A stretch of DNA of 32,295 bases, taken from a virus. A program made the translations under genes and the position numbers. How positions within the stretch are numbered: the first letter of the stretch is position 1; each line of letters opens with the position of its first letter. Below are positions 1-32,295 of this stretch, one piece after another. The notes beneath the pieces were generated by a model. That model was not told the DNA's origin, did not search any database, and worked only from the letters and a program-made list of their open reading frames with translations. Where the stretch lies: IMG/VR virus record IMGVR_UViG_3300048835_000016, positions 1-32,295 of that record, one strand, 5' to 3'.

Positions 1-135
1 GCAATCTCCACAAAGATAGTTGTCGTTGGAGGCATAGAACCAAGTAGACCGGCACTGACATTGCGCCAAGCACTTGATCCCGTTGACATAGACGAACTCA
101 ACCGCATCACCACGTTCCCAGTCCTCCCTGCTCAT
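1..135 (-). CDS. Small Cys-containing hypothetical protein (partial, runs off the left edge)
   Basis: An open frame begins with ATG at 135 and is still open at base 1, giving the first 45 residues (MSREDWERGDAVEFVYVNGI at the start). A clear AAGGAG lies about 5 bases before the ATG. Four cysteines lie in a C-x3-C-x-C and terminal C-x2-C arrangement (KCLAQCQC, then CGDC), which suggests a small zinc-binding fold, but the protein is cut by the window edge so the fold cannot be judged. It overlaps the end of the next upstream gene by four bases (ATGA), consistent with one minus-strand operon. Function unknown. Confidence 0.65.
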   Translation of the reverse strand, partial: MSREDWERGDAVEFVYVNGIKCLAQCQCRSTWFYASNDNYLCGDC

Positions 136-359
136 GACGTTCTCCTTCTGTCGAAGTAGTCGGATGCGACTCCGCGCAGGACAACCGCGCTGCGGTACGT
201 GCTGTCCCGTATGTGCTCCAACGTGGACTCTGCTTCGGCCAGCCGCGCCACGAGTGCGTCATAGTCGGACGCCATCACGACGATATAGCAGGATGATTTG
301 AGGCAATGCGATTCGTAGTCATGGATATTTGATCGACTCACGCCGTAGTAATCAACCAC
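132..359 (-). CDS. Small coiled-coil hypothetical protein, paralogue A
   Basis: 75 residues if the GTG at 359 is used; that start has GGAGG six bases upstream and overlaps the upstream stop by 8 bases, which is why I prefer it. A later ATG at 275 would give 47 residues but has no Shine-Dalgarno. The core (ALVARLAEAESTLEHIRDST) resembles the coiled-coil core of the next two upstream genes (SRLAEADALLRETRE and SRLAEADVCLHSTR), so the three look like tandem duplicates. The N-terminal half has two cysteines. Function unknown; such short Ala/Glu/Arg-rich heptad proteins are common in phage accessory regions. Confidence 0.55.
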   Translation of the reverse strand: MVDYYGVSRSNIHDYESHCLKSSCYIVVMASDYDALVARLAEAESTLEHIRDSTYRSAVVLRGVASDYFDRRRTS

Positions 360-729
360 GCCTTTCCTCCCGCCCAAGGTGGGCGTCGATGCGGGCGAGG
401 AATTCGCTCCGCTCCTCCTGAAATCCGGCAATCGGCCTAGACCAGCAAGGCGCGTCGATTTCCTCCCGCGTCTCCCGCAGCAGCGCGTCCGCCTCGGCCA
501 GCCGCGAGCGCAGGCGCTCGTTGTCTCCGAGTAGCTGCTTATAGTCGTCTGACAACAGCACATAGTCCGTGCGCAGGGACTCGATCTCGGCGTCACGCCA
601 GTCCTTGAGCGGATACGACGCTGGTGCATTGTTGGGGTATGGAACTCCGCATAAGTGAACGGTCGCCGTGTCTGACGGATAGAGATACAGCCCGCACGAC
701 GGGCAGCGCGGAACGTCACCGGCACTCAT
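352..729 (-). CDS. Hypothetical protein with N-terminal CxxC and coiled coil, paralogue B
   Basis: 125 residues from ATG 729 (MSAGDVPRCPSCGLYLYPSD). The start was chosen because it overlaps the upstream stop by only 14 bases; a longer frame to 774 would run deep into the upstream gene. A CPSC pair with a further Cys around residue 26 suggests a small zinc knuckle. The middle (DAEIESLR, then NERLRSRLAEADALLRETRE) is a predicted coiled coil that matches the upstream neighbour closely, including the phrase AEIESLR. It ends EFLARIDAHLGREERRG; the neighbour ends NIDAFLAREQSHECR, another shared pattern. Function unknown. Confidence 0.6.
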   Translation of the reverse strand: MSAGDVPRCPSCGLYLYPSDTATVHLCGVPYPNNAPASYPLKDWRDAEIESLRTDYVLLSDDYKQLLGDNERLRSRLAEADALLRETREEIDAPCWSRPIAGFQEERSEFLARIDAHLGREERRG

Positions 730-1039
730 GGCTCTGCTCCCGCGCAAGGAAGGCGTCGATGTTGGAAATCGCACGCATTACTGCACACGACTCTGCGTGT
801 GGCCTGTAGTCTCTTACGTGACAGCACGATCTAACTCCGAACTCCGCGCCTTCTTCAAAGTCACTATGCTCAGCGACTTCGATGAGCGTCACCCTTGTGC
901 TGTGCAGGCACACATCGGCCTCGGCCAGCCGCGAGCGCAGACTCTCGATCTCAGCCTCGCGTGCCTCGTAGACCAGCGAGCACACGTCCCACTGGTGGGC
1001 GTCCAGCCCCAGTTCCTTGAACAGTTCGTGCTTGCTCAT
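716..1039 (-). CDS. Small coiled-coil hypothetical protein, paralogue C
   Basis: 107 residues beginning MSKHELFKELGLDAHQWDVC. Start ATG 1039 shares ATGA with the stop of the ATP-grasp gene, and a G-rich stretch (GGGGGTGG) lies upstream, so translation is probably coupled. It contains the coiled-coil segment EAEIESLRSRLAEAD that is repeated in the next gene downstream, then a Cys/His-containing part (CCHV, HAESC) and the closing helix ISNIDAFLARE. Relationship to its two downstream neighbours is seen directly in the sequence; the role is not known. Confidence 0.65.
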   Translation of the reverse strand: MSKHELFKELGLDAHQWDVCSLVYEAREAEIESLRSRLAEADVCLHSTRVTLIEVAEHSDFEEGAEFGVRSCCHVRDYRPHAESCAVMRAISNIDAFLAREQSHECR

Positions 1040-1818
1040 ACCGCCACCCCCAGCTTCTCACGGAAGCGTTCCACGTAGAAGTCCAGCGTAGACCCCTCGA
1101 TGCCCGGTGCCGTGTTGACCTCCAGAACCCGAGCCTCCCCTGCGTTGTTGCACATGAGATCCACCGCAGCGAAGTCCAATCCGAGCGCAGCTACCGCAGA
1201 GCAAGCCGTTGAAGTCACAGAATTGGGAGCCTCAATCTCCCGTGTGCAGTACACGTAGCCGTTGCGGTGGTTACGCACAGCGTTAGGCTCCGCTCCGTTG
1301 CGCCGCCGCTTCTTCTGCGCCAGATGGTACGGGCCGAACACGTGGACCCGGTACTCATGCTCGGCACGGAACCGCTTGGTGTACAGCGGGGCATCCGGCA
1401 TATCGTCCTCCCCGATGGGCACGGCAGACTCGGGATCTACGATCTCGATTCCGCTGCCTCCCTGCCCCGTGGTAGAGTGGCGAGCGAACACCGTGTGTCC
1501 GCCCTGCGCCCACGCAAAGGCGAGCGCCCTGTCGGTCGTCCACTCCACCGTCGGCACCCGTGCCTCGGTCAGCGCCTTGAAGCAGGCCAGCTTGTCACGG
1601 GCCACAGCCACCCGGTCGAAACCGTTGAGCACGTTCACGAACCCACGCAGGGGCCTGCCCATCCCGTTGTGCCTGCCCCAGTTGATGAGCACGTCCCCGT
1701 CCCGTGACAGGAAGCGGCTGGTCCCATCCAGCTTGATGCGCTTGACGCGCAGGGCACGGGACAGCAGCTTGGCCGAGTTGCTCGGGCCGTAAGGAATGAT
1801 TCTGATACGTCTACGCAT
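1036..1818 (-). CDS. ATP-grasp family carboxylate-amine ligase
   Basis: 260 residues. ATG 1818 has AGGAG six bases upstream; the frame can be extended to 1836, but that would place the start inside the palindrome 1832-1845. Residues 111-126 hold the Gly-rich nucleotide loop (RHSTTGQGGSGIEIV). EHEYRVHVFG at about 154-162, D220 in AAVDLM and E233/N235 in VLEVNTAPG form the Mg-ATP site typical of ATP-grasp ligases of the RimK/D-Ala-D-Ala ligase type. Such enzymes activate a carboxylate as acyl phosphate and join it to an amine. It lies directly downstream of a glutamine amidotransferase, and amidoligases follow, so it probably takes part in the same amide- or peptide-forming pathway. The substrate cannot be read from the sequence. 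Confidence 0.85.
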   Translation of the reverse strand: MRRRIRIIPYGPSNSAKLLSRALRVKRIKLDGTSRFLSRDGDVLINWGRHNGMGRPLRGFVNVLNGFDRVAVARDKLACFKALTEARVPTVEWTTDRALAFAWAQGGHTVFARHSTTGQGGSGIEIVDPESAVPIGEDDMPDAPLYTKRFRAEHEYRVHVFGPYHLAQKKRRRNGAEPNAVRNHRNGYVYCTREIEAPNSVTSTACSAVAALGLDFAAVDLMCNNAGEARVLEVNTAPGIEGSTLDFYVERFREKLGVAV

Positions 1819-1831
1819 AGTCCTCTCCTGT

Positions 1832-1845
1832 GTCATACGTATGAC
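1832..1845. promoter_or_regulatory. Palindrome GTCATACGTATGAC before the ATP-grasp gene
   Basis: Exact copy (TGTCATACGTATGACA extended) between the TAA stop of the amidotransferase gene and AGGAG, 13 bases before ATG 1818. Confidence 0.75.
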
Positions 1846-1848
1846 AGG

Positions 1849-3261
1849 TTAGTGCAGGCCAACGGCCAACTTCTGGTTGTCGTCAAAGCATCCGGGGCAG
1901 ATGCACCGGCTGCCGTTGTTCACCCACCCGCAGATCTCTGCCTCGTCCGCCATCAGGCGGTCGCCGCATTGGTAGCACCCGTCAGCCGTGGCCTTGATCC
2001 ACTCGTCGACCGGCACCCACTCCCCGTGTGCGGCAGGCACGTACTCTCCGCCCTTCAACCCGCCCCTGCGGTCAAGGGACGACACGTTCGCAGTACCAGA
2101 GTAATACGTCCGGTTCACCAGACGAGCCACGATCATCGGGTCCGCCCCCTTGTCCAGCCCACGCACGGCCACGGGCCGCACCGTCCACCGCTCCGCGTTG
2201 TCCTTGCAGTTCTCGACCGCCGAGTACAGGCAGTGCATCACCACAGCAGGGAGCAGCATACCGCCGTCCGGGTGGATGATGTTGCCCGACACGAGGGCTG
2301 TCGGCAGGCCAGCCACCGGGGTGACGAGGGACGGTACGAACAGGCAGTCCGTCTCGGCGTCAAGGTCATGCTCCAGCAGCATCAACTCACTTTCTTCGGG
2401 GACCTTTGTAGGGGCGGCGCTGCCCGACCACGGCGGCAGCGGGTTGCTTCTCCGGGGTGCGCTCCCCTGAGAGCCACCGCCGTACCATCCCGCCGAGCGA
2501 CGGCTGCTGTAGGACGGCACGTACAAAGGGACCGACTGTACCTCGGGGACGGTACTACCGGGGCGGAAGGTCAGCAACTCTCCCGGCTTGGGGTACGCAA
2601 TGGTCCCGCCGTGGAAGTTGTTGCGCTTAGCCAGCCAATGCAGCATCTCCGCCTCGCTCGCCAGTAGCACCGTGTCCTCGCACTCGGCGAAGTACATATG
2701 CAGGGGGCGCTTGTCATTGCGGATCACACGCACAGCGTTGTCCCGAGCGTCATGCCAGATCAGGGTGAACGCCCCGTCCAGCAGCTTGATGACCTCGGCA
2801 GGGTCGGTAGCCTCGGCCAGATTGTGCGCGATGGCGTGGCTGTCCACTTCCACCCCCTCGCCCTTCAACTCCCACAGGGACTTGCCCAAGTCGTAGGTGC
2901 TGTTGAGCGTGCCGTTGTGGACCAGCGTGATCGGCCCCTCTTGGAACGGGTGCGCGTTGTCCACGCTGACTGTGCCCACCGTGGCCGAGCGGTTGTGCCC
3001 GATGACAGCCCGCAGGTCGCACGTGTTGGAGTATGTCATGCGGTCCTGATACTCCTTGCTGGCGACTAGCTCGTAGCCGTCGGCTGCGACCTTGAACCAG
3101 TCGGCAGCCTGACCGTCCTCCATCTTGTGCCCCACGGTGAAGATGCCCGTGCTGTCGTCACCGCGCACGGTGCCAGCAATGAGCGCGTTCTCCATGAACT
3201 TGCGGCGATCACCTGCGCCGCGCGCCTTCTCGTTGGTGATGAATCCTACTATTCCACACAT
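1849..3261 (-). CDS. Class II glutamine amidotransferase (Ntn hydrolase)
   Basis: 470 residues starting MCGIVGF, so after Met removal Cys2 is the catalytic N-terminal nucleophile. Other class II marks are VRGDDSTG around 32-39, IGHNRSATVG around 87-96, NAHPF at 102-106, VHNGTLN at 114-120 and DS at 140-141. The domain releases ammonia from glutamine. It is not glucosamine-6-phosphate synthase, glutamate synthase, PurF or asparagine synthetase: no partner synthase domain follows. Instead the C-terminal half is unfamiliar, with a Ser/Pro-rich linker at about 250-290 and four cysteines near the end (CYQCGD and CICPGC) that look like a zinc ribbon. AGGAG precedes the start, which shares one base with the upstream TGA. 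Ammonia probably goes to one of the neighbouring ligases. Confidence 0.9.
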   Translation of the reverse strand: MCGIVGFITNEKARGAGDRRKFMENALIAGTVRGDDSTGIFTVGHKMEDGQAADWFKVAADGYELVASKEYQDRMTYSNTCDLRAVIGHNRSATVGTVSVDNAHPFQEGPITLVHNGTLNSTYDLGKSLWELKGEGVEVDSHAIAHNLAEATDPAEVIKLLDGAFTLIWHDARDNAVRVIRNDKRPLHMYFAECEDTVLLASEAEMLHWLAKRNNFHGGTIAYPKPGELLTFRPGSTVPEVQSVPLYVPSYSSRRSAGWYGGGSQGSAPRRSNPLPPWSGSAAPTKVPEESELMLLEHDLDAETDCLFVPSLVTPVAGLPTALVSGNIIHPDGGMLLPAVVMHCLYSAVENCKDNAERWTVRPVAVRGLDKGADPMIVARLVNRTYYSGTANVSSLDRRGGLKGGEYVPAAHGEWVPVDEWIKATADGCYQCGDRLMADEAEICGWVNNGSRCICPGCFDDNQKLAVGLH

Positions 3262-4268
3262 CAGACTTCTCCTTCCTCGTCAGAGGCTTCGGGTTCTGGT
3301 TCGTCGTAAATCTCGTCGTCTTCGTCGTATTCCGGCAGTTCGTCCTCGTCCCCATCCTCGTTGTCCAGAGTGGCGAACCTCTGAGTGGGCAGCCACGATC
3401 CAAGGTCAGGGCCGGGCTCGACCCCCTCGCCCACATCGAACGCACACGGCACTCCCCACCCTGACTGTGCGTAGGTCACGGGCTGGAACAGCAGGGCTGT
3501 CTCGACCGCACCTAGATCGTGGAGCAGCGCCTCAAGTGCAGAGTCAGGCATATTGATCTGCTCGTACAGTTCCCCGAACAGCAGCTTGACTACTGCCGCA
3601 ACCCCTTCCTGTGCGTACAGTTCGATGGGGTCGGGCAGCGTGTAGGCGTTAGCTGTCATACGTATGACACGGACCCACGCTTCCAACTGCTCCGGGGTGT
3701 CGAACGTCCGAGCGTGCCGGAACTCCAGCGTACCGAACGTGCGCAGCGGACCAGCGAACAGTCCGCTGTACTTGCACGACTGGCGCAACGAGAACATGTC
3801 CCCAGAACGTAGCGCCCTGCTCACCAGCGCCGCCTCGTCGGGTGCCCTGTACCACGGCACGCAGAAGATGTTTTCCTCGCGCTCCGTGCCAGCCCACAGG
3901 AACACCAGCGGCTCGACCATAGCGTAGTACGTACAGATCCGCGCCACTTCATCGAAGGTACGCCCGAGCATATTGGCGTGGACGTGGATGCCCGTCCGTT
4001 CCGACGGCTCCCAATGCTTGCGCGTCTTGCCGTACAGGTAGTGAACGGCAGTCGCCACGTCGTCGGGTGGCAGGAACTTAGACACGAACTCAGCGCCAGA
4101 GTTCCGCAACGAGCCGTCGTCCTTGATGTGCCAGTACTTGGTCATCTTGTTCGCCAGTTCCAGTCTGGTACCCAAGTCGAACCTCTCGACCTCGACCTCG
4201 ATGCCGTAGCCCTCGGTCGTGGGCGAGTTGAACTCGTTGGCCGAGTAGTCAGCGACGATAGGGGTCAT
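3261..4268 (-). CDS. Amidoligase-family COOH-NH2 ligase (glutamine-synthetase-like fold)
   Basis: 335 residues from ATG 4268, which overlaps the upstream stop as ATGA and has GGTGG upstream. Motifs fit the Amidoligase_2 family: GIEVEVERF (22-30) with paired metal-binding Glu, KDDGSLRNSGAEFVS (49-63), RTGIHVHANM (91-100) and LEFRH (181-185). These are the ATP/metal-binding residues of the glutamine-synthetase-like fold, predicted to form amide bonds between carboxyl and amino groups. The last 35 residues are extremely acidic (repeated D/E with Pro and Tyr) and may be a tail for partner binding or itself a substrate; that is a guess. One copy of the 14-bp palindrome lies inside the gene and is read as VIRMT at residues 201-205. 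Confidence 0.87.
   Translation of the reverse strand: MTPIVADYSANEFNSPTTEGYGIEVEVERFDLGTRLELANKMTKYWHIKDDGSLRNSGAEFVSKFLPPDDVATAVHYLYGKTRKHWEPSERTGIHVHANMLGRTFDEVARICTYYAMVEPLVFLWAGTEREENIFCVPWYRAPDEAALVSRALRSGDMFSLRQSCKYSGLFAGPLRTFGTLEFRHARTFDTPEQLEAWVRVIRMTANAYTLPDPIELYAQEGVAAVVKLLFGELYEQINMPDSALEALLHDLGAVETALLFQPVTYAQSGWGVPCAFDVGEGVEPGPDLGSWLPTQRFATLDNEDGDEDELPEYDEDDEIYDEPEPEASDEEGEV
3655..3668. promoter_or_regulatory. Palindrome GTCATACGTATGAC inside the amidoligase gene
   Basis: Exact copy entirely within coding sequence, about 390 bases before the next start codon. It cannot serve a start-adjacent role, so it argues for a DNA-level function such as a roadblock for transcription. Confidence 0.7.
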
Positions 4269-4930
4269 AGTTCCACCGTCCATTGCACTCTCCCATTCAG
4301 CGCCCGGTTGATGAGGCGACACGTCGTCGTGTCAGCGATAGGCTCCAGCAGCCCGCCGCTTTGAGTGGCAGCGACCTGCCCTCGGTAGTAGATCATGCGC
4401 TTACCCACTTGGTCCTGCGCCACGATGATGCGCCGATTGATGGCGATACTGAGCCATCCCTCAGCGAGCAGAGCAAGCGCCTCGTCCACGTTCGGCGGGT
4501 ACCACGGAGCCCACAGATGGGGCACGGTATGCGCCGACAGGTTCTTGACCTGAGCGTACGCCAGAGAGCCACGCACCTTCCGCACCTCCCACCCACGAGG
4601 CACGACCACCTTCACCTGACGCCCGTTCAGCGTGCGCCGGTACTGCCGAGCCGGGATGCGCTCGACGCTGATCGCTACCTTGTGAGTCGGGATGTTGATG
4701 CTCCCGCAGATGGGCCACCACCCTGCGATCCGGGAGACAGGGCAAGTCGTCCGTTCCTCAAAGCGACTGCTCGCCTTGCGGATACGAGCGTATCGCTCGC
4801 TCCCGTCGTCGTCCACGAGGCGGTCGTAGATGGCAGGCTCGTAGCCCCCGCCTGTATCCACGATGCAATAGCCCCCGCCTAACCATTGGGCTAGGTCGTC
4901 AGCCGATATGCCTTCCGGCAACTCAATCAT
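4265..4930 (-). CDS. Conserved-looking hypothetical protein of the amidoligase block
   Basis: 221 residues starting MIELPEGISADDLAQWLGGG. Strong GGAGGG six bases before ATG 4930, and ATGA overlap with the upstream stop. I do not recognise a family. It is a mixed, mostly soluble sequence with Trp/Pro-rich segments (AGWWPICGS, HLWAPWYPPN) and no signal peptide or membrane segment. A degenerate palindrome (GTTGTACGTATGAC) lies 16 bases before the start, the same arrangement as at other genes of this arm. Wedged between the amidoligase and the cyclotransferase genes, it is probably a component of the same pathway, either an accessory subunit or the substrate-carrying protein. Confidence 0.75.
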   Translation of the reverse strand: MIELPEGISADDLAQWLGGGYCIVDTGGGYEPAIYDRLVDDDGSERYARIRKASSRFEERTTCPVSRIAGWWPICGSINIPTHKVAISVERIPARQYRRTLNGRQVKVVVPRGWEVRKVRGSLAYAQVKNLSAHTVPHLWAPWYPPNVDEALALLAEGWLSIAINRRIIVAQDQVGKRMIYYRGQVAATQSGGLLEPIADTTTCRLINRALNGRVQWTVEL

Positions 4931-5265
4931 TTTGCACCCTCCATTTGTTGTACGTATGACACGGACGCGACGTTGACGGGCACCAGTACGAACGCAGCAA
5001 GGGCACGCGCCTCTGCTGGCGTCACCTTGCGCTTGGGCGGCTCCGGTGTGGGAGGCGGGATCGCCGTGCCACTCTCCGGGTACTTCATCTGCACGTGAAC
5101 GGACTCGACCGGATCACCTTCCAGCGCCACCATCTGCAACGCACGCCGCTCCGCTTCCTCCGCACTCAGGCACAGGAACTCGCACATGTACGTGCTGGCG
5201 TTCTCGCCTGAGGTAGTCACCTTCACGGTGTACCACTTCAGGCCGAGTTGGTTAGGCGTTTGCAC
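4927..5265 (-). CDS. Small hypothetical protein with proline-rich middle
   Basis: 112 residues from GTG 5265, preceded by GGGAG seven bases upstream and overlapping the upstream gene by 14 bases. An ATG at 5286 would give 119 residues but has no ribosome site. The first part (LGLKWYTVKVTTSGENASTYMCEFLCLSAEEAERRALQMV) looks like a small alpha/beta domain; a Pro-rich linker (AIPPPTPEPPKRK) follows, then a helix (TPAEARALAAFVLVP). The palindrome copy at 4947-4960 is read within the last codons. Function unknown; position suggests a role in the amide-ligase pathway. Confidence 0.65.
   Translation of the reverse strand: MQTPNQLGLKWYTVKVTTSGENASTYMCEFLCLSAEEAERRALQMVALEGDPVESVHVQMKYPESGTAIPPPTPEPPKRKVTPAEARALAAFVLVPVNVASVSYVQQMEGAK
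4947..4960. promoter_or_regulatory. Degenerate palindrome GTTGTACGTATGAC
   Basis: Two changes in one half-site; the other half is intact. It lies 16 bases before ATG 4930 and directly upstream of GGAGGG, and is also read as codons near the end of the preceding gene, which may explain its drift. Confidence 0.6.
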
Positions 5266-5686
5266 GGACGAACTCCCGCTCGTCATCGGTCGGCAGCCAC
5301 ACCTGCGTGCCATGCACGTAGTCGACGGACGGCTTGACCGCGAGGTACGAGTGCGGCAGGAAGTACGCCCACGCTCCCTTCCACGGGGTCTGCACCTTGT
5401 GCCGACAGTAGTAGTCGGGGTGGCCCTCGATCATGTCCAGCATATCCAGCTGGCCCTTGCTGATCCGATAGACCTCACCGAGGATCAGCGTCTCGGTCTT
5501 GTCGGTCGGAGTGTGCACCAGTCCGGGGTAGTAGTGCAGGTCCAGCATCCTGTACTGCCCGCGCAGCACGCACCGCCCGAGCAGGTCTGCACCTGACAGC
5601 GCGGAGTGATTGCCGCGCCCCTGCTTGAGCGATCCGTACACGAACACACGGATGCCCTGCGAATCAACCTTCGTTTCATCAGCCAT
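5252..5686 (-). CDS. Gamma-glutamylcyclotransferase-like (AIG2/GGCT fold) protein
   Basis: 144 residues. VFVYGSLKQGRGNHSAL (14-30) holds the conserved YGSL substrate loop, and MLDMIEGHPDYYCR (82-95) carries the expected catalytic acid at E87. The family typically cleaves gamma-glutamyl-amines to release 5-oxoproline and the free amine. The length is normal for the family and the start (ATG 5686) overlaps the upstream TAA by one base with GGAG upstream. Placed between two carboxylate-amine ligases, it could trim or recycle a gamma-glutamyl-linked intermediate, or release a gamma-glutamyl protecting group. No signal peptide, so cytoplasmic. Confidence 0.87.
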   Translation of the reverse strand: MADETKVDSQGIRVFVYGSLKQGRGNHSALSGADLLGRCVLRGQYRMLDLHYYPGLVHTPTDKTETLILGEVYRISKGQLDMLDMIEGHPDYYCRHKVQTPWKGAWAYFLPHSYLAVKPSVDYVHGTQVWLPTDDEREFVRANA

Positions 5687-6528
5687 TAGAGAATCTCCAG
5701 TCCAAAGTCAGACACATACTCCCGCAACTGGTACGCAAGCGTACCGTCTGCGGTCCCAATCGCACGTCGCACGTCAGCCCACGGCATCTCGTTGTAGATG
5801 CGCCGCACTTCCTGCTCTCCACGCGCCAGCACGCCCATCGCACCGAACGCCATGCTCCCCACGTGCAGCGCCGAGCGCGTCGTCATGGTCCACGAGTTGC
5901 CGAGTGTGCGGTACTCGATCCCGTAGCGGGTAGGTCGGTAGCGTCCGGGGCTGCCGTAGAACTGCCGACGCTTGCCCTGATTGTCCATGTTGTGGACCAG
6001 AGCAGGCAGCCCGATCATCAGGTCGCAGATTGTGGCAGCCACGAAGTCGGGGCACTCCCACCCGAGGTATTCGCGGTAGCCCAAGTGGACGTGCCCACCT
6101 GCGAAGCGCCACGCTCCGCCCGGTTCCGTCAACTCGGACGGCTGGATGCGGGGCAGCGGAGCGCCCTGCTCGTAGGCGTTGAAGTCCGGGCTGCACCCGA
6201 ACATCTGCGCCTGAGGGTTGGCGAGGGCCGCCTCGTTGAAGAACACCGAGCAGTCCGGCCACGCCTGCACCCCCGGCACCGTCTGCCGCAGCTTGGCAAG
6301 CGCCAACTGCCTGCCTCGCACCACCACGTCCGCGAAAGAGTGCGGGTCGGACACGGGCGGCACGTTGTACTCCGCCATCACGTTGTCCTCTTGCACCGCG
6401 AACCCACTTCCGGCCCCGCCAACGGGGATCGGTTTGTCCTTCGTCCCACCGAGCAGCCCAACAATGGGCAGCACGCTGTTCCCATCACGAGTGATGAAGA
6501 ACTCAGGATCAGCGCCTATCGTGAACAT
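5686..6528 (-). CDS. Phage-type COOH-NH2 ligase (second amidoligase)
   Basis: 280 residues starting MFTIGADPEFFITRDG, with a strong AAGGAGA site before the ATG. Diagnostic pieces are GADPEF (5-10), MAEYNVPP (51-58), FAGGHVHLGY (142-151), RRQFYGSPGRYR (187-198) and YGIEYRTLGN (202-211). This order matches the phage COOH.NH2 ligase type 2 family (Pfam PF14395 as I recall it), a glutamine-synthetase-like fold distinct from the amidoligase at 3261-4268. Predicted role: ATP-dependent formation of an amide link. A full palindrome is centred in the gap just upstream of the ribosome site. Two different amidoligases in one operon imply at least two distinct bond-forming steps. Confidence 0.88.
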   Translation of the reverse strand: MFTIGADPEFFITRDGNSVLPIVGLLGGTKDKPIPVGGAGSGFAVQEDNVMAEYNVPPVSDPHSFADVVVRGRQLALAKLRQTVPGVQAWPDCSVFFNEAALANPQAQMFGCSPDFNAYEQGAPLPRIQPSELTEPGGAWRFAGGHVHLGYREYLGWECPDFVAATICDLMIGLPALVHNMDNQGKRRQFYGSPGRYRPTRYGIEYRTLGNSWTMTTRSALHVGSMAFGAMGVLARGEQEVRRIYNEMPWADVRRAIGTADGTLAYQLREYVSDFGLEIL

Positions 6529-6542
6529 CTGCCTTCTCCTTT

Positions 6543-6556
6543 GTCATACGTATGAC
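6543..6556. promoter_or_regulatory. Palindrome GTCATACGTATGAC before the second ligase gene
   Basis: Exact copy (TGTCATACGTATGACA extended) filling the gap between a TAA stop and the AAGGAGA site, 14 bases before ATG 6528. Confidence 0.75.
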
Positions 6557-6558
6557 AT

Positions 6559-7548
6559 TTAACCGTTGTTCCACAGACCGACGGGCTGCTGCGCCAGATA
6601 CGCAGGGGTACGCGCCGCCAGCCGCCAATAGTCGGGAATCGTCAAGTCAGACGCCTTCTCGATAGGGCGCGTGACATACTCCTCCAGTTCCTCGTCCCAT
6701 ATCTCGTCCATGGCCTCGTCGTCGTGGTCCCCGTCCAACGAGAAGGACAGGTTGATTGCCCCGACCATGCTGCCCGAGTTGGAGTTCAGGTACTCCGGTG
6801 CCTCGTGTACGTTCACGGCCACGGCCCGAGTGTAGCGGTAGTGGTCGTCGCCGAGGACCGTCGCGCCCAACAGTTCCTCGGTCACGGTCTGGTCCTGAGA
6901 CTTGTCGATGCGAGTCTCCCGATTGGCGTACTCAGCGTCGTAGACCGGGCCACACGTGAAGTTCGGCACGGCTTGCAGCTTGGCTGCCGTGCGCATCACG
7001 TTGCGCATCTTTGACCGATTGTTAGCCGCCCTGTCGAACGCGAAGATGCCCCGCTTCCCGACCTCAATCATACGGGCCAGCGCCCAGTACATAAGGCTCC
7101 GGTCCATGATCTCCGCCACTTCGCGCCGACTCAGCGACCGCTCAGCACGCAGCGCGTCGTGGATGGACGGCACGTTCGCCCGTTCTGCGTGTGACACCCT
7201 GAGGTGACTCGCCCCGAGCGTCCCGAGGCGTGGCGCAGACCACTGGTTTTCCTGCTCGTGGGTGAAGATGGTCCCACCCGACGACGCCAGCACTCCGCCG
7301 CAGAAGTCGTGGATGTGCTGCCCGAGCAGCATCCGAGTCTCGGCCATACACCAGCGGTCCGAGTCCTCGGAGTTGCGGAAGCGGTACAGCCCCCACACCC
7401 ACCACCACGCGGCCCGCTGGTCCGGACCCTCTGCCGGATTGAACGGACGCCACGTGCTGTAGCCCACCAGCTGGTTACGCGGGAAGCTCCCCACGAACAA
7501 GGGCACAAACGCAGTAGCGAGCGGCTGATTGGTGAAAGTCACAGTCAT
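6559..7548 (-). CDS. Hypothetical protein, first gene of the amide-ligase block
   Basis: 329 residues starting MTVTFTNQPLATAFVPLFVG. GGAG seven bases before the ATG; the palindrome 7561-7574 stands directly before it. No family recognised. The N-terminal third is rich in aromatic residues (WRPF, AAWWWVWGLYRF), the middle is helical (REVAEIMDRSLMYWALARMIEVGKRG), and the C-terminus is acidic (DGDHDDEAMDEIWDEELEEY). No signal peptide or membrane helix. It is separated from the second ligase only by a stop codon, the palindrome and the ribosome site, so it shares its transcript and probably its pathway. Confidence 0.75.
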   Translation of the reverse strand: MTVTFTNQPLATAFVPLFVGSFPRNQLVGYSTWRPFNPAEGPDQRAAWWWVWGLYRFRNSEDSDRWCMAETRMLLGQHIHDFCGGVLASSGGTIFTHEQENQWSAPRLGTLGASHLRVSHAERANVPSIHDALRAERSLSRREVAEIMDRSLMYWALARMIEVGKRGIFAFDRAANNRSKMRNVMRTAAKLQAVPNFTCGPVYDAEYANRETRIDKSQDQTVTEELLGATVLGDDHYRYTRAVAVNVHEAPEYLNSNSGSMVGAINLSFSLDGDHDDEAMDEIWDEELEEYVTRPIEKASDLTIPDYWRLAARTPAYLAQQPVGLWNNG

Positions 7549-7560
7549 TTCGATTCTCCA

Positions 7561-7574
7561 GTCATACGTATGAC
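7561..7574. promoter_or_regulatory. Palindrome GTCATACGTATGAC before the gene at 6559-7548
   Basis: Exact copy 12 bases before ATG 7548, directly before GGAG. The upstream gene ends inside it: the palindrome supplies its final codons and TGA stop. Confidence 0.75.
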
Positions 7575-7738
7575 ATTTCCGACGTTGTGGACTCGACTTC
7601 CCGACGCAGTTCAGCCGTGAGGCGCGCTCTCATATCTGCGAAGCGCCCGTGCTTGGACAGGTTCGGGTAATCGTGCTTGGCCCTACGCTTCGCCTGCCTG
7701 TGCCTGCGAACGTAGGGATTGCGAGATTTGCGGCTCAT
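7562..7738 (-). CDS. Small basic hypothetical protein
   Basis: 58 residues, MSRKSRNPYVRRHRQAKRRA at the start, very rich in Arg/Lys, so likely nucleic-acid binding. ATG 7738 shares ATGA with the stop of the small membrane protein gene upstream, which fixes the start; a longer in-frame extension to 7864 would overlay that gene. Its last residues, MSYV, and its stop codon are encoded by the left half and centre of the palindrome 7561-7574, so operator and gene end are fused. Function unknown. Confidence 0.6.
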   Translation of the reverse strand: MSRKSRNPYVRRHRQAKRRAKHDYPNLSKHGRFADMRARLTAELRREVESTTSEMSYV

Positions 7739-7911
7739 CCCCGCAGCACTCGCGTAACAATGTACACCGCAAGCAAGGGAAAGCCAAGCAGCGGCATGGT
7801 GAAGCACAGGACAATCGCCACGATGAGTGCCAGCAACGGCAACGCAAGGCAGGCAACTATCCATGACACCACGATGAGCAGCAGCATGGCTCCCAACATT
7901 TCGGCAATCAT
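7735..7911 (-). CDS. Small membrane protein, 58 residues
   Basis: This frame runs from ATG 7911 to TGA 7735 and encodes an almost wholly hydrophobic protein (MIAEMLGAMLLLIVVSWIVA, then CLALPLLALIVAIVLCF and GFPLLAVYIVTRVLRG). Two or three membrane helices are likely. GGAGGG lies seven bases upstream, and both ends overlap the neighbours as ATGA, the usual spacing in this operon, so I consider it real despite its size. It could act like a small phage inner-membrane or superinfection-exclusion type protein, but nothing in the sequence decides this. Confidence 0.7.
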   Translation of the reverse strand: MIAEMLGAMLLLIVVSWIVACLALPLLALIVAIVLCFTMPLLGFPLLAVYIVTRVLRG

Positions 7912-8111
7912 TTCTCAGCCCTCCAAAAGTGTTTGAACCGAGCGGCTATATCGTCATACGTATGACACCTGCCGCTCGCAGGTAGCAATACGGGACATAC
8001 CAGCAGAATCCACGTGCCGGGGTATGTCCAATCCCACGGCATGGCCCACAATTCCGCCATCTCGTGCGCCCATACCGCGAGTGCAGTCAGGCACACAAGC
8101 AAGCGGTTCAC
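7908..8111 (-). CDS. Small membrane-associated hypothetical protein
   Basis: 67 residues from GTG 8111, one base beyond the upstream TAA and five bases after AGGGG; the frame extends to 8162 but would overlap the upstream gene. A first helix (NRLLVCLTALAVWAHEMAEL) and a second hydrophobic stretch (TWILLVCPVLLP) suggest two membrane passes, followed by a charged end (AARFKHFWRAEK). A palindrome copy is read in frame as CHTYD. It forms a pair with the next small membrane gene (ATGA overlap). Function unknown. Confidence 0.65.
   Translation of the reverse strand: MNRLLVCLTALAVWAHEMAELWAMPWDWTYPGTWILLVCPVLLPASGRCHTYDDIAARFKHFWRAEK
7953..7966. promoter_or_regulatory. Palindrome GTCATACGTATGAC inside a small membrane gene
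   Basis: Exact copy within codons of the 67-residue protein (read CHTYD), 41 bases before the start of the next small membrane gene (7911). Unlike most copies it is not adjacent to a ribosome site. Confidence 0.7.
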
Positions 8112-8112
8112 G

Positions 8113-8334
8113 TTAGCCCCTATGCGGCTTGTAGTGGGTGTTGCGGGTCCAGAACTCGCCACTCAGCACGTCCACGGCTCCCACGGGCGACGTGTACGCG
8201 GTCGGATGGGCGTCGTGAGGGTGTCCGGGCGGAATGCGCGGGTCGTCGACCACGACCACGATAGCAGGCAGTCCGATCTGGATGCGATGAGGCAGGTCGT
8301 CCCGGTATAGGACGATGGGCTTTGCGTCTGTCAT
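8113..8334 (-). CDS. Small hypothetical protein
   Basis: 73 residues beginning MTDAKPIVLYRDDLPHRIQI; ATG 8334 overlaps the upstream stop as ATGA and is preceded by GGGGAAGGG. It contains a hydrophobic strand (LPAIVVVVDDP) and a His/Pro-rich middle (IPPGHPHDAHP). No family recognised. Soluble by composition. Confidence 0.65.
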   Translation of the reverse strand: MTDAKPIVLYRDDLPHRIQIGLPAIVVVVDDPRIPPGHPHDAHPTAYTSPVGAVDVLSGEFWTRNTHYKPHRG

Positions 8335-8513
8335 TTCCCTTCCCCCGTTAGTGACTCTCGGTAGAGTCGGTTAACGAATTGCTTGATCCGTGCGTGCCGT
8401 CCCGCCGCCACACGTGTCATGTTGGGCGTCGTCCGGTCCTGCACCAGCAGGTAGTCGTAAAGCTGCAAGAGTTCCTTGCGGCTCAACGGCTTTTCACCTA
8501 ACGGGCGGATCAT
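8331..8513 (-). CDS. Small helical basic hypothetical protein
   Basis: 60 residues beginning MIRPLGEKPLSRKELLQLYD. The start at 8513 was chosen because it forms the ATGA overlap with the upstream stop; the frame stays open to 8633 but the extra Arg-rich part is the shadow of the upstream gene. Two amphipathic helices rich in Arg/Lys suggest a nucleic-acid or protein binder. Function unknown. Confidence 0.6.
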   Translation of the reverse strand: MIRPLGEKPLSRKELLQLYDYLLVQDRTTPNMTRVAAGRHARIKQFVNRLYRESLTGEGK

Positions 8514-8722
8514 GCCCCGTCCGCCAGTCTGCCGTACTCGTCGCACTCGGCGTCTGCCTTGCGTACCGCATCCCCGAATGCCTTGCCGTCGTGATAGACG
8601 ATGTGGCGGGATGCCTCGCGGGTAGCGAGCCACACTAGCGCGTCAAAGCGGCGGGCTGCCAGCGTTGCCAGCGTGTCATACGACACGGGCAATTTGGCGG
8701 ATGGTTTGAGTCTGACGATCAT
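8510..8722 (-). CDS. Small hypothetical protein
   Basis: 70 residues beginning MIVRLKPSAKLPVSYDTLAT. AGGTGA precedes ATG 8722 and a full palindrome (8734-8747) stands directly upstream, again between the previous stop and the ribosome site. Residues 17-60 are helical (LATLAARRFDALVWLATREA). Near the N-terminus the DNA GTGTCATACGACAC is a decayed relative of the palindrome. No family recognised. Confidence 0.65.
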   Translation of the reverse strand: MIVRLKPSAKLPVSYDTLATLAARRFDALVWLATREASRHIVYHDGKAFGDAVRKADAECDEYGRLADGA

Positions 8723-8733
8723 GTTGTCACCTT

Positions 8734-8747
8734 GTCATACGTATGAC
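8734..8747. promoter_or_regulatory. Palindrome GTCATACGTATGAC before the gene at 8510-8722
   Basis: Exact copy, 11 bases before ATG 8722, directly upstream of the AGGTGA ribosome site and one base before the stop of the preceding gene. Confidence 0.75.
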
Positions 8748-8748
8748 G

Positions 8749-9111
8749 TTAGGCCCGGACCAACTGGACGGGTATGCCCCGCAACGTCGCTGCACGGGTC
8801 CAAGCAAGTGCGTACAGCGCATCCTCATGTGAGTACACGTTGCCGTCAACGTGGACTTCCCACTCCGCCCCACGTGGGCGCAAGTCGCGACCTCGCAGGA
8901 ATGAATCAATGGACCAATCCGCCATTGCGACCGCAGCGCCCCAATGCGAGCGCGTAGTCTCGCAGCCCGGATTGAGCGGGGTACGTACAAGCATCTGCGG
9001 CAGCACAGCTAGGTGCAGCGGCAGCGGCTTGATGCCACGCGGCTTGCCGACTGTCTTAGTCCGTGTGGCCCTGCCTTGCGGCTTGGCCCGGAACTTGGTG
9101 GAACGTGTCAT
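8749..9111 (-). CDS. Hypothetical protein, promoter-proximal gene of the left operon
   Basis: 120 residues from ATG 9111 (MTRSTKFRAKPQGRATRTKT). The first 35 residues are strongly basic; the C-terminal part (GAEWEVHVDGNVYSHEDALYALAWTRAATLRG) looks like a small alpha/beta domain. The chosen ATG lies inside the palindrome 9107-9120 and has AAGG eight bases before it; an upstream ATG at 9144 would add 11 residues but would leave only about ten bases of leader after the promoter 9161-9189. Both starts remain possible. As the first gene after the promoter it is probably early-expressed. Function unknown. Confidence 0.65.
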   Translation of the reverse strand: MTRSTKFRAKPQGRATRTKTVGKPRGIKPLPLHLAVLPQMLVRTPLNPGCETTRSHWGAAVAMADWSIDSFLRGRDLRPRGAEWEVHVDGNVYSHEDALYALAWTRAATLRGIPVQLVRA

Positions 9112-9120
9112 ACGTATGAC
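9107..9120. promoter_or_regulatory. Palindrome GTCATACGTATGAC overlapping a start codon
   Basis: Exact 14-bp palindrome 41 bases downstream of the -10 element of the 9161-9189 promoter. The likely start codon of the first gene (9111) is part of it, so a protein bound here could block both elongation and translation start. Copy 1 in the direction of transcription from this promoter. Confidence 0.75.
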
Positions 9121-9160
9121 CTTTTGGCCCTTTTCATCAAACATTACTACCAGAGTGCAC

Positions 9161-9189
9161 ATTATGACACATTGGGCGCAAAAAGTCAA
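9161..9189 (-). promoter_or_regulatory. Sigma70-type promoter for the left operon
   Basis: On the minus strand TTGACT (9189-9184), a 17-base spacer, then CATAAT (9166-9161): five of six consensus bases in each hexamer at ideal spacing. Transcription would start near 9154 and run left through the small genes and the amide-ligase block. One TGCGCCCAA repeat lies in the spacer and others lie just upstream, so the promoter is probably regulated. Confidence 0.75.
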
Positions 9190-9240
9190 TAGATGGGCGT
9201 ATTCGGTTTTGGGCGCATCTTGGGCGCAGTCTTGGGCGCA
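9172..9240 (-). repeat. TGCGCCCAA direct repeats around the left promoter
   Basis: Read on the minus strand, TGCGCCCAA occurs at 9240-9232, 9228-9220, 9217-9209 and 9180-9172, with a weaker ACGCCCAT at 9201-9194. The three upstream copies start 12 and 11 bases apart, near one helical turn; the last is in the spacer between -35 and -10. This is the pattern of binding sites for a regulator (activator upstream, repressor in the spacer) or of replication iterons. No gene covers them. Confidence 0.6.
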
Positions 9241-9248
9241 TCCCTATT

Positions 9249-9278
9249 CCCGCGCCTTACGCGAGCGGCTAGCGCGGG
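9249..9278. repeat. Inverted repeat CCCGCGC / GCGCGGG
   Basis: Seven-base arms at 9249-9255 and 9272-9278 separated by 16 bases, between the terminator and the promoter repeats. Could be a protein site or an RNA hairpin in readthrough transcripts; no T-run follows on either strand. Confidence 0.4.
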
Positions 9279-9292
9279 TACAAATCGCGGAC

Positions 9293-9327
9293 CAAAAAAA
9301 AGCCCCCGATCCTTTCGGACCGGGGGC
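9293..9327 (-). terminator. Rho-independent terminator after the 9344-10039 gene
   Basis: On the minus strand GCCCCCGGTCC, loop GAAA, GGATCGGGGGC (one G-T mismatch/wobble), followed at once by eight T residues. It lies 17 bases past the stop of the 231-residue protein and separates that gene from the left operon. It is the natural target for the boxA elements in the gene's leader. Confidence 0.88.
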
Positions 9328-9343
9328 AATTGGTGCGCGTGAG

Positions 9344-10039
9344 TTACGCGGCTTTCTTTGTCTCGCCAGCTTCGCCCGTTGCGATTGCCAGCACGTGCGC
9401 GAGAATCTTTTGAGTCTCAACGCAGTCGGCCACGGTCAGGGCCGGCGCGGCTTTCGCAATCTGCTCGCACAGCAGAACCACGGACGCGCGAGCCTTGTCC
9501 GCCTCGGACATGGTAGCGGCCGCAGTCTTGGCAGCCTCCGCCGCCTCCGCCTTGCCTTTCGCATCGCGAATCTTGCCGAACGTGAGCGGCTTGCCGTCCT
9601 TGTCCGTCAACTTGACGCCGAGCTTATACGCGCCCGTCATCATGCTGACCGCCGTTGACAGTCCCCGCGGCACGTTGTAGGTCACGGTCCCGTCCTTGCG
9701 CGGCTTGGATGCCGAGCAATTGCACGCGACCGCTATCCCGTCCTTATTGCTGGAAATGTCAGCCTTCCAGCCTTCCCACGCCGTCGCGAAAGTCTCGGCA
9801 TTGCCAGCTTCGACCGCGATCAGAACCGCTGCGTCGTAGTTGCCGGTCCGGTCCTTATTCAAGGCGGCCTGTCCAATCTCCACGTTACGCGCGGAGACTG
9901 TCGCAGCCTTGAGCATATCCCGCAAATGCGCGAGCTTGCCGGCAACACTTTCTTCCGTGGTCGGCACTACTCGCGACGTTGCGACGTTGCTGGAAACGAC
10001 CACGGGCGAACCCTTGCGGCTTGTCTTAGCTTTGCTCAT
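9344..10039 (-). CDS. Ala/Lys-rich hypothetical protein, single-gene transcription unit
   Basis: 231 residues starting MSKAKTSRKGSPVVVSSNVA. AAGGA seven bases before the ATG. A basic, Ser-rich N-terminus is followed by helices (ESVAGKLAHLRDMLKAATVS, NAETFATAWEGWKADI), a middle with CNCSASKPRKDGTVTYNVPRG, and an Ala/Lys-rich helical C-terminus. No family recognised; composition suggests DNA or RNA binding. It has its own long leader and its own strong terminator, which usually marks a highly or early expressed phage protein. It could be the regulator that acts on one of the nearby repeat families, but that is speculation. Confidence 0.8.
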   Translation of the reverse strand: MSKAKTSRKGSPVVVSSNVATSRVVPTTEESVAGKLAHLRDMLKAATVSARNVEIGQAALNKDRTGNYDAAVLIAVEAGNAETFATAWEGWKADISSNKDGIAVACNCSASKPRKDGTVTYNVPRGLSTAVSMMTGAYKLGVKLTDKDGKPLTFGKIRDAKGKAEAAEAAKTAAATMSEADKARASVVLLCEQIAKAAPALTVADCVETQKILAHVLAIATGEAGETKKAA

Positions 10040-10139
10040 TTTCCATTTCCTTTCATTGGTGGATTGTGGCTTGCCTTTCCTGTGCTCGCGTAGCAGGCAG
10101 CAAGCCCGTAGTCGCTACGCAAGCCGCAAGGATTCCGCG

Positions 10140-10157
10140 CGTAGCCTTTCCGCTACG
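10140..10157 (-). promoter_or_regulatory. Hairpin CGTAGC / GCTACG after the first boxA
   Basis: Six-base-pair stem with a six-base loop (GGAAAG on the minus strand). A smaller hairpin of the same arms, CGTAG-CGA-CTACG, follows at 10119-10107. Shared arms suggest a common binding protein or a repeated RNA fold. Confidence 0.45.
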
Positions 10158-10175
10158 TCCGGTCCTTGCGCTAGT

Positions 10176-10187
10176 TGTTAAAGAGCA
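10176..10187 (-). promoter_or_regulatory. boxA antitermination-like element, exact rrn core
   Basis: On the minus strand TGCTCTTTAACA followed by AC, identical to the core of the Escherichia coli ribosomal-RNA leader boxA (TGCTCTTTAACA) that binds NusB/NusE. It lies about 140 bases before the coding start. Its first bases are part of a 6-bp hairpin (10184-10199), so access to it may be regulated. Confidence 0.7.
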
Positions 10188-10199
10188 TCCGACGATGCT
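10184..10199 (-). repeat. Inverted repeat AGCATC / GATGCT touching boxA
   Basis: Six-base arms with a four-base loop; the second arm on the minus strand overlaps the first bases of boxA TGCTCTTTAACA. Confidence 0.5.
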
Positions 10200-10277
10200 G
10201 TACCGTTGCCGACCTAGCGCCCCATCAATCCGCGCGGCATCCCGCGCCCCATGTCCGGGCCTATCAGTCAGCTAGGG

Positions 10278-10289
10278 TTTTAAAGAGCA
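10278..10289 (-). promoter_or_regulatory. Second boxA-like element
   Basis: On the minus strand TGCTCTTTAAAA, one base different from the copy at 10176-10187, preceded three to six bases earlier by the hairpin GTAGC-TTCAC-GCTAC (10309-10295). The order hairpin then boxA is that of ribosomal-RNA leaders. Confidence 0.6.
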
Positions 10290-10294
10290 TCAAC

Positions 10295-10309
10295 GTAGCG
10301 TGAAGCTAC
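10295..10309 (-). promoter_or_regulatory. boxB-like hairpin GTAGC-TTCAC-GCTAC
   Basis: Five-base-pair stem with a five-base loop directly before the second boxA on the minus strand; size matches a nut-site boxB or an rrn-leader boxB. Confidence 0.5.
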
Positions 10310-10382
10310 AGTTGCCGTTATACGCGCATCCGGCACGCAATGCAATACCCGAGTGCAAAAAAATTCCGGGCCGTTCTACCTT

Positions 10383-10396
10383 GTCATACGTATAAC
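10383..10396. promoter_or_regulatory. Palindrome variant GTCATACGTATAAC with a possible minus-strand promoter
   Basis: One base differs from the other copies; read on the minus strand the change creates TGTTATAC, an extended -10-like element. No good -35 is visible 17 bases upstream (TGCCGT). It stands at the head of the long leader of the 9344-10039 gene, so it may be that gene's promoter with a built-in operator. Promoter assignment is tentative. Confidence 0.5.
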
Positions 10397-10397
10397 A

Positions 10398-10413
10398 TGG
10401 CCCGAATCTTGCA
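10398..10413 (+). promoter_or_regulatory. Sigma54-like promoter motif, plus strand
   Basis: TGGCCCGAATCTTGCA: GG and GC ten bases apart as required for -24/-12 elements, one base from the TGGCACG-N4-TTGCA consensus. Confidence 0.4.
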
Positions 10414-10414
10414 C

Positions 10415-10430
10415 GGCACGAACCATGCCA
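10415..10430 (-). promoter_or_regulatory. Weak sigma54-like motif, minus strand
   Basis: TGGCATGGTTCGTGCC on the minus strand; the -24 part is good, the -12 part deviates. It could alternatively be half of an inverted repeat GGCACG/CATGCC. Confidence 0.25.
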
Positions 10431-10440
10431 ACCCGCAGGT

Positions 10441-10580
10441 AGATTATGTTAAATGACCCGGATAGCACCATATATGTATGAGAGCCGCGTCCCCATGCTG
10501 TGACCGCATTAGAAGCCCGTAGCAAGGCGCAAGGCTCTACCCTGTACCCTTGCCTACCCTTGACCGCGATCGTGCAGCCT
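10441..10580. other. Intergenic stretch without a recognised element
   Basis: AT-rich start (GATTATGTTAAATG and CATATATGTATGAG) followed by repeated short words (TACCCTTG twice, GCAAGG twice). No start codon with a ribosome site and a sensible frame. The AT-rich part close to the DnaA boxes could be a strand-opening region; this is inference. Confidence 0.3.
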
Positions 10581-10586
10581 TGCGAG

Positions 10587-10607
10587 TTATCCACAGAATT
10601 ATCCACA
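10587..10607 (+). promoter_or_regulatory. Two tandem DnaA boxes
   Basis: TTATCCACA at 10587-10595 and again at 10599-10607, both perfect matches to the high-affinity DnaA box, in the same orientation and 12 bases apart. They lie in non-coding DNA at the divergence point of the two arms, a plausible place for a replication origin or a DnaA-controlled promoter. Confidence 0.65.
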
Positions 10608-10629
10608 GGCTAACCCATTGATTTGTAAG

Positions 10630-10645
10630 GTTGCTATTTAGCAAC
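10630..10645. repeat. Inverted repeat GTTGCTA-TT-TAGCAAC
   Basis: Seven-base arms and a two-base centre, 22 bases after the DnaA boxes. Probably a protein site; too tight a loop for a stable hairpin with all pairs formed. Confidence 0.45.
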
Positions 10646-10678
10646 ACTTCCCATGCTGGCGCACGGGGTAACGTGTCT

Positions 10679-10694
10679 TGGCATGATAGTTGCA
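10679..10694 (+). promoter_or_regulatory. Sigma54-like promoter motif, plus strand
   Basis: TGGCATGATAGTTGCA followed by T. GG and GC are ten bases apart; fits TGGCAYR-N4-TTGCW. Confidence 0.55.
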
Positions 10695-10725
10695 TAGCGT
10701 GCTACGGTCGCAGCTTCGCTGCTCT

Positions 10726-10741
10726 TGGCATGATCCTTGCA
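10726..10741 (+). promoter_or_regulatory. Sigma54-like promoter motif, plus strand
   Basis: TGGCATGATCCTTGCA, near copy of the motif 47 bases upstream, including the preceding CTT. A small hairpin GCAGC-TTC-GCTGC separates them. Confidence 0.55.
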
Positions 10742-10764
10742 TACCTTGACCCCATGCCATGCCA

Positions 10765-10780
10765 TGCAATAACCATGCCA
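10765..10780 (-). promoter_or_regulatory. Sigma54-like promoter motif, minus strand
   Basis: TGGCATGGTTATTGCA on the minus strand, correct ten-base GG-GC spacing. Confidence 0.5.
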
Positions 10781-10797
10781 CTCCGACCGCATCAGGT

Positions 10798-10813
10798 TGG
10801 CATACATCTTGCA
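10798..10813 (+). promoter_or_regulatory. Sigma54-like promoter motif, plus strand
   Basis: TGGCATACATCTTGCA followed by T, correct spacing. Followed by a C5/G5 inverted repeat at about 10817-10832. Confidence 0.55.
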
Positions 10814-10858
10814 TATCCCCCCCGGATGGGGGTAGGTTACATAATGCACAGATGACCA

Positions 10859-10874
10859 TGCACAATCCGCGCCA
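10859..10874 (-). promoter_or_regulatory. Sigma54-like promoter motif, minus strand
   Basis: TGGCGCGGATTGTGCA on the minus strand; two bases off the consensus, spacing kept. Confidence 0.4.
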
Positions 10875-10927
10875 CTTGACATAAGCTCTTGGTGGTGGTG
10901 GTGGTTTAACAATAAACATGGACCACA

Positions 10928-10943
10928 TGCATCTTTCATGCCA
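10928..10943 (-). promoter_or_regulatory. Sigma54-like promoter motif, minus strand
   Basis: TGGCATGAAAGATGCA on the minus strand; -12 part is ATGCA instead of TTGCA. Confidence 0.4.
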
Positions 10944-10963
10944 CATTACATAACGCAGCACCA

Positions 10964-10979
10964 TGCAAGAATCGTGCCA
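10964..10979 (-). promoter_or_regulatory. Sigma54-like promoter motif, minus strand, perfect consensus
   Basis: TGGCACGATTCTTGCA on the minus strand: every conserved base of TGGCACG-N4-TTGCA is present. The best single match in the cluster. Confidence 0.6.
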
Positions 10980-10980
10980 T

Positions 10981-11010
10981 GTGACATAATCACGGCCATG
11001 TTGACATAAT
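10981..11010 (+). promoter_or_regulatory. Candidate sigma70 promoter toward the right arm
   Basis: GTGACA (10981-10986), 18-base spacer, CATAAT (11005-11010); five of six bases in each hexamer. The transcript would start near 11017 and carry the folded region 11019-11390 as a leader before the first rightward gene. Confidence 0.5.
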
Positions 11011-11018
11011 CTTGGGCC

Positions 11019-11046
11019 GGGGGCACCCCCCTGCCGTGCAGGCAGG
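11019..11046 (+). repeat. Two adjacent GC-rich inverted repeats
   Basis: GGGGG-CA-CCCCC followed by CCTGCC-GTGCA-GGCAGG. Both can form hairpins; no T-run follows on the plus strand. They could protect the 5' end of a rightward transcript. Confidence 0.4.
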
Positions 11047-11104
11047 AAAGCGAATGCACCCAAAGACGCTGATGAGGGGAGGAATAGCTGATTTAACAGC
11101 AGTA
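11047..11104. other. Short stretch without a recognised element
   Basis: Ordinary composition, no credible frame, no promoter seen. Confidence 0.3.
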
Positions 11105-11160
11105 GGCCCAGAGGCGGGGCATGGAGAGCCCCGAGACCCGGAAGGTCGGCCCGCTGGGCC
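11105..11160 (+). ncRNA. Predicted three-way-junction RNA element
   Basis: Outer stem GGCCCAG (11105-11111) with CTGGGCC (11154-11160); inside it the hairpins CGGGGC/GCCCCG (11115-11133) and GACC/GGTC (11135-11147). All stems are perfect. At 56 bases it is too short for a tRNA and lacks T-arm and anticodon features. It may be a leader structure of the right-arm transcript or a small RNA; the function is unknown and the fold is judged by eye. Confidence 0.4.
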
Positions 11161-11199
11161 TCTGGCGCGACTGACTAAAAACAGGGGTGCAAAGGTCGA

Positions 11200-11218
11200 T
11201 CGGTCCACGAGAGACCGA
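11200..11218 (+). repeat. Hairpin TCGGTC / GACCGA
   Basis: Six-base stem and seven-base loop; an alternative pairing GGTCG (11194-11198) with CGACC (11216-11220) competes with it, so the element could switch between folds. Confidence 0.4.
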
Positions 11219-11295
11219 CCTCAAGGGCAGAATAGTGCAAGGTAATTCAACACCTAATACACAACTAAACAATCTCATCAACAGAATGCATAATT

Positions 11296-11326
11296 TTGAC
11301 GTTTTTCGGTCTATACTAGGTATAGA
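11296..11326 (+). promoter_or_regulatory. Possible promoter with a TCTATAC-TAG-GTATAGA dyad
   Basis: TTGACG at 11296-11301 is a good -35; a perfect 17-base inverted repeat with 7-base arms follows at 11310-11326. A -10 hexamer TATAGA would stand at 19-base spacing inside the dyad. Long spacers with a dyad are seen at some activator-dependent promoters, so this may be a switchable promoter for the structural genes. Confidence 0.45.
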
Positions 11327-11359
11327 GGACGGGGAGGACGTACAACTAGACGACCCGTA

Positions 11360-11387
11360 CGATACCGCCGTTGGGCGGCGGGTATCG
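11360..11387 (+). repeat. Strong hairpin CGATACCGCCG / CGGCGGGTATCG
   Basis: Eleven paired bases with one bulged base and loop TTGGG, about 100 bases before the first rightward gene. No T-run, so it is unlikely to be a classical terminator; an mRNA-stability or attenuation role is possible. Confidence 0.5.
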
Positions 11388-11449
11388 AGGGAGCAAGGTA
11401 CGGACGTGCCATGCGACCGTGCCCGTCGCCTCGGCGGAATAAGAACAGA

Positions 11450-11482
11450 GGCGCACCAGCGCCGATTTCTAGGATCATCCTA
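11450..11482 (+). promoter_or_regulatory. Hairpins around the first ribosome site of the right arm
   Basis: GGCGC-ACCA-GCGCC (11450-11463) and TAGGAT-C-ATCCTA (11470-11482). The second contains the only Shine-Dalgarno-like AGGA before ATG 11485, so folding may limit translation. Confidence 0.4.
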
Positions 11483-11484
11483 CT

Positions 11485-12252
11485 ATGTCTCCAGAGATGA
11501 AGAAGAAGCTGGTCGAGCTCCAAGCGAGAGCCAGCCTTGCTTCTATTGCAATACCGTCTCCCTTCGGGGACGCCGTCGGTCTAGCAGCCGATGGGCTGGG
11601 TTACGCAGTAGACCCGTCCCAGCGCACGCCCTTGAACTTTGGGTTGACTGCGGCAGGTCTCTTGCCCTTCGTTCCGGCTAGCTCCGTCCTCAGACGTGCC
11701 ACGGACGCCACCCAGAAGGCTCGTCCCGAGCTTTTCGACGACGAGGCGGCAGAGGTAGCCAAGAGGGCTCTGGACCGCCCCACGAGCTCCGTAGGCCGTG
11801 CAGTAGCCGCTACGATCAGCCCTGAGGAACAGTTCGCGCTTGCTCGCGCTGTCAACAAGGGCAATCCCCGTGCCATGCAGGTACCAGATAAGGACGGCCC
11901 GGAAGTCGACGCGGTAATCAAAGCTCTTGACGCCCGTAGAGGCAAGGCAGCTGCTCCGGCAGCTACACCTACTAAGTTCGTCCCAGACTACGGCGGCAGA
12001 TTCTTCAAGGAGACGCCGCGAGGACCGGGCCAACTGACGTTCAAGAGCTCGGTACACTTAAAGGACGGTTCCCGTCTGTCTGGGTTCAACGACCGAGACC
12101 AGACCGTGCTCTATGGGTACACTAAGAACGGAGATCTATTTACGCTTCGCCGTGAGTTCCTTGATCCAACCAAGATCGTAGGCTCTAGGGACAGCGGAAA
12201 GACGGCTGAAATGCTACGAACAGTCATGGGATCTGCTAAGAATGTCAAGTAA
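11485..12252 (+). CDS. Hypothetical protein, first gene of the right arm
   Basis: 255 residues starting MSPEMKKKLVELQARASLAS. Residues 24-62 (PSPFGDAVGLAADGLGYAVD and the following hydrophobic TAAGLLPFVPAS) resemble segments I recall from phage structural or packaged proteins, but no family is assigned. The middle is Ala-rich and helical; the C-terminal 90 residues look like a separate globular domain (PDYGGRFFKETPRGPGQLTF, then DGSRLSGFNDRDQTVLYGYT) of a kind that could be an effector or ligand-binding module. Weak AGGA ribosome site in a hairpin. It overlaps the next gene by 11 bases. Confidence 0.65.
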   Translation: MSPEMKKKLVELQARASLASIAIPSPFGDAVGLAADGLGYAVDPSQRTPLNFGLTAAGLLPFVPASSVLRRATDATQKARPELFDDEAAEVAKRALDRPTSSVGRAVAATISPEEQFALARAVNKGNPRAMQVPDKDGPEVDAVIKALDARRGKAAAPAATPTKFVPDYGGRFFKETPRGPGQLTFKSSVHLKDGSRLSGFNDRDQTVLYGYTKNGDLFTLRREFLDPTKIVGSRDSGKTAEMLRTVMGSAKNVK

Positions 12253-12595
12253 GGACACCCAATTCCCGGCAGGTACCTCAGGGAACCCGTCGGGTCGACC
12301 TAAGGGGTCGAAGAACAAGATCACGCTCCAGAAGATGATGCTGGAGGAGCAGCTTCGGGATGCCTCGATGGCGAGGATGCCCGAGGTTCTCGATAAGGCG
12401 TTCGAGTTGGCCCTCCAAGGCGACCGGACCATGCTCAAACTGCTCCTTGAACTGCATATGTCCAAGGGTATCTCGGAAGAGAAGCAGGCCCAAGAGAAGG
12501 TTTCCATCCAAATTACCACCAATACCCCGGCTGAGAAGCGGAAGGAAGAGGTGGCACTAGAGACAGCGCAAGAGGTTATCGAAAATGGCAAGTAA
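12242..12595 (+). CDS. Putative small terminase subunit (DUF5681-type N-terminus)
   Basis: 117 residues. The start FPAGTSGNPSGRPKGSKNKI is the signature of the DUF5681 group found next to large terminases, basic and probably DNA-binding. A helical stretch follows (MPEVLDKAFELALQGDRTML) and an acidic end. Position two genes before the large terminase supports a DNA-recognition role in packaging. No classic helix-turn-helix is evident, so the subunit assignment rests on context. Confidence 0.65.
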   Translation: MSSKDTQFPAGTSGNPSGRPKGSKNKITLQKMMLEEQLRDASMARMPEVLDKAFELALQGDRTMLKLLLELHMSKGISEEKQAQEKVSIQITTNTPAEKRKEEVALETAQEVIENGK

Positions 12596-12731
12596 CAAGG
12601 AATGCATCCCGGCTTCCACCGGTCCCGGATTCAAGCCCCCGGCTGCTCCGACCCAGAAGAAGGCCCCTCCGTCGGGTGCCCAGTCCCTCAAGACGTCCCC
12701 GAACTCGCACTCGCGCGGTAAGGGCGACTGA
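12585..12731 (+). CDS. Small proline-rich hypothetical protein
   Basis: 48 residues, MASNKECIPASTGPGFKPPA at the start, ending in a basic Ser/Arg stretch. The ATG overlaps the previous gene's end by 11 bases with AGAGG nine bases upstream. Low complexity and likely disordered. Similar short proteins occur next to terminase genes, but no function is claimed. Confidence 0.5.
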   Translation: MASNKECIPASTGPGFKPPAAPTQKKAPPSGAQSLKTSPNSHSRGKGD

Positions 12732-12732
12732 T

Positions 12733-12969
12733 ATGCCGATCCCCAAGGTTCGAGTTAAGGGCGGCATTGCAGGGCAGGTCAAGGAGACTGCCATGGACGT
12801 TGCCTATGCAGCGGCCAAGGGGGTCGAGAAGGCTAAGGCGGTTGCCCGTGAGGGCATTGCTCAGGTAGCCCGAGACGGTGCTCTTGCTAACGCCATGGCC
12901 GACGTAAAGCGTCGTACGAACGACGTCGAGAACCCGGCTAGCGGGGACCCGTACAAAAAGAGGAAGTAA
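12733..12969 (+). CDS. Small Ala/Lys-rich helical protein
   Basis: 78 residues from ATG 12733, one base after the preceding TGA, with AAGG upstream. Residues 15-60 (VKETAMDVAYAAAKGVEKAK, then AVAREGIAQVARDGA) form a long amphipathic helix; the C-terminus is basic (DPYKKRK). The stop shares a base with the start of the large terminase (TAATG). Function unknown, perhaps DNA or packaging associated. Confidence 0.6.
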   Translation: MPIPKVRVKGGIAGQVKETAMDVAYAAAKGVEKAKAVAREGIAQVARDGALANAMADVKRRTNDVENPASGDPYKKRK

Positions 12970-14243
12970 TGCGCGTAAGTTTGCACGACAAACAGGCTGA
13001 GATCTTCTATGATCCGACCCGGTTCAAGGTCGTGGCAGCTGGACGACGCTTCGGCAAGTCCTATCTCGCAGCAGTTACTCTCTTCGTAGAGGCCTCCAAG
13101 ACCTCCAAGGTCCGGTCAGATGGTGTTACCGTCGATCTGGCCTTGGAGGAAGTATACTACGTAGCCCCCACGTTCGACCAAGGCAAGAAGATCCTGTGGC
13201 CCCTCCTCAAGGAACTCGGCCACGAGTTGATCGCCAACAAGTGGGAGAACACCGGGGAGCTACTGCTCATCAACGGGCGTCGTATCTCGATCAAGGGATC
13301 GGATAGGCCCGACTCTCTCCGTGGCGTAGGCTTGTCCTACGTCGTCATGGACGAATATGCGTTCATGAAGGAAGAGGTGTGGGAACTGATCATCAGCCCA
13401 GCCCTCACGCGCACTGAGGGCGGTGCCTTGTTCATCGGTACCCCCGATGGCAAGAACCACTTTTACACGCTGTACCGGCGTGGCCTGTCCGGTGATCCGG
13501 ACTGGAAGTCGTGGCACTTCGCCTCAGAGACCAACCCCTTCCTGCCTAGGAAGGAGATCGAAATGGCTCGGGGCCGCATGGCCCTTGACCGGTACAAGCA
13601 GGAGTACGAGGCGTCGTTCGAGGGTGGCGCTGGTATCGTCCTCACTCGGGACATGTTCCCGATTGTCGACACGATCCCGTCCCCCGGCGATTACTACGTC
13701 GCGTGCGACTTGGCAGGGTTCGAGGCCACAGAGGGTGGCCGGAAGCTTGCTCGACTGGACGACCACGCTATCGCGGTTGTCCTGAATCACCAAGGTGGGT
13801 GGTGCATCACGGACATCATCCACGGCCAGTGGGACACCAGAGAGACGGCTCTCCGCATCGTTAAGGCATATCGGGACAACCGTCCCAACCTGCTAGGGAT
13901 CGAGAAGGGCATGAGCCGCAACGCGGTGATGCCGTACTTGGCCGACGAGATGAACCGGTTGGGGATCTTCTTCACCCCGCAGGACGTTACCCACGGCAAC
14001 AACAAGAAGACGGACCGCATCGCTTGGGCGCTGCAAGGTCGTGCCGAGAAGGGCCGGATCCAACTGCTGAGAGGCAAGTGGAACGCCGCCTTCCTTGAGC
14101 AGGCGGAGGACTTCCCGTCCCCGCAGGCGCACGACGACTTGCTAGACGCAGTTGCGTACATCGACCAGCTTTCTGAGCCGTGGTTCGATGGCCCCGACTA
14201 TGTGGACAACTGGAAACCCATGGACGCTTACGCGGGCTATTAA
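12969..14243 (+). CDS. terL: Terminase large subunit (packaging ATPase and nuclease)
   Basis: 424 residues. Walker A AAGRRFGKS (23-31), Walker B YVVMDE (124-129), coupling motif IGTPDG (156-161). The nuclease part shows D247 in VACDLAGFE, E312 in GIEKG and the DDLLDAVAYI motif (389-398), the expected three acidic positions of the RNase H-like nuclease. It drives DNA into the prohead and cuts concatemers. GAGGAAG ribosome site. Length is in the short range for the family but both domains are complete. Confidence 0.95.
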   Translation: MRVSLHDKQAEIFYDPTRFKVVAAGRRFGKSYLAAVTLFVEASKTSKVRSDGVTVDLALEEVYYVAPTFDQGKKILWPLLKELGHELIANKWENTGELLLINGRRISIKGSDRPDSLRGVGLSYVVMDEYAFMKEEVWELIISPALTRTEGGALFIGTPDGKNHFYTLYRRGLSGDPDWKSWHFASETNPFLPRKEIEMARGRMALDRYKQEYEASFEGGAGIVLTRDMFPIVDTIPSPGDYYVACDLAGFEATEGGRKLARLDDHAIAVVLNHQGGWCITDIIHGQWDTRETALRIVKAYRDNRPNLLGIEKGMSRNAVMPYLADEMNRLGIFFTPQDVTHGNNKKTDRIAWALQGRAEKGRIQLLRGKWNAAFLEQAEDFPSPQAHDDLLDAVAYIDQLSEPWFDGPDYVDNWKPMDAYAGY

Positions 14244-16174
14244 TGAACCAATTTGGCGATAACGACAGTCAAGATCGCGGCCCGGACTCGGCAGTAGTCT
14301 CGCCAAAGCAGGCTCTACTTGGGTACGTCGTATCCAAGGTGAAGCGTGCAAGGGACGTCCGCGACCAGAAGTACGGTACACGATGGGCCGAATACACCCG
14401 CCTGTGGCGGGGGTTTTGGGGTTCGGAGGATGCCAGCAACGGATCGGAAAGGTCTAAGCTGATTGCTCCTGCCCTCCAGCAGGCCATCGAAATGTCGGTC
14501 GCTGAGATCGAAGAGGCTGTCTTCTCGAAGACGGCGTGGTTCGACGTCGACGACGACATCCGGGATGAGCAGAAGGACGATGCTATCGCCCTCCGGGACC
14601 AGCTGCTTGAGGACTTCGAGATCTCGGCAGTGCCAGATTCGATCTCGCAGGTCTTCCTGCTCGGCTCGCTGTACGGCACCGGCATCGCCAAGATCAACGT
14701 CAAGCTTGAAGATGTCAAGCAGATGGGGGAAGACGGCAAGCCCATCATCGACGACAAGGTGGCTGTCGAGATCAGCCCGGTTCGTCCGGATGAGTTCGTC
14801 ATTGACCCGTCGGCTACTACGGTGGACGAGGCGCTGTTCTGCGCCCACGAGTTCATCAAGCCGATGCACACCATCAAGGAAAAGCAGAAGGCTGGGTTCT
14901 ACGCCAAGGGCGAGATCACTGCCTACAACGGTCGGAAGACCGGCGACTCTACTGGGACCGGCACCACGTCAGGCGTTGATTCGCAAGATGGTGGCGTTCT
15001 CATCACTGAGTTCTACGGCAAGGTCCCGGCCAAGTGGGTCGACGGCGCAGAGGAAAAGGACGGCGAGACGCTCGTCGAGTCCATCGTCACTGTCGCCAAC
15101 GAGGGCCTTGTGCTTCGGGCTGTTGCCTCGCCCTTCGTCATGAAGGACAGGCCGATTGTTGCCTACCAGCACGACACGGTGCCCGGAGAGTTCTGGGGTC
15201 GTGGCGTAGCCGAGAAGGGTTACAACCCCCAGAAGGCGCTCGACTCGGAGCTTCGTGCCCGTATCGACGCTCTTGCGCTCATGACTGCTCCCATGCTGGG
15301 AGCCGATATGGGCCGTATGCCGCGCAATCCAGACATGCGCATCCGTCCGGGTAAGGTGTTCTTCACCCGTGGTCGGCCCTCGGAAGTCATCGAGCCCATC
15401 GGATTCAACTCCGCTGGCCTTGCCCTGACGTTCCAGCAGTCGGGCGACCTTGAGCGAATGGTCCAGATGGGCACAGGCTCCATGGACTCCGCTACTCCGG
15501 TCGGCATCAACAGCCGCAACGAGACGGCTGGCGGCATGTCGATGATGCAGAGCGGTATGCTCAAGCGCAACAAGCGCACGATGCAGAACATCGAGCGCAA
15601 GTTCCTTGCCCCGCTGATCCGCCGCAGCTTGTGGCGCTACCAGCAGTTCGATCCTGAGCGGTATCCGAAGGACTACAAGTTCGTCGTTCGTGCCAGCATG
15701 GGCATCATGGCGAAGGAAGTGGAGCTTTCGCAGCTGACTCAGCTGTTGGGCTACACGCCCCCGGAGTCCCCGGCCCACTCGATCATCATCAAGGCGATCT
15801 TCGAGAACACCTCCTCGTCCGAGAAGGCAGAGCTCAAGCAGGCCATCGAGGCCATGTCGGCTCCCCCGTCCCCGGAACAGCAGGCCATGCAGCAGAAGCA
15901 ACAGCAGTTGCAGATTGCTATGCTGGAAGCTGAGCTTGCTGAGAAGCAGGCGAAGGCTCAGGAGGCTCAGGCTTCCGCCCAGCTGTCGCTGGCTAAGGCG
16001 AATCGTGAGGCTGTCCTTGCGGATCTGGAAGACGACAAGGTGGATATCGCGGCAGCCAACGCCGCAATCGGTGCGCAGAAGGCCCGAATGGCCGACACTC
16101 AGAACCAGATCGCGGCTCGCCGCGTAGAGGTCGAGAGGATCAAGGCCCAGAAGGCTACATCAAGCAGCAAGTAA
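14243..16174 (+). CDS. Portal (head-tail connector) protein
   Basis: 643 residues starting MNQFGDNDSQDRGPDSAVVS; ATG 14243 overlaps the terminase stop (TAATG). The body follows the podovirus portal pattern: helices (LIAPALQQAIEMSVAEIEEA), the wing (QVFLLGSLYGTGIAKINVKL), FWGRGVAEKGYNPQKALDSE and METAGGM-like NETAGGMSMMQSGMLKRNKR. The last 90 residues are a Gln/Ala coiled coil (QQKQQQLQIAMLEAELAEKQ), which fits a barrel reaching into the capsid. It forms the dodecameric DNA gate. Confidence 0.9.
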   Translation: MNQFGDNDSQDRGPDSAVVSPKQALLGYVVSKVKRARDVRDQKYGTRWAEYTRLWRGFWGSEDASNGSERSKLIAPALQQAIEMSVAEIEEAVFSKTAWFDVDDDIRDEQKDDAIALRDQLLEDFEISAVPDSISQVFLLGSLYGTGIAKINVKLEDVKQMGEDGKPIIDDKVAVEISPVRPDEFVIDPSATTVDEALFCAHEFIKPMHTIKEKQKAGFYAKGEITAYNGRKTGDSTGTGTTSGVDSQDGGVLITEFYGKVPAKWVDGAEEKDGETLVESIVTVANEGLVLRAVASPFVMKDRPIVAYQHDTVPGEFWGRGVAEKGYNPQKALDSELRARIDALALMTAPMLGADMGRMPRNPDMRIRPGKVFFTRGRPSEVIEPIGFNSAGLALTFQQSGDLERMVQMGTGSMDSATPVGINSRNETAGGMSMMQSGMLKRNKRTMQNIERKFLAPLIRRSLWRYQQFDPERYPKDYKFVVRASMGIMAKEVELSQLTQLLGYTPPESPAHSIIIKAIFENTSSSEKAELKQAIEAMSAPPSPEQQAMQQKQQQLQIAMLEAELAEKQAKAQEAQASAQLSLAKANREAVLADLEDDKVDIAAANAAIGAQKARMADTQNQIAARRVEVERIKAQKATSSSK

Positions 16175-16195
16175 CGGTGCAAGTAAGGAGGCCCG

Positions 16196-16441
16196 ATGCT
16201 TACACAGGAAGACATCAAGTACTACGACGATTTGGCTTACATGTTCGGCACCGCCGGATGGCGCAACCTCGTTGACGAGGCGCGCAAGCAGATCTACCAC
16301 TTCCAAGCGCAGGCCCTTGAGGCCAAGAGTTGGGAAGAGGTCTGCTACCTCCGGGGACAGGCTGAGCAGTTGGTTCGACTCATCAACTTGCAGGACATGA
16401 CTACCACCCTGCGAGCGTCGGCTGAGGAAGAGGACGAGTAA
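16196..16441 (+). CDS. Small hypothetical protein downstream of the portal
   Basis: 81 residues starting MLTQEDIKYYDDLAYMFGTA with a perfect AAGGAGG site. All-helical and acidic at the end (SAEEEDE). In short-tailed phages a similar small helical protein commonly separates portal and scaffold; role in head assembly is possible but not shown. Confidence 0.7.
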   Translation: MLTQEDIKYYDDLAYMFGTAGWRNLVDEARKQIYHFQAQALEAKSWEEVCYLRGQAEQLVRLINLQDMTTTLRASAEEEDE

Positions 16442-16662
16442 TGCCGCTGTACACGTACGCGTGTGCCAGTGAGCATACAACGGACCTCATCCGCAAGGTC
16501 GACGAAAGACACGACCCAGTAGTGTGCGAGGAGTGCGGGAAAACAATGACGCTGGAAGTCCAGACGTCGGTGTTCGACCCTCGCATGGGACTGGATCCAA
16601 GTTTCCCTTCCGCTTACGACAAGTGGGCTAAGACCCGCACGAAGGCAGGCAAGGGCAGGTAG
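16441..16662 (+). CDS. FmdB-like small zinc-ribbon protein
   Basis: 73 residues starting MPLYTYACASEHTTDLIRKV. MPLYxYxC opening and CEECGK knuckle match the FmdB/CxxC regulatory-type zinc ribbon; the first knuckle is reduced to C-x3-H. Start overlaps the preceding TAA. Such proteins occur in many phage head operons; the role is unclear. Confidence 0.72.
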   Translation: MPLYTYACASEHTTDLIRKVDERHDPVVCEECGKTMTLEVQTSVFDPRMGLDPSFPSAYDKWAKTRTKAGKGR

Positions 16663-16708
16663 CCCCCGGAGAATACGCCATCCGGTACCGGGGTTCAATC
16701 GGGACAAT

Positions 16709-16723
16709 ACACCATTGTGGTGT
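16709..16723 (+). repeat. Hairpin ACACCA-TTG-TGGTGT before the scaffold gene
   Basis: Perfect six-base stem and three-base loop in the 88-base gap between the zinc-ribbon and scaffold genes. A second imperfect CCCCGG/CCGGGG pairing precedes it (16665-16692). No T-run; may set the mRNA level of scaffold and capsid genes. Confidence 0.5.
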
Positions 16724-16750
16724 ACCCATGTTTAGGAGCAGTTGTTGACA

Positions 16751-17542
16751 ATGGCTAAGTACGAAGACTACGTGAAGAGTGACCTTGACGACGAGATCGA
16801 GGACGCAGCTGGAAACTCGGAAGAGCGGAAGGAAGCGGTAATCCCCGAACGATTTGTAGGCAAGACGGCAGAGGAAATCGCCCAGAGCTACGTCGAGCTT
16901 GAAAAGCTCAACAGCCGACAGGCACAGGACCTTGGTGCGTTGCGCCGCAGCGTTGACGAGTTGCTCGCTCTGAAATCACAGGAGTCGAGTGCAGGGGCAG
17001 AGGCCACAAGTAAGAAGCCCCTGTCGCTGGACGAGATCTACGAAGACCCGGATGCCAGCATCCGTAAAGTCGCTCGGGAAGAGTCAAGCGACCGCATCGA
17101 GAAGCTCGAACGAGAGCTGTATCAGACGAAGGCAGAGAAGGCCCTTGAGGCATTCACTAAGCAGTACCCGACTTGGCAGGAAGATGTCAAGGACCCGGCG
17201 ATGCTGAACTGGATCCGAGAGCGTCCCTACCGCCTCCGCCTTGCCGCAGCTGCCGATCAGGGTGATCTTGGTGCAGCCGACGAATTGTTCGGCACATACT
17301 ACGACACTCAGAAGAAGGCCGAGAAGGAAGAGAAGAAGCGTGAGCGAAAGCAGAAAGTTCAGGCCGCAGGGCTTGAGTCTGCGGGCGCTGGCGTTCCGGA
17401 GACCGTCGAACGCTACTCACGTAGCGCGTTGATGGAGAAGCGCATTGCCGCCAAGCGCGGTGATGGTGCAGCGGAACGATGGTTAAACGCACATGCAGCT
17501 TCCATCCAGCAGGCCTATGCTGAGGGTCGTGTTAATGACTAA
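16751..17542 (+). CDS. Capsid scaffolding protein
   Basis: 263 residues from ATG 16751. The AGGAG site is 12 bases before it; a TTG at 16745 would be better spaced and add two residues. Very acidic N-terminus, long charged coiled coils (SDRIEKLERELYQTKAEKAL), a Lys/Glu-rich stretch (KKAEKEEKKRERKQK) and a C-terminal helical piece (SALMEKRIAAKRGDGAAERW) that would bind the coat protein. Directly upstream of the coat gene, as expected. Confidence 0.85.
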   Translation: MAKYEDYVKSDLDDEIEDAAGNSEERKEAVIPERFVGKTAEEIAQSYVELEKLNSRQAQDLGALRRSVDELLALKSQESSAGAEATSKKPLSLDEIYEDPDASIRKVAREESSDRIEKLERELYQTKAEKALEAFTKQYPTWQEDVKDPAMLNWIRERPYRLRLAAAADQGDLGAADELFGTYYDTQKKAEKEEKKRERKQKVQAAGLESAGAGVPETVERYSRSALMEKRIAAKRGDGAAERWLNAHAASIQQAYAEGRVND

Positions 17543-17566
17543 CACACTCTACATAGGTAACACACA

Positions 17567-18559
17567 ATGGCAGGTTTGGGCGGCTCTACGAGCCATGTAA
17601 CTCTCACGGAAGTCACTGCGGCTTCGCGTACCCGTAGCAACAGCGCATTCGTTCCGGAACTCTGGAGCGACGAGATCATCGCCACGTACAAGGCGAACCT
17701 CGTGATGCCGCAGCTTGTGAACACGATGAACTTCGTGGGCAAGAAGGGCGACACGATCCACATCCCGAAGCCGGTTCGCGGTGACGCGTCGGCCAAGGCT
17801 GCGGAGACGATGGTCACGCTGATCGCCAATCAGGAGAGCACTAAGCCCTTCTACATCGACCAGCATTGGGAGTATTCCCGTCTGATCGAGGATATCGTTT
17901 CGGTGCAGGCTTCGGACGCTCTCCGTCGCTTCTACACGGACGACGCTGGCTATGCGCTGGCGAAGAAGGTCGACAGCTTGCTGCACGCTGAGGGTGCGAA
18001 GTTTGCCGGTGCCGACGCGGCCCCGACGGTCGAGGGCACGGCGTACTCGAAGGCGGTGATCGGCACCCCGACGAGCGGTGCTCTGGTTGCGTGGAACCCG
18101 GGCGCTAACGCCAACGCGGGTAACGCTGCGACCATTACGGACGAGGGCCTGCGCCTCCTGATCCAGCAGCTTGACGATAACGACGTCAACTCGATGGGTC
18201 GGGTGCTCGTGGTTCCCCCGGTCGAGAAGGCGAAGCTCCTCGGCATCAGCCGGTTCACTGAGCAGGCGTTTGTCGGCTCGGGCGAGGCGATCAAGAACGG
18301 TCGCATCGGCAACCTGTACGGGGTCGAGATCTACGTCTCGACGAACTGCCCGACGGTTGCGGACACGGGCACTGCGGTTGACCAGCGCGCTGCGCTGTTC
18401 TTCCAGAAGGATGCCCTCGTGCTGATCGAGCAGATGCGCCCCCGTAGTCAGAGCCAGTACAAGCAGGAGTACCTCGCGGACCTGTTCACGGCTGACCTGA
18501 TCCTCGGCAAGGGCGTTCTGCGTCCGGAAGCTGGCATCGCCATCGTCGTCCCGGCGTAA
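17567..18559 (+). CDS. Major capsid protein
   Basis: 330 residues. NSAFVPELWSDEIIATYKAN (25-44), a KKGDTIHIPKP strand motif (59-69), the long spine helix around VQASDALRRFYTDDAGYALA, and C-terminal VLIEQMRPRSQSQYKQEYLA are typical of HK97-fold coat proteins of short-tailed phages. It follows the scaffold gene and is followed by a strong hairpin, as highly expressed coat genes often are. Ribosome site is modest (AGG). Confidence 0.92.
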   Translation: MAGLGGSTSHVTLTEVTAASRTRSNSAFVPELWSDEIIATYKANLVMPQLVNTMNFVGKKGDTIHIPKPVRGDASAKAAETMVTLIANQESTKPFYIDQHWEYSRLIEDIVSVQASDALRRFYTDDAGYALAKKVDSLLHAEGAKFAGADAAPTVEGTAYSKAVIGTPTSGALVAWNPGANANAGNAATITDEGLRLLIQQLDDNDVNSMGRVLVVPPVEKAKLLGISRFTEQAFVGSGEAIKNGRIGNLYGVEIYVSTNCPTVADTGTAVDQRAALFFQKDALVLIEQMRPRSQSQYKQEYLADLFTADLILGKGVLRPEAGIAIVVPA

Positions 18560-18565
18560 CGAACT

Positions 18566-18616
18566 GGGGGAGCCTGCTTGGCTAGGGCCTAGTGCCCGTT
18601 CAATGCAGGTTCCCCC
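18566..18616 (+). terminator. Hairpin after the capsid gene (partial terminator or mRNA-stability element)
   Basis: GGGGGAGCCTGC pairs with GCAGGTTCCCCC (12 pairs, one G-U), with an inner hairpin GGGC-CTAGT-GCCC. There is no T-run, so readthrough is expected; such structures often protect the capsid message at its 3' end. Confidence 0.65.
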
Positions 18617-18641
18617 TCTACCCTTACACTAGGAGAACACG

Positions 18642-18851
18642 ATGAGTCGAGTTTCTGAGAACCTCTACAACGCAGCGATTGCGGATGTAGTCGACGCGCT
18701 GGACGGCGTGGCCCTCGGAGCGTCTAGCACGCTCACCACGAGCGCTACCCCGACGGTCGACCAGCTTGAGGCCAATGACGGCGTGCTGGGCGGCAAGATC
18801 AATGCCATCCTCGCGGCCCTCCGCGCAGCTGGCGTCATCAAGGCGTCGTAA
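18642..18851 (+). CDS. Small head protein, head-fibre-like
   Basis: 69 residues starting MSRVSENLYNAAIADVVDAL with AGGAG six bases upstream. A Ser/Thr-rich middle leads to VDQLEANDGVLGGKINAILA and a closing helix, a pattern I associate with small head-fibre or decoration proteins. Flanked by a hairpin and a terminator, so it is expressed with the capsid gene. Assignment by context and pattern only. Confidence 0.6.
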   Translation: MSRVSENLYNAAIADVVDALDGVALGASSTLTTSATPTVDQLEANDGVLGGKINAILAALRAAGVIKAS

Positions 18852-18857
18852 CGGATA

Positions 18858-18887
18858 GCCCCCCTTCGGGGGGGCCTTCCCCTTTTT
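18858..18887 (+). terminator. Rho-independent terminator
   Basis: GCCCCCC-TTC-GGGGGGG-C stem followed by CTTCCCC and TTTTT. Ends the capsid transcript; the fibre gene begins 15 bases later, so partial readthrough or a further promoter is needed. Confidence 0.75.
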
Positions 18888-18901
18888 CCTTTGGAGACCT
18901 C

Positions 18902-20212
18902 ATGTCCGTCGAACGACGATATTCGCTGATCCGGCATGAGCACACGATTCAGGACTTTGAAGACTGGGGCCTATTAGGCACCACAGCCGATTGGTGGGGC
19001 AAGCTCACTCGCGTCCTCGACAACGGCGTAATGGAGATCGGGAAGTACATCGACTTCCACGAGACCGACGACGACGCCGGCGACTACGACTACCGCCTCA
19101 CGGTGACTTCCGGGAGTCTGTACACTAGCGGCGACATTCAGACTGGCCGCGTTATTGCGCAGGGTGCGACTGGCGCACTTCCTTCGCTTGGATACGCCAA
19201 CGAATCTACCAGCCTAGTCCTCAGCTACAGCGGAGACTTCGCCTACGGCCTGCTGGCCGGAGTCCTCAATTCTGGCAACGCCTGGATTCAGGTGGGCCGC
19301 TTTGACGGCACGGCCACGGCGTACAACTTATCCCTACAGCCCCTCGGGGGCTCAGTACACGTAGGCAACATGGGTGGCGGCGTCACTAACATCTACGGCA
19401 CGAACGGCAACATCGTTGACTTCGTGACGAACCACGCGACCACGGCGTACCTGCGCCTATTCACCAACAGAGGAGCTACGCTCAACTCCTACTGGTACAC
19501 CGACGCTTCAGGGCACGGCCTTCTTGGCAGCAATGGCGCTTGGGATCTAGTGATTGATCAGGCCAGCAACGCCGTTACGATGTACGGCAACGTCGTTATT
19601 CCTAGTGGCAGCGGCTACTTCTTCGACGGCGGCGGTACAAACTACATCGGCAACAACACCACGTCCTCCTACTCCACGCTGCTCATCTCTAGCTCAAGGG
19701 GCGGATACAGCGGCTTTTACTGCGCGCACTCAGGCGTGTCGATGATGTGGGATAGCTCCGGTAACGGCGGCCCGTACCGCGAATCCAACAGCAGGTGGTT
19801 TCACTACTACAACGTCAGTACCGACTGCACCGGTTTCGGTGGCACGAGTACCTCGGGCTCCTACCGCATATACGTTACCGGATCAGCCTACGCGACCGGC
19901 ACTTGGACGGCCTCGGACGGACGCAAGAAGGAGAACATCCGCACGCTTAAGGGCGCGCTGGATGTCGTCTCCATGATGCGCGGAGTCGAGTATACGTGGA
20001 AGGCAGACGCCAATGTTGGCCAAGACCCGGACGTTGCGCACATCGGCGTGATCGCTCAGGAAGTGCAGGAAGTCGTGCCGTCAGCGGTCCACTACGCAGC
20101 GGACTCTGACTCGTACGCAGTCGACTACAACGGCCTCGTCGGCCTGTTGATTCAGGCAGTCAAGGAGTTGAAGGAGGAAGTCTATGAGCTTAAGACAGAA
20201 CGCCGTCGCTAA
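18902..20212 (+). CDS. Fibre/appendage protein with S74 intramolecular chaperone domain
   Basis: 436 residues, GGAG five bases before ATG. A repetitive beta-rich shaft rich in Gly, Ser, Thr and Tyr fills residues 60-335. From residue 338 the sequence SDGRKKENIRTLKG, then HIGVIAQEVQEVVP and YNGLVGLLIQAVKELK, is a typical Peptidase_S74 chaperone; S338 is the expected self-cleavage nucleophile. It trimerises the fibre and then is cut off. Unusually the gene lies among head genes rather than at the tail end, so it could be a head fibre or a tail spike. Some TTA codons occur, unlike in the portal gene. Confidence 0.85.
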   Translation: MSVERRYSLIRHEHTIQDFEDWGLLGTTADWWGKLTRVLDNGVMEIGKYIDFHETDDDAGDYDYRLTVTSGSLYTSGDIQTGRVIAQGATGALPSLGYANESTSLVLSYSGDFAYGLLAGVLNSGNAWIQVGRFDGTATAYNLSLQPLGGSVHVGNMGGGVTNIYGTNGNIVDFVTNHATTAYLRLFTNRGATLNSYWYTDASGHGLLGSNGAWDLVIDQASNAVTMYGNVVIPSGSGYFFDGGGTNYIGNNTTSSYSTLLISSSRGGYSGFYCAHSGVSMMWDSSGNGGPYRESNSRWFHYYNVSTDCTGFGGTSTSGSYRIYVTGSAYATGTWTASDGRKKENIRTLKGALDVVSMMRGVEYTWKADANVGQDPDVAHIGVIAQEVQEVVPSAVHYAADSDSYAVDYNGLVGLLIQAVKELKEEVYELKTERRR

Positions 20213-20447
20213 CTACATGAGCGTGCTGGTCTCGCAGTACCGCGTCTTGGAGGAAGAGAAGCAGCAGCTACTCAACCCGAAGGGCCGGCTAGCCGAGATC
20301 GCCGCACAGCAGGAGGAGTTGGTTGAGGATGCACAGGCTGCCCTAGTCCGCTACAACGCGGCCCACGGAACGGACTACACCCTCGCCCAGATCCGCAACA
20401 AGTTCAAACCAGCCACCCCCGCGCCTACTGGCCCGGTCGTACCGTAA
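20184..20447 (+). CDS. Small coiled-coil protein with Pro-rich end
   Basis: 87 residues starting MSLRQNAVANYMSVLVSQYR with a perfect AAGGAGG site; overlaps the fibre gene by 29 bases. A long helix (EEEKQQLLNPKGRLAEIAAQ) precedes a proline-rich tail. Role unknown. Confidence 0.7.
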   Translation: MSLRQNAVANYMSVLVSQYRVLEEEKQQLLNPKGRLAEIAAQQEELVEDAQAALVRYNAAHGTDYTLAQIRNKFKPATPAPTGPVVP

Positions 20448-20456
20448 GGAACCAAC

Positions 20457-20600
20457 ATGGAAACAGCACTCGTTGTACTAGCCGTCGTAGCCTTTGCAGC
20501 TGGCGTATACTTCTTCGTCCACAAGACGGATAAGGCCAAGCCCGCGCGTCCTGCCGGTGGCCGACCGAAGGACCCCAACATCAAGACTGAGGAACGATAA
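20457..20600 (+). CDS. Small single-pass membrane protein
   Basis: 47 residues: an N-terminal membrane helix (TALVVLAVVAFAAGVYFFV) followed by a basic, Pro-rich tail (RPAGGRPKDPNIK). AAGGA six bases before ATG. Too short for most annotation cut-offs but well signalled. Function unknown. Confidence 0.7.
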   Translation: METALVVLAVVAFAAGVYFFVHKTDKAKPARPAGGRPKDPNIKTEER

Positions 20601-20602
20601 GC

Positions 20603-20908
20603 ATGGCAACTAATCTGACGTGGACCGGCACTACCCAGTACACGGACGGTCGCCCGTACACGCAGGCAGACCACGGCGGCTACGAGGTCGAGGTCAACGG
20701 AGTAGTTGGCATCGCTGTCCCTGTTGCTTGGGACGTCGACAACCAGTACACGTTCCCGCTGGCTGACCTTCCGGGTGTCGTGCAGGGCGAGAACACGGTG
20801 CGGATGCGCACAGTTTCGGCAGCCGGTGTAGCCTCGGAGTACACCCCGCTGGTGTCTTTCGAGTACCGGTCGGTCCCTCAGGTGCCGACAAACCTCGCAG
20901 CAGAGTGA
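20603..20908 (+). CDS. Small beta-sandwich (Fn3-like) protein
   Basis: 101 residues starting MATNLTWTGTTQYTDGRPYT. Strand-rich with GYEVEVNGV and NTVRMRTVSAAGVASEYTPL, which resembles a fibronectin type III domain as carried by many phage surface proteins. AGGA nine bases upstream. Perhaps a decoration or fibre accessory. Confidence 0.65.
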   Translation: MATNLTWTGTTQYTDGRPYTQADHGGYEVEVNGVVGIAVPVAWDVDNQYTFPLADLPGVVQGENTVRMRTVSAAGVASEYTPLVSFEYRSVPQVPTNLAAE

Positions 20909-20970
20909 CACTCTGGCTTGTCGGCGCGGCTGCTGTGGCCCTACTGATCTTCTTAGGAACTAGACTGTGA
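20905..20970 (+). CDS. 21-residue membrane peptide
   Basis: Starts with GTG at 20905 inside the previous stop (GTGA) and ends with a TGA that lies inside the GTGA start of the tail adaptor. The product (MTLWLVGAAAVALLIFLGTR plus L) is one membrane helix. The double four-base overlap is unlikely by chance in an operon built that way, so translation by coupling is plausible, though no strong ribosome site is seen. Confidence 0.5.
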   Translation: MTLWLVGAAAVALLIFLGTRL

Positions 20971-21677
20971 CCCTTCTACAGATTGTCAACCGAGTCTTGC
21001 GCCGCCTCCGTGAGGATGCGGTGGCTGATTTCTCAGAAGACTACACGGCCCTCATCGTGGACTTCGTTGCTGATATCCACGCCGAGATGCTCGACGCGCA
21101 CGATTGGTCGGTCTTCGATACGGAGGTTACGGTTACGACCGTAGCCTCCCAGACCGAGTACGACCTGTACACGGCAGCGTCTACCCCTGTCACCCGCGAG
21201 TCCTTCCTGCGGTACGAGGGTCCTAATCCCTCAGTGTTCTACCGCAAGCCGACCTCGGACAACCAAGGTCATCAGCTGCGGCAGATCTCATGGCAGACCT
21301 ACGTGGCCCTCAAGAACGAGGACCAGACGGATACGGCGGAACACCCCGAGTACTTCGCCATCATCCAGAACGACGACGGGTGGCGCTTGGCTGTGTGGCC
21401 CACGCCGGATAACTCCGACACCGAGATCAACATGCAGTGGTGGATCCCGGAGGCTGCGATAGCTGGTGAGACGGCCACGACCACGGACACCGTGAAGGTC
21501 CCGTCCCGTCCCCTCGTCTTAGGTGCCCTGATGATGGCGCTCAACGAGCGCGGTGAGGAACTCGGTGAACCGGGGAATATGGCGGAGCAGCGATACTACG
21601 CCGCTCTGGGCGTCGCCAAAGAGACTGACATTCAGAATGCAGGCCGGGTCAACCGGTACGAGTTCTATAGAGAGTAA
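20967..21677 (+). CDS. Head-tail adaptor (tail tubular protein A-like)
   Basis: 236 residues from GTG 20967 with AGGA eight bases upstream. Opening MTLLQIVNRVLRRLREDAVA and the helix DYTALIVDFVADIHAEMLDA followed by HDWSVFDTEV are characteristic of podovirus adaptor proteins that close the portal. Followed directly by the nozzle gene, the usual order. Confidence 0.85.
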   Translation: MTLLQIVNRVLRRLREDAVADFSEDYTALIVDFVADIHAEMLDAHDWSVFDTEVTVTTVASQTEYDLYTAASTPVTRESFLRYEGPNPSVFYRKPTSDNQGHQLRQISWQTYVALKNEDQTDTAEHPEYFAIIQNDDGWRLAVWPTPDNSDTEINMQWWIPEAAIAGETATTTDTVKVPSRPLVLGALMMALNERGEELGEPGNMAEQRYYAALGVAKETDIQNAGRVNRYEFYRE

Positions 21678-21679
21678 CG

Positions 21680-23236
21680 ATGCCGCAACCGCGACGACAT
21701 GGTGGAGCCGAGCTACTGCACATCCCGCTGGTTGTCCCCGGATTCAAGGGGCTGAACAAGCAGCAGGCAGGCTCGACCCTCGGCCCGGAGTGGGCGACGG
21801 TACTGCTCAACGCCGCCATTGACGACTCTGGACGCGTCGCAGCCCGCAAGGGTTGGGGCGCTGTCACCACGTCTGCCCTCGGCTCGGCCATCGTGCAGGC
21901 CATCGAGTACATCAAGTCTGACGCCACTACTGCCCTGATCGTCAGCACAGCTACCACGCTGCACTCCAGCGTCAACGACGGTGCGTCCTTCTCGGACATC
22001 ACCGGTACTGCCTCCTTCACGGACGGCAACTGGCAGTTCCACAACTTCAACAACCAGATCATCGGCGTGCAGGCGGGCAAGGCCCCGATCCGGTACACCG
22101 GTACGGGCAGCTTCGCCCACCTCACGGACGTCAACGCCCCCAAGGGCGGAGTCAGTCTGTCGGCCTTTGGCCGCATGTGGATCAGCGGTGCGGACGGCCA
22201 CACCCTGTACTACTCGGCGCTGCTGGACGCTACGGACTGGACTAGCTCGGACTCAGGCACTCTTGACCTGTGGAACGTGTGGCCCGGTAACGACCAGATC
22301 ACGGCCCTTGCTTCTTTCAACGGCACCCTGATCGTCTTCGGCAAGAACAGCATCGTGTTCTACACCGACGGCGCAGGCTCCGCCCTTGGCTTCGACCCCA
22401 TCCAAGCATACGTGTCCGACGTCGTTCGTGGCACGGGGTGCATTGCCCGTGACTCCATTCAGGAGGTCGACGGCGACCTGTGGTTCCTGTCTGAGAACGG
22501 ACTCCAGTCCCTCGGACGTCTCGTCACCCAGAAGTCCAACCCCCTTGACAATCTGTCCAAGCCGGTACAGGACTTCCTCAGCGCGTACGTGTCGGCAGCC
22601 GACCTTACGCTCCTCCGCTCCGCGTACTCACCGAGGGACAGGGTTTTCCTCCTTTCCCTACCTTCGGTGGGTACGACGGAATCAGGCGTCGCCTTCGGGT
22701 TCGACACGCGCGGCAGGCTTGAGGATGGGTCCGCACGGTGTATCGGGACGTGGACGCTAGTCCCTACCGCTATGATCGTGCGCCGAAACGGCAAGTTCCT
22801 CATGGCCCGCAAGGGTAGTGTGGGCAAGCTGGGGCAGTACATCACCGGTCTGGACGACGCTAGCAGCTACTCCTTCGAGTACAACTCGGGATGGATCGAC
22901 CTCACTCAGCAGGGTCTCCTGCTCATGCCCAAGCGGTACGAGGGCGTGTTCTTCTCCGACTCCACCATCGACGTCAACTTCAAGTGGGCGTTCGACTTCT
23001 CCAGTTCCTTCCTCTCCAAGACCAAGGCCTTCACGGGCACGGCGTCAGGCGGTGAGTGGGGAGCGGACGAGTGGGGGGAGGCAGAGTTCGGCGGAGGCGT
23101 CCTACTCCGCGAGGGCCAAGTCCCGGCCAGAGGAACGGGCCAGTACATCCAGCTGGGCATCTCAGCGATCATCTCTAACACCACGTTGGCTGTCCAGAAG
23201 CTAACCCTATTCGCCAAGGTTGGAAGGCTCTCCTAA
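21680..23236 (+). CDS. Tail nozzle (tail tubular protein B-like) protein
   Basis: 518 residues. After PLVVPGFKGLNKQQAGSTLG the sequence is made of beta blades (GRMWISGADGHTLYYSALLD, NGTLIVFGKNSIVFY, VDGDLWFLSENGLQSLGR), fitting the beta-propeller nozzle of short tails. Neighbour of the adaptor and of the fibre gene. Confidence 0.83.
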   Translation: MPQPRRHGGAELLHIPLVVPGFKGLNKQQAGSTLGPEWATVLLNAAIDDSGRVAARKGWGAVTTSALGSAIVQAIEYIKSDATTALIVSTATTLHSSVNDGASFSDITGTASFTDGNWQFHNFNNQIIGVQAGKAPIRYTGTGSFAHLTDVNAPKGGVSLSAFGRMWISGADGHTLYYSALLDATDWTSSDSGTLDLWNVWPGNDQITALASFNGTLIVFGKNSIVFYTDGAGSALGFDPIQAYVSDVVRGTGCIARDSIQEVDGDLWFLSENGLQSLGRLVTQKSNPLDNLSKPVQDFLSAYVSAADLTLLRSAYSPRDRVFLLSLPSVGTTESGVAFGFDTRGRLEDGSARCIGTWTLVPTAMIVRRNGKFLMARKGSVGKLGQYITGLDDASSYSFEYNSGWIDLTQQGLLLMPKRYEGVFFSDSTIDVNFKWAFDFSSSFLSKTKAFTGTASGGEWGADEWGEAEFGGGVLLREGQVPARGTGQYIQLGISAIISNTTLAVQKLTLFAKVGRLS

Positions 23237-24003
23237 TGTCGAACTACACCCAGAACGTCAGCTACGGTCCGAAGGACGCCCTCACCACGGGCGACGCTGC
23301 GAAGCGTATCAAGGGCGTCGAGATCGACGCGGAGTTTGCGGAGATTGCTACGGCGATCTCCTCGAAGGAAGATACGGCGAACAAGGGCGCAGCCAACGGG
23401 TACTGCGGACTCGACGCAGGCGGCCTTGTGGTCAAGGCGGACCTCCCTGCTAGCGTCGTCTATAACGATGCGGCTGCGGCTCTGGGATCTACGCTCAGCG
23501 TGGCGGGGGCTACTACGCTGGCGGCCATGTCGGCTACGACTGGGGCGTTCTCCTCGAACACCACGGTAGGTGGGACCCTCAACGTAACGGGCACGCTGAC
23601 TGGTGCAGCCGGTGCGTTTACGTCCATGACCATCAGCGGCGTGTCGGTCCTTACGACCTCCTCGGGCCTAAATGCCAGCAACATCAATGCAGGCAGCATA
23701 AGCGCAGCCTACGTCCCGGTCGGCGCTGTCACGCAGCATCAGGCCAGCCTGAGCATTGCCGAGTCTCAGATTGCTGACGGGGCCGTGTTTGGTCGCCTAG
23801 GCTCCACCGAGACGGTTACTGGCGCGTGGTCGTTCTCGGCTATGGGGGCCTCGACAATCACTGGCGCACTGACCCGCTCGACCATGGGCTCGCACCCGTA
23901 CTTCGGGTCGTCCACCCAGAACAGCGGAAAGATCACCCTGTCCACCTCAGCAGCTTCCGGTACTCCGGGCGCTGGTGACATCTGGATCCAGTACACGGCG
24001 TAA
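23236..24003 (+). CDS. Tail fibre protein
   Basis: 255 residues. The N-terminal 50 residues (YGPKDALTTGDAAKRIKGVE, IDAEFAEIATAISSKED) form the anchor seen in short-tail fibres; the remainder is a Ser/Thr/Gly/Ala-rich shaft with repeated TGA(F/W) and TGTL motifs. Start shares the preceding stop (TAATG). A short fibre without a clear receptor-binding tip; the tip may be a separate gene. Confidence 0.78.
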   Translation: MSNYTQNVSYGPKDALTTGDAAKRIKGVEIDAEFAEIATAISSKEDTANKGAANGYCGLDAGGLVVKADLPASVVYNDAAAALGSTLSVAGATTLAAMSATTGAFSSNTTVGGTLNVTGTLTGAAGAFTSMTISGVSVLTTSSGLNASNINAGSISAAYVPVGAVTQHQASLSIAESQIADGAVFGRLGSTETVTGAWSFSAMGASTITGALTRSTMGSHPYFGSSTQNSGKITLSTSAASGTPGAGDIWIQYTA

Positions 24004-24008
24004 GTATC

Positions 24009-24527
24009 ATGGGACTCAGTGTAGGCGTAAGCGGTGCGTGGAAGACCATGGCCAACCTGTCGGTTGGAGTTGGCGGCGCGTGGAAGCAGGTGCAGAAGGT
24101 CTCCGTCGGAGTAGGCGGAGTATGGAAGGATGCGTGGACGTACCTGACGGTAGCCGTTACGGCGACGATCCCCGAGCTTGTCTCAGAGATCTCGCCTACC
24201 GACGCTCAGTGCACTCTCACGGTTGCAAACACCGGTGCGCTCACTACGTCTCTCGGCACAGGCAACCAGACGTGGCTTACCGCAGGCAGCGCCTCTCAGG
24301 TCGATGTGAGGCTTACTCAGGTCAGCCTTACCGGGGCCGGTTCCATGTCGGGATCAGCCTTGGCGACGTGGCTCAACTGCGGCACTACCCGCTCGTGGAC
24401 GAACACCAACACCACGAACGGAGTCAACGCCAGCAAGTTCACGGGCACCCTTGAGTTCCGTGACGCGACGACCTTGGCCGTGCTTGACACGGCTACCGTC
24501 ACTCTTGACGCGAACACGGAGACCTAA
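24009..24527 (+). CDS. Tail fibre accessory protein with triple VGVxGxWK repeat
   Basis: 172 residues. The first 42 residues hold three copies of SVGVxGxWK (residues 4-12, 18-26, 32-40), a motif found in phage tail-tip and receptor-binding proteins. The rest is beta-rich with many Thr/Asn. Probably a fibre cap or adhesion module. No obvious ribosome site, but six bases from the preceding stop. Confidence 0.6.
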   Translation: MGLSVGVSGAWKTMANLSVGVGGAWKQVQKVSVGVGGVWKDAWTYLTVAVTATIPELVSEISPTDAQCTLTVANTGALTTSLGTGNQTWLTAGSASQVDVRLTQVSLTGAGSMSGSALATWLNCGTTRSWTNTNTTNGVNASKFTGTLEFRDATTLAVLDTATVTLDANTET

Positions 24528-24529
24528 CC

Positions 24530-24808
24530 ATGTTCGACGCCCTCAAATCACTGCTGGAGCTTATACCAGCTGTCGCTATCGTCCTATCTATAGGAATTGC
24601 ATACGGAGTCTTAAAGGTGAAGAGTGCGACTACGGCCACACGCCTCGACCAGTTGGAAGCAGAAGCACTTAACCTTGACAGCGCGATGCGCGCGAGAGTG
24701 GACGGCATAGCTAGCGAGTTGTCGCAGCACAAGCACGACACGACGGACCGACTGGCCCGCATTGAAACAAAGTTGGACATCCTGCTCCAACAGAACATCA
24801 TCAAGTAA
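24530..24808 (+). CDS. Membrane-anchored coiled-coil protein
   Basis: 92 residues: N-terminal membrane helix (LIPAVAIVLSIGIAYGVL) then a coiled coil (LDQLEAEALNLDSAMRARVD to IETKLDILLQQN). Resembles inner-membrane spanin or DUF2730-like proteins. It could be a lysis helper; the main lysis genes are 5.4 kb downstream. Confidence 0.62.
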   Translation: MFDALKSLLELIPAVAIVLSIGIAYGVLKVKSATTATRLDQLEAEALNLDSAMRARVDGIASELSQHKHDTTDRLARIETKLDILLQQNIIK

Positions 24809-24819
24809 GGTACAGACAC

Positions 24820-26130
24820 ATGCCCTTAATGGCAGCCGGTATCGGCGCAGTCGGTAGTATCGCGGGCGGCCTCATCGGAGGCAAGCCGTCGACTCCGAAG
24901 TACCGCCCCTTCGACGTGACGTCAGGCCTCGGTCTGGTGGACTACGACAAGAAGGGCCGGACCATCGACGCCACGCTCTCCCCGGAGCAGCAGGCGTTTG
25001 CGGACCAGTACAACCAGATTGCGCAGGGCTACCTCGGTGGTGGCTACGGCGGCCAGCAGGCGCAGGAGTGGATGCAGCAGGCAGGCGGGATGATCCCCGG
25101 CCTGTTCCAAGGCTCGCTGGATGCTTCGGCCATGGATCCGTACTCGCTTGCTGCGTACCAGCAGCAGTTGGGAGGGTTGCAGGGGCAGCTGGGCGGGATG
25201 TTTGGGGGTGCGGCTAACTACGGTGCGGGCATACTCGGAGGCCCGGCCCCCGGCGCGGCCCAGTCGAACCAGATGTTCGGCCTCGGCCAGCAGCTTGCGG
25301 GCAACAACTACAACGACGTGTACCAGCAGAGGCTCGGCCTTCTGCGCCAGCAGGCACAGCCGTACGAGCAGCGCGCTCAGGACTCGTTCCTTGGGCGGCA
25401 GTACGCAATGGGCCGCATGGGCACCACGGGTGGCCAGCGCGATATCGAGGCGTTCTCGACCGGCCTGAGTCAGGGTGACACGACCCGGCAGCTGGACGCG
25501 ATGGGCTTGGCTGAGTCCCTGTACGGCAGGGATCAGGGTCTTGCTCAGGGCTACATGGGTCAGGGCTTGCAGGGCATTCTGGGTGGCTTCGGTGCCCAGC
25601 AGCAGGCCGGTCAGGGCATGTTCGGCTTGGCTGGCCAGCTTGGACAGCAGCTTGGCGGTCTCTACGGGCAGGGCTTCGGCGCTGCGCAGGGCTTCAACGA
25701 GCTCACCAACCAGCGCGCACAGCAGCGGATGGCCAATGCCACGAACCTGTTTGGGTTTGGCTCGAACGTCAACACGCAGAACCTCCAGACCGGTACCGGT
25801 ATGCAGGGGAACGCGGTCAACCTGTACCAGCAGTTGCTCGGCAACGCAGGCTACGGGCACACGGCTGGCGCTGGCGCTATGGCCGGTCAGGCCTACGCGG
25901 CTCAGTCCTTCCAGCCCAACGCGCTCGGCGCAGGCATTCAGGCGTTCAGCAACGGTATGCTCGCCAATCCGGCAGCCTTCGGCAGCCAGATCAAGGGCCT
26001 GTTCGGCGGAGGTGGTGCCCCGGCTCCGACCGTGGGCAGCTACGCCATGCAGCCGTTCAACGTGCCTAGTGGTGTGCAGAACATCCAGATGCCCAACTTC
26101 AACATCCTCCCCGGTGGAGGGAGCTTCTAA
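24820..26130 (+). CDS. Internal virion protein, Gly/Gln-rich
   Basis: 436 residues starting MPLMAAGIGAVGSIAGGLIG. Small Gly/Ala hydrophobic N-terminus, then repeats rich in Gly, Gln, Tyr and Ala (GGLQGQLGGMFGGAANYGAG). This is the first of three ejection proteins of short-tailed phages, which leave the virion with the DNA and form a channel in the cell envelope. Confidence 0.75.
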   Translation: MPLMAAGIGAVGSIAGGLIGGKPSTPKYRPFDVTSGLGLVDYDKKGRTIDATLSPEQQAFADQYNQIAQGYLGGGYGGQQAQEWMQQAGGMIPGLFQGSLDASAMDPYSLAAYQQQLGGLQGQLGGMFGGAANYGAGILGGPAPGAAQSNQMFGLGQQLAGNNYNDVYQQRLGLLRQQAQPYEQRAQDSFLGRQYAMGRMGTTGGQRDIEAFSTGLSQGDTTRQLDAMGLAESLYGRDQGLAQGYMGQGLQGILGGFGAQQQAGQGMFGLAGQLGQQLGGLYGQGFGAAQGFNELTNQRAQQRMANATNLFGFGSNVNTQNLQTGTGMQGNAVNLYQQLLGNAGYGHTAGAGAMAGQAYAAQSFQPNALGAGIQAFSNGMLANPAAFGSQIKGLFGGGGAPAPTVGSYAMQPFNVPSGVQNIQMPNFNILPGGGSF

Positions 26131-27626
26131 TGGCGAATCCTCAGATGTATCCGGGCCTGCTCTCGCAGTTCGGCTTGGATCTCGACCCGGCCAAGATGAA
26201 GGAGCAAGACCTTCTCCTGAACCAGCAGCGCAACCTTGAGTTGGCTGGTGGGCTGGGCTACCGTGGCTCGGCAGCGGGTGCCGCTCAGGGCGGTGCCCTG
26301 TTCGCGGCTGCCCTTGCGAATCGGGGGTACAAGACCCCTGATCAAGACCAGCGGAAGATCGACACGGCCAAGCAGGCGACGCAGTTGATGGACGCGTGGA
26401 GGGCCAAGAACCCGGACGCCAAGGCTACCGACGCCTCCCTCCAGTACCAGAAGTTCCTTGCCGACTCTGCCTTCCGTAACGGGCTGGCCGACGTCGGTGC
26501 TTCGGTCATGGAACAGTACGAGACCAAGCGGATGCAGCGCGAGGCGCAGCAGCTTGAACTCAAGAACCTCGGCTTCGACTCGCGTATCAAGGAAGTGCAG
26601 GCCGACATGGCACCAGAGGAGGCCGAGCATCAGAAGTGGCTGTGGGGCCAAGAGGAGTGGCAGGATGTGTTCCCGGTCGGGGCCAACAACCCGAACACCG
26701 GCAAGCGCCTCAAGATCGACTCCGAAGGCAACATGACGGACAACCAAGGGAACGTCATCTATCAGGCTGGGGAGTACACCTCAATCCGTCCGCAGGAGCT
26801 CACGTCGACCAACGGGGAAGGCGTCGAGCTAATGATGACCGACTCCGAGGCTGGCAAGAAGCGAGAGATCCAGACGGCCTTCGTGGAGATGATCGACGGT
26901 GTTACGGACGTTGCGAACATCATCGACAACGCGACTGCGCGGGATGGGAGCACTGACGTCCTAGGCTTCGGCGGAGCGGTCGCCGCTAAGTCTGTCGAGA
27001 TCGCAGACAACATGACCTCGACGATGAACAACATCGGCAAGATGTTCGGCATCGCTCCGGGCGCAGTCGAGATCGAGATTCCCGGTGAGGTCGGCAAGAA
27101 GGGCCAGAAGAAGTACGCAGACCTGCGTGGTAGCGGGCAGAAGATCCTGCTTGAGAAGTACGGCAGACAGGTGGACGGCGTGCTTCACGCCTACATCCCT
27201 GACGCCCTGCGGCTCACAGGTCAGGACGCCATCCGCATTCGACAGAACCTCATGAACGTGGCCTACGCGATCATGCGGTCGAAGGAGCCGGGCAACAACC
27301 GGTACTCGGACGCGGACTTCAAGAACGCTCTGGAACTTGCCGGTCAGGGATTGGCGGATCCCGAGAAGCTCAAGGCTACGTTGTACGACAACGTGAACCG
27401 GGCGGCTCGATCCTACGATCTGGCACTGGCTCAGACGGCTGGTATGCACGACCGGATCTGGTCGGCAGAGAGCAGAGAACTCACGGCTCGGAAGCGGGCC
27501 GAGTTCGACAAGCGGTTTGGCGGGTATGCGATTCCCACTGCACGTGGGGTAGCCCCGGTCAATAGCGGTCGTCCGGTCACGGTGACTGACGACGAGGGTG
27601 AGTGGCAGTTGTCCATCGCCCCATAA
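26130..27626 (+). CDS. Internal virion (ejection) protein
   Basis: 498 residues starting MANPQMYPGLLSQFGLDLDP. Mostly helical; a central part (VEMIDGVTDVANIIDNATAR) and a C-terminal part around RIRQNLMNVAYAIMRSKEPG. No enzyme motif. The stop-start overlap with the preceding gene and the following transglycosylase gene mark it as the middle ejection protein. Confidence 0.75.
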   Translation: MANPQMYPGLLSQFGLDLDPAKMKEQDLLLNQQRNLELAGGLGYRGSAAGAAQGGALFAAALANRGYKTPDQDQRKIDTAKQATQLMDAWRAKNPDAKATDASLQYQKFLADSAFRNGLADVGASVMEQYETKRMQREAQQLELKNLGFDSRIKEVQADMAPEEAEHQKWLWGQEEWQDVFPVGANNPNTGKRLKIDSEGNMTDNQGNVIYQAGEYTSIRPQELTSTNGEGVELMMTDSEAGKKREIQTAFVEMIDGVTDVANIIDNATARDGSTDVLGFGGAVAAKSVEIADNMTSTMNNIGKMFGIAPGAVEIEIPGEVGKKGQKKYADLRGSGQKILLEKYGRQVDGVLHAYIPDALRLTGQDAIRIRQNLMNVAYAIMRSKEPGNNRYSDADFKNALELAGQGLADPEKLKATLYDNVNRAARSYDLALAQTAGMHDRIWSAESRELTARKRAEFDKRFGGYAIPTARGVAPVNSGRPVTVTDDEGEWQLSIAP

Positions 27627-27638
27627 CAAGGTGGATTG

Positions 27639-30170
27639 ATGCAAACGTACGTAGTCAAGGCTCCCGACGGTACTGAACTCCGGCTCCAAGGGCCGGAGGG
27701 TGCCGACCAAGCTACCATCATGGCGAAGGCCAAGGCCCTGTGGGCCAAGGCTAAGGCAGCCAATCCTGAGGACGCGGGCATCCGGGCACAGCCCCGGCGT
27801 GCTGGCGGCCCTAAGACTGCCGCAGAGAATCGCCCCGTTACTGGGGCGGGGCTGATCCAGTTCAACGAAACCGAAGACGCGATCATCCGTGAGAAGGCTG
27901 GTGGTAACAAGCAGAAGGAACACTTCCTGCGCTTGATCCCCACGATTGAGTGGCGCGGCAACGCAGAGCGTATGCGCTCTAACCAGCTGTCTCCTAAGAA
28001 CGCGGCGGGGGCCTACCAATTCATCCCGAGTACAGCTAAGCTGTTCGGGTTGAAGAACCGCTTTGACTTCGGTGAGTCAGCGGAGGCTGCCAGCAAGTAC
28101 TACGACTACCTTGAGAAGCAGTACAAGGGCAACTGGGACGCCATGCTGGCGGACTACAACGGCGGTCCTGAGCAGGCTAAGAAGGTGCTGGCTGGCCAGC
28201 GCCCGGTCGACGAGACTGCCGAGTACCTTGAACTAGCCAACCACTACGGTCCTCGTTTCATCGAGGACACGAGTCGTCGTGCCTACACCACGCAGACTAT
28301 GCCGGAGCCGGGTCAGGTCGACTACGAGAACGTGCCGGAAGGCCCGATCAAGTTCGACCCCATCAGCCGCAAGGGCAAGGTTGCGGTCGGCGCTCTTGAC
28401 GTAGCTACCACCGCCGTCTCAGGACTGGCGGGAATGGCGGCAGGCGGCCTCTTGGGCCTAGCAGCTATCCCGTTCGTCGGGATGGAGGGCGCGGATAAGG
28501 TCGTCAAGACCGTGCAGGACACAATGACGTGGAGTCCGAAGTCGGACTATGGCAAGGCGTTCTTCAACGCCCTCTCTCCCGTGGCGGAGACCGTCGATGA
28601 GAAGGTGAAGGACACCTCCATGTACCTAGGCCGGGGAAACCCGGTCGCTGCTACTGCCATCGAGACCGGCGCTAACGCGGTCCTGATGCTGGTGGGTCCG
28701 GGTTCCGTCAAGGCAGGCATCAAGGCGGGCCTAGCTACGTCTGCCGCCAAGGGTGGCGGTGTGAAGGGCGCAGCGGCGGGCCTCGTGCAGGGCGCTAAGA
28801 CCACAGCTGCCGAATCTACGCTAGGCAAGATCCACGCGAATCAGGCGGAACGTGCAGCGCAGCAGGCCAAGATCAACAAGATAGCCGCAGAGTTGCAGGA
28901 GAACGCCAAGGCCCTAGGTATCGAACTCCGCAGGGACAAGATCCACGAGTCCGTCCGCCGCTTGGCGGAGGGCCAGTCCTCGCCTGTGCGCGGTGCTGGC
29001 TTTGAGATGATCTCGAAGGAAGCCAACGCGGCCCGCCTACGTGAGAAGTCTCTGGTCAATCGCCTGTGGGACAAGTTCCGTGCCCAGCCGCACTACACCG
29101 ACGTGTCGTGGGCAGGCGGAACTGCGGACCTGTTGGCCAAGGAACTGTCTGCTGACGGCTTCCGGGTCTTCGAGTCCCAGCCCATCATGGCGGCGCTGGA
29201 GGATCTGCGTGGTCTGAACACCCGCATTACCACCCAGCTGAACAAGAAGGGCACGGGCTATCGCACGGCTCCGAAGAACATCCCGATCAAGCGCCAGCAG
29301 CTTAACGAGTTGCAGGCGATCCGGGAGCGGCTGATCAAGGCAGCCAAGGCCAACCGGGATAATCCGGATGGCGCGGCTATCTCCCGTATCGGCACGAAGC
29401 TGGACGAGATGCTGGACCAGCAGTTCAAGGCTGACGCGGCTCAGGGGTTGGATGCCCCGTGGCAGGCATGGAAGGAAGCGCAGGACGCGTACTCCTCGTA
29501 CAAGAACAACTGGAACGAGTTTAAGGCTGTCCGCGATATCATCGCTGACCCTGACATGACTCCGCAGAAGTTGGCCGATACGATCCTTGGCACTAGCTCG
29601 TTGCTTGGAGGCAAGCAGGCTAGTCGGTTGTACGACCATCTGATGCAGCTTACCGGCAACACCCCGAACATGAAGATCGCGGTGCAGGGCTCGGTAATGT
29701 ACGACCTGATGAAGCCGTTGCTTGACAACCCGAACCCAACGCGGGGCAACTATCGGGCTGTGGCGAACAACATCCGGCGCTTCCGCAAGGAGAACCCGGA
29801 GTTGATCAAGGCCATGGGGATCAAGGACAAGGACCTCGTGTCCATCCAGCACGCGGCTCGGGCGGCCGAGCACACCAAGCTGGGCGATCCTATCGGCCTC
29901 ATCGACACGGCGCTTGCTGGCATCAACCGGCATCTGGTCGGCCACGAGATCGCACAGGCAGGCTTCCGGGTCAAGCTGGCTGAGAAGGTCCTGAACAAGG
30001 TCCTCAAGAGGGACGCTACGTCTCACAGGGAAATGCTCCGGGAGTTCGCGGGCATCACCGAGGAGCCCATCACGTCGGCTATCTCTAAGCAAGCTCTAGC
30101 GGAAGCGATGATCCGGGGCGAGCTTGCTAACCAGTACCAGAACTTAGCCGAATGGGGCGACGACTACTAA
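27639..30170 (+). CDS. Internal virion protein with lytic transglycosylase domain
   Basis: 843 residues from ATG 27639 (AAGGTGG upstream). Residues 95-185 are an SLT-type transglycosylase: E104 in IPTIEWRGN is the catalytic acid, followed by GAYQFIPSTAKLFG (124-137) and ADYNGG (171-176). It opens the peptidoglycan for DNA entry. A hydrophobic segment near 250-285 (TTAVSGLAGMAAGGLLGLAA) may insert in the membrane. The rest is helical. Comparable in role to T7 gp16. Confidence 0.85.
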   Translation: MQTYVVKAPDGTELRLQGPEGADQATIMAKAKALWAKAKAANPEDAGIRAQPRRAGGPKTAAENRPVTGAGLIQFNETEDAIIREKAGGNKQKEHFLRLIPTIEWRGNAERMRSNQLSPKNAAGAYQFIPSTAKLFGLKNRFDFGESAEAASKYYDYLEKQYKGNWDAMLADYNGGPEQAKKVLAGQRPVDETAEYLELANHYGPRFIEDTSRRAYTTQTMPEPGQVDYENVPEGPIKFDPISRKGKVAVGALDVATTAVSGLAGMAAGGLLGLAAIPFVGMEGADKVVKTVQDTMTWSPKSDYGKAFFNALSPVAETVDEKVKDTSMYLGRGNPVAATAIETGANAVLMLVGPGSVKAGIKAGLATSAAKGGGVKGAAAGLVQGAKTTAAESTLGKIHANQAERAAQQAKINKIAAELQENAKALGIELRRDKIHESVRRLAEGQSSPVRGAGFEMISKEANAARLREKSLVNRLWDKFRAQPHYTDVSWAGGTADLLAKELSADGFRVFESQPIMAALEDLRGLNTRITTQLNKKGTGYRTAPKNIPIKRQQLNELQAIRERLIKAAKANRDNPDGAAISRIGTKLDEMLDQQFKADAAQGLDAPWQAWKEAQDAYSSYKNNWNEFKAVRDIIADPDMTPQKLADTILGTSSLLGGKQASRLYDHLMQLTGNTPNMKIAVQGSVMYDLMKPLLDNPNPTRGNYRAVANNIRRFRKENPELIKAMGIKDKDLVSIQHAARAAEHTKLGDPIGLIDTALAGINRHLVGHEIAQAGFRVKLAEKVLNKVLKRDATSHREMLREFAGITEEPITSAISKQALAEAMIRGELANQYQNLAEWGDDY

Positions 30171-30172
30171 TC

Positions 30173-30514
30173 ATGAGTCTCAGAAAGAAGCAGAGTGAGT
30201 TCGCCAAGCTGGTCGCGCGCCTGATCGACAAGGCGCACGAACTGGGGTACGAGATCACGTTGGGCGACGCCTACCGGGATCCTCGGGCACACGGGGCGTT
30301 GGGGGTACGCAAATCGTACTCCCACCCCAACTCGGCGCACAAGGTCCGTCTGGCCATAGACCTCAACCTGTTCAAGGACGGGGAGTTCTTGGAGCAGACG
30401 TCGGACCACCAGCCCCTCGGGGAGTGGTGGGAGAAGCAGCACGAACTGGCACGGTGGGGCGGTCGCTTCAACGACGGCAACCACTACAGCTTTGAACACA
30501 ACGGGGTGAAGTGA
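30173..30514 (+). CDS. M15-type peptidoglycan peptidase (endolysin)
   Basis: 113 residues from ATG 30173. GDAYRDPRAHG (31-41), SAHKVRLAIDLNL (54-66) and NHYSFEHNG (103-111) match the VanY/M15 zinc peptidase: H56, D63 and H104 bind zinc. It cuts peptide stems of the cell wall. No signal peptide, so it needs the holin encoded next. Confidence 0.85.
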   Translation: MSLRKKQSEFAKLVARLIDKAHELGYEITLGDAYRDPRAHGALGVRKSYSHPNSAHKVRLAIDLNLFKDGEFLEQTSDHQPLGEWWEKQHELARWGGRFNDGNHYSFEHNGVK

Positions 30515-30936
30515 TGAACGTCCTAGACGTGATGAAGGCCCTGTTGGGCAAGGGGATTGCGGAGCCGGTGGCCACGTACTTCACCCGCAAGGCGGAGCTT
30601 AGCGCGGCTAAGCACGAGGCCAAGCTGAAGTTCGAGACGGCTAAGGGGGAGAGGCAGGCGGACTTGATCAAGGCCGGCCTTGCGGCGGACGCCACGTGGG
30701 AGATCGAGCAGATCAAGAATAGCGGATGGAAAGACGAGTACGTACTTATCATCCTGAGCATCCCGTCCATCCTCAGCTTTGTACGTACAAAGTGGTTCGA
30801 CGGTGCGGAGATAGTGGCCAACGGCTTTGCGTCGTTGACGGCCACGCCCCAGTGGTACCAGTGGTTGATCCTGCTGGTCTTTACAGCAACGTACGGCATC
30901 CGCGTGTGGCGACGTCAACAGTTCGACACGGAGTAA
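30514..30936 (+). CDS. Holin, 3-TM (HP1/GTA-like) family
   Basis: 140 residues from ATG 30514 (TGATG overlap with the endolysin). Helical charged N-terminal half, GWKDEYVLIILSIPSILSFV (71-90) and WYQWLILLVFTATYGIR (114-130) are the diagnostic membrane parts of this family. Lets the endolysin reach the cell wall. Confidence 0.75.
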   Translation: MNVLDVMKALLGKGIAEPVATYFTRKAELSAAKHEAKLKFETAKGERQADLIKAGLAADATWEIEQIKNSGWKDEYVLIILSIPSILSFVRTKWFDGAEIVANGFASLTATPQWYQWLILLVFTATYGIRVWRRQQFDTE

Positions 30937-30939
30937 CCT

Positions 30940-31953
30940 GTGGCACTTCCAACAACCAACTTAGTCTACCATCTGTCTGCGGCGAGTTACGCCACTAAGA
31001 TGTTCACGGGCCTCGGGTCCGGTGCGGTGTCTGTGGGCAGTGAAGTTCGGCGCTGGGTAAACGAGCTTGATGCTCGTTATGTTCAGGCCCCCGCTGACGC
31101 GCAGCGGCCCCAGCTTGTCGACGGATTCGGTGGACGGCCAGTAGTCGAGTTTACTCCTGCGAACAGCGACGGCTTCGATTTAAGCGCCAACTATAGTGAC
31201 TTAACGTCGGCTAGTAAAGCCTTCACTATGTTCTTAGTGGTACAGCTAGCTGCCCTTCCTACGGCGGAAGGCTACGAATTGATGATCCACCCGTCCGGGT
31301 TATTCGACTGGAGAATAGCTCAGAACGGTAATATGACCGCGTTTGTGTACGACGGATCTCCGAAGACATCCGGAGCTAAGGCCGTCACCGCGGCCACGCC
31401 TCACGTCTTGTCGATGCGATGCTCGGGCGACGGAGGCACTGTTAAGGTCGGAGTAGATGGTGTCGAGGGTACGGCGAGCCCCGCTATCGGGTCCATGTGG
31501 TGGGACACGTCTACTCCCGCTCCCATAATGCGCTCTAACTACGCCAAGTTCAACGGCCAGATGGCCGCGCTTGCTGTGTACAACGTCGCACTGAACGACA
31601 CGGACTTTGCCGCCACGGTGGCGGCCCTTACGGAGGACTATGTCACTCCGGCCATCACGATCCCGGATGTAGCGAGTACGTTTCGCGTTGCCAAGCAGGT
31701 GTACGCTCTCTCGTCTGTGTCCGGCCTGCGCAAGTGGGTGGACTATATTCCTGTAGCTGTACCAGAAGGGGAAGTTGCAGCATCGGACGTGGGGTCCTAC
31801 AACGACTCTGGATGCTTACATACTACCGGCCTGAGCAGCGTGTCTGGGCTGCGGGCGTGGGTAGACTACACCCCGGTGTACGTGGTCACGGCCACGGCTG
31901 GCAAGCAGTGGCGCACGGACGACGACGGCTGGATCCCGGTCTCGGACGTGTAA
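30940..31953 (+). CDS. Lectin-like (concanavalin A/LamG-type) surface protein
   Basis: 337 residues from GTG 30940 with GGAG six bases upstream. Residues 1-230 follow the jelly-roll pattern (LVYHLSAASYATKMF, VEFTPANSDGFDLSANYSDL, MFLVVQLAAL, APIMRSNYAKFNGQMAALAV). Two C-terminal repeats, LSSVSGLRKWVDYIPV and LSSVSGLRAWVDYTPV, precede the end. At least six TTA leucine codons, unlike the packaging genes, hint at separate origin. Probably a carbohydrate-binding appendage; odd position between lysis genes. Confidence 0.65.
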   Translation: MALPTTNLVYHLSAASYATKMFTGLGSGAVSVGSEVRRWVNELDARYVQAPADAQRPQLVDGFGGRPVVEFTPANSDGFDLSANYSDLTSASKAFTMFLVVQLAALPTAEGYELMIHPSGLFDWRIAQNGNMTAFVYDGSPKTSGAKAVTAATPHVLSMRCSGDGGTVKVGVDGVEGTASPAIGSMWWDTSTPAPIMRSNYAKFNGQMAALAVYNVALNDTDFAATVAALTEDYVTPAITIPDVASTFRVAKQVYALSSVSGLRKWVDYIPVAVPEGEVAASDVGSYNDSGCLHTTGLSSVSGLRAWVDYTPVYVVTATAGKQWRTDDDGWIPVSDV

Positions 31954-32279
31954 TGCGGCGGGTCTCCGCCCTGTGGGAGATCTGGCACGAGTGCAACGAT
32001 AGGTGGTTCGGGGGTAAGCTACGGCCCCCGACCGCCATCCGGATCACCCGCGCCAAGAAGTACGACGGTACCCTGCTCGTCACCGTCTCGGAGAACGACG
32101 AGATCATCCGCAACAAGATCATGATATCTGCCCACGTCAAGGACGTGCTAGGTGTCATGCTCCACGAGATGATCCACCAGTACCAAGTGTTCGTCTTGAA
32201 CGAGGACCCTGACCACGACGGAGCCTTCCGCTGCTACGCCAAGTACCTTGAGCGCCAGACAGGCGCGACCGTCAGATAA
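31953..32279 (+). CDS. SprT-like zinc metalloprotease
   Basis: 108 residues. LHEMIHQYQ (70-78) contains the HExxH zinc site and DHDGAF (87-92) the third His ligand; the start MRRVSALWEIWHECNDRWFG with FGGKL matches SprT. In cells such proteins cut DNA-bound protein; in phage the target is unknown, perhaps host or virion protein. TAATG overlap with the lectin-like gene. Confidence 0.82.
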   Translation: MRRVSALWEIWHECNDRWFGGKLRPPTAIRITRAKKYDGTLLVTVSENDEIIRNKIMISAHVKDVLGVMLHEMIHQYQVFVLNEDPDHDGAFRCYAKYLERQTGATVR

Positions 32280-32295
32280 AGATATGCCCCGCCAC

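Follow-up and report, generated by a model that had tools for sequence, protein, structure and literature searches.

A phage amidoligase cassette that may work through gamma-glutamyl intermediates

The window analyzed here is a 32,295-base virus record with one more copy of an amidoligase cassette carried by viruses, the "peptidoglycan modification cassette" of phages of the phiEco32, LUZ24 and RIO-1 types. We consider it somewhat probable (about 0.6) that this cassette constitutes an early cytosolic amide-bond pathway running through gamma-glutamyl intermediates. The five-enzyme block was already known, and it varies here only slightly, in having the gene for a gamma-glutamyl cyclotransferase (GGCT) next to that for the COOH-NH2 ligase. 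What the comparison of many loci adds is an overlooked core gene (X), a second gamma-glutamyl-cleaving family (peptidase C26) and a cysteine motif common to otherwise dissimilar neighboring proteins.

In the window, an early minus-strand block lies on the left and the structural genes on the right, where the plus strand encodes the terminase, portal, major head protein, tail fibre, and virion and lysis proteins. An earlier note on this sequence had described eight minus-strand open reading frames (ORFs) between positions 1036 and 7548, and an ORF check of the window confirmed their coordinates and strand. The eight are co-directional and comprise five enzymes and three unknowns:

6559..7548, minus: Y, a fast-evolving protein of 329 aa directly upstream of the COOH-NH2 ligase, with "DFCGG" (Cys83) and "NSNSG" (255-259)
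5686..6528, minus: COOH-NH2 ligase, phiEco32-like type 2, glutamate-cysteine-ligase superfamily (PF14395, E=6.5e-7; phrog_3815, E=2.3e-48)
5252..5686, minus: gamma-glutamyl cyclotransferase, GGCT/GGACT (PF06094, E=5.2e-19)
4927..5313, minus: ORF of 128 aa with an uncertain start codon, found in the window phage and a near-identical contig
4265..4930, minus: X, a conserved cassette protein of 221 aa (profile family; structure model)
3261..4322, minus: Amidoligase_2-type ligase, likely start 4283 (phrog_7469, E=2.5e-29)
1849..3261, minus: class II (Ntn) glutamine amidotransferase domain with a Cys-containing C-terminus (PF13522, E=7.3e-15; phrog_4736, E=1.3e-61)
1036..1836, minus: ATP-grasp ligase, RimK-like, likely start 1818 (phrog_2599, E=5.8e-73)

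The ATP-grasp ligase and the amidoligase probably start at 1818 and 4283, where inspection of the context by eye places an ATG behind a Shine-Dalgarno sequence. An independent, near-identical contig from the same collection (L002; 99.4% over 7.3 kb) keeps the reading frames, and seven of its genes can be aligned gap-free to those of the window, with 12 codon differences that are synonymous and 4 that are nonsynonymous. Small indels distinguish the two copies of the 128-aa ORF, which as called overlaps the GGCT gene and has no significant family match in Pfam, PHROG or NCBIfam. Because L002 joins both ends of the window through approximately 12.5 kb encoding primase, DnaB-like helicase, DNA polymerase, exonuclease and phosphatases, the genome is estimated at ∼45 kb. 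The cassette thus adjoins replication genes, with L002 running on from it into primase, DnaB-like helicase and polymerase. Searches of the eight cassette proteins against the PADLOC models of anti-phage defence gave zero matches at E ≤ 0.01.

Profile searches with Pfam and PHROG back each of the five enzyme assignments made in the earlier note, and its statement that the motifs are intact agrees with the conservation of catalytic residues, which align with those of the LUZ24, SU10 and Lyrsu01 counterparts. In the COOH-NH2 ligase, D7, E9, H146, H148, E205 and R207 are among the invariant residues. The amidoligase, whose family call comes from phrog_7469 as Pfam gave no match, shares invariant E42, E44, E46, H113, H115, E200 and R202 with LUZ24 gp18, SU10 gp86 and Lyrsu01. 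Conserved positions of the amidotransferase include C2, R91, H104, N116-G117 and D140, and likewise C432 and C444; NCBIfam classes it as GlmS-like with a weak EgtC match, and the domain stands alone, without a recognized synthetase domain. The ATP-grasp ligase has invariant D226, E239 and N241 in its "VDL" and "LEVNTAPG" motifs, with sub-threshold matches only to Pfam models and an NCBIfam match to RimK/MptN (E about 1e-6). At equivalog level this protein does not match the RimK-type S6:glutamate ligase family: its best NCBIfam RimK scores are 20-27 bits, where the models require 143 and 331. The YGSL motif and E87 are conserved in the GGCT, a fold that also covers enzymes acting on other substrates.

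The COOH-NH2 ligase was found by tblastn in 312 annotated phage records. We assembled a first set of 84 loci (80 viral contigs fetched with a COOH-NH2 ligase profile, three annotated phages and the window) and a second set of 60 previously unused contigs from another scan, and annotated them with iterated profiles on mechanical gene calls. Amidoligase, amidotransferase and ATP-grasp genes are present in 83/84, 83/84 and 78/84 loci of the first set and in 59/60, 59/60 and 55/60 of the second, where the COOH-NH2 ligase count is fixed by construction and the choice of loci by this ligase favors complete cassettes. The four ligase and amidotransferase genes therefore co-occur almost always in about 140 viral loci. 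Among genomes of 84,980 species of bacteria and archaea, only 12 matches turned up, all in contigs titled as metagenome-assembled. Mirror-tree correlations among the cassette enzymes were no higher than those with the neighboring primase and do not support special co-evolution.

The earlier note had read the block as one amide- or peptide-bond pathway, and homologous blocks indeed stand together, not scattered, in almost every relative. The enzyme set holds up in this way; its novelty does not, since LUZ24-like, phiEco32-like and RIO-1-like phages are known to carry such cassettes, and the ligation and gamma-glutamyl steps that the note lists closely match statements already in the cassette papers. 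The podovirus "peptidoglycan modification" cassette is named and described in PMC5498523 and PMC11945000. LUZ24 (Bruynoghevirus) gp14-gp22 contain, like the window, a single run with the COOH-NH2 ligase, amidoligase, amidotransferase, ATP-grasp and GGCT, after which come primase/helicase and polymerase. Its enzymes are 26-35% identical to those of the window, its GGCT comes last whereas that of the window is second, gp17 is X-like by position and by similarity judged on inspection, and gp14/gp15 stand where the window has Y. SU10 (Kuravirus, phiEco32-like) gp90-gp78 encode the same enzymes and X (gp87) ahead of primase/helicase, with gp89/gp90 in place of Y; it differs from the window in that small genes separate the GGCT and the ATP-grasp and amidotransferase proteins are larger. 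Lyrsu01 has the same five enzymes in nearly the same order, and a GGCT gene next to the COOH-NH2 ligase also occurs in the window's relatives L010-L013. Pseudoalteromonas phage PSA-HP1 (RIO-1-like), compared by its description in PMC5498523 only, has a block of seven genes that includes two amidoligases, ATP-grasp, amidotransferase and GGCT. For HP1, immediate expression is reported of the genes predicted to modify peptidoglycan (PMC7082346), and mass spectrometry of a PEG-precipitated phage sample detected the SU10 ATP-grasp, amidotransferase, GGCT and gp86, which are listed as early gene products (PMC4281155).

Among the three genes that the earlier note had listed as unknown, the 128-aa ORF and Y do lack family matches, but the 221-aa gene is no orphan. 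Profile searches detected X family members in 54/84 loci of the first set and 46/60 of the second, positioned between the COOH-NH2 ligase and the amidoligase, and the family includes SU10 gp87 as well as an unannotated plus-strand ORF in Lyrsu01; tblastn of X against annotated phages gave no match. By this distribution we class X as a conserved core gene of the cassette. Its AlphaFold2 model (pLDDT 89) has a predicted N-terminal SH3/Tudor-like barrel and a C-terminal part that is helical plus beta. The best fold match (VIA-align Z 7.3 over 67 residues) lies inside the stated noise range, and the matches are common small barrels at noise level that barely cover the C-terminal part.

The second recurrent cassette neighbor is peptidase C26 (PF07722, 1e-18), which is unrelated to GGCT; the closest NCBIfam families of the member tested are gamma-glutamyl-CDP-amidate hydrolase and PuuD. 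Among 86 flank-complete cassettes, 27 have GGCT only, 40 have C26 only, 16 have both and 3 have neither, so that one or the other family is present in 83/86. No C26 was found in the window or in L002. GGCT and C26 seemed to exclude one another (Fisher p=9e-5), yet with few independent events behind the pattern (4 and 6 tree changes), and we dropped the claim, as it is not significant in a descent-aware test, which has no power. Since two unrelated families that cleave gamma-glutamyl amides recur, with at least one nearly always present, the most economical reading of the gene content is that the cassette uses a gamma-glutamyl intermediate. Such add-then-remove chemistry is familiar from butirosin (BtrJ/BtrG), putrescine (PuuA/PuuD) and ergothioneine (EgtA/EgtC) pathways, in which a ligase adds gamma-glutamate and a GGCT, C26 or Ntn amidase removes it. 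By family matches, the enzyme classes of these systems and of gamma-glutamyl-CDP-amidate hydrolase are comparable to those of the cassette; they differ in being cellular and having known substrates, and we claim no orthology.

We therefore propose, by likeness to these glutamyl add-then-remove schemes, a pathway that would act in the cytosol and be expressed early in infection, a timing presumed for the window phage from reports on its relatives. Three ligases, two with the glutamate-cysteine-ligase fold and one of the ATP-grasp type, would form amide bonds in turn, in an order that we infer, with a gamma-glutamyl amide as intermediate of at least one step. The class II amidotransferase domain, which stands alone, may bind glutamine or another gamma-glutamyl amide, and would either supply ammonia or take off the glutamyl group. 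Stripping the gamma-glutamyl group would fall to GGCT, a role that peptidase C26 would take in related phages. For the final product, the candidates of the earlier note (a peptide tag, a modified nucleotide, a wall precursor or an anti-defence peptide) cannot be told apart by sequence, and substrate and product alike are matters of inference.

Several observations on Y and other cassette-adjacent proteins bear on the choice of target. Orthologues of Y occupy the same position in L010, L011, L012 and L014 and, more divergent, in L015 and L016, with only M1, P16, C83, N255, N257 and S258 invariant, which leaves too little conserved sequence for a profile query. Searches of Pfam, NCBIfam and annotated phages (tblastn) gave nothing for Y, its PHROG matches are at chance level, and its structure model (pLDDT 45) makes fold matches meaningless. 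Many of the otherwise dissimilar proteins adjacent to the cassette carry Cys-Cys-Gly (CCG), and a subset also Asn-x-Asn-Ser-Gly; LUZ24 gp14/gp15 and SU10 gp89 have a Cys-Phe-Gly (CFG) form, and Y has Cys-Gly-Gly (CGG) with "NSNSG". The CCG motif was first spotted by eye and then tested. It occurred 28 times in the first set of loci (1.7 expected), and the excess was repeated in loci not used for its discovery, in 22/240 near ORFs (0.8 expected), compared with 6/415 far ORFs (1.6 expected). When all tripeptides were scanned in representatives of 778 sequence clusters, with discovery and new loci pooled, CCG ranked first for ORFs within 1.5 kb versus far ones (32/289 vs. 7/489, p=5e-9) and NSG fourth. 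A lipoprotein box was rejected by inspection, since in many cases the motif is distant from the N-terminus or lacks a preceding hydrophobic stretch. Together with zero PHROG matches and isolated, weak Pfam matches among 47 motif proteins (Y included), these enrichments lend something to the idea that the cassette modifies phage-encoded proteins, with fast-evolving neighbors bearing CCG/CFG (CGG in the window) and NxNSG, here Y, as dedicated substrates or partner enzymes. However, the pattern used finds such a protein in only 54/134 loci, CGG alone is not enriched in the tripeptide scan, some members look GNAT-like (one weak Pfam match, L027, E=0.05), and the motif could belong to an active site or form a structural turn instead of being the site that is modified. 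In a profile comparison of Y with the CCG proteins, only the NSG region aligns (84% probability). We regard this target as unlikely, and it is equally doubtful that a protein-modifying cassette recognizes these hypervariable neighbors by their CCG/CFG, often NxNSG, motif, with Y as the one of the window phage.

Glutamate amidation and gamma-glutamyl bonds belong to cell-wall chemistry, which favors the wall as a target; the known substrates of GGCT and C26 are L-gamma-glutamyl amides, which speaks against it. According to the published proposal, the enzymes put unusual linkages on peptidoglycan stem peptides, blocking superinfection or preparing lysis. It is repeated, after Iyer et al. (2009), in passages of PMC5498523, PMC11945000 and PMC10580990, the usual interpretation being wall-precursor modification against superinfection, and the immediate expression of the HP1 genes fits it. 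The literature searched yielded no experiment, however, the cassette is nearly absent from cellular genomes, and the recurrent neighbor clusters that we looked at contain no recognized wall-synthesis gene. A peptidoglycan precursor modified to bar superinfection may be the target, though nothing in the sequence analysis points to it directly, and we consider the published proposal rather unlikely. That the cassette makes a modified nucleotide or a hypermodified DNA base would suit its place beside primase, helicase and DNA polymerase, but no hydroxymethylase, thymidylate-synthase-like, TGT/preQ0 or base-transfer gene appeared among the scanned proteins or the recurrent neighbors looked at, and we judge this highly improbable.

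The cassette is widespread in phages and almost confined to viral contigs, and its product is not given in the literature searched, so that every clue to its chemistry counts. The recurrence of GGCT or C26 suggests a gamma-glutamyl intermediate that could be sought by mass spectrometry, and the conserved protein X belongs in any reconstitution of the cassette. The neighbors with CCG or NSG are candidate partners or substrates, and may offer a practical test against the wall-modification hypothesis.

In the annotated phage Lyrsu01 (L007), a plus-strand ORF at 7022-7618 that carries no annotation is a clear homologue of X, the 221-aa conserved cassette protein (E = 4e-31). In this region (6986-7618) it overlaps the annotated minus-strand gene 00054, which is probably a misannotation. 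Within the window, ARAGORN called a tRNA-Leu at 26253-26350, inside a long plus-strand structural ORF (26130-27626), and this call is probably a false positive. The C-terminus of the tail fibre (18902-20212) matches many long-tail-fibre profiles and is possibly a self-cleaving chaperone end. Two proteins of the near-identical contig (L009 1091-1873 and 8755-9390) are encoded in the stretch that is absent from the window; one weakly resembles sigma-factor/HTH sequences, and the other is dNMP-phosphatase-like.

Counting perfect and near-perfect copies, the 16-bp palindrome TGTCATACGTATGACA occurs nine times in the window against 0.1 expected, always in the early block, and several copies are immediately followed by Shine-Dalgarno sequences. 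Close relatives have palindromes of their own at similar density, with copies also inside genes.

Palindromes of the window and its close relatives
Window: TGTCATACGTATGACA, at 1831, 3654, 4946, 6542, 7560, 7952, 8733, 9106 and 10382
L010: CTTAACATGTTAAG, 8 copies
L012: TTAGTACGTACTAA, 17 copies
L014 and L015, shared: CTTGTACGTACAAG, 11 and 16 copies

These palindromes, TGTCATACGTATGACA included, may represent distributed operator sites.
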